Shown here: positions 1 to 64,000 of the stretch, in pieces | Layout: each line of letters begins with the position of its first letter | How positions within the stretch are numbered: the stretch's first letter is position 1 | NCBI RefSeq assembly: GCF_011304355.1 | Contig: NZ_CP049888.1 | Location: 1,302,001 to 1,366,000, forward strand | DNA: 64,000 nucleotides | DNA from: Weissella coleopterorum | GTDB lineage: Bacteria > Bacillota > Bacilli > Lactobacillales > Lactobacillaceae | Reading direction: 5' to 3' | Translations under genes and position numbers: made by a program | The notes under the pieces: generated by a model | Told to the model about the DNA's origin: nothing | Seen by the model: only the letters and a program-made list of their open reading frames with translations | Database searches by the model: none

Positions 1-1462
1 TCTCCAAGACTTCACGTGAATCAATATCTAAGTGATTCGTCGGTTCATCCAGAATCAAGAAGTTATCTTCATTCATGGATAAGACCGTCAGCAGGAGACG
101 TGCTTTCTCACCACCAGAGAGCGCCGTGACCTTCTTGTCAACATCTTCACCGGTAAACATGAATGATCCTAAAATCGACCGTACATCTTTTTCAGCCATT
201 TTCGGATGTAAATCCCAAACCGAACTCAGGACCGTTTTATGTGAATCTAAGGTCGCCTGTTCTTGATCATAGTAACCAACTGTGACATTCGCTCCCAGCT
301 TAAAAGAACCTGCCAAAGGTGGTAATGATCCTAATAGCGTTTTAATCATCGTTGATTTTCCCACTCCATTTGGACCCACCAATGCCACGGCATGTTGTTT
401 TTTAACGGATAAATTAACATTCTGCGCTAAGGGTTGATCCATTTGATAACCTAAACTCAAATCTTCAACTTTTAAGACTTCATTCCCTGAACTTTGAGCA
501 GCCGTGAAAGTAATATGGGCTACTCCGGATTCATTCTTAGGCGCCGCCAAAACTTCCATCTTTTCAAGCTGCTTCCGCCGTGACTGGGCGCGCTTAGTCG
601 TTGAAGCGCGGACAATATTACGATTAACAAAATCCTCTAATTTAGCAATCTCACTTTGTTGGCGATCAAACGCTTTTTGTTCAGCCGTAATCTTAGCGAT
701 CTTTTGTTCCATGTAACGACTATAATTACCTTGGTAATGATCTAATATTCCGCCGTGAACTTCATAAATTTCATTCACTACTCGATCTAAGAAATAACGA
801 TCGTGCGAAACGATTAAAAGTGCGCCTTGATAATTTTGTAGATACTTCTCTAACCATGCCAGCGTTTGCATGTCCAAATGATTGGTCGGCTCGTCTAAAA
901 CCAATAAATCAGGCTTCTCTAACAATTGTTTTGCAATTGCTAAACGGGTACGTTGACCTCCTGATAGGTCCGAAATTTTCTGCGCATAAAAGGTCTCATC
1001 AAAGCCGAACCCATGTAACACACCACGAATGGTCGCTTCATAGCCATAGCCGTTTAATGCTTCAAAATCATGTTGAATTTGATCATACTCATTCAGTAAC
1101 GTTTGATACGCAGTGCTTTCATAGTCTGTCGTCGCGGCAATTGCTGTTTCCATTTGTCGCATCTGCTGTTCAATCTGACGTACTTTATGAAAGCTAGCTA
1201 GCATTTCATCATACACACTCAAGGTTGAATCCATCCCCGAATTTTGTGCTAAGTAGGCTAGTTTCAACCCTTTTTTGGATGAAACGACGCCTTCATCAGG
1301 TAGTTCTTGACCGATTAAGATTTTTAACAAGGTTGACTTTCCAGCCCCATTTCTTCCAACCAACCCAATTCGTGACCGATCTTGGATTTGGAGAGAAAAA
1401 TGTTCAAAAAAAGTCACGCCGTTAAATCGACGACTTACATCATTTGCTTGTAAAATAATCAT
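1..1462 (-). CDS. ABC-F family ATPase (YdiF-like), C-terminus beyond window
   Basis: Soluble ABC-F protein with two nucleotide-binding domains and no membrane segments; the family acts on ribosomes (translation factors or antibiotic protection). Reading the minus strand from 1462 gives MIILQANDVSRRF, a first Walker A GRNGAGKST near residue 35, signature LSGGQ, Walker B LLVLDEPTNHLD, a second Walker A GPNGVGKST and a second Walker B LILDEPTNHLD running off the edge. About 487 residues are visible of the roughly 630-650 usual. The start at 1462 is preferred because GGAG lies 6 bases upstream; an in-frame ATG at 1474 has no such site. It lies downstream of rex, like ydiF near rex in Bacillus. 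The exact subfamily is not certain. Confidence 0.9.
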   Translation of the reverse strand, partial: MIILQANDVSRRFNGVTFFEHFSLQIQDRSRIGLVGRNGAGKSTLLKILIGQELPDEGVVSSKKGLKLAYLAQNSGMDSTLSVYDEMLASFHKVRQIEQQMRQMETAIAATTDYESTAYQTLLNEYDQIQHDFEALNGYGYEATIRGVLHGFGFDETFYAQKISDLSGGQRTRLAIAKQLLEKPDLLVLDEPTNHLDMQTLAWLEKYLQNYQGALLIVSHDRYFLDRVVNEIYEVHGGILDHYQGNYSRYMEQKIAKITAEQKAFDRQQSEIAKLEDFVNRNIVRASTTKRAQSRRKQLEKMEVLAAPKNESGVAHITFTAAQSSGNEVLKVEDLSLGYQMDQPLAQNVNLSVKKQHAVALVGPNGVGKSTMIKTLLGSLPPLAGSFKLGANVTVGYYDQEQATLDSHKTVLSSVWDLHPKMAEKDVRSILGSFMFTGEDVDKKVTALSGGEKARLLLTVLSMNEDNFLILDEPTNHLDIDSREVLE

Positions 1463-1479
1463 TCCTAACTCCATCTAAC

Positions 1480-1516
1480 AAAAGAGGCCGAGACAAAACA
1501 CGTCTGAGCCTCTTTT
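1480..1516 (-). terminator. Rho-independent terminator after rex
   Basis: Inverted repeat AAAAGAGGC / GCCTCTTTT separated by about 19 bases, with T-rich flanks on both strands. It lies between the rex stop and the ABC-F start, so it probably ends rex transcription on the minus strand. Confidence 0.75.
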
Positions 1517-1525
1517 TCGTATTTT

Positions 1526-2161
1526 TTAGTTACTAATATCATTATCAATAAAATAAAGTAACGTTTGTAATTCATTAGTTAAGTCCACATTTTGGACGTG
1601 TACTTTCCGGGAAACATTTAAGCGAAGGGGTGTAAAATTCAAAATCCCCTTAATCCCACTGGCTTCCAAACGTGTTGCAATAGTTTGAGCTGCATCAGCA
1701 GGTACAGTTAACATAGCTACATCAATGCGTTGCTCTTCAATTTGTTCTTCTAACTGGTCCATTGAAAAAACGGGTACACCACTTTGAATCGTATTAATTA
1801 AATCAGGGTTAACTTCAAAAACCGCTGAGACCCGTACATTTGAAGTTTTTTGGAATTTGAAATTGAGTAAAGCATGACCCAGGTTTCCTAATCCGCTCAA
1901 AGCAACAGATGCTAAGTTATCTTGATTTAATTCACCAGCGAAAAATTCAATCAATTCGGCTACATCATACCCATAGCCCCTTTTTCCTAAGGCCCCAAAA
2001 CAAGAAAAATCACGGCGGATCGTTGCGGCGTCAATTTTAACAATTTCCGCTAAATCAACCGATGAAATTTTATTAGTTCCTTCATCTAGCAGTAATTTGA
2101 GATAACGATAATAAATTGGCAACCGCTTTGCTGTTGCCCGCGGAATTTTTTGTTCTGTCAT
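1526..2161 (-). CDS. rex: Redox-sensing transcriptional repressor Rex
   Basis: Rex senses the NADH/NAD+ ratio and represses fermentation and NADH-oxidising genes. The 211-residue protein has an N-terminal winged helix (about 1-85, including the conserved ATIRRDFS recognition helix) and a Rossmann domain with GLGNLGHA at 90-97, the family's dinucleotide-binding signature. Length is typical. The start has AAGGTGAG 5 bases upstream. It is a single gene between mutS and the ABC-F ATPase, with its own terminator. Confidence 0.95.
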
Positions 2162-2245
2162 GTTAGCTCACCTTAATCTATATAATTTTTTCTAAATCTA
2201 TGATTAGTGTAGCACATCCCTATATCTTTGTGAAACAAAAAGCAT

Positions 2246-4809
2246 TTATTTTTTCAAAAGTTCTTGTAATTCGTTTAATAGCAGCATGGCTTGAAACGGT
2301 GTTAAATTAGCCAAATCGGCTTTTTCAACCCTTTCCACGACTGCACTTTGATCATTATCGTCTGGTAATGAATCAAACAGTGCCATTTGTATCTTCATCT
2401 CTTGTTCATTGGTCAATTTCACAAAGTCGGTCTGTTCGGTCTGTTCCAGTTGATCTAAAATAACTGTGGCTCTTTCGATCAAACTCTGTGGCAAGCCGGC
2501 TAATTTAGCAACATTAATCCCATACGACTGGTCAGCAGGTCCGGGTAACACTTTGTGGGAAAAGATGAGTTCGCCAGCTTCTTCATGCGCGCCCACATGG
2601 ACATTAAAAAGCTGTGCCAATTCTTGGTCCAAACTAGTTAATTCATGGTAGTGCGTCGAAAAGAGCGTCTTAGCGTGGACATTTTGATGCACATATTCAA
2701 TAATTGCCTGTGCTAAGGCCATTCCATCAAATGTCGCCGTCCCCCGTCCCAATTCATCAAATAAAATTAAGGAATGCTCCGTTGCAGTTTGCAATGCCGT
2801 ATTCGCTTCTGCCATTTCAACCATAAACGTAGAATTCCCGGAAATTAAATCATCTGCTGCCCCAATCCGTGTGAAAATTTGGTCAAAAATGGGTAAGTTA
2901 GCTTGTTCCGCCGGTACAAAGGAACCAATTTGCGCCATAATTACCGTTAATGCCAGCTGACGCATATATGTTGATTTACCGGACATATTTGGTCCGGTAA
3001 TCAGCATAATCTCCTGCTGCTGGTCCATCATAATATCATTAGCCACATAACTTTGATGTCCTAAGACCTTCTCCACGACTGGATGTCGGCCATCCACAAC
3101 TGCCAATTCTTGGTTTTGATTGAGCTTTGGCCGGGTAAATTGATTTTTTTGCGCAACATCGGCTAATGCTGTTAAAACGTCTAAAGTCGCCATTTGTTTT
3201 GCTAAGCGTTGCAAACGTTTAATATTCATCTTAATCTTTTCACGAACTTGAATAAATAACTGATATTCTAATTGACTAGACTCTCCAGTTGCTTCTAAAA
3301 TCTTTTGCTCGTGTTCTTTTAACTCTGGCGTAATGAAACGCTCCGCATTAACTAAAGTTTGCTTACGGGTATAACGATGATCATCTAATTTATTGATATT
3401 AGCTTTGGTCACTTCGATATAATAACCAAAAACTTTATTGAATCCAATTTTTAAACTATTTATCCCAGTTTCAACTCGTTCACTGGCCTCTAAATCGGCC
3501 AACCACTGTTTACCATTATGCATGATATCTTGATATTCATCTAATTGCTGATTATAACCCGGCTTAATCATCCCCCGTCCGTTACCGACAACGGTGGCTC
3601 TTCAATAATAGCATCTGAGATGAGCTGTTCTAAGTCGGTCACGGGATCGATTTGACTGATCATTTCACCAAAGATAGCAGGATCCAAATCTGCTAGTAAT
3701 TCTAAAATGATTGGAATTTGACGTAGCGAATTGCGAATTTGCAAAAGATCACGACCATTGGCACTGCCATAGGCAACTCGTCCCACTAATCGTTCTAAAT
3801 CATACACACTTTTAAGTGTATTTTGAATGTCATTTTCAATCAAAAAGTTTTGCATAAATTGCTCTACTTTATCATAACGACTTATCAAATTTTGTTGCTC
3901 AATTAGAGGTTGCTCAATCCACTGCTTGAGTAACCGTCCACCCATAGCAGTTTTAGTTTCATCTAATAGCCACAATAGGGTACCGCTTTTTTGTTGCGTC
4001 CGTAAATTAACCGTCAACTCCAGATTGACGCGCGAATTACGATCCATTTTTAAATACTGCGCAACTTCGTATGCCCGTGCTGGTTGAAGATGGTCCAATG
4101 CACGTTTCTGAGTCGCATGTAAGTAAGCAATTAAAATTTGCGTAGCCATCAAACCTAGATCTGTTAAATCTTGCACTAAGTTTTGTTGCTCATCAGGCAT
4201 TGCTTCAACAGCTTGTCTTGATACCAAGATTCCTAAGTTGGTCAATGATGCACTCAGATCAGCTGGTAACAAATGATCAATTACGATTTCTTTAGCCGCA
4301 AGTCTAGCTAATTCATTTAAAACCGCTGTTGTAGAAATTAAATTAGTCGCTGACATTTCACCTGTTGATAAATCAGTATACGCAAACCCATAATGATTGG
4401 CATCTTCAGCTACAATTCCCACTAAGTAATTATTATCCTTTGCACCATCACCATGAATATTCATTCGCGTTCCCGGTGTTATGAGCTGGACTACCTCTCG
4501 TTTTACCATACCTTCGGCTTGACTAGGGTCTTCCATCTGCTCCACAACCGCAACTTTGTAGCCCTTATCCACTAAAATATCAATATAGTTTTGTGCCGCA
4601 TGGTGTGGCACGCCGGCCATCGGAACGGGGTGATCAGAATTTTTATTACGTTGTGTTAATGTTAATTCTAAAATTTGGGATCCTAAAATAGCGTCTTCGT
4701 TAAACAATTCATAAAAATCACCTAATCGATAAAATAAAAAGGCATCATGATATTCTGCTTTAATTTCATTATATTGTTGCATCATCGGTGTTTCTTTGTT
4801 TTTTGCCAT
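2246..4809 (-). pseudogene. mutS: mutS, DNA mismatch repair ATPase, split by a one-base deletion
   Basis: MutS recognises mismatches and recruits MutL. The upstream frame (4809 to 3568, 413 aa) starts MAKNKETPMMQQY and carries the mismatch-reading Phe-Tyr-Glu (residues 32-34); it runs to PPLSVTDGG and stops at TGA. The other frame continues at 3571 ([10 protein letters not shown], 441 aa) with Walker [17 protein letters not shown] and the C-terminal helix-turn-helix. Together they give about 855 residues, the family's normal length. The junction is a run of five G (minus strand, 3572-3576); six would restore one frame. Stop and restart overlap as ATGA, so coupled translation of two halves is conceivable. 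mutL is not adjacent. The gene follows yceD by 21 bases with AAAGGGG as ribosome site. Confidence 0.9.
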
Positions 4810-4830
4810 TTTAGTCCCCTTTACCTTTAT

Positions 4831-5385
4831 CTATTTTTCATGCTCATCAGCCATCAAATCTGCCAATCCTGCTAATGGGGTATTCGTAGCTGTCTCTTCA
4901 CCTTTAGCTTGTTCAATTAGATAGTCATCTTCTGAGATAACTTCCCAACCATCACCAGTTGGCATAGCTTCCTGCTCTTCTCCATCAGCTAAAACTTGTA
5001 GCGGAATTTGCAAGAAAATATATTGCACTAAAACTTCACTAAAATTAATTACATCGTCTTCAATTAGAATAACAGATTCTTCAATTTCATACCGATCGGC
5101 ATGCTCTGTATCCCGAATATAAACTTCATCAATCATGAAGTCCAACGGGAATTTTACGGGTCGCGCAGACCGGGTTGAAGGTGTCGTTAATTCCCCCGTA
5201 ACATGCGCATGTAAAATAACATCATCTCGTTCCATTTGTGCCCAACCATTAACTTGAACCGGCTCAAGGTTCAAAATTACATCACCAAACAGTTCTTGAC
5301 TCATGCCTAATAAATCTAATTCTTCATTAAATTCCATCGGAGCCTGTTTATATTTTAATAACTCGCTAAAATTCCATTTCATCAT
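4831..5385 (-). CDS. yceD: YceD family protein (DUF177)
   Basis: The DUF177/YceD family is linked to 23S rRNA accumulation and usually sits before rpmF; here mutS follows instead. The 184-residue protein starts MMKWNFSELL at 5385, where AGAGGA lies 6 bases upstream; earlier in-frame ATGs at 5391 and 5457 fit the ribosome site worse. The acidic C-terminus (about residues 140-184) and the central conserved block around LDFMIDEVYI fit the family. Its start overlaps the end of tmcAL by 20 bases, so it is the next member of the same operon. Confidence 0.8.
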   Translation of the reverse strand: MMKWNFSELLKYKQAPMEFNEELDLLGMSQELFGDVILNLEPVQVNGWAQMERDDVILHAHVTGELTTPSTRSARPVKFPLDFMIDEVYIRDTEHADRYEIEESVILIEDDVINFSEVLVQYIFLQIPLQVLADGEEQEAMPTGDGWEVISEDDYLIEQAKGEETATNTPLAGLADLMADEHEK

Positions 5386-6592
5386 TTTCATTCCTCTCAG
5401 GACTGGGTTTAGGTAAACGATAGGGCTGACGATTTGTATCTTGTGGCATGTTATCACCCCGGTTGTTCAAGATATTATATAATCGACCTGCTCTTAAATC
5501 TAATTTTAAATATTCCTGTAAATTATTCTGATTAACCTTACTAATGACCGGTAGGTTAAAGTCTTTACGTTGGTGTTTAAGCCATAATTGCCCCTTACTA
5601 TTGAAAGCTAGGACACGCAAATATGGTTTTTGCAACGCTATCTGCATTTCCGCTTCACTGACATTTAAAAGCGTATATAAAATACTTCTTTGCAAACGAC
5701 TATATGTGTAACGTTTACTTTTAAAGCATTGCATAAAGGTATTCCAATCAACCTGATGACCTGATGGCGAATGCCCAATAATATCCAATAAACGATAAGC
5801 TAAACCATCATTTAACTGATAAATTTTTTCTAATTGCTCAACTGGCGTGGTCATAACTTTATAATAAAGTAATTGCCACATTGGCTGTTCATAATCTAAA
5901 AATGGCGGTTCTAGCAACAGACTTTGGGTGCCAATTGGTAAAGAATGAAGCACTTTTGTTTGCATGGATTTATTTTTAAGTGCATTCCTAATCCCTGAAG
6001 CACTCACGAAAGACTCTTGTGAAATTTGCGTAGAGTGATAAGCCTGGCCCTTACGTTGGATGGCCCTGATCATAACCTGGTCTTGTGCTCCTAGCTCCAG
6101 GACTGCTAAGGCATAACTTAAACCCAGTAAATCATTTGGATCTTGAATCGAGATACCTAATTCATCCAATAAAACTGCGTTAAAATTACTAGCAAAAGTT
6201 TGTTTATAATTGTGAAACTCAGCTGCCTGCTGGGTTGATTCTCTAACTTGTTCAGCCAACTTCATGAAATTCCATTCAGCGTGTTCGGCTCCAAAAATGA
6301 TAGTGTCTACGCCTGCTGCCAATAATATTTCAACAGCACCTTTCGCAAAAAAAGGACCTGGTTGAATTGAAAAAGCCACCGGCAACTCAATTACCAAATC
6401 CACACCATTTTGAACCGCCATCTTTGCCCGTTTCCACTTATCATACATGGCTGGAATTCCACGTTGGACAAAATTACCACTCATGACAACAATTGCAATA
6501 TCAGCCCCGCTCAACGCTTTTGCCTGCGCTAAATGGTATTCATGCCCTGCATGAAAAGGATTATATTCAGTAATCAATCCAACTGCTCGCAT
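5366..6592 (-). CDS. tmcAL: tRNA(Met) cytidine acetate ligase TmcAL (YlbM)
   Basis: TmcAL uses acetate and ATP to form N4-acetylcytidine at the wobble base of elongator tRNA-Met. The 408-residue protein begins MRAVGLITEYNPFHAGH; FHAGH (13-17) is the HxGH nucleotidyl-transfer motif. Downstream blocks VVMSGNFVQRG and VSASGIRNAL match the family. The start has GAAGGGATAG a few bases upstream. It follows yqeM by 3 bases and overlaps yceD, in the usual order nadD-yqeK-rsfS-yqeM-ylbM. Confidence 0.92.
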   Translation of the reverse strand: MRAVGLITEYNPFHAGHEYHLAQAKALSGADIAIVVMSGNFVQRGIPAMYDKWKRAKMAVQNGVDLVIELPVAFSIQPGPFFAKGAVEILLAAGVDTIIFGAEHAEWNFMKLAEQVRESTQQAAEFHNYKQTFASNFNAVLLDELGISIQDPNDLLGLSYALAVLELGAQDQVMIRAIQRKGQAYHSTQISQESFVSASGIRNALKNKSMQTKVLHSLPIGTQSLLLEPPFLDYEQPMWQLLYYKVMTTPVEQLEKIYQLNDGLAYRLLDIIGHSPSGHQVDWNTFMQCFKSKRYTYSRLQRSILYTLLNVSEAEMQIALQKPYLRVLAFNSKGQLWLKHQRKDFNLPVISKVNQNNLQEYLKLDLRAGRLYNILNNRGDNMPQDTNRQPYRLPKPSPERNENDEMEF

Positions 6593-6595
6593 TAT

Positions 6596-7348
6596 CTATC
6601 CCTTCTTATTAGCGCTAAAGAACCAACGTGGTGTTTTAGCGTCTGGTACATCTTGACGACCAAAATCACCGGTAACTTTAATATTTTCAAAACCGGCTTG
6701 TTCTAGTGTTTGGATATAGCTCTTTAACTCATAAGTTTTTTCTGTATGAATTTCTGTTAACTGTTTATAGCCATCAATTTGCTTATCATAGACGAAGAAA
6801 ATCAATTCATGCTCAACAGTATGTGCTTCTCCCTCAACGCCATAAGAATTCCAAAGGAAGGCAGTTTCATCATCGTGGAAATTGTACATATAACCAGGAT
6901 AATATTCATCCGTTTGATATGGTGAAATCACATCAAATAAAAATTGACCACCAGGTTTGAGATGCGCTGCAACTTGTTCAAAGGCCATTTTAGTTTCCAC
7001 TAGGCTCCCCAAGTAATTAAATGAATCAGCAAACGAGGTGATCGTTTGAAATTGCTTAGAATAATCGGACCATTCTCGCATATCTCCTTGAACCAAGGGT
7101 AAATCAACTCCGGCGGCATTTGCATGCTCTTGAGCTAAAGTTAGCATCTCAGCTGATAGATCAAAAACGGTTACTTGATGTCCACTTTGAACTAACTGAA
7201 TCGCCAAACGACCAGCACCGCCCGCCAATTCTAAAATCTCACCTTGCGGATTTTGAATGTTTTTCTGAGCATACTGAAACCAATCATCATAGGCAGCGTC
7301 ATCAAATAATTCATCATACAATTTTGCAAAGGTTTGATAATTTGCCAT
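6596..7348 (-). CDS. yqeM: SAM-dependent methyltransferase YqeM
   Basis: Class I SAM methyltransferase of 250 residues. The glycine-rich SAM loop ILELAGGAGRLA lies near residues 38-49 and the acidic strand-2 end VTVFDLSAEML follows; VQGDMREW fits the adenine-binding motif. The substrate is unknown for the family. The start overlaps the rsfS stop (TAATG) with GAGGAAG upstream, so translation is probably coupled. It stands in its conserved place between rsfS and tmcAL. Confidence 0.9.
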   Translation of the reverse strand: MANYQTFAKLYDELFDDAAYDDWFQYAQKNIQNPQGEILELAGGAGRLAIQLVQSGHQVTVFDLSAEMLTLAQEHANAAGVDLPLVQGDMREWSDYSKQFQTITSFADSFNYLGSLVETKMAFEQVAAHLKPGGQFLFDVISPYQTDEYYPGYMYNFHDDETAFLWNSYGVEGEAHTVEHELIFFVYDKQIDGYKQLTEIHTEKTYELKSYIQTLEQAGFENIKVTGDFGRQDVPDAKTPRWFFSANKKG

Positions 7349-7728
7349 TAAAATTCTTCCTCAATAATCCAATCAGAAATATCAATTTCTTGGCCTTGAG
7401 CACGCCAAAGTTGTTCTAATCCATAAAAATCACGAATTTCTTGTTTGAAAACATGGACCGTCAATTCGCCAAAATCAAGAACAATCCATTCTCCAGTATC
7501 ACGACCTTCATGTTGGTGTACCTCAAAACCAGCTTCTTTCATCTGATCCATAATCTCTTGGGCAATCGCCAAAACTTGTCGATTAGTAGGCGCATCCATG
7601 ATTAACATCATATCCGTAAAAATAGATGTTTCATGAATATCTAAAGCAACTAAGTCTTCAGCCCGCTTTTGATCTCCTGCTTTCACGGCGACTTCTAACA
7701 TTTTCATCATTGTATTTTCATTCATCAT
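7348..7728 (-). CDS. rsfS: Ribosome silencing factor RsfS
   Basis: RsfS binds ribosomal protein L14 and blocks 30S-50S joining in starvation. The 126-residue protein is of normal length, with the family block DTGEWIVLDFGELTVHVF at about 82-99 and the preceding helix MLIMDAPTNRQVLAIA. It is overlapped at its 3' end by yqeM. Several close ATGs at the start (MMNENTMM) leave the exact initiation codon open by a few residues. Confidence 0.93.
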   Translation of the reverse strand: MMNENTMMKMLEVAVKAGDQKRAEDLVALDIHETSIFTDMMLIMDAPTNRQVLAIAQEIMDQMKEAGFEVHQHEGRDTGEWIVLDFGELTVHVFKQEIRDFYGLEQLWRAQGQEIDISDWIIEEEF

Positions 7729-7745
7729 TCGTTATCTTTCCATCC

Positions 7746-8338
7746 TTATTTGGTTGACCATCTATTATAGGTCAAAAGTGACAAAGGATATACCCTTTGC
7801 TTATTTTTAATTAAAAATTCTAATGTATGCTGTGCTTGCCAGCCAACACTTGCAGATAAATCATTAAAGGCCAATGTACGTACCTCTTCCACACCAGGAA
7901 AATTACGTGCGCTTTCGATATAGTCAGCCATATAAATGATTCTTGCTACCAGTGACATCTCTTCCGCACCGGTGGTATGTTGTCGTACCGCATCCAGTAT
8001 TATTGGATCATAAATGTCTAACTCGGATTGAATCATTTCAGCACCCACAACTCCGTGCCAAATATTATTCCCCATGCTAATAGGCTCACTGGTAAATGAT
8101 ACGTTTGGATAGCTTGGATAAATTCATCATCCGTACGTTCCTTGGTATAATCATGAATCAGTGCGGCAACTGAAACCATCTCGGGATCGGCTTGCCATTT
8201 AGTTGCTAACTTTAGGGCCATTTTTTCAACCCTTACAACATGTTGATAACGGTAATCTGATAGGGCCGTTTTAACCACACCCATCAATTCTAAACGTGTT
8301 CCAGAATAATAATGCTTTTGATATTTTAAATCACTCAT
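7746..8338 (-). pseudogene. yqeK: yqeK, HD-domain phosphohydrolase, one-base deletion
   Basis: YqeK-type HD proteins hydrolyse dinucleotides such as Ap4A. The upstream frame starts MSDLKYQKHY at 8338 (overlapping the nadD stop), carries the metal-binding His of QHVVRVEKMA and the HD of AALIHDYTKE, then goes out of frame after PVSLLAWG. The second frame resumes with GNNIWHGVVGAEMI and ends RWSTK. The break is in a run of four G on the minus strand (8070-8073); five would give one 197-residue protein of normal length. A real frameshift or a sequencing error is equally compatible with the sequence alone. Confidence 0.88.
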
Positions 8339-8969
8339 CTTGATACAAGCCTTTCTCAACAATATACGCTGCCACTAAATCTGGCAGTAAATAACGCACA
8401 CTTTGTTGCTTTTGAATGCGTTCTCGAATTTTTGTCGAGCTAATATCAAGATTAGAGACATTTACAAATTGCACTGGATAATCCGTCTTCGGGGTTTCTT
8501 GTCCAGGGCGATTCACTCCGACAAATTGTACCATTTGGCTTAAAGCTCCAATTTTATACCATGTTTTTAGGTATGCCACTTCATCTCCACCAATGATAAA
8601 GTAATAATCATAATTAGGATGTAGCTCCGTTAAATAGCGCATCGTATCGTATGAATAGCTAACTCCTCCGCGATTAACTTCAGCCAATTCTAATGCAAAA
8701 TGACGATTACCATAAATTGCCGCTCGAACCATTTCCACCCGATCCAATGCATCAATCGCATCTTTGAAATCAACATGAGGTGGCTGTGCATTCGGCATAA
8801 AATAAACCTGTTCTAGATCTAAGTTTGATGCCACTTGCTCAGCAATAACAAGATGGCCCAAATGTGGAGGATTGAACGTCCCACCGATAATCCCAACTCG
8901 GTGGCGTTCTTGATCGATTTCGGTAGCTACCTGCGTTTCGGGTGCTAAAGTATGAACCGTTTTAATCAT
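8331..8969 (-). CDS. nadD: Nicotinate-nucleotide adenylyltransferase
   Basis: NadD joins nicotinate mononucleotide to ATP, making deamido-NAD. The 212-residue protein has the signature GIIGGTFNPPHLGH at about 28-41 and the C-terminal ISSTKIRERI block. The N-terminal lead of about 26 residues before the signature is supported by a strong ribosome site (GTAGGAGG, 5 bases before the ATG). It lies between yhbY and yqeK and overlaps yqeK by 8 bases. Confidence 0.95.
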   Translation of the reverse strand: MIKTVHTLAPETQVATEIDQERHRVGIIGGTFNPPHLGHLVIAEQVASNLDLEQVYFMPNAQPPHVDFKDAIDALDRVEMVRAAIYGNRHFALELAEVNRGGVSYSYDTMRYLTELHPNYDYYFIIGGDEVAYLKTWYKIGALSQMVQFVGVNRPGQETPKTDYPVQFVNVSNLDISSTKIRERIQKQQSVRYLLPDLVAAYIVEKGLYQDE

Positions 8970-8992
8970 AATATCCTCCTACCTAATACAAA

Positions 8993-9307
8993 CTAAATCT
9001 TTTGAACGTTAACTGAATAGCTACGGTTCTTAGGATCATGGGCTTGATCAAAGAGTACCAACGTATGCCCAATGGTTTGAACTACCTGAATTGAAGAATT
9101 GGCTTCAATAAAAGCTTTAACTTCATCCACTGTTACATCAGAATTATTCAAAATGTTCACCTTAAATAATTCACGTTTCTCCATAGCTGAGCCTAATTGT
9201 TCTAACCAATTTTCCGTCAAGCCTTGCTTCCCCACACTAAAGAGCGGATTCATTGCATGGGCTGATGCTCGTAAATAACGTTTTTGCTTACCGCGTAATT
9301 CAATCAT
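8993..9307 (-). CDS. yhbY: Ribosome assembly RNA-binding protein YhbY (CRM domain)
   Basis: A single CRM-domain protein that associates with pre-50S particles. I place the start at 9307 (MIELRGKQKRYLRA), 2 bases after the yqeH stop, giving 104 residues; a longer frame reading back into yqeH has no family sequence. The GKQGLT loop (GxxG type) near residues 25-30 is the RNA-binding feature. A purine-rich AAAGG lies 13 bases upstream, inside yqeH. Confidence 0.9.
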   Translation of the reverse strand: MIELRGKQKRYLRASAHAMNPLFSVGKQGLTENWLEQLGSAMEKRELFKVNILNNSDVTVDEVKAFIEANSSIQVVQTIGHTLVLFDQAHDPKNRSYSVNVQKI

Positions 9308-9309
9308 TT

Positions 9310-10452
9310 TTATATCATAGCCTTTCGAGTTAACACTGAGACCCCTTTGGGCGCCCAAGCCGCAACAACAACTTGTCCAGGAACGGTGATCCATCCTAAT
9401 CCATCAATCACAATATCCGTTTTCTCAGTTGTCTTAAATTCATATCGTTTTAATGGTGGTAAGTTCACTAAGTTTTCTTTTTCAGGTGGTGCTAATAATT
9501 CTCCTGCATGCTTTTCATAAAATAGATCAGCTTTGTCCAACTTAGTTCGGTGAATAGGTAAATTATTTTCAAAATACGCCGTAATTCCAGTTTTAGCGCC
9601 TTGAACATAATCAAAACGCGCCATCGCTCCCATAAAGAGAGTTTGTTCTGCATTTAATTGATATGTTCGTGGCTTTAATTCTTTTTGAGGTGATACATAT
9701 TTCAAGTCTTTTGGTGATAAATAATGTGCCATTTGGTCTTTATGGATAATTCCTGGTGTATCAATGATGTTTGATTGATCATCTAAAGCAATCTCAATAC
9801 GATCCAAAGTTGTCCCTGGGAACCGCGAAGTTGTAATGACATCCTTTTTATCACCAGTCACATCTTTAATGATTTGATTAATTAAAGTTGATTTACCAAC
9901 ATTCGTCACCCCAACGACATAAACGGATCGTCTCGCACGATGCTTCTCAATCAGATCTAACAAGGCTGGAACATCATCCCCATTCTTACCTGACGTCAAC
10001 GCAATATCAATCGGACGTAACCCCGCACGATTGGCCTGTTGCCGCATCCACTCTTTAATTTTTGCGCGTCGCAAGGCGTGTGGCAAGATATCAACTTTAT
10101 TCCCAACTAATAAGACCGGATTACTTCCAACGAAACGGTGTAATCCAGGAATCAATGAACCACTAAAGTCAAATACATCCATAACATATACAACTAATGC
10201 ATCCGTAGTTGAAATTTGATCTAATAATCGGCGAAAATCATCATCTGTTAGATCAACCGGTTGAATTTCATTATAATGCCGTAACCGGAAGCATCGCTGA
10301 CATAAGACTTCATCATTTTCAAACCCTTTTTTAAGCGCTGAAAGCGGTGTATAGCCTAGTTCACTAGGTTGATCAGTTTGAATTTCAGCCCCACAACCAA
10401 TACAACGAAGCCCTTCATTTAAATAATTTTTTACATCTGTTTCACTTATCAA
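9310..10452 (-). CDS. yqeH: Ribosome biogenesis GTPase YqeH
   Basis: Circularly permuted GTPase needed for 30S assembly. The 380-residue protein has an N-terminal zinc finger (CIGC near 17-20 and CQRC near 52-55), then G4 (GNKVDILP) before G1 (GVTNVGKST) and G3 (DTPG), the permuted order that defines the family. The C-terminal third is the usual RNA-binding extension. Its ATG overlaps the yqeG stop by 11 bases, in the standard operon order. Confidence 0.95.
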   Translation of the reverse strand: MISETDVKNYLNEGLRCIGCGAEIQTDQPSELGYTPLSALKKGFENDEVLCQRCFRLRHYNEIQPVDLTDDDFRRLLDQISTTDALVVYVMDVFDFSGSLIPGLHRFVGSNPVLLVGNKVDILPHALRRAKIKEWMRQQANRAGLRPIDIALTSGKNGDDVPALLDLIEKHRARRSVYVVGVTNVGKSTLINQIIKDVTGDKKDVITTSRFPGTTLDRIEIALDDQSNIIDTPGIIHKDQMAHYLSPKDLKYVSPQKELKPRTYQLNAEQTLFMGAMARFDYVQGAKTGITAYFENNLPIHRTKLDKADLFYEKHAGELLAPPEKENLVNLPPLKRYEFKTTEKTDIVIDGLGWITVPGQVVVAAWAPKGVSVLTRKAMI

Positions 10453-10972
10453 GATTTTTCCTCCATTGTAGATCCGGATTTTGTTTCAACATATTCTTTT
10501 TAACACCTTTTTCAAAAAAACGATTGATTTTTGTATTCCATTGATCTGTTTCAATCAAGGGTTGAACTAATATACTCCGGACTCCAAAATTATTTGCCGC
10601 CCAAATATCTGTTAAAAGTTGATCACCAACCATCACCACTTCATTATCATTCAAATTAAGTTTTTGCATGGCCACTTTCAAGCCCTTTGTAAGTGGCTTC
10701 AATGACCGTCCTACAAAAGGTAGTGCTAAAGGCTTAGCAACCCGCTCAATGCGGTCAGAAGAATTATTTGATACTATCATGACTGGAATTCCGGCCTTTT
10801 CCATCGATTGAAGCCATTGATGCAGTTGCTCGGTACCATCAGGATTATTCCACGCAATTAAAGTATTATCTAAATCAGTTAAAATTGCTTTAATTCCATG
10901 TTCTTGCAATTCAACTGGTGTTAAATAATAAATTGCTTCAACCATCCATGTAGGAGTAAATGAACCAGTCAT
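10442..10972 (-). CDS. yqeG: YqeG family HAD-type phosphatase
   Basis: HAD-IIIA phosphatase of 176 residues. The catalytic loop LTDLDNTLIAW supplies the DxDxT motif and VMVGDQLLTDIWAA the acidic motif III. The start at 10972 (MTGSFTPTW) is chosen because AGGGA lies 7 bases upstream; an ATG at 10987 is also in frame. It is the first gene of the minus-strand run reaching to mutS and is divergent from the LysM gene. Confidence 0.9.
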   Translation of the reverse strand: MTGSFTPTWMVEAIYYLTPVELQEHGIKAILTDLDNTLIAWNNPDGTEQLHQWLQSMEKAGIPVMIVSNNSSDRIERVAKPLALPFVGRSLKPLTKGLKVAMQKLNLNDNEVVMVGDQLLTDIWAANNFGVRSILVQPLIETDQWNTKINRFFEKGVKKNMLKQNPDLQWRKNLDK

Positions 10973-11155
10973 TGAGAATTCCCTCATTTTCTTTTTTAGT
11001 CTGTTATTTTTTAATTATACGCTAGTTTCTAACGGCAATAAAGCAATAAAATGTTTAAATTCAATTTAAGACTTCTCAATTTAACGCTATAAGTTTCCCA
11101 TCAATGGTAAACTTATTTTATTAAATCTAATTCAACTTAAGTAGGGTATTTAATT

Positions 11156-11734
11156 ATGTCAAAAAAAGCTAAACTAGCGCTTAAACGAATCTTCCTGTCT
11201 GTCGTAATGTTTGTCATTACCTTTTTCCTAGCCTTTGCCATTACACGTGGGACACATAAACTATTTCACCGCGACCCAACTACTGCAAATGCGACATCAA
11301 GTAAAATTACACACCAAGTCACTAGTAGCTCCTCAAGTAAAAAAGCTACGAGCCAAAAAGCCTCAACATCTAAACACACGACAACTTATACGGTCGAAGC
11401 TGGTGATACGTTAGCTTCCATTACTGCTAAATTCAACACCACTTCAAAAGAACTCAAAAAATTAAATTCAAAAGTGGATTGGGAAGCTTTAAAGATGGGC
11501 CAGGTCATTAAAGTTCCACAAAGCAATAATACCAGTTCCGAAGCTAGCGTTACTTCTACTGAAGAAGCTACCTCTGATAGCGAATCAGCTACCGATAAAC
11601 AAACATACGTGGTCGCCAAAGGCGATACCTGGTATCGGGTTGCTTTGAACAATAACTTAACCGTCAGTGCACTCAAGGCCCTTAATCCTAATGTTTCAAG
11701 TTTGAAAACAGGAGCCTCGATTCGAATCAAATAA
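11156..11734 (+). CDS. Membrane-anchored protein with two LysM domains
   Basis: Short cytoplasmic basic N-terminus (KKAKLALKR), one membrane segment at about 12-30, a Ser/Thr-rich linker, then LysM domains at about 77-121 (VEAGDTLASITAKFN) and 148-191 (VAKGDTWYRVALNNN). LysM binds peptidoglycan, so this is a cell-wall-binding surface protein with no visible catalytic domain. It is one of few plus-strand genes, divergent from yqeG. The ribosome site (TAGGG) is weak. Confidence 0.85.
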   Translation: MSKKAKLALKRIFLSVVMFVITFFLAFAITRGTHKLFHRDPTTANATSSKITHQVTSSSSSKKATSQKASTSKHTTTYTVEAGDTLASITAKFNTTSKELKKLNSKVDWEALKMGQVIKVPQSNNTSSEASVTSTEEATSDSESATDKQTYVVAKGDTWYRVALNNNLTVSALKALNPNVSSLKTGASIRIK

Positions 11735-11932
11735 TTGATTAGTTTAAATAACCCGCTATTTAATTTAGCCTCCGCCAATGATATTCGTTAATTAAAAGGA
11801 GTTTTAATTAGCCCCTCACAAATCATGTTTAAGATTATCAGTATTTGATCAAAGGCTGCCCATACTAGCCACTGTTCTTAAAAATATAGACTTACAAAAT
11901 TTGTCTAATTTTGTCTAATAAAATAAATAAAA

Positions 11933-11962
11933 AACTCTATTCAAACTAATTGAATAGAGTTT
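11933..11962 (-). terminator. Terminator of pgk (symmetrical)
   Basis: Inverted repeat AACTCTATTCAA / TTGAATAGAGTT with A and T tracts on either side. It can end pgk on the minus strand and the LysM transcript on the plus strand. Confidence 0.85.
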
Positions 11963-11987
11963 TTTATTTTAAACACGTTTTAAATAA

Positions 11988-13211
11988 TTACTTTTCAGAA
12001 ATAGCAGCGATTCCTGGCAAAGTCTTTCCTTCAAGATATTCCAATGAAGCACCACCACCCGTTGAGATGTGGCTTAATTGATCTGCAACTCCAAGTTGTT
12101 GTACAGCAGCCGTTGAATCACCACCACCAACGATCGTTGTAGCTCCATTCTCTGTGACCTTCACCAATTCTTCACCAATGGCAAGGGTTCCCTTAGCGAA
12201 GTTCGGCATTTCAAAGACACCCATTGGACCGTTCCAAACAACAGTCTTAGCGTCTGCTAACACTGACTTGAACAATTCAATCGACTTAGGTCCAATATCA
12301 AGTCCCATGTAGCCATCCTTAATTCCTTCTTCAGCGGCAACATAAGTATCAGCATCATTGTTAAATGCATCTGCAGCAAGTGCATCTACAGGCAAAACCA
12401 ACTTATCACCAGCTTCGGCAATTAGTTGCTTAGCCAATTCAACTTTATCCTCTTCAAACAAAGAATTTCCAATTGCCTTACCATTAGCAGCATCAAATGT
12501 ATAAGCCATTCCACCACCAACAATCACTTTATCAGCCTTCTTCAATAGATTTTGGATGATCGTAATTTTATCGGAAACCTTGGCCCCACCAATAATAGCA
12601 ACGAATGGGCGTTCAGGTTCTTCAACTGCCCCACCTAAGAACTTGATTTCCTTTTCCATCAAAAAGCCGGCCGCGGTTTGTTCAATATTTGCTGCAATTC
12701 CAGCATTTGATGCGTGTGCACGATGAGCAGTTCCGAAAGCATCATTGACGAAAACATCACCTAATGAAGCCCAATACTTTCCTAATTCAGGATCGTTCTT
12801 TGATTCACGCTTAACTTCAACTCCATCAACCACATCTTCAAATCGTGTATTTTCAAATACCAAAACTTGACCATCTTCAAGATTGTTGATTGCTTCTTCA
12901 AGCTCAACGCCTTCGGTTGCAGGTACGAAAGTTACCGGTTGTCCTAACAGATCAGCCAATTTTTGTGCAACTGGCTTCATTGACAATCCCTTTTTATCAT
13001 CTTCACTCTTGATTCGGGCCAAGTGTGAGAATAAGATTGCACGACCACCTTGTTCCAAGACATATTTAATCGTTGGCAATGCTGCCACAATTCGATTGTC
13101 ATTTGAAACCATCACTTCGCCATTTTCTTCTTTTAATGGCACATTGAAGTCAACACGCATTAATACTTTTTTACCCTTTAACTCTAAATCTTCGACCGTT
13201 AATTTAGCCAT
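11988..13211 (-). CDS. pgk: Phosphoglycerate kinase
   Basis: Glycolytic enzyme making ATP from 1,3-bisphosphoglycerate. The 407-residue protein has MRVDFNVP near the start, the nucleotide-binding [20 protein letters not shown] and the C-terminal GGGDSTAAV. Length is normal. It lies 145 bases downstream of gap, with a hairpin terminator between, so it may depend on read-through or its own promoter. Confidence 0.97.
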
Positions 13212-13293
13212 TTTTTTAAATCCTCATTTTCTATAATTTTTAATATTACTAACTTATTATACCGTAATTTCACGACTAAAACGCAATATTTTC

Positions 13294-13334
13294 AATAAAA
13301 AAACAGACGTTTAGATTCCTCCAACCGCCTGTTT
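13294..13334 (-). terminator. Terminator between gap and pgk
   Basis: On the minus strand AAACAGGCG / CGTCTGTTT forms a nine-pair stem (one G-U) followed by seven T. It follows gap and would lower transcription into pgk. Confidence 0.8.
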
Positions 13335-13356
13335 ACTTGCTTAAATTAGCCTAATT

Positions 13357-14367
13357 TTACAATTCTGCCAAGTGCAATAAAGTACGAACCATGTTTGAAG
13401 TAAATCCGTATTCATTATCATACCAAGCAGCAGTTTGAACCAATTGCTTGTCGCCAACAGTGATGATCTTAGTCAAAGTTGGATCAAAGACGGCACCGTG
13501 AGTGTCACCAATGATATCTGAAGAAACAATTTCGTCACCATTATAACCAAATGAAGGAGTCTCATACTTCTTAACAGCAGCATTGATTTCTTCAGCAGTA
13601 ACAGTCTTTGACAAAACAGTTGTTAATTCAGTGATAGATCCATCCACAACACCAACACGTTGTGCATGTCCATCCAACTTACCCTTCAATTCAGGGACAA
13701 CAAGTCCGATGGCCTTAGCTGCACCAGTTGAGTGAGGAATAGTGTTAACTGAAGCAGTACGGTTTGAGCGAGCCTTCTTACCCTTAGGTCCATCCAAAAT
13801 CATTTGAGTAGAAGTAAAGGCGTGAACAGTTGTCATCAAACCAAGTTCAATTCCAAATTCATTATTCAAAGCATTTGCTAATGGTGCCAATGATTGTGTA
13901 GTACATGATCCAGCAGAAACAATTTTGTCATCTGCAGTCAATACATCTTGGTTAACACCATAAACAACAGTAGGAACATCACCGGCTGGAGCAGAAACAA
14001 GCACCTTCTTAGCACCTGCATCCAAGTGAGCTTGTGACTTTTCTGCTGATGTATAGAATCCAGTTGATTCCAAAACGATTTCAACACCGTCGTTTGCAAC
14101 CCACTTCAAGTCTGCAGCATTACGTTCTGCATAAACTGTGATGTGACGTCCATTAACAACGATACCAGTTTCGTCTGCTGAAACTTCAGCATCCAAAGTT
14201 CCGTGAGTTGAGTCATACTTCAATAAGTAAGCCAACATTGCAGGGTTAGTCAAGTCGTTAATTGCAACAACTTCAATATCATCTGCAGTACCTTGTAATT
14301 CCATGATACGGCGGAATGCCAAACGCCCGATACGGCCGAAACCGTTGATACCAATCTTAACAGTCAT
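13357..14367 (-). CDS. gap: Glyceraldehyde-3-phosphate dehydrogenase, type I
   Basis: NAD-dependent glycolytic dehydrogenase, 336 residues. NAD-binding [10 protein letters not shown] is at 7-16, the catalytic Cys155 lies in SAGSCTTQS and His182 in TVHAFTS. The residue after CTT is Gln rather than the more usual Asn. The ribosome site GGAGG is 10 bases upstream. The upstream region holds a promoter and a cre-like site. Confidence 0.97.
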
Positions 14368-14404
14368 GTGTAAGAAGCCTCCAAGTATATTTTTGTTAAC
14401 GTTT

Positions 14405-14450
14405 TTTACATCTATTATTTTACGCTATTTAACTCCATTGCGCAAATAAA
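14405..14450 (-). promoter_or_regulatory. Promoter of gap
   Basis: On the minus strand TTGCGC, 17 bases, then TAAAAT (5 of 6 to TATAAT) lies 40-80 bases before the gap start. The -35 box is poor, the -10 good. Coordinates cover the whole element. Confidence 0.5.
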
Positions 14451-14500
14451 AAAAGGCATTATTTCCCTAGTTTGTGAAGTTTTTATATTGCATGATCGAC

Positions 14501-14514
14501 TGTAAGCGTTTCCA
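14501..14514 (-). promoter_or_regulatory. cre-like CcpA site upstream of gap
   Basis: TGGAAACGCTTACA on the minus strand matches the catabolite-responsive consensus TGWAANCGNTNWCA at 13 of 14 positions. It lies upstream of the gap -35 box, a position often linked with activation. Binding is inferred. Confidence 0.5.
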
Positions 14515-14613
14515 ATGGCTGTTTTTACATGTTCGTTATAATTAATTTCAACGAGTTTTTATCATTTTTTTTGATTTTTCAGCAAATTTTATTATCTAAT
14601 TTTAATCGTGGAT

Positions 14614-14628
14614 TGTGAAAGTTTCACA
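14614..14628. promoter_or_regulatory. Perfect palindrome TGTGAAA-G-TTTCACA
   Basis: A 7+1+7 inverted repeat in the 490-base non-coding stretch between gap and tRNA-Arg. It resembles a Rex operator (TTGTGAA-N4-TTCACAA) but its spacer is one base short. It could be an operator for gap or for an unknown factor. The rest of 14515-14843 shows nothing else I recognise. Confidence 0.35.
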
Positions 14629-14843
14629 TTTCATTCAGCTCCGCGTAGTTCAACACTTTCACATTCAAAAAAAGCTTCTAATAAATTTAGCTATTAATCC
14701 CATTTATGTTTTAATACTCTGCTTTCTTGGAAGTTAATATTACCCTCCGCCAAGTTCATTAATTATATATTTAACCCAAATTATTTAAGCCTTTTCCCGA
14801 CTGTGTAGCCATGATTATCTTGTACTTATTACTAGTTTTATGC

Positions 14844-14849
14844 TATAAT
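14844..14849 (+). promoter_or_regulatory. -10 box of tRNA-Arg promoter
   Basis: Perfect TATAAT 15 bases before the tRNA, with TTGTAC 18 bases upstream as a possible -35 box. Confidence 0.5.
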
Positions 14850-14864
14850 TATCAAGTTGTTAAG

Positions 14865-14936
14865 GCGCGCCTAGTGTAATGGATATCACGTGAGATTCCG
14901 GTTCTTGAGATGAGGGTTCGATTCCCCCGGTGCGCA
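14865..14936 (+). tRNA. tRNA-Arg (anticodon CCG)
   Basis: Cloverleaf read by eye: acceptor GCGCGCC pairs GGTGCGC, anticodon stem TGAGA pairs TCTTG around loop TTCCGGT, giving anticodon CCG (codon CGG), and the T-arm loop TTCGATT is present. CCA is not encoded. tRNA-Arg 3' ends are common phage attachment sites, and a phage-type regulatory module follows at 15.5 kb. Confidence 0.92.
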
Positions 14937-15055
14937 TATTGAAATCGCAATGTATTGGTACAGTGCGAATTAGCATGTTATTTATAAATCAAGTACCCAT
15001 ACGAGTACCCAATTAAAATATTCCGGTTTGGATTGATTTACATCATAATAAACTA

Positions 15056-15098
15056 AAAAAGCCTACCAGCTAGAAATTAATCTAGTCAGTAGGCTTTT
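15056..15098 (+). terminator. Strong hairpin, probable tRNA-Arg terminator
   Basis: AAAAGCCTAC / GTAGGCTTTT with an inner TAGA/TCTA extension, followed by TTTTAATTT on the plus strand. It is the first terminator-like structure after tRNA-Arg. Confidence 0.65.
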
Positions 15099-15340
15099 AA
15101 TTTGTCGAACTATATTTAGCTTGTTCAATCAAAATAGTTTCATTTAATGCCACCAAACGGCGTCAACTTCACACGCTTTATTCGAGACGTTGAATGCTTA
15201 TATTTTTGTATGCAAAGTGTTTTATTTATGGGACAACTGTCTTAATTTTAGTATTCTTTAAACCAAACTAATTAATACTTAGTTCTCTTATTATTAATTT
15301 CAGCCTTATGCTTCATCAATAGGTTTCCCAAATTAATTTA

Positions 15341-15382
15341 AAAAGGCTAATCAGTTATTAAATCCGAACCGATTAGTCTTTT
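15341..15382. terminator. Hairpin downstream of the ImmA-like gene
   Basis: AAAAGGCTAATC / GATTAGTCTTTT, fully paired on the plus strand with one G-U and with one mismatch on the minus strand; T runs exist both ways. It may end the minus-strand immA-like transcript. Confidence 0.5.
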
Positions 15383-15483
15383 GATTGATTCAATTCTGGA
15401 TGCGCCACTCACGCATCATTTTATAAGGCATAAGTTTAACTAACTGATCTGACCTTTGGCGGAACATCTCATTTAAACACTTT

Positions 15484-15939
15484 TTAGTTAATCATTCCCT
15501 GGCGCTCATAATAAGCAACCGTCTCTTCCGCAAATTCAAGATCATATCCTAGTTCATCCATGATCATCCATGGTTCAAAAGATTGATCGGGATATTTTTT
15601 AACTAGATTTAAAATGGTTTGTTCATCAGTCATATATTCAATAATAGCGGCACGCGCCTCAACTTCATCATTGCTCGCCCGTAATTCATCGTAATCTAAA
15701 TGATTTCCTAAATCAGAAATCGCATGGAAGTACTCTTCAACTAAAGTTTTTGCCTTATCAAAAATGCTTAAATTTTTATCCACAAAAATAAATGCATTTC
15801 GACCCTTTAGAAAAGCTACTCCTTCCAATTGGGTTTCTTGATATAACGGGACTGTATCTGAAATGATTGGCACAAGTTTGTGCTGCTTTAAGTCTTCCTC
15901 TACCCGTATTAACAGTTCATCATATTCATTGCTATTCAT
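15484..15939 (-). CDS. ImmA/IrrE-like phage metallopeptidase (variant motif)
   Basis: A 151-residue protein of the ImmA/IrrE type found in phage and ICE lysogeny modules, where it cleaves the partner repressor to release lytic or transfer genes. The putative zinc site reads VEEYFHAISD (near 67-76), EExxH in place of the classic HExxH, with a downstream VEARAA that could supply the third ligand. This variant is seen in lactic-acid-bacterial phages, so activity is uncertain. It overlaps the repressor gene by 4 bases (ATGA). Confidence 0.75.
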   Translation of the reverse strand: MNSNEYDELLIRVEEDLKQHKLVPIISDTVPLYQETQLEGVAFLKGRNAFIFVDKNLSIFDKAKTLVEEYFHAISDLGNHLDYDELRASNDEVEARAAIIEYMTDEQTILNLVKKYPDQSFEPWMIMDELGYDLEFAEETVAYYERQGMIN

Positions 15940-16307
15940 TTATGGTCCTCATAATCTGCCACTAAACCTTCTACATAAGATTTAGCACGATCAATTATTC
16001 TCTGGCGATCGCCATCTGGTAGGCGTGATAAATCAATTCCCCAATGCGCTGCAATAAGCGTAGGTTCTTCATTATCATGTAATTTATTCTGTTGGTCTTC
16101 AACTAATTCAGATTTCCCAACTCCAAAGAAATTAGCCATTAATTCAAGTTTATCAATTCGAGGATATGTCTTACCATTGGACCAATCCGAAACAGTTGCC
16201 GTTGAAACTCCAATCGTTTCGGCAAATTTAACCGCCGTAATACGGTTTTCTTTTAACAAACGTTTGATGTTACGCCCCATGATAATTCGACCTTCTGAAC
16301 TTGCCAT
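15936..16307 (-). CDS. Phage-type Cro/CI (XRE) repressor
   Basis: A 123-residue regulator with an N-terminal helix-turn-helix at about 13-66 (KFAETIGVSTATVSDWSNGK) and a short C-terminal part (HWGIDLSRLPDGDRQRIID) typical of phage and ICE repressors partnered with ImmA. Ribosome site AGGAG 6 bases before the ATG. It is divergent from a small membrane-protein gene, and operator-like repeats lie in the shared promoter region. Confidence 0.85.
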   Translation of the reverse strand: MASSEGRIIMGRNIKRLLKENRITAVKFAETIGVSTATVSDWSNGKTYPRIDKLELMANFFGVGKSELVEDQQNKLHDNEEPTLIAAHWGIDLSRLPDGDRQRIIDRAKSYVEGLVADYEDHK

Positions 16308-16338
16308 ATTGAACTCCTGTTTAAATTTATTTTACATT

Positions 16339-16367
16339 ATTATAAACTGAAACTTAATTAATTTCAA
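16339..16367 (-). promoter_or_regulatory. Promoter of the repressor-immA pair
   Basis: On the minus strand TTGAAA (16367-16362), 17 bases, then TATAAT (16344-16339). Its -35 box overlaps operator copy 1. Confidence 0.75.
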
Positions 16368-16379
16368 GGTTAAACCTAA
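16366..16379. promoter_or_regulatory. Operator-like repeat 1
   Basis: AAGGTTAAACCTAA, a near palindrome around GGTTWAACC. A second copy starts 29 bases on, about three helical turns. It overlaps the repressor promoter -35 box. Confidence 0.55.
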
Positions 16380-16386
16380 TTAACCA

Positions 16387-16415
16387 TTGAAATAAAGTTT
16401 AACCTAATATATAAT
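16387..16415 (+). promoter_or_regulatory. Promoter of the small membrane-protein gene
   Basis: TTGAAA (16387-16392), 17 bases, TATAAT (16410-16415) on the plus strand, the same hexamers and spacing as the divergent promoter. Operator copy 2 lies in the spacer. Confidence 0.75.
16395..16407. promoter_or_regulatory. Operator-like repeat 2
   Basis: AAGTTTAACCTAA inside the spacer of the plus-strand promoter, sharing TTWAACCTAA with copy 1. A repressor bound here would block the membrane-protein gene. Confidence 0.55.
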
Positions 16416-16466
16416 ATGATTATTCATTAAAATTTAAATTATTTGCTATTATTCAGGAGGTTTATC

Positions 16467-16667
16467 ATGTACTCAAATCTTTTTATATCATTAATTACGA
16501 TCTTTTTCTTCTCTTTGGTTTTGGTGGGCTTATATACTGTGACCAATTTTACAATTCAATCTACTGAAAAATATTGGCGCGGCATCTATCGAATGACCCG
16601 TTACCTTTATAAGCGTTTAACTGGAGAACCTAAATCAGACGCGATGTATTATGCGATTCATCATTAA
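16467..16667 (+). CDS. Small membrane protein divergent from phage-type repressor
   Basis: 66 residues starting MYSNLFISL; the start at 16467 is fixed by AGGAGG 6 bases upstream. One strong membrane segment at about 6-26 followed by a basic tail (RMTRYLYKRLTGEPK). No family recognised. It stands where a lytic or cro gene would sit in a phage switch, so superinfection exclusion, a toxin or an orphan remnant are all possible; none can be proved from the sequence. Confidence 0.65.
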   Translation: MYSNLFISLITIFFFSLVLVGLYTVTNFTIQSTEKYWRGIYRMTRYLYKRLTGEPKSDAMYYAIHH

Positions 16668-16672
16668 AAAAT

Positions 16673-16725
16673 AAAGAGAACTAATTTATTCATCTTTCCC
16701 AGATTGAACAATTAGTTCTCTTTTT
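16673..16725. terminator. Shared terminator between small membrane gene and nuclease
   Basis: AAAGAGAACTAATT / AATTAGTTCTCTTT inverted repeat with T-run on the plus strand and A/T-rich flank on the other. It can serve both converging genes. Confidence 0.8.
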
Positions 16726-16729
16726 GTTT

Positions 16730-17584
16730 CTAATTAACTCTACCAACTCCATTTTGGTAATTAATTGTGATTCCTGGCTGCACATTGGGAATTAAAACAT
16801 TCACTTGAAGGGTACCATCTGATGATTTAGCCTCAATATGGTTAACCGAAGGGACTAGATTGTTCCCCGTATAAAGCGGGGTAACCCGATATCGAACTTT
16901 TTTATTGGAGTCCAATGCCTTGCGAACCAATCCTTCGTAATAGTTTTGTCCCGTATTCTGATCATTACCATTCGAAGATTGATTAGCCCAAGCAGTTTGG
17001 GTAGTGATATTTTGCGGATTTGCTTCACTTGCATCAAAACCTTTAATGTTACCGGCCAATGCATAACCAACAGAATGACCTCGATTGTAGAGCACTTGGC
17101 TTTTCCCATTAATTCGTAGTTGTTGCCAACCAACAGGATTAATTGTCCGATTATTCCCCGTTTCTTGACGATTGCGATATTGGCGGCTTGCCTTTGACAA
17201 CCAAGCATTCGCTGCTCCCGGTCGCCCCTGTTGATCTTGACGCGCTAATTGGACATAAGGTGCTGCTGAAACATTCGTATTAAAATTAGTCTTATTTTGA
17301 TCAACTACAAAAGCCCCGGTGCCGTTATATTTAATCGATTTCGCTTTCACTTGCTTCTTAACATCTTCTGTCAAAACTGAAGTTGCTAAGCTTTCTGTTG
17401 GCTTTTCGTCATTAACTGAACCAGTTTTAATATTCTGATCAACTTTAACCGACGCCGTTGCATAATTAGCATTACTTGACGGATCTTTTTGATGTTGAGT
17501 TTCTAAATATCCTCCTGTCGCAACCACTACTGCTGCAACTAGTCCATACCATTTTTTATAATTAACCTTTTTCCTACGATTCAT
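16730..17584 (-). CDS. DNA/RNA non-specific endonuclease, membrane-anchored (EndA type)
   Basis: A 284-residue protein with a basic N-terminus and one membrane segment (about 12-27), then an extracellular ββα-metal nuclease domain. The catalytic block reads YNRGHSVGYALAG, with Asn in place of the Asp of the classic DRGH motif, followed by TQTAWANQSS supplying the metal-binding Asn. Such nucleases degrade DNA outside the cell and in some species take part in DNA uptake. It follows tag by 4 bases. Confidence 0.85.
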   Translation of the reverse strand: MNRRKKVNYKKWYGLVAAVVVATGGYLETQHQKDPSSNANYATASVKVDQNIKTGSVNDEKPTESLATSVLTEDVKKQVKAKSIKYNGTGAFVVDQNKTNFNTNVSAAPYVQLARQDQQGRPGAANAWLSKASRQYRNRQETGNNRTINPVGWQQLRINGKSQVLYNRGHSVGYALAGNIKGFDASEANPQNITTQTAWANQSSNGNDQNTGQNYYEGLVRKALDSNKKVRYRVTPLYTGNNLVPSVNHIEAKSSDGTLQVNVLIPNVQPGITINYQNGVGRVN

Positions 17585-17588
17585 TAAT

Positions 17589-18155
17589 TCAAACTCCTTC
17601 TCCGTGATATTGACATTTTACCTCATGATCGTTCACCAATCCAGCAGCTTGCATCAAAGAGTAAGTTGTCACTGGGCCCATAAACTTAAACCCAGCTTGC
17701 TTTAATTTTTTAGACAGGTCGATTGCTAATGATGTTGTCGAATCAATTACTTGATCTGTCTGAACCTGATGGTCAATCGTTTTAAAATTAACACTTTCCC
17801 ATAACAACTGATTTAATGTCACATTCTGCTTCCAGAGTTTCACCACCGCTTGAGCATTCTGAATCGTTGCAGCTAATTTTAATCGATGCCGAATAATTTG
17901 TTTATTTTGTAATAATTTTTCTAGATCAATTTCCGTCATTTCTGCAACTTTTCCGATTTCATAATTAAAAAATGCCGCTTTAAAGGCAGCTCTCTTATCT
18001 AAAACTGTTTGCCAACTTAATCCAGCTTGGTACGTTTCTAAAGATAATAGTTCAAATAATTTCTGCTCGCTATGTTCAGGAATTCCCCATTCATGATCAT
18101 GATACTCTTGTAAATTTTGTGGACCATTCACAGCCCAGCGACAACGTTCTATCAT
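17589..18155 (-). CDS. tag: DNA-3-methyladenine glycosylase I
   Basis: Removes 3-methyladenine from DNA. The 188-residue protein has the N-terminal RCRW with Cys5 and YHDHEWG, and a C-terminal NDHEVKCQYH; these provide the Cys/His ligands of the zinc site known in the family. Length is normal. It is cotranscribed with the downstream nuclease gene and separated from eno by a terminator. Confidence 0.93.
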   Translation of the reverse strand: MIERCRWAVNGPQNLQEYHDHEWGIPEHSEQKLFELLSLETYQAGLSWQTVLDKRAAFKAAFFNYEIGKVAEMTEIDLEKLLQNKQIIRHRLKLAATIQNAQAVVKLWKQNVTLNQLLWESVNFKTIDHQVQTDQVIDSTTSLAIDLSKKLKQAGFKFMGPVTTYSLMQAAGLVNDHEVKCQYHGEGV

Positions 18156-18181
18156 CTACTACCTCCTACTCCCAACAAAAA

Positions 18182-18208
18182 ATGGATTGGAAATATCTTC
18201 CAATCCAT
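18182..18208 (-). terminator. Terminator of eno
   Basis: ATGGATTGGAA / TTCCAATCCAT followed by six T on the minus strand. Confidence 0.85.
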
Positions 18209-18259
18209 CCCGAAATTCAGTCACCATTGTTTTTGCAAACCATGATTGCTCAATTTTTA

Positions 18260-20481
<2,222 letters not shown>

Positions 20482-20606
20482 GCTGCTCCCTTCACCAATC
20501 GCATATCAACATTATACCAAAAATATCAATAGAACAACATAAATTACTTTATTAAGCCATTCACAAGGTTATTTTCAACATATACCAATTTTGATTTTAT
20601 AAAAAT

Positions 20607-20646
20607 AAATCGTATAGCCACATCTCATGATCTGACTATACGATTT
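20607..20646 (-). terminator. Terminator of ptsI
   Basis: AAATCGTATAG / CTATACGATTT with ATTTTTA following on the minus strand. Confidence 0.8.
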
Positions 20647-20650
20647 TACA

Positions 20651-22378
20651 TTATTTTAGTTTTAACGTTGCTTCCACAAGTGCCTTTACTTCATCGTTAC
20701 TATCCATGTTCAATGCTTTATCGGCCAAAATTGCCATTTCCTTTGAATCCAGTGACTTCAAAAGTGCTCGCGTCTGAAGGACTGAAGTCGATGACATTGA
20801 AAATTCATCTAAGCCCATCCCCAACAATAATGGTGCTGCAATTTGGTCTCCCGCCATTTCACCACACATTGCAACAAACTTATCATACTTATGAGCCGCA
20901 TCAATCACATTCTTAATTAAACGCAAAATAGATGGGTTGTAGGGTTGATACAAATATGAAACATGTTCATTCCCGCGATCCGCAGCCATAGTATAAGCGA
21001 TTAAATCATTAGTCCCGATTGAGAAGAAATCAACTTCTTGTGCAAAACGATCGGCTAACATGGCGGCAGCTGGAATTTCGATCATAATTCCTAGCTTAAT
21101 ATCATCCGCTACCGCGACTCCAGCTTGAATCATCTTTTGCTTTTCATCATTGAAAATATCGCGCGCTGCTCGGAATTCACCAAGGGTCGCAATCATAGGG
21201 AACATAATCCAAAGCTCGCCATAAACAGAAGCCCGTAACAATGCTCGCAACTGCGTCCGGAAAATATCTGTGCGATCTAATGAAATTCGGATTGCTCGAT
21301 AACCCATAAACGGATTTTCTTCCTTAGGGAGGGGAAGATAAGGAAGATACTTATCTCCACCAATATCCATGGTCCGAACTGTCACCGGCTTATCGCCCAT
21401 TCCTTCCAAAATCGTCTTATAAGCTTCAAACTGATCATCTTCGGTTGGTAGTTCAGCTGAATCCATGTACAAGAATTCTGTCCGATAGAGTCCCACACCT
21501 TCAGATCCACTTTCTAACACACCCGCTAAATCTTTTGGTGTTCCAATGTTTGAACCAACAACTAACTTTTTACCATCCGCAGAAACTGATGCTTCATTTT
21601 TCAACTTAGCCCATTCGGTTTTCTTTGCATTATAATCCGCCGCCGTCTTTTGTGCTTGTTGGATTTCATCCTGATCAGGATCTACCATTGCCGTTCCATC
21701 TAATCCGTTTAAGATCAACATATCTCCATCGTTAATCTTTTTAGTTGCAGATGCTGAACCGACAACCGCTGGAATTTCCAATGTTCGTGCCATAATGGCC
21801 GCATGCGCAGTCCGCCCGCCCAAATCAGTGATAAAACCTTTAACAAATTTCCGATCCAACTGTGCCGTATCAGATGGCGTCATATCCTTTGCAATGATTA
21901 CAACTTCTTCTTGAATCAATGCTGGGTTAGGTAATTGTTTTCCCAACAAATGCGCCAAAACACGCTTAGTCACATCCCGAATATCAGCAGCTCGTTCCGC
22001 CATATATGGATTGTCATCGGCCATTCCTTCAAACATGTCAATATACATGTCAGTCACACTCTTCAGTGCACTTTCTGCATTCACATGCTCGCTATCAATC
22101 ATATTATTGATCCCACTGATTAACTCTGGATCTTCCAACACCATAATATGCGCCGTAAAAACTTCAGCTTCTTCGGCCCCCATATTTTGTTTAGCTTTAT
22201 CTCTGATTTGTTCCAGATCTGTCTTTGATACAGAAAAAGCCGCTTCTAAGCGGCCCTTTTCTGCTTGCACGTCATCAATTGTAACTTGCTCAAAAGACAA
22301 ATCAGGTTCCACTAACTTATAGGCTTTTGCAATCGCCACTCCATTTGATGCGGCGATCCCCTTGATCACTTGTGCCAT
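20651..22378 (-). CDS. ptsI: PTS Enzyme I (phosphoenolpyruvate-protein phosphotransferase)
   Basis: Transfers phosphate from phosphoenolpyruvate to HPr. The start at 22378 ([11 protein letters not shown]) has GGGGGAG 7 bases upstream and gives 575 residues, the family norm. The phosphorylated His lies in [12 protein letters not shown]; the PEP-binding blocks [18 protein letters not shown] and [14 protein letters not shown] follow. It is 47 bases after ptsH and shares its promoter. Confidence 0.97.
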
Positions 22379-22425
22379 AATTCGGCTCCCCCTCATTGTG
22401 CAACATTTTAATTTTCCAATAATGC

Positions 22426-22689
22426 TTAAGCTAATCCTTCATCTGACATTGTTTGTCCGATGGCTTCAATTGCTTCCGCAGCATCATCACCTTCAGCAGA
22501 AATATTAACATCAGCATGTTGTCCAACTCCCAAAGACATAACACCCATGATTGACTTCAAGTTAACATCTTTACCGTCGTATGACAAAGTAATGTTTGAT
22601 GAGAACTTTGATGCTGTTTGAACCAACAAAGTGGCTGGACGAGCATGAATACCTGTTTCGGCTATAATGTGAAATTCGCGTGATTCCAT
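22426..22689 (-). CDS. ptsH: Phosphocarrier protein HPr
   Basis: An 87-residue PTS carrier. His15 (GIHARPAT) is the Enzyme I site and Ser46 ([10 protein letters not shown]) the HPr kinase site, so it can act both in transport and as CcpA cofactor. First gene of ptsHI with a strong promoter and a cre site overlapping it. Confidence 0.98.
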
Positions 22690-22760
22690 GATAAATGTAC
22701 TCCCTTATTTTTGTATTCATTGTTTAAGGTAACCAGGATCTAATCCTTCTTACCTTTCTT

Positions 22761-22789
22761 ATTATAACGATCTTTTGTATTTTTTGCAA
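22761..22789 (-). promoter_or_regulatory. Promoter of ptsHI
   Basis: On the minus strand TTGCAA, 17 bases, TATAAT, about 75 bases before the ptsH start. Confidence 0.7.
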
Positions 22790-22798
22790 ACGGTTACA
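22785..22798. promoter_or_regulatory. cre site overlapping the ptsH -35 box
   Basis: TGCAAACGGTTACA fits the CcpA operator pattern TGNAANCGNTNNCA at every fixed position and overlaps the -35 hexamer, which suggests CcpA control of ptsHI. Binding is inferred. Confidence 0.6.
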
Positions 22799-22889
22799 GA
22801 CCGCATATTAACAACACCTTTCAAAAAATGATAAATCAGCATTTAAAAGTCTTAATCGCCTTGTTAATTAGAACAACTTTGATGAATAA

Positions 22890-23084
22890 TTATTTGGTTA
22901 GCTCCTCTGAAATTTCAGCTCGACGATAAGTGATCAAACCATTTCGACCTGCAATTCCGCGAATAGCGTTTTGATATGGATAACTTCGCCAAATTTCATA
23001 AAAGACTTGAAATTGGTCGGATTCCAATTCAAATTCATCAATTTCACCCATTCGTAATTGTTCCAATAATTTATTATAATCCAT
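22890..23084 (-). CDS. Small acidic hypothetical protein
   Basis: 64 residues, acidic in the first half (MGEIDEFELESDQF) and basic later; no membrane segment, no family I recognise. Clear ribosome site (GAGGAA, 7-8 bases upstream). It follows trxB by 50 bases and may be its partner in the transcript. Confidence 0.6.
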   Translation of the reverse strand: MDYNKLLEQLRMGEIDEFELESDQFQVFYEIWRSYPYQNAIRGIAGRNGLITYRRAEISEELTK

Positions 23085-23134
23085 CTATGAATTCCTCGAT
23101 ATGTTTTTTTAATAAATCAATAGATTCATTGTGG

Positions 23135-24064
23135 CTAATCATTTAAGCTTTCAACATAAGAGTAAGCATTTTGACCAGCAATTGCTGCATCACCAACTGC
23201 CGTAGCAATTTGCCGTAATTCTTTGGCCCGGACATCACCTAACGCAAAAATCCCTGCTTGCTTGGTTTCCATTCGCTCGTTAGTTACAACCCAATTGGCG
23301 TCATCAGTAATATCTAAATTAGCAAAAGGTTCTGTTACTGGCAACAATCCCACATAAATAAAGACTCCTGCGGCATCAAAGATAGAACGTTCTTGACTTT
23401 GATTATTGATTAATTTTACCCCTGTGACCTTTTGATCATCACCGGCCACAGCTTCTACTTCTGTGTTCCACATAAAATCAATTTTTTTATTAGCAAAGGC
23501 ACGATCTTGTAATATTTTTTGGGCGCGTAACTCGCCTCGCCGATGAATCACAGTTACATGATCAACAATCCCAGCCAAATAATTAGCTTCTTCAATGGCA
23601 GAATCACCACCACCAACTACAACCACATTTTTTTCTTTAAAAAATGCTCCATCACAGACCGCACAATATGATATTCCACGCCCTGAATAGGTATCTTCAC
23701 CAGGTACTCCTAATTTTTTATACTGTGAGCCAGTTGCAATAATCACGGAATCAGTTGTGTATTCATCCATGTCGGTCATAATTTTAAAAGTTTTATCGGC
23801 TTGAGTTACAATCTGCTCAACGTTGCCGAATGTGTATTCAACGCCTAATTTTTCAGTAGCCGCATACATTTTTTCAGATAATTCTGGTCCTTGAATCGAG
23901 ACATAACCTGGATAATTTTCAATTTCAGCGGTGTTATTCATTTGACCACCGTAAATTCCTCGGTCTAACATTAACGTCTTTAAATTAGCACGAGCGGTAT
24001 ATATCGCCGCGGTCATTCCACCAGGTCCAGCACCAATAACTGTCACCGCAAAATGTTCACTCAT
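23135..24064 (-). CDS. trxB: Thioredoxin reductase
   Basis: FAD/NADPH flavoprotein of 309 residues reducing thioredoxin. FAD-binding GAGPGG at 11-16, redox pair Cys134-Ala-Val-Cys137, NADPH-binding GGGDSAIEEA and the C-terminal FALGDV block are present. It lies next to galU as in the lactobacillus order hprK-lgt-gpsA-galU-trxB, though lgt is missing here. Confidence 0.96.
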   Translation of the reverse strand: MSEHFAVTVIGAGPGGMTAAIYTARANLKTLMLDRGIYGGQMNNTAEIENYPGYVSIQGPELSEKMYAATEKLGVEYTFGNVEQIVTQADKTFKIMTDMDEYTTDSVIIATGSQYKKLGVPGEDTYSGRGISYCAVCDGAFFKEKNVVVVGGGDSAIEEANYLAGIVDHVTVIHRRGELRAQKILQDRAFANKKIDFMWNTEVEAVAGDDQKVTGVKLINNQSQERSIFDAAGVFIYVGLLPVTEPFANLDITDDANWVVTNERMETKQAGIFALGDVRAKELRQIATAVGDAAIAGQNAYSYVESLND

Positions 24065-24226
24065 TTCATTACCTCCTTTAAACTTTTTATCTAAAATTTA
24101 ACGCAGTTTTATCTAAAAATTATACCGCATTTAACTCATAATTTCATTCACCGATTATCAATGACAGAAATCATCAAATGGCGGCCAAACACCATCATCA
24201 TAACATTACATCAGAAACAAATAAAA

Positions 24227-24257
24227 AAAGGTGCGAATAAATTATCCCTCACCTTTT
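24227..24257 (-). terminator. Terminator of galU
   Basis: AAAGGTG / CACCTTT stem with seven T on the minus strand, directly after galU. Confidence 0.7.
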
Positions 24258-24271
24258 CTAATTTGTTTAAC

Positions 24272-25147
24272 TTAGTCCAAAGTTTTAGCCAAGTCCTTAA
24301 TATATTGCTTAAGGGCGGCACCAGTTTGTGGATGTTCTAACCCAAATTCAATATTAGTAGTTAAGAAACCAATCTTTGAGCCAATATCGTAACGATGCCC
24401 CTTAAATTCGTGCGCATAAACGTGCTGACGTTGGTTCAAGGTATCAATCGCATCGGTCAATTGAATTTCATTCCCTTTACCAGGCTTGGTATTCTCTAAT
24501 TCTTCAAAAATCTCAGGAGTTAATAAATAACGTCCAATAATCGCTAAATCAGAAGGAGCATCTTCTGGCTTTGGCTTCTCCACGAAAGTTGAAACCTTAT
24601 GTAACCCAGGAGTTACCTCAGTATCAGGGGCAATAACTCCATATTCAGAAACTTGATCATGCGGTACTTTCATCACAGCAAGTGTTGAATCTCCGGTTTG
24701 TTCGTAACGTTCGATTAATTGCTTAGTTAATGGCTTTTCATCAGTCATTAGGTCATCCCCAAGCATCACAACGAATGGTTCATCACCAATAAAGGCCTTT
24801 GCCGTTAACACAGCATCTCCCAACCCTCGGGGATGCGATTGTCGAATAAAGTAAAGGTTAATATCAGTTGTTTCTTGAACCAACTTCAAGAGCTCATCCT
24901 TACCCTTTTCCTTCAGATTATTTTCTAATTCAGGATTTGAATCAAAATGATCTTCAATTGAACGTTTTGACTTTCCATCAACAATCACAATATCTTCAAT
25001 TCCTGATGCCAAAGCTTCTTCAATGATAAATTGAATCGTAGGCTTATCGACAATTGGTAACATTTCTTTCGCTAGTGCCTTTGTAGCAGGCAAAAAACGT
25101 GTTCCTAATCCGGCGGCAGGTATCACTGCTTTACGTACTGGTTTCAT
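24272..25147 (-). CDS. galU: UTP-glucose-1-phosphate uridylyltransferase
   Basis: Makes UDP-glucose for wall polysaccharide and galactose metabolism. The 291-residue protein has the nucleotide-binding [18 protein letters not shown] near 14-31, MLGDDLM, and the sugar-binding [11 protein letters not shown]. Length typical. Starts 6 bases after gpsA, so they are cotranscribed. Confidence 0.96.
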
Positions 25148-25153
25148 TATAAT

Positions 25154-26173
25154 TTACTTCCCTTCATGATGTAATGGACGATCCATTAATTCTCTAATTG
25201 CAATTTTGGGGTCTCGACCTTCATAAATCACTTGATAGACCGCATTTGAAATTGGCATTTCAACTTGTTTAGCCTGTGCTAAATCATGCACCACTTTCGT
25301 AGTGGAAATGCCTTCAATAACCATCCCCATATGTTCGATAACTTCTTCTTTACTTAATCCTGCACCTAACTGCATTCCAGCTCGGAAATTACGAGAATGC
25401 GTCGATGTTGCCGTCGCAAATAAATCGCCCACTCCAGCTAGCCCCATGAAAGTCATTGGATTAGCACCATAAGCTTTTCCTAATTGTGCCATTTCATTTA
25501 GGCCACGGGTAAACAGTGCAGCTTTTGCATTTGCATCATATTCCAAACTTTGTAACGCACCTGCTGCAATGGCAATGACATTTTTCAACGCCCCACCTAA
25601 TTCAGCACCTACAATATCATCGTTGGTATAAACTCGAAATGTGGAATTACTCATCACGCGTTGAATACGTTCCGCAACAACTAAATCTTCGCTCACTGCG
25701 GTGACAGTGGTGGGATCATGTTTGATAACGCCCTCCGCATGCGATGGCCCAGCAATGACCGCAATCCCAGCTAAAGAGCTAGCATCGATCTCTTCAGCGA
25801 TCATTTGACTGGCAAACTTATATGTTGAGGGTTCTAGCCCTTTCGTCGCTGCTACCACAATCGATTTTTGTTGAAGTTGAGTTAGCGCCTGATTTAGTAA
25901 ATTCGCCACTTCACGCGTTGCTTTAGTTGGAACCACGCTCAAAATGATTTCAGCTCCCTCAATTGCGGTTACTAAATCGGTCGTTGCTTGAATACTGGCT
26001 TGTAGAACTCGATCACCCAAATACTCTTTATTGGTATGTTGTGTATTAATCTCGTCAACCGTGGCCACTCGATGACCCCAAATTTTGACTGCATGTCCAT
26101 TTTCTGCCGCAACATTAGCTAAGGCAGTTCCCCATGAACCAGCCCCTAATACGGCCACTTTTGTTTGATCCAT
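25154..26173 (-). CDS. gpsA: Glycerol-3-phosphate dehydrogenase [NAD(P)+]
   Basis: Reduces dihydroxyacetone phosphate to sn-glycerol 3-phosphate for phospholipids. The start at 26173 (MDQTKVAVLGAGSWGTALA) has GGGGAG 7 bases upstream, giving 339 residues. NAD-binding GAGSWG, catalytic Lys in GGALKNVIAIAAG and the GLAGVGDLFATATS block are conserved. A cre-like site lies upstream. Confidence 0.95.
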   Translation of the reverse strand: MDQTKVAVLGAGSWGTALANVAAENGHAVKIWGHRVATVDEINTQHTNKEYLGDRVLQASIQATTDLVTAIEGAEIILSVVPTKATREVANLLNQALTQLQQKSIVVAATKGLEPSTYKFASQMIAEEIDASSLAGIAVIAGPSHAEGVIKHDPTTVTAVSEDLVVAERIQRVMSNSTFRVYTNDDIVGAELGGALKNVIAIAAGALQSLEYDANAKAALFTRGLNEMAQLGKAYGANPMTFMGLAGVGDLFATATSTHSRNFRAGMQLGAGLSKEEVIEHMGMVIEGISTTKVVHDLAQAKQVEMPISNAVYQVIYEGRDPKIAIRELMDRPLHHEGK

Positions 26174-26247
26174 GTCATTTCTCCCCAATGGTTATAATTA
26201 AATCACTATTATAGATTATCATATTTTGATGTGATTTAAAATCACTA

Positions 26248-26261
26248 TTTAAGCGTTTTCA
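26248..26261 (+). promoter_or_regulatory. cre-like site between hprK and gpsA
   Basis: TTTAAGCGTTTTCA differs from the CcpA consensus at one fixed position. It lies upstream of a possible gpsA promoter (TATAAT near 26210). Confidence 0.35.
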
Positions 26262-26273
26262 AAGTTGTTTTTA

Positions 26274-27205
26274 CTAATCTTGCGAGTTTGCTTCAATTAA
26301 TTTATTCAAATTTTGATTAAATGTTTCCGTCGCATCAAAGCCCATTTTCTTAGCTCGGAAGTTTTTAGCTGCTGTTTCAATCAAGACAGCCAAATTCCGA
26401 CCGGTTTGAACGGGGAGAACCATCCGAGGCAAACTCACCCCCTGAATTGTAATATGATCTTCGCCATTGCCCAAACGATCAAACTTGGTATCTTTATCCC
26501 ACTTAGCTAAGTGGAGATTAAACGAGATATTGGAATGATCTCTGACCGCTCCCGCACCAAACAAATTCAACACATCAATAATTCCTACGCCACGTAATTC
26601 CATTAAGTTCTTCAAAATTGCTGGTGCTTCACCGACCAGATGTTTTTCGTCTCGTTGGTAAATATCAACTCGGTCATCTGCAATCAGTCGATGCCCTCGC
26701 TGCACTAATTCTAACGCAGTTTCGGATTTTCCAACTCCTGAATCACCTGTGATTAAAATTCCCAGACCATAGATATCTACTAAGACTCCATGCATCGATT
26801 GCCGTTCTGCTAATTCTCCTGAAAGATAGTACGTCATATTGGCTAAAATTTGAGAAGACGTTAGTTCCGTTGCCAATACTGGAATTTTAGAATCATTTGC
26901 CACTTTTAAAAATTCAACCGGCAATTTTCGTCCTGTTGAAATAACAAACACTGGCGTTTCTATTCCCATCATTTTACGGGCAATCATTAACAATTCATCA
27001 TGATTCATCCGCTCCGCAAAGGAAGTTTCGGTTATCCCCATCAGTTGAACCCGTTCAGGGCATAATAATCAAAATATCCGGTCATCTCCAAACCAGGGCG
27101 TGAAATATCAGCGGTCACAATTGTTCGATCTAACCACTCTTCCCCCTGGACAACTTTTAAACGAGTATTTGCTAATAAATCTTTAACTTGAATTGTTTTT
27201 GCCAT
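26274..27205 (-). pseudogene. hprK: hprK, HPr kinase/phosphorylase, one-base deletion
   Basis: HprK phosphorylates Ser46 of HPr and so controls CcpA. A first frame starts [15 protein letters not shown] at 27205 (AGGAG 5 bases upstream) and runs to GYFDYYA; it then leaves frame at a run of three C on the minus strand (27058-27060) and stops. The second frame carries the rest from [14 protein letters not shown], with Walker A GDSGVGKSE and the C-terminal MRGVGIIDV-type region (here ELRGVGIIDV). Four C would give a single protein of about 310 residues, the family norm. The kinase domain is intact in the second frame. Confidence 0.9.
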
Positions 27206-27219
27206 GAGAGCTCCTAAAT

Positions 27220-27579
27220 TTAACGACTAAAAAAATCAGATAAAATCGCATTAACTAACGACATAATCAAAGAAATCAAAATGGCCCAGCCAAAACTCGT
27301 AAATTGAAAACCAGGTCCGACAAACCAGCTAGTCATCCACAAAACCGCAGCATTAACCACAAATGAGAAGAGACCAAACGTGAAAAATGTTAGTGGTAGA
27401 CTCAAAATCTGTAAAACTGGTCGCACAAAAACATTCAAAACTCCTAGAATTGCGGCCGCCATAAAAGCATTCCATAAGTTTTGCACATAAAGTCCTTGTT
27501 GAAATAATCCAGCTAAGGCCAATAATGTAATCATATTAATGATTAATCGCTGTAAAAATGAAAAACGCTTTAGTTGCAT
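27220..27579 (-). CDS. yvlD: YvlD-like membrane protein (phage holin superfamily IV)
   Basis: 119 residues, start at 27579 ([10 protein letters not shown]) set by AAGGGGA 7 bases upstream. Four hydrophobic segments fit the four-helix family named after a mycobacteriophage holin; the chromosomal YvlD proteins are not phage genes. Function is unknown. It precedes hprK by 14 bases, as in Bacillus. Confidence 0.85.
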
Positions 27580-27702
27580 GCATAAATCCCCTTTTTCTTC
27601 TTTATTGTCTATCATTATACCAAAAGAATGTCCCTATGCCATAAAGCATATTTTTTTATAGGTACCAATCCTATCTTGAGATGACTTATTCAGAAAATAG
27701 AC

Positions 27703-27745
27703 AAAACAAAAACCCCGTAACTAAAAGTTACGAGGTTTTTGTTTT
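27703..27745 (-). terminator. Very strong terminator of the candidate RNA
   Basis: AAAACAAAAACCCCGTAACT / AGTTACGAGGTTTTTGTTTT: about 20 base pairs with a three-base loop. It is symmetrical and could act on both strands. Confidence 0.85.
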
Positions 27746-27943
27746 GGCGTTGTTAATGTAAGACCTGCATTAACTCAGGAGTTAGTTTTACCTAACTGTC
27801 GACGTACACCAACTTATTGCTAAGTTGTAGTCATGTGCAGCAAGTTTAGTTCCACAACCGCCCTTGCACCAACCACCATACGGGTGTATATGTTGGCCGT
27901 CTATAAAAGATTATCGTAATAATCTTTCTCGACTCATCGCATA
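27703..27943 (-). ncRNA. Candidate structured non-coding RNA or leader RNA
   Basis: About 240 bases without a convincing ORF, read on the minus strand from a consensus promoter and ending in a very strong terminator. By eye it contains at least five local hairpins: AAAGATTAT/ATAATCTTT, CCAAC/GTTGG, CAACTTA/TAAGTTG, AGTTAG/CTAACT and GTTAATG/CATTAAC. It matches none of the 6S, SRP, RNase P, tmRNA, T-box or common riboswitch cores I know. It could be a stand-alone RNA or an attenuating leader for yvlD-hprK. Confidence 0.55.
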
Positions 27944-27949
27944 AATTTA

Positions 27950-27978
27950 ATTATAGCAAATTAGTGTTTACTTTGCAA
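27950..27978 (-). promoter_or_regulatory. Promoter of the candidate RNA
   Basis: On the minus strand TTGCAA, 17 bases, TATAAT. It straddles the stop codon of the MFS gene, so the RNA has its own start. Confidence 0.7.
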
Positions 27979-29391
27979 TCTCAAAATTAAACGGTAGCCT
28001 GTTAGGCACCAAGCAATTAGGACTAAGAACATTCCAAAGAACATCGCAAAATGCAATCCATTTATAAATACCGTTGGATGCCCGATTGGATATGTCGTAA
28101 TCTGGTGTCCCATTTGTTTGGACATGGAAATATATAACATTGTTGTTACCAACGTGGTTCCCGTAATCATTCCAACATTTCGAGCTAAAGCATTAATGGC
28201 GCCGGCAACTCCTAATTGTGATTTTGGGGCATTTGACATCGTAATCGCATTATTGGGCGAATTAAAGAAAGCCGTTGAGAAGCCAGTCCAAGCACTCAAC
28301 ATCACAACCATGTAAAGCGGACTATGACCGGTCATTAAGATCCATCCTGACATTCCCAATGTAATACCAGTTAATGCAAAGAAAGTTACATATTCACGGT
28401 CAAATCGATCGGCAACCACTCCCGCAATTGGAGTTCCAATCAGCATAGCAAGCGGATATGACATCATGTACATTCCCGCTTGACCCGGCTGGATTTGACG
28501 CAGGTTTTCCAAATAAAATGGTAATAATACGTTGATAAAGAAACCTGATGCAAAGACTAGAAATGATGTAATTACAGATAATGTAAACATTTTTTCTTTA
28601 AAAATAGACAAATCGATCAGCGGTCTAATTGTATGTTGCTCCCACTTAATAAATCCAATTAATAACAGAATACTTAAGATATATGTGGTGATTGGTAAGA
28701 GTGCCCCAAAGCCTTGTTCTTGGGCGATATTAATTCCCCCAAAGAAGACCGCAATCATCGAGAAGAAAATAACCGTACCGATCCAGTCAATGACGAGTGG
28801 AGCCGTACGCCGTTGATTTTTTGGAAAGATAAACTCACCCAAGATAATTGTCAAAATTCCTAGTGGTACATTAATCCAAAAAATAAACGGCCACTTCAAT
28901 AGTGATAGAATCAATCCACCAACGGCTGGACCAGCGATTGAACCCAAAGAAACAAACATCGCGATTGTCGCCATTGCTCTCGCCCGCATGTTCGCCGGCG
29001 CGACCGTAGTTGAGATTCCAAAGGAATTACTCATCGTCATCGCTGCTCCAATTGCCTGAACAACCCGGGCGAATAATAAGAATCCTAACCCGAGACTAAT
29101 TCCTGCCAAGAGGGATCCAAAGGTGAAAACATAGGTCCCCCATTTAAATACCCTAATTTTACCAAGTTGATCCCCTAGATTCCCAAATAACGTCAACAAA
29201 CCTGAAATGGTAATTAAATAAATTGATACCGACCAAGTAGCTTGGTTCATCGGAATCGATAAATCATGCGCCATGACTGGTAATGCAATATTAACAATTG
29301 ATGCATCTAATGTTGACATAAAGGTAAACATACCCAAAGCCACTAAAATTAAATTAACTCTTCGTGGTGATAATTGTGCATTTGTGCTCAT
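27961..29391 (-). CDS. MFS drug/proton antiporter, DHA2 (EmrB/QacA) type
   Basis: A 476-residue inner-membrane protein with about 14 predicted segments. Near the N-terminus LDASIVNIALP is the DHA2 motif D1, LGDQLGKIRVF fits motif A and GPAVGGLI motif C. The family exports hydrophobic drugs or dyes with proton influx; substrate unknown. It stands alone, divergent from the universal stress gene. Confidence 0.88.
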   Translation of the reverse strand: MSTNAQLSPRRVNLILVALGMFTFMSTLDASIVNIALPVMAHDLSIPMNQATWSVSIYLITISGLLTLFGNLGDQLGKIRVFKWGTYVFTFGSLLAGISLGLGFLLFARVVQAIGAAMTMSNSFGISTTVAPANMRARAMATIAMFVSLGSIAGPAVGGLILSLLKWPFIFWINVPLGILTIILGEFIFPKNQRRTAPLVIDWIGTVIFFSMIAVFFGGINIAQEQGFGALLPITTYILSILLLIGFIKWEQHTIRPLIDLSIFKEKMFTLSVITSFLVFASGFFINVLLPFYLENLRQIQPGQAGMYMMSYPLAMLIGTPIAGVVADRFDREYVTFFALTGITLGMSGWILMTGHSPLYMVVMLSAWTGFSTAFFNSPNNAITMSNAPKSQLGVAGAINALARNVGMITGTTLVTTMLYISMSKQMGHQITTYPIGHPTVFINGLHFAMFFGMFLVLIAWCLTGYRLILRLQSKH

Positions 29392-29494
29392 ATTTAAAGT
29401 ACTTCCTTTTTAATCTTTTAATATAAATGAATAATTGCCTCACTTAGTTTAACACCATCCTCTGGGTTAAGAAATCAATTTTTCGCTGTAAACC

Positions 29495-29523
29495 CTTACA
29501 TATTAGCTGATTTAGGTTATAAT
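29495..29523 (+). promoter_or_regulatory. Promoter of the universal stress gene
   Basis: CTTACA, 17 bases, TATAAT, about 30 bases before the start codon. Confidence 0.6.
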
Positions 29524-29555
29524 ATAGATATGATATGAATAGAGAGGGATATATT

Positions 29556-30005
29556 ATGAAAAATGGAACTTACGAAAAGATTTTGGCCCCATTAGATGGT
29601 TCAGAGATTTCAAACTCAGTGGCCTTGAAGGCAGCAGCAGTTGCAAATCGAGACCATGCTCATCTTGATTTACTTTATGTAATTGATACCAATTCATTAT
29701 CTGGTGTTGCGGGCATGTCCGTCACTGGTGATGTTGTATATCACCTTGTCCAAGATTCACAAGAAAAACTCGAAACTTATCGTAATTTAATTCTCGAAAA
29801 ATTTCCCGACATTGATATTTCATTGCACATGCGTTTTGGATCACCTAAGAAAGTTATTGCGACTGAATTTCCAAATGACCACGCCAATGATTTAACTATC
29901 ATCGGAAAATCAGGATTAAGTCGCATCGAACGGCTAATTGTCGGCTCAGTTGCTTCCTTTGTCGTTCAAAATGCTAAAACGGATGTGATGATTGTCCAGG
30001 GCTAA
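29556..30005 (+). CDS. Universal stress protein, UspA family
   Basis: 149 residues starting MKNGTYEKILAPLDGSE; start set by AGAGGG 7 bases upstream. The C-terminal GKSGLSRIERLIVGSVA matches the ATP-binding G-x2-G-x9-G-S pattern, so this is the nucleotide-binding class. Role is stress-related and not further defined. Single gene with its own promoter and terminator. Confidence 0.92.
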   Translation: MKNGTYEKILAPLDGSEISNSVALKAAAVANRDHAHLDLLYVIDTNSLSGVAGMSVTGDVVYHLVQDSQEKLETYRNLILEKFPDIDISLHMRFGSPKKVIATEFPNDHANDLTIIGKSGLSRIERLIVGSVASFVVQNAKTDVMIVQG

Positions 30006-30014
30006 AAACAATAG

Positions 30015-30046
30015 AAAAAGCCGGAAAGTTAAATTTCCGGCTTTTT
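30015..30046. terminator. Shared terminator of usp and the cyclophilin gene
   Basis: AAAAAGCCGGAAA / TTTCCGGCTTTTT, perfect 13-base arms with a six-base loop, usable on both strands. Confidence 0.9.
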
Positions 30047-30050
30047 GTTT

Positions 30051-30098
30051 ACTTATTTACTGGCTGTTTGTATTACTTATTTACTGGCTGTTTGTATT
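30051..30098. repeat. Tandem 24-bp duplication at the cyclophilin stop codon
   Basis: Two exact adjacent copies (30051-30074, 30075-30098) of a 24-bp unit that encodes VIQTASK plus stop on the minus strand. The second copy past the stop is not translated. Confidence 0.9.
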
Positions 30099-30928
30099 AC
30101 TTCAATTGATTCAATTTTAACTGGCGTCTCAGGTTTAGAATTTTCACCATTACTATCAGTTTTAACCGTGGCGTTTGCAATTTGATCAACGATATCGAGT
30201 CCTTCAATGACCTGTCCAAAGACGGTATAACTGCCATCTAAACTGGGGTTTCCTCCGTTTTGATATGCTTTAATAATTTGGTCAGGGTATTTATCGGCAC
30301 TAATTTGCTTTGTTGCATCTTGATTTCCTTGATTAATAAAAAATTGTGCCCCATTGGTGTCAGCACCAGCATTTGCCATCGCTAATGAACCTCGGATATT
30401 ATATAAGTTATTACTTATCTCGTTCTTAAAACCATTCCCTGAATCAATTTTACTGTCCTTATGTGCACCCTCGGCCCAGATAGATTTACCACCTCGACCT
30501 AAATCAGCGGCGTTGGCGTCTTCAGCTGATTTTGGATCGCCTCCTTGAATCATAAAATCCTTCATGACCCGGTGAAAAGTCGTTCCATTATAATAATTTT
30601 CTTGGGCATGCGTTAAGAAATTTTCAACCGCCAAAGGAGCATATTTATTGAATAATTTAATTTTGATATCACCCTGTTCAGTATGTAGAGCCACCAAGGA
30701 TTCTGTCTCTGCAACGGTTGTAGTAAGTTGTGGTAGTGCCTCTTTATTCAATTTAGCTTTACTCTCACTGGGACGCTTGGTCGTTGCGACCTCACTCTGG
30801 TTTTTAGTTTGATCCTGATCCTTACTGGCTTGCTTATTACCGACCATTAATCCCGCCGCAATCAGCAACGCTAATAATGCTAAAATAATGATTCCAATAA
30901 TAACCGTCATTTGATTTGATTTTTTCAT
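30077..30928 (-). CDS. Peptidyl-prolyl cis-trans isomerase, cyclophilin type, membrane-anchored
   Basis: 283 residues; start at 30928 (MKKSNQMTV) has AGGGAG 5 bases upstream, a GTG two codons earlier is less likely. One membrane anchor at about 8-30, a charged linker, then a cyclophilin domain with TTFHRVMKDFMIQGGDP, ANAGADTNGAQFFI and YTVFGQVIEGLDIVDQI. It probably helps fold exported proteins at the outer face of the membrane. The gene follows potABCD and a tiny ORF. Confidence 0.92.
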   Translation of the reverse strand: MKKSNQMTVIIGIIILALLALLIAAGLMVGNKQASKDQDQTKNQSEVATTKRPSESKAKLNKEALPQLTTTVAETESLVALHTEQGDIKIKLFNKYAPLAVENFLTHAQENYYNGTTFHRVMKDFMIQGGDPKSAEDANAADLGRGGKSIWAEGAHKDSKIDSGNGFKNEISNNLYNIRGSLAMANAGADTNGAQFFINQGNQDATKQISADKYPDQIIKAYQNGGNPSLDGSYTVFGQVIEGLDIVDQIANATVKTDSNGENSKPETPVKIESIEVIQTASK

Positions 30929-30990
30929 TTTCACTCCCTAATCGTTCTTTCATAAAATTATATGTAAATAGTCTTAAATCTAACTGAATT

Positions 30991-31083
30991 TTATCGGCCA
31001 GACAAAATTCCTAAAATAACTGCACCCATAAATAATAATAAAAAGATTATCTCGAGACCAAAAATTATTTTTCTTTTTTTCAT
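30991..31083 (-). CDS. Tiny single-span membrane peptide downstream of potD
   Basis: 30 residues: MKKRKIIFGLEIIFLLLFM then GAVILGILSGR. A basic N-terminus and one hydrophobic span. AGGTGG lies 8 bases before the ATG and potD ends 23 bases upstream, so it can be the fifth gene of the pot operon. No family recognised with certainty; it resembles the many tiny lactobacillus membrane peptides. Confidence 0.6.
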   Translation of the reverse strand: MKKRKIIFGLEIIFLLLFMGAVILGILSGR

Positions 31084-31106
31084 TTTATCAACCACCTTTA
31101 ATTTGA

Positions 31107-32204
31107 CTAACGATTGGTACTCATCTTAAATTCCAGAAATAAATCATTATATTTCTCAGTCCAATCTAAACCTAAATCTTGATAAGTCGTCAATTGAGCT
31201 AATTTTGTTTGTGTAGGATAAAAGGCTGTATCATTTTTGATATGGGCTGGTAATAACTGCTTAGCCGCCTCATTTGGTGTTGCATACCCATTATACTCGG
31301 CATTCTGTGCCGCATTATGCGGATCAGCCATGAAATTCATAAACGCATACGCCCCGGCTTTATTTTGCACAGTTTTGGGGATGACCATATTATCAAACCA
31401 CACATTCCCACGTCCATTTGGAACTAAATAATGTAAGTGAGAATTTTCAGCCATCATTTGACGCGCATCCCCTGAAAAATCCAAAGCAATTTTGGCTTCA
31501 TCTTGCACCATATACATTTTTATCTCATCGCCCACAATGGCTTTCACATTAGGCATTAATGCATCTAAACGACCTTTAGCGGCCATCAGCTCACCTGTAT
31601 TTTTAGTATTTACGCTATTATTATTAGAGGCAAGCCCCACGGCCATCACATCCCGCGCTGAATCATATAGCATAATTGAATTTTTCCATTTTGCATTCCA
31701 CAAATCATCCCAATTCTTTAATTCATTAGGTTTTACATACTTGTCATTATATACCAGCCCCAATGTTCCCCAAAAATACGGTAATGAGTATTTATTTTTT
31801 GGATCAAATCTTTGGTCCATTAAGACCGGATTATAATTGCTTAATCCAATTAACTTTTGATGATCTAATGGTTCCAATAAATGAGCTTCCTTCATCTTCT
31901 GAATCATATAATCCGAAGGAATGGCAAGGTCATAATGTGTTCCACCTTGTTTAATCTTGGTAAACATTGCCTCATTAGAATCAAAAGTTTCATAATCGAT
32001 TTTATAACCTGATTCGTGTTCAAATTTTTTAATTAACACAGGATCAATATAATCGCCCCAATTAAAAATGGTCACAACTTGATTCTTTTGACTATGCTTG
32101 GTATTTCTATGTTGTTGGTCCAATGCCTGCAAACCTTGATTCGCTAAAAATAATATCCCCACGGCAGTGAAAATCACCACGGTGAATGTAATAATTTTTT
32201 TCAT
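31107..32204 (-). CDS. potD: Spermidine/putrescine ABC transporter, substrate-binding protein
   Basis: 365 residues with an N-terminal membrane segment (about 3-23) and no clear lipobox Cys, so it may stay anchored by the uncleaved helix. VVTIFNWGDYIDPVLIKKFE and the later YNDKYVKPN and WNAKWKNSIMLYDSARD blocks are typical of PotD. It binds polyamines outside the cell. Start overlaps potC by 4 bases (ATGA). Confidence 0.93.
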   Translation of the reverse strand: MKKIITFTVVIFTAVGILFLANQGLQALDQQHRNTKHSQKNQVVTIFNWGDYIDPVLIKKFEHESGYKIDYETFDSNEAMFTKIKQGGTHYDLAIPSDYMIQKMKEAHLLEPLDHQKLIGLSNYNPVLMDQRFDPKNKYSLPYFWGTLGLVYNDKYVKPNELKNWDDLWNAKWKNSIMLYDSARDVMAVGLASNNNSVNTKNTGELMAAKGRLDALMPNVKAIVGDEIKMYMVQDEAKIALDFSGDARQMMAENSHLHYLVPNGRGNVWFDNMVIPKTVQNKAGAYAFMNFMADPHNAAQNAEYNGYATPNEAAKQLLPAHIKNDTAFYPTQTKLAQLTTYQDLGLDWTEKYNDLFLEFKMSTNR

Positions 32205-33034
32205 TGAATCCCTCCACGTTGTTTCATCGCTGAACGTCGTCGCAGCTTAAGACCACTCTTATTATATTTTGGATTTGTAATGACATAATAAATTACGACC
32301 AAAATCAATGAAAATAGGAACATCACTGCTGAAAGGGCATTAATTGATAAATCAATGCCGTGGCGCGCCCTAGCATATATTTCGACTGATAGAGTTGTGA
32401 AACCATTTCCCGTGACGAAAAAAGTGACCGCGAAATCGTCCAAGGAATACGTAATAGCCATGAAGAATCCAGCGATTACTCCCGGCCAGATATAAGGTAA
32501 AACAACGCGGTTTAAAACTTGTTGTGAATTCGCTCCCAAATCTTGTGCTGCCCGAATCAAAGCTGTATCCATTTCGTTTAACTTAGGCAGAACTAAGAGG
32601 ACTACAATAGGAATTGAGAAAGCGATATGTGCCAACAAAACTGAACCAAAGCCCAAACTGATACCGCCCAATGTAAATAAAATTAAAAATGATGCGCCAA
32701 TGATGACATCCGGTGAAACCATTAAAATATTATTTAACGATAAAATCATGTTCTTAATTCCAGGTCGTTTAATCTGATAAATTCCTAGAGCACCAAAAGT
32801 CCCGATTAAAGTGGCTAAAATTGACGACAAAAATGCCACAATAAATGTATTTATTAAAATCCGAATCAGATGGTGGTCAGCAAACATTTCCCGAAAATGA
32901 CGAAGCGAAAAGCCAGTAAAATGTGCCATTTGATCCCCTTGATTAAAGGCAAAAATTATCAAATATATAATCGGAGCATACATTAAAACAAAAATTAATA
33001 CTAAATAAAGCCGTCCAAGTTTAATTTTCTGCAT
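32201..33034 (-). CDS. potC: Spermidine/putrescine ABC transporter permease PotC
   Basis: 277-residue membrane protein with about six segments. The EAA loop AAQDLGANSQQVLNRVVLPYIWPG couples it to PotA. The ATG at 33034 has GGAGG 8 bases upstream and overlaps the potB stop by one base. It lies between potB and potD in the standard operon. Confidence 0.93.
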   Translation of the reverse strand: MQKIKLGRLYLVLIFVLMYAPIIYLIIFAFNQGDQMAHFTGFSLRHFREMFADHHLIRILINTFIVAFLSSILATLIGTFGALGIYQIKRPGIKNMILSLNNILMVSPDVIIGASFLILFTLGGISLGFGSVLLAHIAFSIPIVVLLVLPKLNEMDTALIRAAQDLGANSQQVLNRVVLPYIWPGVIAGFFMAITYSLDDFAVTFFVTGNGFTTLSVEIYARARHGIDLSINALSAVMFLFSLILVVIYYVITNPKYNKSGLKLRRRSAMKQRGGIQ

Positions 33035-33849
33035 CAACGTAACCTCCTTTTCTTCTTACGATCTCGAGTTAGGTACATCGTTAATGCCATTGCCAATACT
33101 AAAATAATTCCAATGGTTGAACCCATTCCCCAATTTTGTGTCACCATAAAGTGCTCTTCGATTGCAGTTCCCAAGGTAATGACCCGATTACCGCCAATCA
33201 AACGCGTCAACATAAATAATGATAAGGTGGGAATAAATACAGCTTGAATTCCAGTTTTAATTCCATTCAATGTCAGTGGAATAATAACTTGTCTCAAAGT
33301 CTGCCAAGCATTTGCTCCTAAATCATGAGCAGCGTTCGTCAAACTAGGATTAATCTCAGCCAAGCTATTATAAATGGGTAAAATCATAAACGGAATTTCA
33401 ATATATGTGGCGACTAAAATAAAACTTGCATCCGTAAAAAGAAGTTGTTGTGGCGCAATTCCCATAAAACCCAGGAATTGATTCACCGTTCCTTCTCGTG
33501 CCAATAATCCAATAAAAGCATATGCTTTCAAAAGCAAATTAACCCACGTTGGTAATATGACCAATAATAACCAAAATTGACTATGCTTCAACTTACTTAA
33601 AATATATGCCATCGGATAACTGATCAATAGTGTCAAAAAAGTCACAAGAAGCGCATAAAAAATGGAATTAAAAGTCATCTTAAGATAAGTACCAGAGCTG
33701 AAAAAATTCGTATAGTTCACGAAAGTCCATTGATGATGTATATTTTGAACTGATTGGGTCACCATTAGTATTAATGGTAATAAGACAAATAACCCAATCC
33801 ACAAAGCATATGGCACCATATAACTAATCGTTTGACGATTATTATTCAT
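33034..33849 (-). CDS. potB: Spermidine/putrescine ABC transporter permease PotB
   Basis: 271-residue membrane protein with about six segments and the EAA loop [21 protein letters not shown]. The start at 33849 has GGAGG 6 bases upstream; ATG 33852 is directly adjacent. It overlaps the potA stop by 8 bases. It forms the channel together with PotC. Confidence 0.92.
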
Positions 33850-34927
33850 CATACGCCTCCAATCGAGCATCGAAGTCTTCTTCCATCTCGTTTAAACGCA
33901 TTATATGAATATCTTCTGGATCAAAGGTCAAGCCAACCCGTTTACCAATTTCCACCCCATTAGTTGATTGAATCTGCCATTCATGATGATCGTCATCATA
34001 CGCCGTAATTTCAAAATAATCACCTCGAAACGACGTTTTATCAATCGTGACAATAACTTTGCCCAATTCAGCCCTTACTATGTCCACATCTTCAGGCCGA
34101 ATCACAACTTCAACGGGCTCATTCAAACGCATTCCACCATCAACATTTTCAAAATTTTGCCCATTGAAATGAACCAAATTATCAGCTACCATTACCCCAG
34201 GAATAATATTAGCTTCTCCGATAAAGTCAGCCACAAAATGATTAATCGGTTCATCATAAATATCAATCGGATCACCATTCTGCACCACGTCTCCATCGTT
34301 TATTACAAAAATCCAATCCGACATGGCTAGGGCTTCCTCTTGGTCGTGTGTTACGAAAATAAATGTAATCCCCAGTCTTTGTTGAATGTCCCGTAATTCA
34401 TACTGCATTTCTTTTCTCAACTTATAATCAAGGGCTGACAACGGTTCATCCAGTAAAAGAACTTGTGGTTCATTCGCTAAAGCACGTGCAATCGCAACCC
34501 GTTGTTGTTGCCCACCCGATAATTCATTGATTTCGCGATCTTGATAACCCGCTAACTTCACCAACTCTAACATTTCGGTCACTTTTGCATCTATTGTTGC
34601 CAGTGGAAGACCTTTCAGTTTCATTCCAAAAGCAACATTTTCAAAAACATTCATATTTGGAAAAAGAGCATAATTTTGAAAAACTGTATTAACCTGACGT
34701 TTCTCTGCTGGCACATCGTTGATTCTTTGACCGTTAAACAAAATATCGCCATTAGATGCTTCCAAAAAACCTGAAATTAACCGTAAAATAGTCGTTTTAC
34801 CTGAACCAGAAGGGCCTAATAATGTATAAAACTTTCCCGCTTCAATTTCTAAATTTACTTCATTTAAAATCACATGTTCATCATATTTTTTTATTACATT
34901 TTTAAACTCAATAATTGGTTGTGCCAC
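33842..34927 (-). CDS. potA: Spermidine/putrescine ABC transporter ATPase PotA
   Basis: 361 residues. Walker [10 protein letters not shown] near 39-47, signature LSGGQQQR, Walker [13 protein letters not shown] and the H-loop VTHDQEEA are all present, followed by a C-terminal TOBE domain (about 280-350). It powers polyamine uptake through PotBC. First gene of the operon potABCD. Confidence 0.95.
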
Positions 34928-35099
34928 TTACCTATCCACCTTTCCAGTCCTAGCCTAAATTATACTATATTGCTGGAAGTCCTTGCCATGTTATTCCATC
35001 AAAACCCTTAATTTTTACGATTATCATTCCAATCTGGGCATCAGATTGAATGCGCCCGATAAGACATTTAAATCATCGCTCGTTTTATTGCAATAAAAA

Positions 35100-35127
35100 A
35101 GCGAGAATGAATTTCTTCATTCTCGCT
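35100..35127 (-). terminator. Terminator of fusA
   Basis: AGCGAGAATGAA / TTCATTCTCGCT with a four-base loop and a T run on the minus strand. Confidence 0.88.
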
Positions 35128-35168
35128 TCTATCTTGAATTGTAGTAATTTAACAATCTTATATTAAGA

Positions 35169-37292
35169 CTATTCTTCTACACTTCCACGACCATACTTCT
35201 TGATGATCTCTTCTTGAACATTCTTAGGTACGGCTTCGTAGTGATCAAAGACCATCTGGAAGGTACCACGTCCTTGTGTTGATGAACGCAAAGTCGTTGC
35301 ATATCCAAACATTTCTGACAATGGAACCTTACCGTGAACCATCAATGAGTTTCCACGTTGTTCTTGTCCTTCAATCATTCCACGACGAGCTGAGATATGT
35401 CCCATAACGTCACCAAGATTGTCTTCAGGTACAACAATATCAACCTTCATGATTGGTTCCAAGATAACGGCTCCAGCAGTCTTAGCAGCTTCACGCAAAG
35501 CCAATGAAGCAGCAACCTTAAAGGCAGCTTCTGATGAGTCGACATCGTGATATGATCCATCATACAACTTAGCTTTCAAGTCAACCAATGGGAATCCAGC
35601 AAGCGGTCCGTTGTTCAATGCATCACGCAATCCAGCTTCAACTGAAGGGATGTATTCACGTGGCACAACTCCACCAACAATGGCATCTTCGAATTCAAAT
35701 CCAGCTCCTTCTTCATTCGGGCTAAATTCAATCCAAACATCTCCATATTGTCCCTTACCACCAGATTGGCGCTTGAAGTATCCACGCGCTTCAACGGTTT
35801 GCGTAAAGGCTTCACGGTAAGCAACTTGGGGAGCACCAACGGTAGCGTCAACATTAAATTCACGACGCATACGGTCAACAATAATATCCAAGTGCAATTC
35901 ACCCATACCAGAGATTAAAGTATCTCCAGTTTCAGGATTAGTTTCGGCACGGAATGAAGGATCTTCTTCCGCCAACTTTTGAAGAGCTTCACCCATCTTA
36001 GTTTGGTCAGCCTTAGTCTTAGGCTCGATAGCCAATTGGATCACGGGATCAGGGAATTCCATTGATTCCAAAATCAAAGGACGATCGATCGCTGTCAATG
36101 AATCTCCAGTTGTCGTATCCTTCAATCCAATCGCCGCTGCGATATCTCCTGAGAAGACTTCATCAATTTCAGTCCGGTCAGTCGCGTGCATTTGGAGCAA
36201 ACGTCCAACACGTTCACGCTTTCCCTTTGAAGTGTTTTGTACGTATGAACCTGATTCCAAAGTTCCAGTATAAACACGAACGAAAGTCAAACGACCAACG
36301 TATGGATCAGTCATAACCTTAAAGGCTAAGGCTGCGAATGGATCCTCATCATTAGCGATCAAATCGATTTCTTCATCAGTATCAGGGTCTGTTGCAACAT
36401 AAGGCTTAACATCCAAAGGTGATGGTAAGTAATCAACAACAGCGTCCAAAACCATTTGAACACCCTTATCTTTATAAGCTGATCCAGCAAGAACTGGGTA
36501 GAATTCCAAAGCCAAAACCGCACGACGGATTGCTGCTTTCAATTCGTCTTGGGCGATGTCTTCACCATTCAAGTACTTATCCATGATAGCGTCATCAACA
36601 TCAGCGATGGCTTCTACCAATTCGTTATACTTTTCTTCAGCCAATTCTTTGTAGTCGGCAGGAATTTCACGAGGTTCCCACTTTTCACCCAAATCATCAA
36701 CTGGGTACAATGCTTCCATTGTAATCAAATCGATAATTCCAGCGAAATCATCTTCAGTTCCGATTGGCCATTGAATAGCCTTAGCATTTGCTCCCAAGCG
36801 TGACTTGATTGAGTCAACTGACATCTGGAAGTCAGCCCCCAACTTGTCCATCTTGTTAACAAATACAATACGAGGAACTTGATACGTTTCAGCTTGACGC
36901 CAAACCGTTTCAGTTTGTGGTTCAACTCCAGCGGCACCATCCAAAACGGCTACGGCTCCATCAAGCACTCGTAGTGAACGTTCAACTTCAATCGTGAAGT
37001 CCACGTGTCCTGGTGTGTCAATAATATTAACACGGTATGGTTCTGCTGAAAATTGTTCATGGAAACCATGCCAAACAGCCGTTGTAGCGGCTGATTGGAT
37101 CGTGATTCCACGTTCCTTTTCTTGATCCATAAAGTCCATTTGTGAAGCTCCATCATGAGTCTCACCAATCTTGTGGATCTTTCCTGTATAGTACAAAATA
37201 CGCTCAGTAGTTGTTGTCTTACCGGCGTCAATGTGGGCCATGATCCCGATATTACGGGTCCGGCTCAATGGGTATTCACGCGTGTTAGCCAT
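35169..37292 (-). CDS. fusA: Elongation factor G
   Basis: Ribosomal translocase, 707 residues. GTPase motifs [15 protein letters not shown] (about 20-34), DTPGHVDF and [10 protein letters not shown]; domain IV and V blocks such as [11 protein letters not shown] and the C-terminal KYGRGSVEE are normal. AGGAG lies 10 bases upstream. It is separated from rpsG by 265 bases with a strong terminator. Confidence 0.98.
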
Positions 37293-37488
37293 TGTGAAAA
37301 ATCTCCTGTTATTTAATTCAGCATGTTAGCTGCTTACCATGAATTATACCGCAAAATAAGAAAAGTAACCACCCTTCCCGGTTGATTATCATCAAATATC
37401 AGCACAATTTATGTTTAAGAAACTAATCAGTTTTTGTTATTAAACTCAAATTTCAAAAATTAAAATTGAAGTTTGCGATTTTTTAATC

Positions 37489-37532
37489 AAAAAAAGCTGG
37501 CTAACACTTTAAAAACGAAGTATTAGTCCAGC
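37489..37532 (-). terminator. Terminator between rpsG and fusA
   Basis: On the minus strand GCTGG-CTAATACTT pairs AAGTGTTAG-CCAGC with one bulge, followed by seven T. It suggests that fusA has its own promoter in 37293-37488, or that read-through sets its level; I see no clear promoter there. Confidence 0.8.
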
Positions 37533-37557
37533 AATTCGATTTAAACTATCGTAAATC

Positions 37558-38028
37558 TTACCAACGATAGTGTGCAAAGGCACGGTTGGCTTCTGCCATC
37601 TTGTGTGTGTCTTCGCGCTTCTTAACAGATGCACCAGTATTGTTAGCAGCATCCATAATTTCTTTAGCTAAACGTTCGTCCATTGTATGTTCCCCACGCA
37701 AACGTGCGTATGAAACCAACCAACGAAGTCCTAACGTAACACGACGCTCTGGGCGAACTTCAACTGGAACTTGGTAATTTGATCCACCAACACGACGTGC
37801 GCGGACTTCCAAGACAGGCATGATGTTATTCATGGCTTCTTCAAAGACTGCTAATGGTTCATTACCAGTTGATTCCTTGATACGATCAAAAGCTTCGTAC
37901 AAGATTGTTGAAGCAGTTCCACGCTTACCATCAAGCATCAAGCGATTGATCAAACGTGAAACAAGCTTTGAGTTATAAATTGGATCAGGCAGAACTTCTG
38001 CCTGCTTAGTATAAGCCTTACGTGGCAT
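37558..38028 (-). CDS. rpsG: 30S ribosomal protein S7
   Basis: 156 residues, [16 protein letters not shown] at the start and the RNA-binding [16 protein letters not shown] and [15 protein letters not shown] at the end. It assembles the 3' domain of 16S rRNA. 19 bases after rpsL in the str operon. Confidence 0.98.
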
Positions 38029-38047
38029 AATTAATGTCCTCCCTTAA

Positions 38048-38464
38048 TTACTTCTTCTTAGGGCGCTTTGCACCGTACTTAGAACGAGATTGCATCCGTC
38101 CATCAACACCGGCAGTATCCAAAGCTCCACGAATAATGTGATAACGTACTCCAGGCAAGTCCTTTACACGACCACCACGGATCAAGACAACTGAGTGTTC
38201 TTGAAGGTTGTGACCAATTCCAGGAATATATGCCGTAACTTCAATCAAGTTTGAAAGACGCACACGGGCGTACTTACGCAAAGCTGAGTTAGGCTTCTTA
38301 GGTGTCATTGTACCAACACGGGTAGCAACTCCACGTTTTTGTGGGGCTGGGGCAAGGATGGTCTTCTTTGATTGTGAGTTATAACCGAAGTTCAAAGCTG
38401 GTGAGTTTGACTTCGTGCTCTTTGACTTACGAGGCTTACGAACCAATTGATTAATTGTAGGCAT
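38048..38464 (-). CDS. rpsL: 30S ribosomal protein S12
   Basis: 138 residues; start at 38464 ([13 protein letters not shown]) set by AGGAG 10 bases upstream. Decoding-centre segment [11 protein letters not shown] has the wild-type Lys of streptomycin-sensitive strains. The C-terminus ends in a basic [11 protein letters not shown]. First gene of rpsL-rpsG. Confidence 0.98.
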
Positions 38465-38565
38465 GTCTAAGAGGCTCCTTCCATATTTTTTTATTTTAGT
38501 CCACAATTCCGGGCGTATCGTTTAAAAATAAATCCGAAATTCCAAACGTTTATGGTACCGGCAAA

Positions 38566-38593
38566 GTTAGTTCAGCACGTCGCGCGAACTAAC
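38566..38593 (-). promoter_or_regulatory. Hairpin in the rpsL leader
   Basis: GTTAGTTC / GAACTAAC perfect eight-base arms around a GC-rich loop, about 100 bases before rpsL and without a T tract. It may be part of a ribosomal-protein autoregulatory leader; no known class matched. Confidence 0.4.
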
Positions 38594-38771
38594 GCGGACA
38601 CCAACTTGCTACAAGCACAAAGAATATAATAGCATCTCTCATTAATTTTTGCAACCATATATCTAAAAATAAACCATTAATACCGCGATTTGTCTGGCAA
38701 ACATTTCCGGGCGTTTCTTTTAGTCATATTCACCTTATTTTTGATTCTTACTCTTTATTACGGAGGTCATC

Positions 38772-39137
38772 ATGTTAATGATTATTTTTTTATACCTACT
38801 TTTATTCAGTTACCAAGATTTAAAATCATATACAATTTCCAGCAAACTAATTATTCCATTAATTTGGTTTGCTGGTGTTCATCGTGAACTGGATCAATTA
38901 TGGATTGGCTTGCCAATCTATCTAATTCTACTCCACCTAAATAAGTCCGAAAAATATATTGGTAACGGAGATTTGGATCTTTTTTTCATTTAATTTTTAT
39001 ATTTATCATATTTACAATGGTTTGCCTGTTTACAACTTAGTTGTCTTATTGGCATTATCATCTCTTGGATTTGGCAAAAGTCCAAAATTCCCTTTATTCC
39101 ATGTATGACTATCGGATATGGGATGATAATTTTTTAA
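38772..39137 (+). pseudogene. Prepilin-type A24 peptidase remnant with in-frame stop
   Basis: Reading from ATG 38772 (GGAGG 5 bases upstream) gives MLMIIFLYLLLFSYQDLKSY, then GNGDLDLFFI and a TAA at 38991; the same frame continues with FLYLSYLQWFACLQ to a second stop at 39137. The two Asp motifs (QDLKSY and GNGD) are the catalytic signature of prepilin peptidases. At 121 residues even with read-through it lacks the N-terminal methylase part. Likely a degraded competence-type gene on the opposite strand from its neighbours. Confidence 0.6.
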
Positions 39138-39152
39138 ATTAAGACAAAAAAA

Positions 39153-39178
39153 GTCAAATTTCTAAAAAGAAATTCGAC
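39153..39178 (-). terminator. Terminator of infC-rpmI-rplT
   Basis: GTCGAATTTCT / AGAAATTTGAC (one G-U) followed by seven T on the minus strand. Confidence 0.8.
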
Positions 39179-39189
39179 CTTAATTTTTA

Positions 39190-39747
39190 TTATACCAAGG
39201 CTAGCAAATCAGCCTTCTTTGCTGAAGAAGCGTATTCAACACCTTGAGCATCCAAAAATGCTTTAATTTCAGCAACAGTATTCTTTTCTGATGGCTTTGA
39301 ATCCATAGTCTTAGCTGGTTTAGCTTCGGCAACATGAATTTCAATTGTTTTTTCAGTAGTAGCAGGAGTAATCACATGGAAAGCTTGATTGTTGTCAGTC
39401 AAAGCCTTCTTAGCAGCATCTGCCAAATTTGAAAATGCAGCTGCATCAGTAATTGCCAAATCAGCTAACATCTTACGGTTCAACTTTGATCCCATCAAGT
39501 TCAAACCATTCATGAAGCGTGAATATGACAAACCGTTCATCCGAGCTGCAGCATTGATACGTGTAATCCAAAGCTTACGGAAGTTACGCTTAGTGGTCTT
39601 GCGATCACGGAAAGCATAAACCCAACCCTTCCAAACTTGTTGCTTAGCAACCTTATAGTTAATATGACGTTGGCCACGGTAACCCTTGGCCAACTTAATC
39701 ATCTTCTTACGACGCGCACGTGTAACTGTTCCACCTTTTACTCGCAT
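39190..39747 (-). CDS. rplT: 50S ribosomal protein L20 with a C-terminal HeH/LEM-like extension
   Basis: 185 residues against about 118 for ordinary L20. Residues 1-118 ([15 protein letters not shown] to ALTDNNQAF) are a normal L20. After a Lys/Ala-rich linker (about 130-155) comes [29 protein letters not shown], which reads like the short helix-extended-loop-helix (HeH/LEM-like) motif usually found in phage and DNA-binding proteins. There is no stop or frameshift at the junction. Base composition is like its neighbours. Confidence 0.93.
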
Positions 39748-39803
39748 GGTTTAATCCTCCAATATTTTACAAAAATCTAACGAACCCGATTTAGCTTTTT
39801 TAA

Positions 39804-40001
39804 CTAGATACGGCTCAACAAGTGACGGTATGTCTTCAACGTGCTATGGTCCATCATTGAAGTTCCACGCAATTGGCGACGTTGCTTTTTAGTCTTACCG
39901 TGGAAACGGTGTGACGTATAGGCATTGGCTGACTTCAAACCACCATTGGCAGTTTTCTTAAAACGCTTTGCAGAAGCGCGGTGTGTCTTAAACTTAGGCA
40001 T
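39804..40001 (-). CDS. rpmI: 50S ribosomal protein L35
   Basis: 65 residues, [21 protein letters not shown] at the start, very basic. Standard middle gene of infC-rpmI-rplT, 27 bases after infC. Confidence 0.97.
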
Positions 40002-40028
40002 GAGTTTTCCTCCAAATATAATATGCGG

Positions 40029-40565
40029 TTACTTGGCGTCCTTAGGGGCTAGCACCATGAACATGCTACGTCCCTCCATTTTTGCTCGAGCTTCAACTTT
40101 AGCTGTATCATCTAACTCTGCAGCAAATCGATTCATGACTTCACGTCCAATTTCTTTGTGGGTAATCGCACGTCCCCGGAAACGGATTGAAACCTTAACC
40201 TTATTTCCCTTATTTAGGAACTTAATGGCATTATTTTTCTTAGTTGTAAAATCACCTGAATCAATAGTAGGACTTAAACGAATTTCCTTAACAGTGACCG
40301 TTTTTTGATTTTTTCGTTGTTCACGAACCTTTTTTTGGCTGTCGAACTTGAATTTACCGTAATCCATGATCTTAGCGACAGGTGGCTTTGCATTTGCTTG
40401 AACTAAAACTAAATCAAGTTCAGCTTCGTCAGCAATCTTTTGAGCCTCATCCTTAGAAAGGACCCCTTTGTCACCATCATCAGTGATCAAGCGGACTTCA
40501 TGGGCACGAATGTGTTCATTAATCAAATCGTTCTTCTGTTGCGGTTGGCGTACATTAGCTGCTAT
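40029..40565 (-). CDS. infC: Translation initiation factor IF-3, probable AUA start
   Basis: IF-3 prevents 50S joining and checks the start codon. Family sequence ([20 protein letters not shown]) extends upstream of the first possible TTG at 40526, with no ATG, GTG or TTG earlier. AGGAGG lies 8 bases before an ATA codon at 40565, which I take as the start, giving 178 residues. A non-canonical start is the family's way of autoregulation. C-terminal blocks [13 protein letters not shown] and [12 protein letters not shown] are normal. Confidence 0.92.
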
Positions 40566-40592
40566 GGTACTTACCTCCTATTTTTTGTCCAG

Positions 40593-40713
40593 ACAAAGTA
40601 AAAGCGAGTTATCGTACACAACGACAACCCGCTATTCATTCAGTATTAGTGAAATCGATAAACCCGAAGAAACGTAATTCTTCTAGGTGAATAGCGGGCA
40701 GCCATTACTTTGT
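40593..40713 (-). promoter_or_regulatory. Leader RNA of infC-rpmI-rplT (L20-type candidate)
   Basis: Nested long-range stems: ACAAAGTAA (40713-40705) pairs TTACTTTGT (40601-40593), and CCCGCTATTCA (40698-40688) pairs TGAATAGCGGG (40638-40628). L20 or IF-3 autoregulatory leaders are known at this operon in Firmicutes; assignment to that class is inference. Confidence 0.6.
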
Positions 40714-40746
40714 TTTCTAACATTACATAATGATACTTAATATCAC

Positions 40747-41163
40747 CTAAAATGTCAATACTTTTGATAAAATTCCATTGATAAATTTAGCCGACGACTC
40801 ATCTGTAAACTCTTTGGCCAAATTCAAAGACTCGTTGACGGCAACTTTGGTTGGCACATCACCTTGACTTGCCTCGAAAATTGCAATTCGCATAATTTCT
40901 AAATCAATTAAGTTGAGTCGGTCCAGCGTCCATCCTTCAATTAAATATTTAGAAATCATCAAATCTGCATCATCTGAATAAGCTTGGACCTTTTGAACTA
41001 ACTCTAAGACCTCAGTTGGCGCCTCTGAAATATTTTCCAATTCTGGATCACCAGCGAGCGCTTGCTTAATTACTGCTTCAGGTTGTGCATCTAAATTAAC
41101 TGATAGTCCAAACAAGGCTTGTAATGTCACCTGGCGAATTGCGTGTCGTGTTAGTGTCGCCAT
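40747..41163 (-). CDS. nusB: Transcription antitermination factor NusB
   Basis: 138-residue all-helical protein of the rRNA antitermination complex. Conserved blocks TRHAIRQVTLQALF, ILRIA-type helix (here IMRIAIFEA) and KVAVNESLNLAKEFTDESSAKFINGIL are present. Its start overlaps the asp23 stop by one base; last gene of efp-asp23-nusB. Confidence 0.96.
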   Translation of the reverse strand: MATLTRHAIRQVTLQALFGLSVNLDAQPEAVIKQALAGDPELENISEAPTEVLELVQKVQAYSDDADLMISKYLIEGWTLDRLNLIDLEIMRIAIFEASQGDVPTKVAVNESLNLAKEFTDESSAKFINGILSKVLTF

Positions 41164-41600
41164 TACTTGTTATCCTCTTCTACTTGCTCATCTCCAAAGA
41201 GATTATTTGGATCAATTTCTGATTCGAGCTTTTCTGATAATACCCCGATTACATGAACGTCAACTGTCGGAACATCGATTCCAAGCATTGCATGCATTTG
41301 AGTTTTAATTTGTGTTTGAATCATGTGCGCTACCTTAGGTACGGCTACACCGTAATTTAAGTCAACATAAACCTCAATTTGAAGATTTCCTTCGGCATCT
41401 TGATTAGTACTAATTCCCGTCCCATGTTGATCTTTATAACCCAAAACTTCTTTAGCTCGTTCTCCAAAAGTACCACGTAAACGAGCAACACCTTCAACTT
41501 CACGCGTTGCCAATCCAGCGATAATATCCAGCACTCGAATGTTTACGCGCGTTGACCCATTTTCAGTTTGTGTTAATAAAATTGTTTCTTCAGCAGCCAT
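41163..41600 (-). CDS. Asp23/Gls24 family envelope stress protein (YqhY)
   Basis: 145-residue protein with the family block VNIRVLDIIAGLATREVEGVA near 19-39 and the C-terminal VHVIGV strand. The family is linked to envelope stress; YqhY-type members sit before nusB in Firmicutes, as here. No membrane segment. Confidence 0.9.
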   Translation of the reverse strand: MAAEETILLTQTENGSTRVNIRVLDIIAGLATREVEGVARLRGTFGERAKEVLGYKDQHGTGISTNQDAEGNLQIEVYVDLNYGVAVPKVAHMIQTQIKTQMHAMLGIDVPTVDVHVIGVLSEKLESEIDPNNLFGDEQVEEDNK

Positions 41601-41641
41601 TTGATCGTCCTCCCTGTTTTAGTAAGTTCTTTTAGACAATT

Positions 41642-41680
41642 GAAGCGCCCACCAATCATATCAATCTGGTAGACGCTTCG
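41642..41680 (-). other. 13-bp hairpin between efp and asp23, no T tract
   Basis: GAAGCGTCTACCA pairs TGGTGGGCGCTTC on the minus strand with G-U pairs. Without a T run it is not a normal terminator; it could be a processing or partial attenuation site inside the operon. Confidence 0.4.
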
Positions 41681-41699
41681 AAATGGAGTCATTCACCAA

Positions 41700-42263
41700 T
41701 TATGCACGTGAAGAGTATGATCCACCATTATCCGTATTAACAATAAGTTTTTCACCAGCATTGATGAAATCAGGAACAGTAATTACTAATCCAGTTTCCA
41801 TTGTAGCAGGCTTACCACCACCATTAGCAGTCGCTCCCTTAATTCCAGGTTGTGTTTCCGCAACTGTTAACTCAATGGTTTTAGGAACTTCAATTCCTAA
41901 CAATTCGCTCTCATAATAAGTAACTTTAACATCAGTTCCTTCTAATAGATACTTCATTTCATCTTCAATTCGGTCAACTGGAATAGCGATTTGATCATAC
42001 GTATCCATATTCATGAAGACACGATTATCGCCATCAGCATATGAATACTGCATTGGTGAAGTTTCAATATTAGCAGTTTCAAACTTATCACCAGGTCGGA
42101 AAGTAACTTCATTTACCGCCCCAGAACGTAAATTTTTTAACTTTGAACGGACAAACGCTGCCCCTTTACCAGGCTTAACGTGTTGGAATTCCAACACTCG
42201 CCAAATTGAGTTTGAGTATTCAATTGTCAAACCCGTCTTCAAATCATTCATTCCAATGGCCAT
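41700..42263 (-). CDS. efp: Elongation factor P
   Basis: 187 residues; relieves ribosome stalling at polyproline. The loop [17 protein letters not shown] holds the Lys at position 33 or so that is modified in many species. Domains II and III end with [12 protein letters not shown], an unusual short tail after the standard GxYxxR. First gene of the nusB operon. Confidence 0.96.
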
Positions 42264-42353
42264 GATTAAAATCTCCTAAAAATTAACTTTTATATGTATA
42301 AATATTACCAGAGTTACTATTAAAAAACCAGCTTTATTAGCTGAAACATCGAA

Positions 42354-43193
42354 TTACTTATACTTATCTTCCAATTTAGACATCCACCAACCAATTGCGA
42401 TCCCCCCTAGCATTAATAGCAGTGCTAAAGCGAAAGTCCCCACCTTAGCACCTTGGTAGTTAGCTACGGGTGGCATCAAAATTAAACCAATTGACGCTAG
42501 GACTATTCCTAAAATAAAATGATAAACTTTTGCATAATATTTTTTTAATAAAATCAACATAAGCTTTGATAGAGCTAGCAATGTTATAACGGCACCGATG
42601 GCGATAGGAATTAGGACACTTAGATCCCCTGATTTAAATCCCTTTAGCATTGGTTCAAACAAGCCTAAATAAAGTAAGAGGTTAGACGGACTTAATCCAG
42701 GTAAAATAACCCCTAATGCAATTAAGCATCCAGCTAACATCCAGCTAACAAAACTAGGTGTTAGCACCCCAAAAAGAGTACTCAAATTATATAAAAACCA
42801 ACCACCTATTCCAGCTGTCAACAACAAAACCACCCAGTCATTAGTTTGACGCCCCTGTAAGCCTGCTGTCTTAAACAGGGCCGGCAAGGTACCGATAATG
42901 GCTCCCGCAAATGCCCAGAGCACTAACACCTGGTAGTTCGCTAAAAGGTACTCCAATGGCGCACTTAAAAGTGCTAACCCTAAGATTCCTCCGATTCCAA
43001 CTGGCACAAAATACCAAAAATCAAATCTAAAACGCTGTCTAACATTCCCCATAAACCGAAGTAGACGTTCATAAATGCCCAAAATAGCTGCTAAAACGCC
43101 ACCAGAGACTCCAGGTAAAATAAATCCTAATGCTAAGATCATGCCTTTAATTAATCGGCTAATCCAGTTTGTTACATTGCTCGTTTTAATCAA
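42354..43193 (-). CDS. DUF368 family membrane protein
   Basis: 279 residues with about eight hydrophobic segments; conserved LPGVSGGVLAAILGIYERLL near 23-42 and a second LPGLSPSNLLLYLGL are the internal-repeat signature of DUF368, a family proposed to move undecaprenyl phosphate across the membrane. Single gene between efp and pgi. Confidence 0.88.
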   Translation of the reverse strand: MIKTSNVTNWISRLIKGMILALGFILPGVSGGVLAAILGIYERLLRFMGNVRQRFRFDFWYFVPVGIGGILGLALLSAPLEYLLANYQVLVLWAFAGAIIGTLPALFKTAGLQGRQTNDWVVLLLTAGIGGWFLYNLSTLFGVLTPSFVSWMLAGCLIALGVILPGLSPSNLLLYLGLFEPMLKGFKSGDLSVLIPIAIGAVITLLALSKLMLILLKKYYAKVYHFILGIVLASIGLILMPPVANYQGAKVGTFALALLLMLGGIAIGWWMSKLEDKYK

Positions 43194-43303
43194 CTCTCCG
43201 CTCCTATTCGTTTCAAATTAATTTGAATGAGTAATACATTTGCCTATATCAGATTACCAAACTGAACTTAATAAACCTTAAAGCGTACTTAATTAATAAT
43301 AAA

Positions 43304-43331
43304 AAAGTTAGGTTGATCATAACCTAACTTT
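43304..43331 (-). terminator. Terminator of pgi
   Basis: AAAGTTAGGTT / AACCTAACTTT, six-base loop, followed by TTTATT on the minus strand. Confidence 0.85.
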
Positions 43332-43359
43332 ACTTTACTAATTTTTAATTCCAATGGAT

Positions 43360-44703
43360 TTATAGGCGTTCACGTAACGCAGTGGTTAATTCTTCATAAC
43401 CAGGCTTACCTAACAAGCCAAACATATTCTTTTTATAAGCCTCAACCCCTGGTTGGTTGAAAGGGTTCACCCCGTTCAAATAACCTGAAATTCCAACAGC
43501 AATTTCAAAGAAGTAAATCATATATCCAAGATGGTACGCGTCTTGTTGCTCAATTTCAACAACCATATTTGGGACACCACCATCGACATGAGCCAACAAC
43601 GTCCCATCAGATGCCATCCGATTAACATAACTCATCGTCTTACCTTGTAAGTATTCCAAACCATCGTCAGCTTCCATTTCAGGAATCACAACATCTGATG
43701 CTGGGTTGGTAACCCGTACAAGCGTTTCAAAAATATTTCGACGTCCCTCTTGAATATATTGCCCAAATGAATGTAAATCAGTCGAGAAATTACCAGAAGC
43801 CGGAAAAATTCCCTTACCATCCTTACCTTCTGATTCACCTTGCAATTGCTTCCACCATTCACCAAATTGAACTAAAGTTGGCTCATAGTTAATTAACAAT
43901 TCCGTCGTATATCCTTTACGGTAAAGGATATTACGGTACGCTGCATATTGATAAGCTTCATTTTTTTGCAAATCGGCATCAGCATAATCATTCTGTGCCG
44001 CAGCAGCCCCAGCCATCAATTGTTCAATATCACCACCGGCTGCTGCAATTGGTAAGAGTCCCACCGCTGTCAAGACTGAAAAACGTCCTCCGACTCCGTC
44101 AGGCACAACAAACTCTTCGTACCCTTGATCATCAGCCAAGGTTTTCAAAGCTCCTCGCTTTGCATCTGTTGTTGCAAAGATACGTTCTTTAGATGCTTCA
44201 GCCCCATATTTGTCTTCTAACATTTGTTTGAAGACACGAAAGGCAATGGCTGGCTCAGTTGTCGTCCCTGATTTTGAAATCACATTAACTGAGAAATCTC
44301 GGTCACCAATCAACTTAATTACGGAATTAAGGTATTGACCTGAAATGTTATTTCCCGTAAAGATAATTTGTGGAAATTCTCGTTCGCCATCCGAATATGC
44401 AGAATTAAAATAATCGTTTAAGAAGTCTACCGCTGCTCTGGCTCCTAAATATGATCCACCAATCCCAATCACAACTAGAACTTGCGAATTTTTTTTAATT
44501 TTTTGAGCAGCCGCTTGAATTCGTGCAAACTCTGCTTGGTCATACTCCGTTGGTAACTTAATCCAATCAGTATATGCAGCCCCAGCCCCAGTTCCTTGTC
44601 GTAACATTTCATCCGCTACTGTAACCATAGGTTGGATCATTGCCAACTCTTCATCATTTACAAATGATGTTAATTTACTCTTATCAAAAGATAACGTCGT
44701 CAT
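43360..44703 (-). CDS. pgi: Glucose-6-phosphate isomerase
   Basis: 447 residues; interconverts glucose 6-phosphate and fructose 6-phosphate. [47 protein letters not shown] and the C-terminal [16 protein letters not shown] are the family signatures. In a heterofermenter it feeds or drains the phosphoketolase route. It is 37 bases after galM, so may share its transcript. Confidence 0.97.
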
Positions 44704-44740
44704 AATTATTACTACTCCCGTCTAAAACTATCCATGAAAT

Positions 44741-45774
44741 TTATAAGTTCTTAAAAGCGTATGTTGTGGTATAAGTTTGCTGTTGATTAGCAGGTAACAC
44801 AATATCCCCAAACTCAGGATGATGGATTGAATCAGATAATGTTTGCGCCTCTAGGGCAACTCCGTTATATGGATGCTCAGCTAAAAATGCTGCTTGATCC
44901 TGATAGTTATCAACTTCTGGATTTGTAATAAAGAATACAACCGCATTTCGGTCAGTCGTCATTTCGACTGCACGTTTTGATTTAGGATCCGAAAGGACTA
45001 CATTAGGATTATTATGTGCGTTCAACGCGAATACATCATCAAATTTTTTATCAAAATCATCTGAAGGAATACGGGTAATTGCATCCCCAATTGTAGTAAC
45101 ATCATTAAAATCATAAGCCGTTCCAGCAACTGGCAATAATTTACCAGTTGGAATCTTGTCCGTCTTTCGTAGTTCCATATAGCGATCTGCTTTAATTTGA
45201 AGTTGCATTTGATTTGCATCACTGCCTAGACCACCCAAATTAAAGTACACATGTGAAGTTGGATTAAAAAGCGTTGCTTGATCTGAAAGCGCATTAAATT
45301 CAAGACTAACTTCATCATTATCAGACAAAGTATAAGTCACAGTTGCTTGCATGGTTCCCAGAAAATGATCTTCAGATTCATTTAACACAGTTGCAAAAAC
45401 GACGCGATTATGAAGTTCATCAATTTCTTTAATTTCCCAATTCCGATGAGAGAAGCTCTTTTCCCCACCGTGTAAAGTATTAGAACCTTCATTTTGATCT
45501 AATTGATAATGCTGTCCCTCTAAATCAAAACTAGCACCATCAATACGACCCGCCACACGACCAACAGCATTTCCAATAAAATAGTTATTATTTAGATAGC
45601 TATCAACATCGTGAAAACCTAACACTAAATCCTGACCAGCGGCAGTCTTAAATGACTGCCAAGATGCCCCCAAGAAACTAACCCTAATTGATGTCCATTT
45701 TTGTTCTCAATTTGAATGTGTTGAAGCTCTTCTCCACTTGGAGTTGTCCCTAAACTAGCTATATTAATCGTCAT
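44741..45774 (-). pseudogene. galM: galM, aldose 1-epimerase, one-base deletion
   Basis: Mutarotase of galactose and glucose. The first frame starts MTINIASLGTTPSGEEL at 45774 (AAGGTGG 8 bases upstream) and runs to QLGLVSWG; it goes out of frame at a run of five G on the minus strand (45667-45671). The second frame continues ASWQSFKTAAGQDLVLG and holds the catalytic regions LHGGEKSFSHRNW, TSHVYFNLGG and VALEAQTLSD. Six G would give a normal 344-residue protein. Confidence 0.9.
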
Positions 45775-45821
45775 TTTACTGTCCACCTTTAATTTTTAAT
45801 TAACAGCTTTATTTTATCACG

Positions 45822-45835
45822 ATTAAGCGTTTTCA
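45822..45835 (+). promoter_or_regulatory. cre-like site upstream of galM
   Basis: ATTAAGCGTTTTCA matches 12 of 14 positions of the CcpA site consensus, about 50 bases before galM. Confidence 0.35.
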
Positions 45836-45902
45836 AGTACAAAATATATTATACCAATTCCTATACCAATTTTCCATCCCTTTTCTAAAGTGGATATAAA
45901 CT

Positions 45903-46571
45903 CTAATCTTCAAATTTATATCCTCGACCCCAAACTGTCTTAATTAAATTAATTGGTAGTTTTTTTCGAATCATCTTAATATGCGTATCCACCGTTCGAG
46001 TATCAATATAAATGTCTTCATGCCATACTTTTTGCAGGAGCATCTCACGAGTTAAAACTTGTCGCGGGTGTTTTACTAAAATTAATAATAAGTCAAATTC
46101 CTTGGGGGTTAGATGTTCTAATTTTTCACCCCGGACAGAAACTTCTTGCGTTAATTCATCCACATGTAAAATCGGCGTTAACAGTTCTTGATTACTTCCC
46201 GTCTTATTCTGGTGCATGATTGTTTTTAAAGTTTCCAGTTTTGCCATTAATTGCCGAGCATCGTCAGTTGCACTAATTTGTTCCGACTGCATCTCTCGTT
46301 CATCAACCCACGCCCGTTCGATTTGCTTAGAGCGAAATAAAATAAAACATTTTTTAGGATCAAGGTTTAATTTAAATTGTTGCAATTCAAATTTTGATTC
46401 CACTAACGCGTCATCTAGCATGACTGAATCAAATTGTTCTGGATTATGAGTCAATAATATCTGCGCAAGTTTTACATCACTCACGAATTGAAAATTCCAA
46501 GGCATCTTCTTTAACGTAATTTGGAGTTGTTCCAGCAATTCTAGTTCTTTTGAAATCATTAAAATATTCAA
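45903..46571 (-). CDS. Orphan OmpR/PhoB-type regulator with degenerate receiver
   Basis: 222 residues from a TTG at 46571, chosen because GGAGG lies 8 bases upstream; a TTG 19 codons earlier has no ribosome site. The C-terminal winged helix (about 125-220) is standard (LTPKEFDLLLILVKHP, TVDTHIKMIRKKL, VWGRGYKFED). The N-terminal part keeps receiver-like spacing (ILMIS in place of the acidic pocket, LDDALV for the phospho-Asp strand) but the Asp pair is lost. No histidine kinase is adjacent, so signalling is probably phosphorylation-independent. Confidence 0.82.
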   Translation of the reverse strand: MNILMISKELELLEQLQITLKKMPWNFQFVSDVKLAQILLTHNPEQFDSVMLDDALVESKFELQQFKLNLDPKKCFILFRSKQIERAWVDEREMQSEQISATDDARQLMAKLETLKTIMHQNKTGSNQELLTPILHVDELTQEVSVRGEKLEHLTPKEFDLLLILVKHPRQVLTREMLLQKVWHEDIYIDTRTVDTHIKMIRKKLPINLIKTVWGRGYKFED

Positions 46572-46735
46572 TCGTTGTACCTCCGCCTTCTCTAGCTTGT
46601 TTACCAAATATAACGGAAATATTTTCAAAAATAAAGAAGTTTTTAGTGCTATATTAAAACAAAATTAAAATCCTTTCATATTAAAAAAGTTTCTTTAATA
46701 TAAACGGGTTCAACCTGGCTTTGAACTGTGATATA

Positions 46736-46769
46736 AAAAAAGGTAAAACAAATATGTTTTACCTTTTTT
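46736..46769 (-). terminator. Terminator of the deaminase gene
   Basis: AAAAAAGGTAAAAC / GTTTTACCTTTTTT around a short loop, following codA-like gene on the minus strand. Confidence 0.85.
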
Positions 46770-46788
46770 ATAAACTGACTTGATTAAA

Positions 46789-48060
46789 CTAAAAATTTAG
46801 ATCGATGGTTGCCGGTTGCGTGGTTAATAAAATATTCCCGTTATGAATCGAATATAAAATTTCAGCTCGTTGGTTCAAAGCTTCGTAAAAATTCGGAGCA
46901 TTTAAAATTAAAAATGAAGCCGGTTTACCCACTTCAATTCCATAATGATCCTCGACCTGTAAGGTCTTCGCTCCATTCTTAGTAATAAAACGATATGAAT
47001 CCATAATTTCTTGATGTCCCATAATTTGAGTGGCATGCAGTCCCATGTGTAAAACATCCATCATATTTCCGTTCCCCATAGGGTACCAAGGATCCTTGAT
47101 ATCATCTTCACCAAAAGCCACATTAATATCCTCTTGATCCAGCTCCTTTACTCGTGTCAAACCACGACGCTTTGGATAAGTATCAAACCGTCCACCTAGG
47201 TACATATTAATCAATGGATTCGCAACAAAGTTTAAATTAGCCAACTTTAAAAGCCGCATAAGTTTATACATATATGCATCATTATATGAACCCATCGCAG
47301 TGGTATGTGAAGCAGTAACTCTTGCTTTAAGGCCCGTTTCTAAGGCCAAGGTTGCCATCGTCTCTAAACTTCTTGAGGCTGGATCATCAATCTCGTCCGT
47401 ATGAGCATCGATCAATAAGTTATATTTTTGTGCAAGTTCAAAAACAAAGTGAATTGACTCCACCGAATATTCTCGATTAAATTCAAAATGCGGGATCGCT
47501 CCCAATGCATCAACACCTAACTGTGCAGCCTGCTCCATTAACTCTTTTCCATGTGGAAAAGATAGAATTCCTTCTTGTGGGAAAGCAACTAGTTGTAGTT
47601 CCATCCAAGGCTTAACTTCTTCACGAACCTCTAACAAAGCTCTCAGAGCAATTAAATCTGGATCTGTAACATCTACGTGAGATCGAACAAATTGTAACCC
47701 ATGTTCAGCTTGTAATCGCAACGTTTTCAAAGCTCGTGTTTTGACATCAGCATGGCTTAAGGTTTGCTTTCGCTCTGACCAAATGCGGATTCCGTCAAAT
47801 AAAGTGCCACTTTCATTCCACTCTGGTTCACCTGCAGTTTGAGTTGAATCAAGGTGCACATGCGGATCAACAAACGGCGGGATAACGACACAACCTATTG
47901 CATCAAGTATTTCTTCATTTGATTTTGGTGTAATTTCCTTAGCAATTGCCGTAATTAAATTATCTACAATTTGAATATCATACAATTCCGAACTATTTTC
48001 GATAGAAACTTGTTTAATTAGCATTTTCAACTCACTTTCACTCAAAGAAATCGGTTTCAT
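46789..48060 (-). CDS. codA: Amidohydrolase, cytosine deaminase (CodA) type
   Basis: 423 residues. Metal ligands sit in PHVHLDS, HVDV, DAHTDEID and the catalytic Asp in GEDDIKDPWYPMGNGNMMDVLHM, the block typical of CodA. It probably converts cytosine to uracil plus ammonia; related isocytosine or other pterin deaminases cannot be excluded. A purine-family permease lies 2 kb away. Single gene. Confidence 0.82.
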   Translation of the reverse strand: MKPISLSESELKMLIKQVSIENSSELYDIQIVDNLITAIAKEITPKSNEEILDAIGCVVIPPFVDPHVHLDSTQTAGEPEWNESGTLFDGIRIWSERKQTLSHADVKTRALKTLRLQAEHGLQFVRSHVDVTDPDLIALRALLEVREEVKPWMELQLVAFPQEGILSFPHGKELMEQAAQLGVDALGAIPHFEFNREYSVESIHFVFELAQKYNLLIDAHTDEIDDPASRSLETMATLALETGLKARVTASHTTAMGSYNDAYMYKLMRLLKLANLNFVANPLINMYLGGRFDTYPKRRGLTRVKELDQEDINVAFGEDDIKDPWYPMGNGNMMDVLHMGLHATQIMGHQEIMDSYRFITKNGAKTLQVEDHYGIEVGKPASFLILNAPNFYEALNQRAEILYSIHNGNILLTTQPATIDLNF

Positions 48061-48101
48061 TCGGATAATTGTACAATAAATTAAGGAATAAAACTACTAT
48101 T

Positions 48102-49133
48102 TTAGCTGTTTTTATCATTCATATTTTTTGAAAAAGCATGAACGTCAAAAACGTCTAAGAAAAATGCCACAATTGGCACCCCTAAAATCAAGCCCCAAGG
48201 TCCCAAAATCCGTTCCATAACAATCAAAGAAATAAATGTGACAAAAACTGGTAAATCAGAACGCGATGCCATTAATTTTGGATGTAACACGTACGCTTCA
48301 AACGTATGGATGACCAAAATAAAGGCCAAAACCTCTCCAGCCAAAATCCATCCGCCCGCTGAAAAGGCTACAATCGTAAGTGGTATCATCGAAATTAACA
48401 CCCCTGCAACGGGAATCAATCCCAACACCAAGACCATGCTCCCTAAGACCAAAGCAGAAGGCATACCTAAGACTAAGAACCCTAAAACTGATAAAGTGGT
48501 ATTCACTAAATCGATCACAATTTGCACCCGAATAATTTGCCCTAAAATATATACGAATTTATTAGATAATTCGAAAATATTACTGAAAAAACGTGGGAAT
48601 TCTGAGGTTTGAAAACGCCGACCAAACTTCTTTAACGGATTTAAACTAATTGCATATACAAAACTTAATAAAAGCGCTAGGACCGTTTCCGTGATCCCCT
48701 TCCACAAGCCTTGCAAGGTTTGTAAACTAACATGCAGGACGGAAGTCAATCCACTTGTAATTTTGTCATCCAAATTCGTTTTTGCTAAATAATCATTCAC
48801 TTGATCAGCCAATTTAGGTGACTTCTCATAAGCATGGATGATTGATTGAATCAAACTCACCACTTCTTTGTAAAACATTGGCGCAACAAACGATGTTATC
48901 AAAAATAATCCAAAAATAATTATGATATAAAAGATCGTAACGCCTACTACATATGGTAATTTAGTCCATTTCTTGATCCAACGTCCACCTGAAATTCCAA
49001 TTGAAGCAAAAATAATAATTAACAAAATTGTTGGCATAAATGAACGAAATAAATAAATTACCCCAATCATAAAAATCAACGTTAGATACCTTTGTGTGCG
49101 GTCATTAAACCACCAATTTTTAATGTCTTCCAT
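48102..49133 (-). CDS. AI-2E family transporter (PerM/YdiK type)
   Basis: 343-residue membrane protein with about eight segments; NKFVYILGQIIRVQIVIDLVNT and LGLIPVAGVLISMIPLTIVAF are family blocks. Members move autoinducer-2, other small molecules or ions; substrate unknown. Confidence 0.85.
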   Translation of the reverse strand: MEDIKNWWFNDRTQRYLTLIFMIGVIYLFRSFMPTILLIIIFASIGISGGRWIKKWTKLPYVVGVTIFYIIIIFGLFLITSFVAPMFYKEVVSLIQSIIHAYEKSPKLADQVNDYLAKTNLDDKITSGLTSVLHVSLQTLQGLWKGITETVLALLLSFVYAISLNPLKKFGRRFQTSEFPRFFSNIFELSNKFVYILGQIIRVQIVIDLVNTTLSVLGFLVLGMPSALVLGSMVLVLGLIPVAGVLISMIPLTIVAFSAGGWILAGEVLAFILVIHTFEAYVLHPKLMASRSDLPVFVTFISLIVMERILGPWGLILGVPIVAFFLDVFDVHAFSKNMNDKNS

Positions 49134-49343
49134 TTTTAGCTCCCTCTTCCTAAATAGTTAACTGTAACAACCTTATCCCAAGTCAATTTTCTACCGAATT
49201 CATTAAATACATTATTCTTAATGGATTTTTCACTTTTTAATAATTTAACCTAACAAATTAGTATTATCAACTATTTTAATAGACTTTACCAACATTATTT
49301 GAAAAGTTTGCTGTTCTAACATAATTTTGAGAAAAACAAATTA

Positions 49344-49373
49344 AAAAGCCCTAGTAATTTACCTAGAGCTTTT
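49344..49373 (-). terminator. Terminator of the GNAT gene at 49.4 kb
   Basis: AAAAGCTCTAG / CTAGGGCTTTT on the minus strand (one G-U) followed by T. Confidence 0.75.
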
Positions 49374-49376
49374 ATT

Positions 49377-49907
49377 TTATTTTGATTCCACTTTACTTAA
49401 TTTGGCGACAATTCCAAACATATCAATGGCTTCTAAGTAATGATTACTATCAATATCTGTGGTGGAGCGCATTAGATGAAAGTCGCCGCCCATATTATGA
49501 GAAATAGTATCTGAAGCCTTCACGCCATTTCGTTCATAGAATCGGAACCGTGCTTGTCTTTGTGTCTCATTTTCAGCTGTTGTCTCAGTTAATTCACTTT
49601 CCAAAATAAAGCCGGCAGGATACAGCTCTTTCATTGCAGCTAAAGCCTTACCGCCCAGTCCTCGACCACGTTGTTGTGCCTGAGTGGCAAAATATAAGAT
49701 AAATCCTTTTTGATCAGATAAATCAACATGACATAACAATCCGACCAATTGGTCATTTTCAACTAATTTCGATAAATGAATTTTTGCATTTTCATGCGTT
49801 AGATTTACCAATTCTTCAAAATCAAAGCGTTCCGCGATTGGAAAGGCTTCTTCGTAAATAGCTTGCCATGCAGACCAGTCTTGTTGTTCAAGTGGTTTAA
49901 TTTGCAT
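49377..49907 (-). CDS. GNAT family N-acetyltransferase
   Basis: 176 residues, start at 49907 (MQIKPLEQQDW) with GGGGGGA 6 bases upstream. The acetyl-CoA loop reads QQRGRGLGGKALAAM. Substrate unknown. Single gene between the AI-2E transporter and pbuX. Confidence 0.85.
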   Translation of the reverse strand: MQIKPLEQQDWSAWQAIYEEAFPIAERFDFEELVNLTHENAKIHLSKLVENDQLVGLLCHVDLSDQKGFILYFATQAQQRGRGLGGKALAAMKELYPAGFILESELTETTAENETQRQARFRFYERNGVKASDTISHNMGGDFHLMRSTTDIDSNHYLEAIDMFGIVAKLSKVESK

Positions 49908-50020
49908 TTTAAGTCCCCCCATTTAATTTATTCTTAAAAACTGGATGTATTAAGAATAAATTCTAACGGAAGATCCCTCAAGTTTCAAGTCTACATAATG
50001 ACTCCAAATATCTCACAATC

Positions 50021-51313
50021 TTACTCTATAATTTTTGTTTCCCGCCCGGGTAAGATCATATTCAGACCAACGGCCAAGACTGCTGTAACAACAACCGCAT
50101 TTTGAATTACAATGTTGAGCATGGTAGGCATATGCTGGAACAATTGTGGATATGCCGAAATTCCAATTCCTGCTCCAATTGATAAAGCCGCAATCATTAA
50201 ATTACGTTCCATACTAAAATCAACTGAACGCATAATTGTTGTTCCTTGTACTCCGATTGTTCCAAATAAAATTAGCATCGCTCCACCCAAAACTGGATCT
50301 GGGATAATCGTAGCTAAAGCCCCAAACTTTGGTAACATCCCCACAATAATTAAAATGAAAGCTGCTGAGTAAATTGGTTGCTTCGAACGAACTCCTGAAA
50401 GCCGAACCACCCCCACATTTTGAGAAAAAGTCGAGTACGGAAAGGTGCTAAAAATCCCCGACAAGATCACAGCCAGACCCTCGGCACGATAACCACGGGC
50501 CATACTTTTTTCAGTTAACTTAGTACCCGTAATATCCGCAATAGCAAAATACACTCCGGTCGATTCAATCATGGATGTTAAGGCAATAATAATCATAGTT
50601 ATCATGGCTGAAGCGTGAAAAGTTGGTACTCCCATAAAAAATGGCACTGGTAAATGGACCCATGATGCATCTGCAACTGCTTGCAAGGAAACTTGTCCAA
50701 TCAATCCCGCATAAATCGTTCCCATAATAATTCCTAATAAAATGGCAATTGATTTCAAGAAACCTCTGGTGAAAATATTTAAAATAATAGTCACTATAAT
50801 AGTTACTGCGGCAATTGATAAGTCCGTCATATTTCCAAAACTTTTCGCTGCAATATCGCCACCACCGATCTTAGTCACCGCAACTGGAATTAATGATAAT
50901 CCAATCACCGTAATCAACGAACCCGTCACAACGGGCGGGAAAAAGCTGCGTAATTTGGCAAATAAGCCCGCGATTAAAAATACAAAAATTCCTGCTGAGA
51001 TCGTGGCTCCATACATGGCACCAATCCCTAAAGTGCCTCCAATATTAATTAAAGGTGAAACTGATTGAATCGCAGAGCCTAAAACCACGGGCATTGCAAT
51101 CCCCGTTAACCTTGTTGCCTTTAATTGTAAAAGTGTTCCAATTCCAGTCATAAAAATGTCAACTGAAATCAAATAAGTCATTTGTTGCGGTGTAAAATGC
51201 AGTGCGGCTCCAATCAATAAAGGAACCAAAATTCCACCCGCATACATGGCTAAGACATGCTGGAGCCCCAGAATAATTGATTGCAAAAACTTCGGCTTAC
51301 TTACCTGATCCAT
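50021..51313 (-). CDS. pbuX: Xanthine permease, NCS2 family
   Basis: 430-residue membrane protein with about 12-14 segments. GLQHVLAMYAGGILVPLLIG and the substrate motif region ESTGVYFAIADITG, with FSTFPYSTFSQNVGVVRLSG, match NCS2 xanthine/uric-acid carriers. The start at 51313 (MDQVSKPKF) has GAGGAG 10 bases upstream. A guanine-type riboswitch and terminator precede it, which supports a purine substrate. Confidence 0.9.
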   Translation of the reverse strand: MDQVSKPKFLQSIILGLQHVLAMYAGGILVPLLIGAALHFTPQQMTYLISVDIFMTGIGTLLQLKATRLTGIAMPVVLGSAIQSVSPLINIGGTLGIGAMYGATISAGIFVFLIAGLFAKLRSFFPPVVTGSLITVIGLSLIPVAVTKIGGGDIAAKSFGNMTDLSIAAVTIIVTIILNIFTRGFLKSIAILLGIIMGTIYAGLIGQVSLQAVADASWVHLPVPFFMGVPTFHASAMITMIIIALTSMIESTGVYFAIADITGTKLTEKSMARGYRAEGLAVILSGIFSTFPYSTFSQNVGVVRLSGVRSKQPIYSAAFILIIVGMLPKFGALATIIPDPVLGGAMLILFGTIGVQGTTIMRSVDFSMERNLMIAALSIGAGIGISAYPQLFQHMPTMLNIVIQNAVVVTAVLAVGLNMILPGRETKIIE

Positions 51314-51435
51314 CACTTTAAATCTCCTCTGGTGCGTGCTTGAATGCTCGTACAATCGTCGTTCATCGCAAACACCCCCACCAACACCAAATAAGCATCG
51401 CTGCTTTTGCTGTTCATGAATGAAAAAGTGATTAC

Positions 51436-51467
51436 AAAAACGCACCCAAACATAGTGAATGGGTGCG
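51436..51467 (-). terminator. Riboswitch-controlled terminator before pbuX
   Basis: CGCACCCA / TGGGTGCG stem followed by five T on the minus strand, 12 bases after the aptamer and about 120 bases before pbuX. Confidence 0.85.
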
Positions 51468-51479
51468 CAAAAAACTTCA

Positions 51480-51543
51480 TTTAGTAGTCTGCGTTTCGGT
51501 GCAGGTAGGAACTCGTTGGCCATTCTCCAACGATTATACTAAA
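51480..51543 (-). ncRNA. Purine riboswitch aptamer, guanine-type
   Basis: P1 TTTAGTA/TACTAAA encloses TATAATC, P2 CGTTGG/CCAACG, joining AGTTCCTACC, P3 around ACCGAAAC, and GACTAC. The C in GACTA (position 74 in the xpt numbering) indicates guanine or xanthine/hypoxanthine rather than adenine. It precedes a terminator, so ligand probably switches pbuX off. Confidence 0.9.
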
Positions 51544-51625
51544 CATTCATTGTTATTAATTTTTTTCATTATAAAAGATCAACCGGTGAATGGCAAGCCT
51601 TTTTCACAATTTACTTTAACGAAAT

Positions 51626-52319
51626 TTATTCAGCTGCCAATGTCAAAATTTCACCCTGCACGCCCAACTCTTTTTCAATTCGTGCTTGAAGCGCACGAAT
51701 CGCCTCTGCTCCACGTTCTTTCTGTATCTCAGTTATTCCTTCAATAATCAAAATCGCATCTTGTGTGGTTTCTGTTAACATCGTTCGCTGCGCATCGCGC
51801 CAATTTAAGGAACGACAAACCGCTCCCCGTGCATCATAATAAATTAATTCTTCTGGGAGAGCCGGTTCTGATTCATCAGCCCCCACGGGAATGAAAGCTT
51901 CACCGCCCTGGGCTAAGCCTAAGTGCATCGGTACTTCTACTGCTGCCAAATCTTCACCACCACAAGGTACCCCAAATTCTAACGAGATACTGTTATAGAT
52001 ATCCACCAATGGATTAATGGGTGCTAACTTTTTCCCCTGACCAACTCGTTTCAGCAATGCTTCAATCGATGAGCGGGCCCCCTTTTTTCTTTTTAAAATT
52101 AGTAAAGACTTGTCGCCACTCTTGAATAACGGCATTCTCCTTGAAGTCATCTTCTGATAAAAATTTTTTAGAAATTTCCATAGCTTCATCTAACAATTGT
52201 TTACTTCGAATTTCTCGTTCTGCCGATGAATGATTGTCAACTCCCTTCACCACTAAGGCAAAAATATTAGCCTCCGGAAAAATATTAAAAAAATCCTGAT
52301 CAATTACTAATGCTGTCAT
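51626..52319 (-). pseudogene. B3/B4 tRNA-binding-domain protein, one-base insertion
   Basis: Protein with the B3/4 domain of phenylalanyl-tRNA synthetase beta, found alone in many Firmicutes and thought to edit or bind tRNA. The first frame starts MTALVIDQDFFNIF at 52319 and reaches NFKKKKG; the second, one base off, continues ARSSIEALLKRVGQGKKLAPIN, SLEFGVPCGGEDL and YYDARGAVCRSLNWRDA. Without one base of the A6/G5 tract (G run 52078-52082, minus strand) a single 230-residue protein results. The start is one base after the GNAT stop. Confidence 0.82.
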
Positions 52320-52320
52320 A

Positions 52321-52848
52321 TTATTTTGCCCCTTTTAACTTATATTTTAATAGTAGATCGCGTTGAGCACTCCCACCTAGTTCAAAAATATGTTCACTAA
52401 ATGGGCTGAACCCTTGACTCTGATAAAACTGTAAAGCCGTTTGATTATGTTCCCACACCCCCAACCAAACGGTTTCTTTATCCGCTTTTCTCCCGATTTC
52501 TAAAGCATAATTCATCAAACTTTTTCCTAAGCCTTTTTGATGAAAGACCTGCCTAACGTAAATCCGCTCCACTTCCATCCAATTTTGTGTTTGCGGCTCC
52601 GACTGCGCTGAGCCAAAATTCAATTTTAAATAACCTGCTAATTGGTTATTCAATAAGATAAAGAAAAATTGACTTAGGGGATTTGCTATTTCTGCTTTTA
52701 ATATTTCAGGATGGTATGCCATTTGCACATATTTTTCAATATTTTCAGCTGAATTATATGGACCAAACGTTTCCATAAACGTTGCTCGACTAATTTCCTG
52801 TAATAAGTTCACCTAATGCAGTCCGACTGGCTTAATTTGAATTGTCAT
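52321..52848 (-). pseudogene. GNAT family N-acetyltransferase with early in-frame stop
   Basis: An ATG at 52848 with AAGAGGTC upstream opens MTIQIKPVGLH, then TAG at 52815-52813, then VNLLQEISRATFMETFGPYN in the same frame to the end. The family normally begins with such a lead, so one base change (probably GAG to TAG) seems to have made codon 12 a stop. Translation might restart at the following GTG (52812), leaving a 163-residue protein with acetyl-CoA loop QKGLGKSLMNYA. It lies downstream of marR. Confidence 0.75.
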
Positions 52849-52858
52849 TTTTGACCTC

Positions 52859-53314
52859 TTAATATATTCTTTTATAACCCTTTTTAACATCTTGCCAATC
52901 TTGCACTACATTCTGGGTAACTCTCTTCAACAATTTATCCATTACTTGAATTTCATCTGGTGACAATCCTTGCAGTGCTACTTGGGTGGAATAATCACTT
53001 TCACGAACTAACATATCATACAACTCTCGCCCTTTCTGGGAGCAATATAACTGTTGATTTTTCCGATTCATGGGATTTATTTTTTTTATAATTATATTTT
53101 GTTCTACCAATCGAGTAATCGCTCGATTAGTCGTAGTCTTATCCACACACAATAACTCCGATAATTGAATTTGAGTTATCCCAGGATTTTCGGTAATCCG
53201 ACTTAAGTATAAGTACTGTCCCCGAGCCAATTCAATTTCTTTAAATTCAATATTGCTTATCGAATCTAGTGCTCGCGCAATAGTTCCAATGTTTCGTAAA
53301 AACGTTTGATCCAA
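52859..53314 (-). CDS. MarR family transcriptional regulator
   Basis: 151 residues from a TTG at 53314 with GGAGG 10 bases upstream. Winged helix around TQIQLSELLCVDKTTTNRAITRLVEQNIIIKK (about 48-79). A perfect palindrome overlaps its promoter. Target unknown; the downstream GNAT and B3/4 genes and the upstream SMR pump are candidates. Confidence 0.88.
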   Translation of the reverse strand: MDQTFLRNIGTIARALDSISNIEFKEIELARGQYLYLSRITENPGITQIQLSELLCVDKTTTNRAITRLVEQNIIIKKINPMNRKNQQLYCSQKGRELYDMLVRESDYSTQVALQGLSPDEIQVMDKLLKRVTQNVVQDWQDVKKGYKRIY

Positions 53315-53354
53315 AATATTTTCACCTCCGCTCGATTAAAATAAATTCTACTTC

Positions 53355-53380
53355 ACTTTAGTTGCAAATGCAACTAAAGT
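53355..53380. promoter_or_regulatory. Perfect palindrome, probable MarR operator
   Basis: ACTTTAGTTGCA-AA-TGCAACTAAAGT, 12-base arms, ending one base before the SMR stop codon. A TTGCAA inside it can be the marR -35 box, so binding would repress marR. Confidence 0.7.
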
Positions 53381-53701
53381 TCAATGACCACTTGTAATTT
53401 TAATTCCAATAATACCTACTATTAACATGCCAATAAATAACCATGTCAACGGGTTGATTTGATCCTTGAAAAAAATCAACCCGACTAAAATCGATCCCAC
53501 TGCACCAATTCCAGTCCAAACAGGATAACCAATACTGAGCGGAAGATGTTTAACTGCTAAAGCTAAAAAGCCAAAACTCAACACCATCCCCATCAATGTC
53601 AGCATACTATATCCCAAATGTGTGAATCCTTGGCTTAATTTCATCGTAGTCGCCCATACGACTTCAAAAAGCCCCCCTAATATTAAATAAAACCACGTCA
53701 T
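53381..53701 (-). CDS. SMR family transporter (SugE/Gdx-like)
   Basis: 106 residues with four membrane segments and the essential Glu13 in GGLFEVVWATTMKLSQGF. The FEVVWA context is of the SugE/guanidinium-exporter branch rather than EmrE, but substrate cannot be fixed by sequence. Leader region holds a conditional-looking terminator. Confidence 0.85.
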   Translation of the reverse strand: MTWFYLILGGLFEVVWATTMKLSQGFTHLGYSMLTLMGMVLSFGFLALAVKHLPLSIGYPVWTGIGAVGSILVGLIFFKDQINPLTWLFIGMLIVGIIGIKITSGH

Positions 53702-53733
53702 CTCTTGATCCTCCTTTTAAAATTACAAAAAAA

Positions 53734-53777
53734 GGACTAGTTAAACTCTTCTATGACCTAATGAGTTTAAGCAGTCC
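53734..53777 (-). promoter_or_regulatory. Attenuator-like terminator in the SMR leader
   Basis: GGACT-CTTAAACTC pairs GAGTTTAA-TAGTCC followed by seven T, 33 bases before the SMR start. A second hairpin AGCATC-ACCG-GGTGCT (53795-53780) precedes it and a TATAAT (53822-53817) precedes that. The layout is that of a riboswitch or attenuator; the class is not identified. Confidence 0.6.
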
Positions 53778-53885
53778 CAAGCACCCGGTGATGCTCTTTG
53801 ATTCAATTGATTATATATTATAACTTATTTTGATACTGTTGGCATAAATTTCTATTTTAAGATCTTCATTTATTCAACTAGGTAA

Positions 53886-54419
53886 TTACACATCGGTTTC
53901 TAAAAATAATTGGTATACCACACGCTGATCATTTGGATCAGCATCCATATACACAATACCAGCCGCAAAAAATTTTGTTTTTTCAATAATGTGTTGCATT
54001 CTTAAATTTTGTTGGTGTGTGTCAATTCTAATTTCTTTAAATCCCAAATTAACGGCCACACTCATTAAATTACTAAATAAGAAATCTCCTAAATGTTGCC
54101 CAGCTTGTTGACCGCTAATTGCTACACGATGAATTGTTGCGTAAGCTTCGTTTGACCCTCGCCAAGTACCCTGATAAATTTTCCGATAATTCGGATCCGG
54201 TGTTGTTAACAATGTCGCTGTCCCCACAATTTGTTGATCCAATATCAATAAATATGTCATCCCTTTTTTGATATCAGTTAATAAATCCTGCTTTTGGGGA
54301 TAATTCCCTTGCCATTGTGGGATTCGATCGATCGCCAACTTTTGCTTGGCTCCTTGAATCAGCTGCTCAATTTTATCCAGATCTTGTTGCTTCGCTTTTC
54401 TCAGATAGATCGCTGGCAT
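53886..54419 (-). CDS. GNAT family N-acetyltransferase
   Basis: 177 residues. Acetyl-CoA loop region ISGQQAGQHLGDFLFSNL and DTHQQNLRMQHIIEKTKF fit GNAT proteins with a broad C-terminal binding region. Substrate unknown. 30 bases after the Crp-like regulator gene, same strand. Confidence 0.83.
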   Translation of the reverse strand: MPAIYLRKAKQQDLDKIEQLIQGAKQKLAIDRIPQWQGNYPQKQDLLTDIKKGMTYLLILDQQIVGTATLLTTPDPNYRKIYQGTWRGSNEAYATIHRVAISGQQAGQHLGDFLFSNLMSVAVNLGFKEIRIDTHQQNLRMQHIIEKTKFFAAGIVYMDADPNDQRVVYQLFLETDV

Positions 54420-54449
54420 AGTTTCCCCCTCAAAGATTCAATCACTTCT

Positions 54450-55139
54450 TTAATTTTTTTGAACATACCCTTTTAAATAATGCATGTCTCTAATAAGAAT
54501 ATATTTACCCGAATTATCAATTATATTTAATTTTGATAAATTTAACATAATACGTGACACAGAGTTTCGTGTCGTAATTCCACAAAATTCCGCAATTGTT
54601 CCTTGCGTAATTCGGTGTTTAATTACCACAGTTTCGTTTTCGGATGGCTTTCCAAAAAGTTGCCCACATTCATACAAAAAAGCACATACATTACCAGTTT
54701 TATTATTGCTCGTTTGCACCCTAATTTGATTAATATATTCATTAATTTTGCGACGGTAATATAATTTCAAATACTCCGACAATTTTGCATCCTGATTGAA
54801 CAGCTTCCAAAATTTTTCACGATTTACTTGTAAAAACGTTGCCTGTGTTGAATCTACTAAAACATCAACAGGTTGTTTATTTCTACCACCAGATTCTTCC
54901 TCGGTTAAAAGTGTCACAATTCCGGGATCAATCATATATTTAAGATTAACCAGTCTTTCATTGGCGCCCTTCAAAGAAGTAATAACAACCCCCTGTTTCA
55001 TAATATAAATATCACCTAAATCTTCACCTGCACGAACTAAATATTCTTTCCGCTTCAACGTAACCTCTTTAACGTCATTGTACGGTAACATATTTATTTG
55101 CTGAATTAAATACTCAATATATTCTTGTTCTGTGACCAT
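54450..55139 (-). CDS. Crp/Fnr family regulator, PrfA-like
   Basis: 229 residues from ATG 55139 (AAGGGG 12 bases upstream; ATG 55178 or TTG 55187 are alternatives). A cyclic-nucleotide-binding fold covers about 25-130 (YIMKQGVVITS, LVNLKYMIDPGIVTLL) and a Crp-type helix-turn-helix about 175-215 (GTIAEFCGITTRNSVSRIM). Length and these blocks resemble Listeria PrfA (237 residues). No N-terminal Cys cluster, so not an iron-sulphur FNR. Its own promoter carries a PrfA-box-like site shared with the adhesin promoters. Confidence 0.85.
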   Translation of the reverse strand: MVTEQEYIEYLIQQINMLPYNDVKEVTLKRKEYLVRAGEDLGDIYIMKQGVVITSLKGANERLVNLKYMIDPGIVTLLTEEESGGRNKQPVDVLVDSTQATFLQVNREKFWKLFNQDAKLSEYLKLYYRRKINEYINQIRVQTSNNKTGNVCAFLYECGQLFGKPSENETVVIKHRITQGTIAEFCGITTRNSVSRIMLNLSKLNIIDNSGKYILIRDMHYLKGYVQKN

Positions 55140-55294
55140 CGTGTCGTTGCACCCCTTATAAAAATTAAAATCTTTCATATTAATCAATATTTATTCCAAT
55201 TACCAAACCCTATTATGTTAGTATCTCAAATAATTTATGTTCTTACATTAACCTTCATAATCTACAAATAATTTACTCAGTTTTCCATATTAAC

Positions 55295-55300
55295 ATTATA
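55295..55300 (-). promoter_or_regulatory. -10 box of the PrfA-like regulator
   Basis: TATAAT on the minus strand, 67 bases downstream of the 14-bp box at 55368-55381. The -35 position is not recognisable, which fits an activator-dependent promoter. Confidence 0.55.
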
Positions 55301-55367
55301 TATCCACTGTATCTGAGTTATATTTTTAATTTTGCACAAAAACTCGACATTTTACGTTTGTAATTTG

Positions 55368-55381
55368 TTTACATTTGTCAC
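55368..55381. promoter_or_regulatory. PrfA-box-like site 3 (regulator promoter)
   Basis: TTTACATTTGTCAC, 12 of 14 identical to the adhesin sites GTTACATTTGTTAC. The spacer to TATAAT is 67 bases against 66 at the adhesins. Confidence 0.55.
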
Positions 55382-55564
55382 TTATGGGCTAATAGATTTT
55401 GCATAACCGAATTATTAATAAAACATTTTACGCAGGTCGGGAGAGTTAACTGAATTAAACAATATAGACTTCAGCTTAAGAAATTAGAAATAATTTCATC
55501 AGTAATAATCTTGAAGGTGACAATTGTCGCTAGCCCCTTCAATCCAGAATGTTATAATTCGACT

Positions 55565-55999
55565 ATGGAAAATAAATTTAGTTTAATACATTATGATTCA
55601 AAAAACGACCAAGAAGTTCAATATTCCGATGCTGAAATTACAGATCTGAAAATTGCTCAATTGGTCCATACAATTGCCAGTACTGCAGAGGACTTTGTTA
55701 TTATAACGCCAAACGTACCGATCAATGACAGTCTTTTTATGCAAATCATGGCGCTCAGCGATGATGATATGCATCTCGAAATCGGTTATGGTGATTACAA
55801 TTATATTTGTTATAAAAATATTGCAAAAGCGATTGTAGATTTACAGAATTATCATAACGAAATGCTCCCTGAATTAACTACATGGCAAAAATTCAATCTT
55901 CATAAGAAGGCCTTCTCATTTGCGAATAACTTCAAGCGCCTATTCCATCGCGACAAAAAAGATTCCGCTGATAAATATCAATCTAAAATTACTAAATAG
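55565..55999 (+). CDS. Hypothetical protein
   Basis: 144 residues from ATG 55565 (MENKFSLIHYDSKND); the frame is open to 55511 but lacks a ribosome site. No membrane segment; the middle is acidic (ALSDDDMHLEIGYGDY), the C-terminus strongly basic (NLHKKAFSFANNFKRLFHRDKK). No family recognised. TGTTATAAT, an extended -10, ends 7 bases before the ATG, so the mRNA may be leaderless. A terminator follows. Confidence 0.55.
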   Translation: MENKFSLIHYDSKNDQEVQYSDAEITDLKIAQLVHTIASTAEDFVIITPNVPINDSLFMQIMALSDDDMHLEIGYGDYNYICYKNIAKAIVDLQNYHNEMLPELTTWQKFNLHKKAFSFANNFKRLFHRDKKDSADKYQSKITK

Positions 56000-56000
56000 A

Positions 56001-56037
56001 AAACCGTTCGTTATAATTTAATAACTACGGTTTTTTT
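56001..56037 (+). terminator. Terminator of the 55.6 kb hypothetical gene
   Basis: AAACCGT-GTTAT / ATAAC-ACGGTTT followed by seven T on the plus strand. Confidence 0.75.
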
Positions 56038-56215
56038 ATATAGGGCGCTATTAATGGGCATTACTACTATGCCATCAACGTATTATCAATTTAATTTGGA
56101 TGCTTGATATTGTTCCTATTTCCGAGCAAGTATCGCTTGCTTTGCATGTGCCAGTACTAATTGCTTTTAATCAGACACAAAGTAGTCTTTAATAAAATAT
56201 GAAAGAGGTGAGGAT

Positions 56216-56974
56216 ATGAGTTTTCAGCATGATATCAAAAAATTAAGGGTCGATCATAATATGACTCAAAAAGAACTGGCAAATTTAATTCACGTTAGCC
56301 GTCAGACGATTTCGGCGTGGGAAAATGGGAAAAATTATCCCAGCTTAGAAGTTTTACGTGCATTGAGTGCTGTCTTCGACATTTCTTTTGAAAAAATACT
56401 ATTTGGAGAAGAACTTATGCATACAAAAGAAACTATTGCCGAAACAATCAATCAAGATTTATCTTTAAAGCGTAGATATAAAAAAGCGACAATGATCCTT
56501 AGTTCCATTATATTATTACTTATTTTATGGATCAGTATTTTAATACTGGGCTATCAAAAAGGAATTGATACGATCGATCGATTTGATCCTTTTTTACAAT
56601 ATTCAGTAGCCTATACTAAAGCCCCCAATAATAAAATTACTAATCCAAATAATGCTCAAGATGGAAAATGGACTAAATGGTTTTCTGACAATGAGATGGG
56701 GACACAATGGTCTAAATTAACTTTATCTACCGGGCTTAATCCAGGATTAGATGATCCCTATGTGATGGCTTACCACAAAGGCAGCTATGTTAAAATTGCC
56801 CGATTTGTGCCTGGTAATTCCGTAAATTCAATTATCAAAAGTAATATCTCTGCTATTGATCGCTTAGTTCATTCTAAAAGCCACGATAATTTAAGTTTAA
56901 ATATGTCATCTGAAGATAAATTAAAAAATAAAATCCATTCTAACCATGCAATTCAAGAATTAGTAATACAATAA
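56216..56974 (+). CDS. XRE regulator with a membrane span and extracellular domain
   Basis: 252 residues: helix-turn-helix at about 6-60 (MTQKELANLIHVSRQTISAWENGK), one membrane segment at about 92-112, then a roughly 140-residue outside domain (SVAYTKAPNNK to QELVIQ) I do not recognise. This layout would let an outside signal act on DNA binding. GAGG lies 7 bases upstream. It stands alone between the hypothetical gene and the adhesin cluster. Confidence 0.75.
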   Translation: MSFQHDIKKLRVDHNMTQKELANLIHVSRQTISAWENGKNYPSLEVLRALSAVFDISFEKILFGEELMHTKETIAETINQDLSLKRRYKKATMILSSIILLLILWISILILGYQKGIDTIDRFDPFLQYSVAYTKAPNNKITNPNNAQDGKWTKWFSDNEMGTQWSKLTLSTGLNPGLDDPYVMAYHKGSYVKIARFVPGNSVNSIIKSNISAIDRLVHSKSHDNLSLNMSSEDKLKNKIHSNHAIQELVIQ

Positions 56975-57187
56975 AGAGAGCAGTTATTGAACCTCTCCTC
57001 CCGAATTACGACATCAATTAAGCAGGTAAAGCACTACAGATAAATATAGTGTCTACGCCTCAAATAAATAATTTTTTTATTATGACCATATTTACTCAAA
57101 TAAGCCCTATCACGTTTAAAAAACGGCAGTATTTAATTCGATGACCTAAGCCCATATTGATTTTTACACTCCACGGGCGGAGATAAT
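56975..57187. other. Non-coding stretch before the adhesin cluster
   Basis: AT-rich sequence of about 210 bases without an ORF, repeat or box that I can support; the terminator at 57188 follows. Confidence 0.5.
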
Positions 57188-57222
57188 AAAAAAGCCAAGT
57201 GAATTCATCGCTTGGCTTTTTT
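57188..57222. terminator. Converging terminator
   Basis: AAAAAAGCCAAG / CTTGGCTTTTTT perfect 12-base arms, T and A runs on both sides. It can end the 56.2 kb gene (plus) and the adhesin at 57.3 kb (minus). Confidence 0.85.
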
Positions 57223-57306
57223 AAATATATTAATCGTAATACTTAATTTTTAACAAACAGCCCTATCTTTACTTTATATAATTATCAATAGAATGTTGCT
57301 AAATTA

Positions 57307-59549
57307 TTATTTGCGCTTCTTCCAAACTACTAATCCGGCCAATGAAGCTAATCCAACACTCACAATTCCAACTAGGGTGACCTTTTCAGTCGACGTCTTT
57401 GGCAACATCGTTTGAACGCGCTCAACCACATTATTGACAACGTTATTGACCGTTGAATTATTATCTGCGGGCTGATCTGTATCATCGGAATGATCCGGTA
57501 TATCAGGTTTTGCTGGGTCACTTGGTTTTACGGTATTGTCGTCATTCCTAGTGTAAATATAAGTCACAGTCTGTGCCTTGTCAGTAAACTCTCCGTTGGT
57601 TGATCCCTTAACTTCCTTGAAGGTATATCCAGTAAGCTCTTTCTTAGCAGTCGTATACTTATCGCCAATATTTCCAGTCTTCACTTCTGATTTGGCAAGC
57701 TCCTGACCATTTTCATCCGTATACTTGACGGTTACATCCGCCCCTTTTTTAGGATTCTTAGTATAAACGTACGTTACTGTTTGATCACTAGCCTTAAAGA
57801 TACCATTTTCTGTACCTTGGACTTTTTTAATCGTGTAGCCATTAATATCTTTTTGTTTCGTCGTATAATGGTCTCCCGCTTTACCAGTCAAAGCTTCTGT
57901 CTTGGCTAATTCTCGGTTGGCCTCGTCTACATATTTAACTGTCACTTTCCCATTGACAACTGGCTTTGTAGGCGTTGCGGTGGTAACTTTTTTGTAAACC
58001 ATCGTGACCGTTTGAGCTTGATCGGTAAATTTACCTGTCTCATTGCCAGCTTTTGCAGATTGGAAAACAAAACCTGGAATTGTCTGTTTTTCTGCGGTAT
58101 ATGTTCTACCGATATTACCTTTTAATGTATTGTCTTGAGCTAAAGCCTTTCCGGTTTCATCAACATATTTAACCGTGACGTGCGCACCCTTCACAGGTTC
58201 CCACACGTAGGTATCTGCATCTTTTGCACCATTAAAATTATTCATCAGATCAGCTGATGTCCATGAATTTTCACCAGTGGGGGTATCGGCGGATCCTGAA
58301 CCAACGTTACGCCAATTCCCATGATATTGATACCCATTGAGATTTTGTTTACCCGCTTCAGGCAAACCAACATTGTACTTTTTTCCCCCCAACCTACGCT
58401 GTTTAAATTGTTTTTCGGTCCTATTTTTAATTCTTCTAACTGTGACATATCGGCTAACATTCCCGTTAAGCCTTGAGTATATGTATCACTTTCAATATTT
58501 TCATGATCTAACGTCAACATTTCATTATTGGTCATATCAATTTTAGAAATATCCAATTTTTTAATTGATGATGCGCCATTAAACATATTTCTCACACCAA
58601 TAAGTTGCCCAGTCGTCCAATTTTCAATATCAACTGAGGTCAAACTGGTATCCTTACGAAACATACTGTTTAAAGCATTAACATGTGATAAATCCCATGC
58701 TCCAGTTTTGACGGTTTTTAATGAGGCATCATACGAGAACATACTCGTGACAGTCTTAGCATTAGCCATATCAAAATTGGAAACGTCTAAATTTGATATA
58801 TATGGAGTCATGGCAAACATATACGTGAAACTGACTCCATTTGACGTATTAAAATTGGACACATCTAATTCCTTAATATTTCCCATCCCTGAAAACATCC
58901 GGTCAAAATGCTTACCATTTGCTGTATCCAAATGAGAAACATCCAAACTTTTTAGATTGCGCATATGATAGAACGTACCCCAAAATGAAACTACTTGAGA
59001 TGAATCAAAGTTAGATAAATCTAATGATTCGTACGATGTTTCCGCAAAAAGATAATTAAAGTTTGTTAAATTAGACGTATCAATATTATTCATACCTTCA
59101 ATCACAGTAGCTTTGGTAGAATTAGTGAATAGTTCAATTGTGTCATTATTGTTAGCAATAATTTTTACTTTTCCATCAAATTTCACGTGTTCTGCATTTT
59201 GGATATCTTCAAGTAATCCGTTATTAACTACATCCGCTCCTCCATTGGCAGTATATGTGCCAGCATGATAAGTCACCGTCTTCGTTGTTGCATCATACGA
59301 GTAAGGTAATCCATTTACTGTTGCATCTTCAGTTTCTGAAGTTGCTTTGTTAGTTTGTGCATCAACGTTATTATTATTTTGCTGAATATTTTTTTGAGTG
59401 GATTTATGATTGTTTTTGTTAATCGATTCGGATGAACTTTGACTACTTGAATTACTACCAATATTCGATTGTTCATCAGCTAAGGCCACCAAAGGATTCA
59501 TCAATCCTAAAATAGTAGTGCTTAATAATAAATACTTACTTATTTTCAT
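57307..59549 (-). pseudogene. LPXTG-type adhesin, BspA repeats plus three MucBP domains, one-base deletion
   Basis: Secreted protein with signal peptide to about 25 (STTILGLMNPLVALAD). The first frame has BspA-like DUF285 leucine-rich repeats (about 150-390, e.g. MFSGMGNIKELDVSNFNTSN) and goes out of frame after LNSVGWG. The second frame has YNVGLPEAGK, three MucBP domains (each VTVKYxDE...VTYxYTK) and a wall anchor LPKTSTEK, hydrophobic stretch, KKRK. The break is in a G6A6 tract (58379-58390); one more base joins a 747-residue protein. AGGAG lies 8 bases before the start. It has its own promoter with a PrfA-like box. Confidence 0.85.
57551..58051 (-). repeat. 501-bp repeat copy A (MucBP domains)
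   Basis: Nearly identical to 61210-61710, same length, in the second adhesin gene. It covers the last two MucBP domains and most of the first. Large enough for homologous exchange. Confidence 0.85.
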
Positions 59550-59609
59550 TTTTAATACTCCTAATTAATAAATTAACAATTTTAAGTTTCATTTAATATC
59601 AACTCTGAA

Positions 59610-59615
59610 ATTATA
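59610..59615 (-). promoter_or_regulatory. -10 box of adhesin A promoter
   Basis: TATAAT in the context AATATATAATTT, 66 bases downstream of PrfA-box-like site 1. No good -35 box. Confidence 0.5.
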
Positions 59616-59681
59616 TATTAAAAATGGCGTATATTAATATTGCTTATTTCACGATATAAGCGTAATTTTTGTTTTAATTGC

Positions 59682-59695
59682 GTTACATTTGTTAC
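59682..59695. promoter_or_regulatory. PrfA-box-like site 1 (adhesin A promoter)
   Basis: GTTACATTTGTTAC, a near palindrome identical (in reverse) to site 2 at 63105. It shares 9 of 12 fixed positions with the Listeria PrfA box TTAACA-NN-TGTTAA. Confidence 0.6.
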
Positions 59696-59753
59696 TTTTT
59701 GTATTTTTTAAATAACTGAATTTTATGACTTACGTTTGCATTACAAGTTCTAA

Positions 59754-59793
59754 CAAAAAAGCTTCAACAGTTAAGTCAAAGCAATTATTATTA
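59754..59793 (-). terminator. Terminator of the Cna-B gene
   Basis: GCTT-TGACTTAACTGTTG-AAGC followed by six T on the minus strand. A close copy lies before the other adhesin operon at about 63150-63172. Confidence 0.5.
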
Positions 59794-59800
59794 ATCTATT

Positions 59801-60943
59801 TTATTTACTTTTCTTCCAAACTACCAATCCAGACATTGAAGCTAGCATAACACTCACAATCCCAGCTAACGTCAAATTTTGTGCACCTGTCTTTGGTAAT
59901 AAAGTACGATTATTTTTTTCAACATTTTTAGATTTTTGATTCTTTGAATTTGTAGTTCCTAAATCTGAACTACTATTTGTATCACCACCTACAACATTGC
60001 CATCAGTTTCATCATGTGTTTTATCGTTATTATCAACTGTCGGTTTCGTTGGTGTATTGGTCCCAGGATTCGCGGGCTTCGTTGGTGTATTGGTGCTTGG
60101 ATTTGCAGGCATTGTTGGTGTATTAGTGCTTGGGTCGTTATCAACTAAAGTATTTGTTAAATTATTACCATCGATCTTAGTTGTATAATTATTGACCGTA
60201 TTTTCACTAATTGTATATGTGTACGGATTATTATCCTTATCTGACACCGGTAAATCAATAAAGGTATACTTCCAATTAGCTGCCTCATCTACCACCTTAC
60301 TATCAATTTTAGTTCCATTTCTCAATAGATTAACTGTAATGTTATTCGGGCGTAATCCTTTTTTGTTGTTATTATCAACCCAAGTTTTTTGCCCGTCAAC
60401 CGCAATCGTATTAATGTAATTCCAATAATAATTAACGTTCGTTCTAAAAAGCACATTATTATTTTCGATTTTATTGCGATCAATATTAACCGTTAAGATT
60501 ATTTGTTCGCCTTTAGCCATTTTTATATTGGACGTGACACTATCATTGATTTCTAATCCACTCGTTTGTACGCCTGCATAAATTTTATTATCAACAAAAT
60601 GATATTGACTAGCATTTAATGTTTGTTCAACACCATTTACCTTGAGCGTAACAGATTTAATTGTTGAAGTTGTCACATTAATTTTACCATCTACATAATC
60701 AAAGTAATCCGCAAGTGAGGGTGAACTAACATAGCTAGCTCCGTTATGATCATCTGTTACTTCAACAGTTGACTTAACTTGTTTCGTGCTAGCATCAATA
60801 TCATTTAAATCTTCATGAATTGTTAATGTTCCTTTGACATTCTCTGCATGAACTGATTGTTGTAACCCAGTCATTGCAAGCATGGCAAAAATCATTACCA
60901 ATATATTCAAAATTCGCTTATTTATATTCTGACTAATCATCAT
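59801..60943 (-). CDS. LPXTG surface protein with Cna-B domain
   Basis: 380 residues: signal peptide to about 33 (MTGLQQSVHAE), an N-terminal unknown domain, a Cna B-type domain (about 180-270, GQKTWVDNNNKK...YTYTISENTV), a Pro/Thr-rich repeat stalk (units of 11 residues) and the wall anchor LPKTGAQN, hydrophobic stretch, KKSK. Likely a pilus- or adhesin-type subunit anchored by sortase. It follows the second large adhesin by 25 bases, so same operon. Confidence 0.85.
   Translation of the reverse strand: MMISQNINKRILNILVMIFAMLAMTGLQQSVHAENVKGTLTIHEDLNDIDASTKQVKSTVEVTDDHNGASYVSSPSLADYFDYVDGKINVTTSTIKSVTLKVNGVEQTLNASQYHFVDNKIYAGVQTSGLEINDSVTSNIKMAKGEQIILTVNIDRNKIENNNVLFRTNVNYYWNYINTIAVDGQKTWVDNNNKKGLRPNNITVNLLRNGTKIDSKVVDEAANWKYTFIDLPVSDKDNNPYTYTISENTVNNYTTKIDGNNLTNTLVDNDPSTNTPTMPANPSTNTPTKPANPGTNTPTKPTVDNNDKTHDETDGNVVGGDTNSSSDLGTTNSKNQKSKNVEKNNRTLLPKTGAQNLTLAGIVSVMLASMSGLVVWKKSK
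60042..60136 (-). repeat. 33-bp tandem repeat, about three copies
   Basis: Encodes NTPTKPANPGT-like 11-residue stalk units; GTTGGTGTATT recurs at 60048, 60081 and 60114. Prone to copy-number change. Confidence 0.85.
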
Positions 60944-60968
60944 AATTTGTTTTCCCTTTTCAAATCGA

Positions 60969-62981
60969 TTACTTTCTTTTCTTCCAAACGACTAATCCAG
61001 CTAATGAAGCTATTACAACACTCACAATTCCAATTAGTGTCAACTTTTGTGCTGAAGTCTTCGGTAACATCGTTTCAACATTATTAACTACCCGGTTTAC
61101 AACATTATTCGTTGTTTCGTTCTTGGCATTAGTATTTGAATCCGTCTGGTTATCCGGTGTATTCGGCTGAACTGGTTCACTTGGCTTTACACTATTTTCA
61201 TCATTCTTAGTGTAAATATATGTCACGGTTTGTGCCTTATCAGTAAACTCGCCGTTGGTTGATCCCTTAACTTCCTTGAAAGTATATCCAGTAAGCTCTT
61301 TCTTTTCAGTCGTATACTTATCGCCAACATTTCCACGCTTAGTCTCTGACTTGGCAATTGCTTTTCCATTCTCATCCATATACTTGACGGTTACATCCGC
61401 CCCTTTTTCAGGATTCTTAGTATAAACGTAAGTTACTGTTTGACCACTTGCCTTAAAGATACCATTTTCTGTGCCCTGGACTTTTTTAAACGTGTAGCCG
61501 CTAATATCTTTTTGTTTCGTCGTATAATGATCTCCCGCTTTACCAGTCAAAGCTTCCGATTTGGCTAATTCTCGGTTAGCCTCGTCTACATATTTAACTG
61601 TCACTTTCCCATTGACAACCGGCTTTGTTGGCGTTGCGGTGGTAACTTTTTTGTAAACCATCGTAACCGTTTGAGCTTGATCGGTAAATTTACCTATCTC
61701 ATTGCCAGCTTGCGATTTTTCAAAGATATACCCAGATATATTCTTTTTGGTTACTGTGTATGGTTCATTAATATCACCACTTAATGAAGTATCGGGGCTG
61801 ATCGTCTTTCCGTCTTCATTTACATATTTGACGGTTACATCCGCACCCGGTTTAACCACAGGTTGCCAAACATACGCGCCTGCATCTCGGTCGCCCTGGT
61901 AGTTAGCTTGGAATTCCTTCCCACTCCAAACGTTTTTGCCCTTTGGAAAATCTGGCGTCCCATCGCCAATGTTTTGCCACTTCCCCGTATATTCTATGCC
62001 AGCTTTTTCATTAATAGTCATATATTTCAATTCAGGGTCATATATTTCACCATCATTATGGTGGAATTGTAATTTATCTCCTAAAATCACCTCGAAAAGA
62101 CCGAGACCATTAAGAAAAAGCGAAGTATTCGCTTTGGATGTATCAAAACTGCTTATATTTAATACATTAAGTCCTATCATTCCTGAAAACATAACTCCCA
62201 TATCTGTCACATTCGAGGTGTTCCAAGTACTCAAATCTAATTCGGACCACTTTGCGTCCGTTATTGGTTTATTTTTATTATTAATTGATTCTGGGTCAAA
62301 CGTCGCGGTAGCAAACATCCAGCCCATATCCGTAACTTTAGAAGTATCAAAATTTTTCATATTAAATCCATCGGAATTAATATGAGCCAAACTAAACATA
62401 CCTGCCATATTCGTTACATTCGAGGTATCCCAATTGTCTAACTGATTTGCAAAATCTAAATAGGATTTGTCATCTCCCGCAAACATATTCCGCATCATAG
62501 TTACATTTGATACATCAACTTGGTTTAATCCACTGTTTTTATTAATACCTCCTCCAGAAAATAACATTGAGGCATCCCCATTAATTTTTAATGGCCCATC
62601 GATTTTATAAACAGTGTCGTTATTATCAAAAATATCCCGTAACCCATCAATATCATGAATTGGCTCTGGATTAGTGACTTCACCCGCTGGAACATGCACA
62701 ATCAACTTGGTGGCATCGCTACTATCCGGCACAACAGTAATATTCAATCCCGAATCTCCCCATGGAAATGTTTGAACTGCTAGCGGATTATTTATTGGTG
62801 CTTTTTTAACATTATTTAGATTATCTTTAACGTTTTTACTAGGCTTATCAGAATTACTTTGAAACGTTTCAGCATCAATTGAACTCATTTTTGTCTGTGT
62901 ATCAGCCAAGGCCACCAAAGGATTAATCAAGCCAAGGATCGTTGTGCTTAGTAATAAGCACTTTCCAATATTAGTTTTCAT
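60969..62981 (-). CDS. LPXTG-type adhesin, BspA-like repeats plus three MucBP domains
   Basis: Intact 670-residue paralogue of adhesin A: signal peptide to about 27 (TILGLINPLVALAD), DUF285-like repeats (about 110-330, e.g. WDTSNVTNMAGMFS), three MucBP domains (about 385-590) and anchor LPKTSAQK, hydrophobic stretch, KKRK. MucBP binds mucus glycans in the family. Start has GGGAG 8 bases upstream. First gene of a two-gene operon with the Cna-B protein. Confidence 0.9.
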   Translation of the reverse strand: MKTNIGKCLLLSTTILGLINPLVALADTQTKMSSIDAETFQSNSDKPSKNVKDNLNNVKKAPINNPLAVQTFPWGDSGLNITVVPDSSDATKLIVHVPAGEVTNPEPIHDIDGLRDIFDNNDTVYKIDGPLKINGDASMLFSGGGINKNSGLNQVDVSNVTMMRNMFAGDDKSYLDFANQLDNWDTSNVTNMAGMFSLAHINSDGFNMKNFDTSKVTDMGWMFATATFDPESINNKNKPITDAKWSELDLSTWNTSNVTDMGVMFSGMIGLNVLNISSFDTSKANTSLFLNGLGLFEVILGDKLQFHHNDGEIYDPELKYMTINEKAGIEYTGKWQNIGDGTPDFPKGKNVWSGKEFQANYQGDRDAGAYVWQPVVKPGADVTVKYVNEDGKTISPDTSLSGDINEPYTVTKKNISGYIFEKSQAGNEIGKFTDQAQTVTMVYKKVTTATPTKPVVNGKVTVKYVDEANRELAKSEALTGKAGDHYTTKQKDISGYTFKKVQGTENGIFKASGQTVTYVYTKNPEKGADVTVKYMDENGKAIAKSETKRGNVGDKYTTEKKELTGYTFKEVKGSTNGEFTDKAQTVTYIYTKNDENSVKPSEPVQPNTPDNQTDSNTNAKNETTNNVVNRVVNNVETMLPKTSAQKLTLIGIVSVVIASLAGLVVWKKRK
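61210..61710 (-). repeat. 501-bp repeat copy B (MucBP domains)
   Basis: Partner of 57551-58051; differences are scattered single bases. Recent duplication or gene conversion is likely. Confidence 0.85.
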
Positions 62982-63032
62982 ACTACCTACTCCCGAAGTA
63001 ATTTACATAAAATTATCATTTATTATTTTTAA

Positions 63033-63038
63033 ATTATA
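63033..63038 (-). promoter_or_regulatory. -10 box of adhesin B operon
   Basis: TATAAT in the context GATATATAATTT, 66 bases downstream of site 2. Confidence 0.5.
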
Positions 63039-63104
63039 TATCTAAAGATAGACGATAATTTTCCGGTTTTTTATCAGGTAACATTAAAATATTAATAGAA
63101 TTAT

Positions 63105-63118
63105 GTAACAAATGTAAC
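63105..63118. promoter_or_regulatory. PrfA-box-like site 2 (adhesin B operon)
   Basis: GTAACAAATGTAAC, the exact reverse complement of site 1 and at the same distance from its TATAAT. Confidence 0.6.
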
Positions 63119-63248
63119 CTTAAAACAACCGATTTAATTACATAAAAAAATCGCTTCAACAATTAAGTCAGAGCGAACATGCCAGCGGGCAAATCTTTAA
63201 TTTTTAATCAAAAAAAACGCAAAACACAACATATTTACCACAAAAACC

Positions 63249-63276
63249 ACGTAATTTAGATTATCCTAATTTACGT
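63249..63276 (-). terminator. Terminator of tmRNA
   Basis: ACGTAAATTAG / CTAAATTACGT with one mismatch and GGTTTTTG following on the minus strand, 70 bases after the tmRNA 3' end. Confidence 0.65.
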
Positions 63277-63345
63277 TATATCATTTAAAACGTTGATATA
63301 TAAAGGTTTGTGTATCCTGTTTTTACGTTAATTAGTTTTATATTA

Positions 63346-63703
63346 TGGAGCCGAGGGGAGTTGAACCCCTGTCCTAGTACCTTGATACTAATACATCTAC
63401 GTTCATAGTTAATTAATTTAAACTTCACCCGCGGCACGCCAATCAACAAGGCGATCCTTTAGGCTAATCTGATTATCCTCTTCATAACAACTTCAGATGG
63501 GAGTGTTACGCGCAGACCATAATTATTATGACTAACTAAACTGGATGGTCACCAGTCGCGTTAGTTTGGTTCACTGGTTATTAAGCAGCGAAAGCCAAGT
63601 TGTTTGAATTTTTTGCAGTTAATTCGTCTGAGTGGATTATAGGGCCACAACCCCTAAACGCAATATTAGCTCAAACAGCACTAGTCGATTCCGGAACGAC
63701 CCC
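63346..63703 (-). ncRNA. ssrA: tmRNA (SsrA)
   Basis: Transfer-messenger RNA. Acceptor GGGGTCG (5' end 63703) pairs CGGCTCC near the 3' end with A at 63346; GTTCAACTC forms the T loop. CCA is not encoded. The tag frame runs from 63616 (GCA) to TAA at 63581 and reads AKNSNNLAFAA, ending in the hydrophobic pattern needed for proteolysis. About 358 bases. A TATAAT lies at 63720-63715. Confidence 0.95.
63581..63616 (-). CDS. tmRNA proteolysis tag, AKNSNNLAFAA
   Basis: Eleven codons and a stop inside tmRNA. The ribosome resumes on the GCA codon at 63616. The C-terminal LAFAA takes the place of the usual LAA/VAA ends. Confidence 0.9.
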   Translation of the reverse strand, partial: AKNSNNLAFAA

Positions 63704-63741
63704 CGTACCCCCTTATTATAGCTGATTTTGATATAAAAAGA

Positions 63742-63770
63742 AAACCGGATCTGTCTAACAGTTCCGGTTT
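63742..63770 (-). terminator. Terminator of the penicillin-binding protein gene
   Basis: AAACCGGA / TCCGGTTT stem with T run TCTTTTT on the minus strand. Confidence 0.75.
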
Positions 63771-63778
63771 GCTTAAAA

Positions 63779-64000
63779 TTATTTATTAACAAAGGTATTT
63801 TCGAGGTAATCAACTGCATTTTTAGCTACCACATCTGCTTGTGGATTTTTATTATTTCCATTTACCACAGAATCTTCGACTACAAAAATCCCCGTAAATT
63901 TATTGTTTTGTAAATCGTGAATGGAAACAAGTGCGTTTTGATTATTGTTTCCAGTCTCAGCAGTTCCTGTTTTAGCGGCAAGTTTATAACCCTCATTGTA
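63779..64000 (-). CDS. Penicillin-binding protein, C-terminal end (probable class B)
   Basis: Last 73 residues of a transpeptidase running off the window. KLAAKTGTAE at the start of the visible part is the KTG active-site motif, followed by FTGIFVVEDSV and a C-terminal helix. Class B is suggested by the short tail after KTG. The gene has its own terminator and precedes tmRNA on the same strand. Confidence 0.8.
   Translation of the reverse strand, partial: YNEGYKLAAKTGTAETGNNNQNALVSIHDLQNNKFTGIFVVEDSVVNGNNKNPQADVVAKNAVDYLENTFVNK

Follow-up and report, generated by a model that had tools for sequence, protein, structure and literature searches.

A putative PrfA/LarR-like adhesion regulon in Weissella, with candidate repeat attenuators ahead of its activator genes

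Adhesin and regulator genes scattered over one Weissella coleopterorum genome probably form an adhesion regulon of PrfA/LarR-like activators, with repeat attenuators ahead of the activator genes; this is the best explanation of our data. Weissella PrfA/LarR-like activators of the Crp/Fnr type would bind the near-palindrome GTnACAnnTGTnAC, centred near -85, and the bound activator would recruit RNA polymerase to promoters with a good -10 hexamer but no -35 box. The targets would be DUF285/MucBP/LPXTG adhesins and the regulator genes themselves, and because regulator genes are among the targets, the paralogs may regulate themselves or each other. Four regulator genes and a SecA-type operon appear to be under a second control, a translated (AGCAC)n leader with an intrinsic terminator. 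Slippage would alter n and shift the reading frame. In the ON state, usually one frame in three, the ribosome would enter the terminator hairpin and open it; in the other frames (OFF) it would stop earlier and transcription would end. This scheme of binding, activation, leader translation, slippage and switching is proposed from features read directly in the DNA: the box positions, their fixed spacing, the gene contexts, the layout of leader, repeat and terminator, and frame arithmetic.

The window, the whole 64,000-nt stretch that was analysed, contains one regulator gene and three box promoters, those at genome 1361682, 1365105 and 1357368 (Table 1; window positions are numbered within the stretch). 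An earlier note on this DNA had proposed an autoregulated regulon of large adhesins under a PrfA-like regulator. Its three boxes are where it placed them: a search of the window finds GTTACATTTGTTAC exactly at 59682-59695 (+) and 63105-63118 (-), and a 12/14 copy, TTTACATTTGTCAC, at 55368-55381. The claimed spacings to TATAAT of 66, 66 and 67 nt are right, and so is the lack of a good -35, as the best candidates match TTGACA at 4, 2 and 3 of 6 positions. Counted by eye, the box agrees with the PrfA consensus, TTAACANNTGTTAA, at 9 of 12 fixed positions, which is also as claimed. Looser box matches are background, since 14 matches with three or fewer mismatches occur in the window versus 11.0 expected; one of them, a 13/14 copy at 62500-62513, falls inside the ORF of the 670-aa adhesin, with no good in-register -10. 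Both large adhesins are present behind their boxes, but a frame break near 58,385, close to a G6A6 run, divides the one downstream of 59682 in two. The regulator is 245 aa counted from TTG, versus 229 aa in its database copy (P0001). The host is a lactic acid bacterium, as the note had it, of the same genus as Weissella kandleri (G011).

Table 1. Features of the window, box promoters of the genome, and (AGCAC)n arrays
Feature	Position	Strand	Remarks
PrfA-like Crp/Fnr regulator	54450..55187	-	245 aa from TTG; paralog without repeat leader
Regulator promoter, TATAAT	55295..55300	-	
Box GTGACAAATGTAAA	55368..55381	-	TATAAT 67 nt downstream
DUF285 (PARCEL-repeat)/MucBP/LPXTG adhesin, split	57307..59549	-	ORFs 58245-59549 and 57307-58392
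Split adhesin promoter, TATAAT	59610..59615	-	
Box GTAACAAATGTAAC (gene-ward reading)	59682..59695	-	TATAAT 66 nt downstream
Cna_B/LPXTG surface protein	59801..60943	-	directly downstream of 670-aa adhesin, same strand
DUF285/MucBP/LPXTG adhesin	60969..62981	-	670 aa
670-aa adhesin promoter, TATAAT	63033..63038	-	
Box GTTACATTTGTTAC	63105..63118	-	TATAAT 66 nt downstream
Five adhesin box promoters	genome 173128, 1361682 (window), 1365105 (window), 1482708, 1581757		
Three regulator box promoters	genome 1357368 (window), 1550436, 1587153		
(AGCAC)24	genome 205.8 kb		
(AGCAC)18	genome 649.7 kb		
(AGCAC)12	genome 1024.7 kb		
(AGCAC)27	genome 1144.3 kb		
(AGCAC)28	genome 1586.9 kb		

Spacing, more than the box itself, distinguishes this genome from its relatives. 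The motif GTNACANNTGTNAC occurs seven times in the genome, at six promoters and once within a 584-aa ORF, and its reversed control does not occur; counted without spacing, these seven are only just above the 0-6 of 59 other genomes (reversed controls 0-8). The spaced pattern ATTATA-N63..71-TNACANNTGTNA gave 8 hits in this 1.62-Mb single-contig genome and none for the reversed control, the search that the earlier note had called for, while the 59 relatives together gave 15 hits versus 31 reversed (both hand sums). All eight hits lie ahead of adhesin genes (five) or PrfA-like regulator genes (three), at spacings of 65-67, which supports the proposed adhesin regulon of box plus fixed spacing. Of the 13 hits of a looser spaced pattern (6 for its reversed control), 8 are the promoters already described.

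The same eight promoters rank top in a weight matrix scan of 217,014 bases. Because the matrix was trained on seven of the promoter sites themselves, the GTNACANNTGTNAC and spaced-pattern counts are the fairer tests. Below the top eight come shifted or opposite-strand readings of the same boxes, and then the next distinct box, that of a regulator fragment at 1024887, 66 nt from TATACT. Simulation of 20 Mb with the dinucleotide make-up of the window produced no TATAAT site as good. Boxes scoring 14-15.3 with no good -10 in register were found in the scanned bases at 1357517, 1364500, 1589443 and 711870. The nine promoter sites are described by INDEPENDENCE. Three of them, 173128, 1361682 (window position 59682) and 1482708, are near-duplicates across box, spacer and -10, so that nine sites count as about seven independent ones, and eight as about six; outside this trio the spacers are unrelated. 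We read the box and its spacing together as a genome-wide regulon mark, beyond what chance would give.

The genome has 42 MucBP matches in 13 genes; one of these, 290869, looks phage-like by eye, which leaves 12 adhesin genes. Five of them have a box promoter. Another three (206689; 1140429, with 1140490 between; 1586029) follow a PrfA-like gene that has a repeat leader, and one, 980512, has a leader without a repeat. The remaining three (700005, 707264 and 783129) have neither an in-register box nor a leader.

The window regulator has an N-terminal cNMP-type beta barrel and a C-terminal Crp-type winged helix-turn-helix, as expected of the Crp/Fnr superfamily. PrfA is its top match both by sequence and by modelled structure, as its closest solved relative, and in this sense the protein is PrfA-like. 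It is not PrfA itself: identity is 17%, and there is no C-terminal extension, the last residue of the model, 245, aligning to PrfA 223 of 237. Nor does it group with LarR. The tree splits nine adhesion-type Weissella rows 100/100 from 19 others, LarR-type rows included, and places the window regulator, on a long branch, apart from the LarR-type rows. No LarA-like ORF was seen by eye among the ORFs of 50000-64000; the LarR-type paralog, at genome 1473.6 kb, adjoins what we take by eye to be LarA-like and other lar-like genes.

Six intact PrfA-like homologues, one of them LarR-type, and one fragment are encoded in the genome, and the six have recognition-helix residues in common. The promoters of three of the five adhesion-type homologues each carry a strong box, with TATAAT 65-67 nt away. 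By eye, the fourth has a box that matches 8/10 positions and stands at 66 nt, and that of the fifth matches 7/10 and is paired with a poor -10. The earlier note was correct in placing the box upstream of the window regulator gene itself, but since several paralogs have one too, what it called autoregulation could be cross-regulation. Likewise, speaking of the adhesins as the regulon of this regulator assumed a single box reader, and five intact adhesion-type homologues and a LarR-type one are present. Its interpretation is partly supported: mostly right, yet too narrow.

It is also conceivable, if rather less than likely, that another paralog (that at 1549 kb or a switched-on one of the 1586 type) or LarR drives the adhesins, the window protein being minor or antagonistic. 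The common recognition-helix residues and the similar sites ahead of several homologues speak for this, and a box reader need not be the nearest regulator. Against it, the window regulator adjoins the adhesins and is itself preceded by a box promoter, and the only in-register site listed by the scan within the 8.5 kb surrounding the LarR-type gene was a poor one, with a total score of 4.0.

The second layer of control is suggested by the repeat-bearing terminator leaders of the paralogs, which lie outside the window and beyond the view of the earlier note. Five (AGCAC)n arrays occur in the genome (n = 12-28), each in a leader ORF with a terminator after it. Four are ahead of PrfA-like genes, one of these a fragment; the three intact ones head adhesin operons, with an adhesin or other LPXTG protein gene 17-50 nt downstream on the same strand. 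The fifth precedes a gene for a SecA-domain protein. As a GtfA-domain protein is encoded two genes on, this is probably an accessory secretion operon, whose proteins we presume, by eye, to include GtfB and, probably, SecA2. A further leader, at 980392, has no repeat and a 21-codon ORF ending inside the terminator hairpin, as would be expected of a locked-ON derivative.

Among 60 relatives, four genomes contain arrays. The ATG-anchored form occurs in 4 of 397 genomes of the family, one of them of another genus, and its reversed control in none; G023 is counted only among the array genomes of the 60 relatives. Both W. kandleri arrays precede PrfA-like genes, one followed by a DUF285/MucBP adhesin gene and the other by no adhesin gene. 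The adhesin-linked locus has response regulator, kinase and metallophosphoesterase neighbours, by eye as at 200-209 kb here. The arrays of the other genomes precede a ResIII-type helicase gene with a DNA methylase gene nearby (G009), a type III Mod protein gene (G023) and a putative secreted protein gene (G129). The leader ATG lies 4 or 7 nt before the array at all 8 loci with a readable start, and a hairpin with a T run, beginning 25-50 nt on, follows at all 9 loci with readable downstream DNA; one W. kandleri array (C12), with N downstream, is left out of the terminator and frame counts.

The reading frames fit such a switch. Because the array contains no T, it is open in every frame. At 8 of the 9 loci two frames stop before the hairpin and one runs at least 10 nt into it, versus a mean of 3.9 loci when the array-to-hairpin stretch is shuffled (P 0.006, an optimistic value, as are the other frame P values, because the leaders partly share a common ancestry). 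G009 departs from this pattern, with two frames getting past the terminator. The stops are two-peaked: at eight loci (G129 left out), none falls between 22 nt and hairpin+15, versus 7.4 in shuffles. In 6 of these 9 cases one OFF frame or more stops 13-27 nt ahead of the hairpin, closer than the 28 nt or more that PMC3894217 gives for the low-expression profile of Streptococcus gallolyticus.

By frame arithmetic, the SecA leader of this genome is now in the ON frame and its four regulator leaders are in an OFF frame; states for G011 and G023 are unreliable, because there the arrays run up against stretches of N and the leader start had to be assumed. The adhesin boxes of the sequenced clone would then be actively read by the window regulator and the 1549-kb paralog, both of which have the box but no repeat, and the window regulator would, together with that paralog, be a steadily available reader. 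At 1587153, a box promoter, leader, repeat, terminator, regulator gene and adhesin gene follow one another in series. We tentatively suggest a stacked switch: several PrfA-like activators would read one box in common, each would have a repeat attenuator that toggles it, and one of these attenuators stands behind a box promoter that the family itself may activate.

Other sequences around the leader start bear on whether the leader is translated at all. A TTGACA-like hexamer (5/6 or better) lies 21-26 nt before the leader ATG at 8/8 loci checked, and CATAAT (seven loci, that at 1143 kb read directly from the sequence) or GACAAT (one) overlaps the ATG, 17-20 nt on by eye. The repeats could then be untranslated, the transcript starting at the first repeat from a TTGACA-N17-20-CATAAT promoter and the frame pattern being coincidence or shared descent. 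We think this unlikely. A Shine-Dalgarno-like stretch (at least 5/7) precedes the ATG at 7/8 loci, and the frame stops are two-peaked. At 980392 the leader without a repeat still has an ORF that runs into the hairpin, though its TTGACA and CATAAT are 20 nt apart. TATAAT-like sites further upstream, present at 7/8 loci, point the same way, as weak evidence in A+T-rich DNA. As a separate matter, TTGACA/CATAAT over the leader start could be a promoter that bypasses the leader. This potential promoter, the OFF stops close to the hairpin and the common ancestry of the leaders weigh most against our scheme; the adhesin genes with neither box nor leader, the good boxes lacking an in-register -10, the W. 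kandleri adhesin promoters without a box and the two passing frames of G009 count against it too.

The direction of control cannot be read from sequence, and the site could in principle be a repressor operator, with a protein near -85 looping to a second weak site or blocking an unseen factor. The position is farther out than -41.5 and -61.5, the classic activator positions. We nevertheless regard repression as improbable: the best -35 match is 1-4 of 6 across all nine box promoters, which suggests that an activator is needed; LarR-type half-boxes are not in excess in the spacers (5 vs 5.7, P 0.69); and PrfA and LarR are activators. Recent duplication of adhesin genes along with their promoters could also have produced the whole pattern, leaving the box without regulatory meaning. 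This would suit the near-duplicate trio but is very improbable, since 1365105, 1581757, 1357368, 1550436, 1587153 and 1024887 have a common box and spacing with unrelated spacers, four of these six precede regulator genes (one a fragment) rather than adhesins, and G006 has the box arrangement too.

In G006, a second Weissella species, a regulator promoter carries GTAACATACGTTAC 66 nt before TATAAT. One W. kandleri regulator promoter has GTAGCATATGTTAC, 54 nt before TATAAT, but the two W. kandleri adhesin promoters checked have no box. The regulator-promoter box thus recurs, adhesin boxes are so far known only from this species, and the spacing is not absolute.

The proposed regulon resembles known PrfA-group systems in part. 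The window regulator has in common with Listeria PrfA the fold, the recognition-helix residues and the box core ACAnnTGT. The PrfA box is also found in the regulatory region of prfA itself, as the box is in the promoter of the window regulator. PrfA undergoes glutathione-dependent activation. The Listeria PrfA box, however, lies 22-23 nt upstream of the -10, versus 65-67 nt in nine promoters here. The low identity, the end of the alignment at PrfA 223, the several paralogs and the repeat leaders also set the Weissella system apart. LarR of Lactiplantibacillus plantarum is another PrfA-group regulator of the Lactobacillaceae with a palindromic box upstream of the promoter; the window protein differs in its putative adhesin targets, in having no excess of half-Lar-boxes and in its separate tree group. 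Ers of Enterococcus faecalis, also of the Lactobacillales, is described as PrfA-like and involved in stress response, and the excerpted text mentions no adhesin box array or repeat leader for it (PMC2824692).

The closest parallel to the leaders is pil1/pil3 of S. gallolyticus, where leaders lengthen or shorten as the repeat number changes and the terminator is destabilised by the ribosome (Danne et al. 2014, PMC3894217). In both systems a pentanucleotide repeat lies in a leader ORF, a terminator follows just after, frame decides whether the hairpin is reached, and the output is surface adhesion. As at pil1, the leader-ORF repeat is out of frame and the terminator is reached in some frames only. 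The differences are several. First, the repeat is AGCAC here and GCAGA there. Second, it stands before transcription-factor genes and a SecA-type gene rather than directly before pilus genes, and in two relatives type III Mod and ResIII-type helicase genes are downstream. Finally, five copies occur in one genome, and one of the five is preceded by a box promoter that the regulator family may itself activate. In the open-licence PubMed Central literature we found nothing on Weissella repeat leaders or on a repeat attenuator before a regulator gene. By analogy, the set is best described as a PrfA/LarR-group regulon with a pil1-type repeat attenuator moved up to the transcription-factor level.

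The familiar cases of phase variation concern single surface genes and DNA methyltransferases; in this genome it would be putative activators that are switched. Their probable target site is legible in the DNA, so that repeat number should predict the switch state, and the box with its 66-nt spacing the targets, in a small lactic acid bacterium genome. The known range of S. gallolyticus-type attenuators would grow to include Weissella and a single genome from a different genus of the family, and the box would be a clear example of a possible activator site that is unusually distant yet fixed. If the stacked switch is real, random slippage in a few leaders, combined through a shared code and positive feedback, would generate many heritable states of adhesin expression, with a phase-variable SecA/Gtf secretion operon running in parallel. 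Phase variation would then act on a transcription-factor family, and not on single surface genes.

Not all of the adhesin genes carry the box. Two that lack it, at genome 700005 and 783129, have a different upstream stretch in common, GTTTGTCTTAACATATAACATG, and this shared sequence hints that they may answer to a different regulator. Next to the PrfA-like regulator of the window, a box-like GTGACAATTGTCGC (score 14.0) lies at the start of a divergent ORF with no Pfam match, and no good -10 was found in register with it.

Several adhesin genes are interrupted. One has a frame break near window position 58,385, at a G6A6 run, and paralogs of this gene with an intact frame are present elsewhere in the genome; two others each contain one in-frame stop. 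Transposase-like ORFs of 273 aa occur at genome 176, 698, 706, 979, 983 and 1023 kb, their mutual likeness judged by eye, and adjoin many adhesin genes as well as the broken 1024-kb regulator. They are perhaps the source of the duplications.

Features with coordinates
Feature	Position	Remark
Divergent ORF adjoining regulator	window 55511-55999	162 aa
Box-like site	window 55517-55530	
Split adhesin	window 57307-59549	
Adhesin	genome 206689-209313	one in-frame stop
Adhesin	genome 1581633-1579381	one in-frame stop
Leader without repeat (L173)	genome 980392-980512	21-codon ORF, end within terminator hairpin

The repeat-less leader precedes a MucBP adhesin and resembles a remnant of such a repeat switch, now locked in the ON state. 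Repeat leaders also occur in relatives. In G129, from another genus, an (AGCAC)23 leader and terminator (L176/L208) lie upstream of a 610-aa putative secreted protein, and the present frame reaches the terminator. AGCAC leaders precede a ResIII-type helicase gene with a DNA methylase nearby in G009 (L137) and a type III Mod gene in G023 (L138), which suggests that restriction-modification may be phase-variable in these two relatives.
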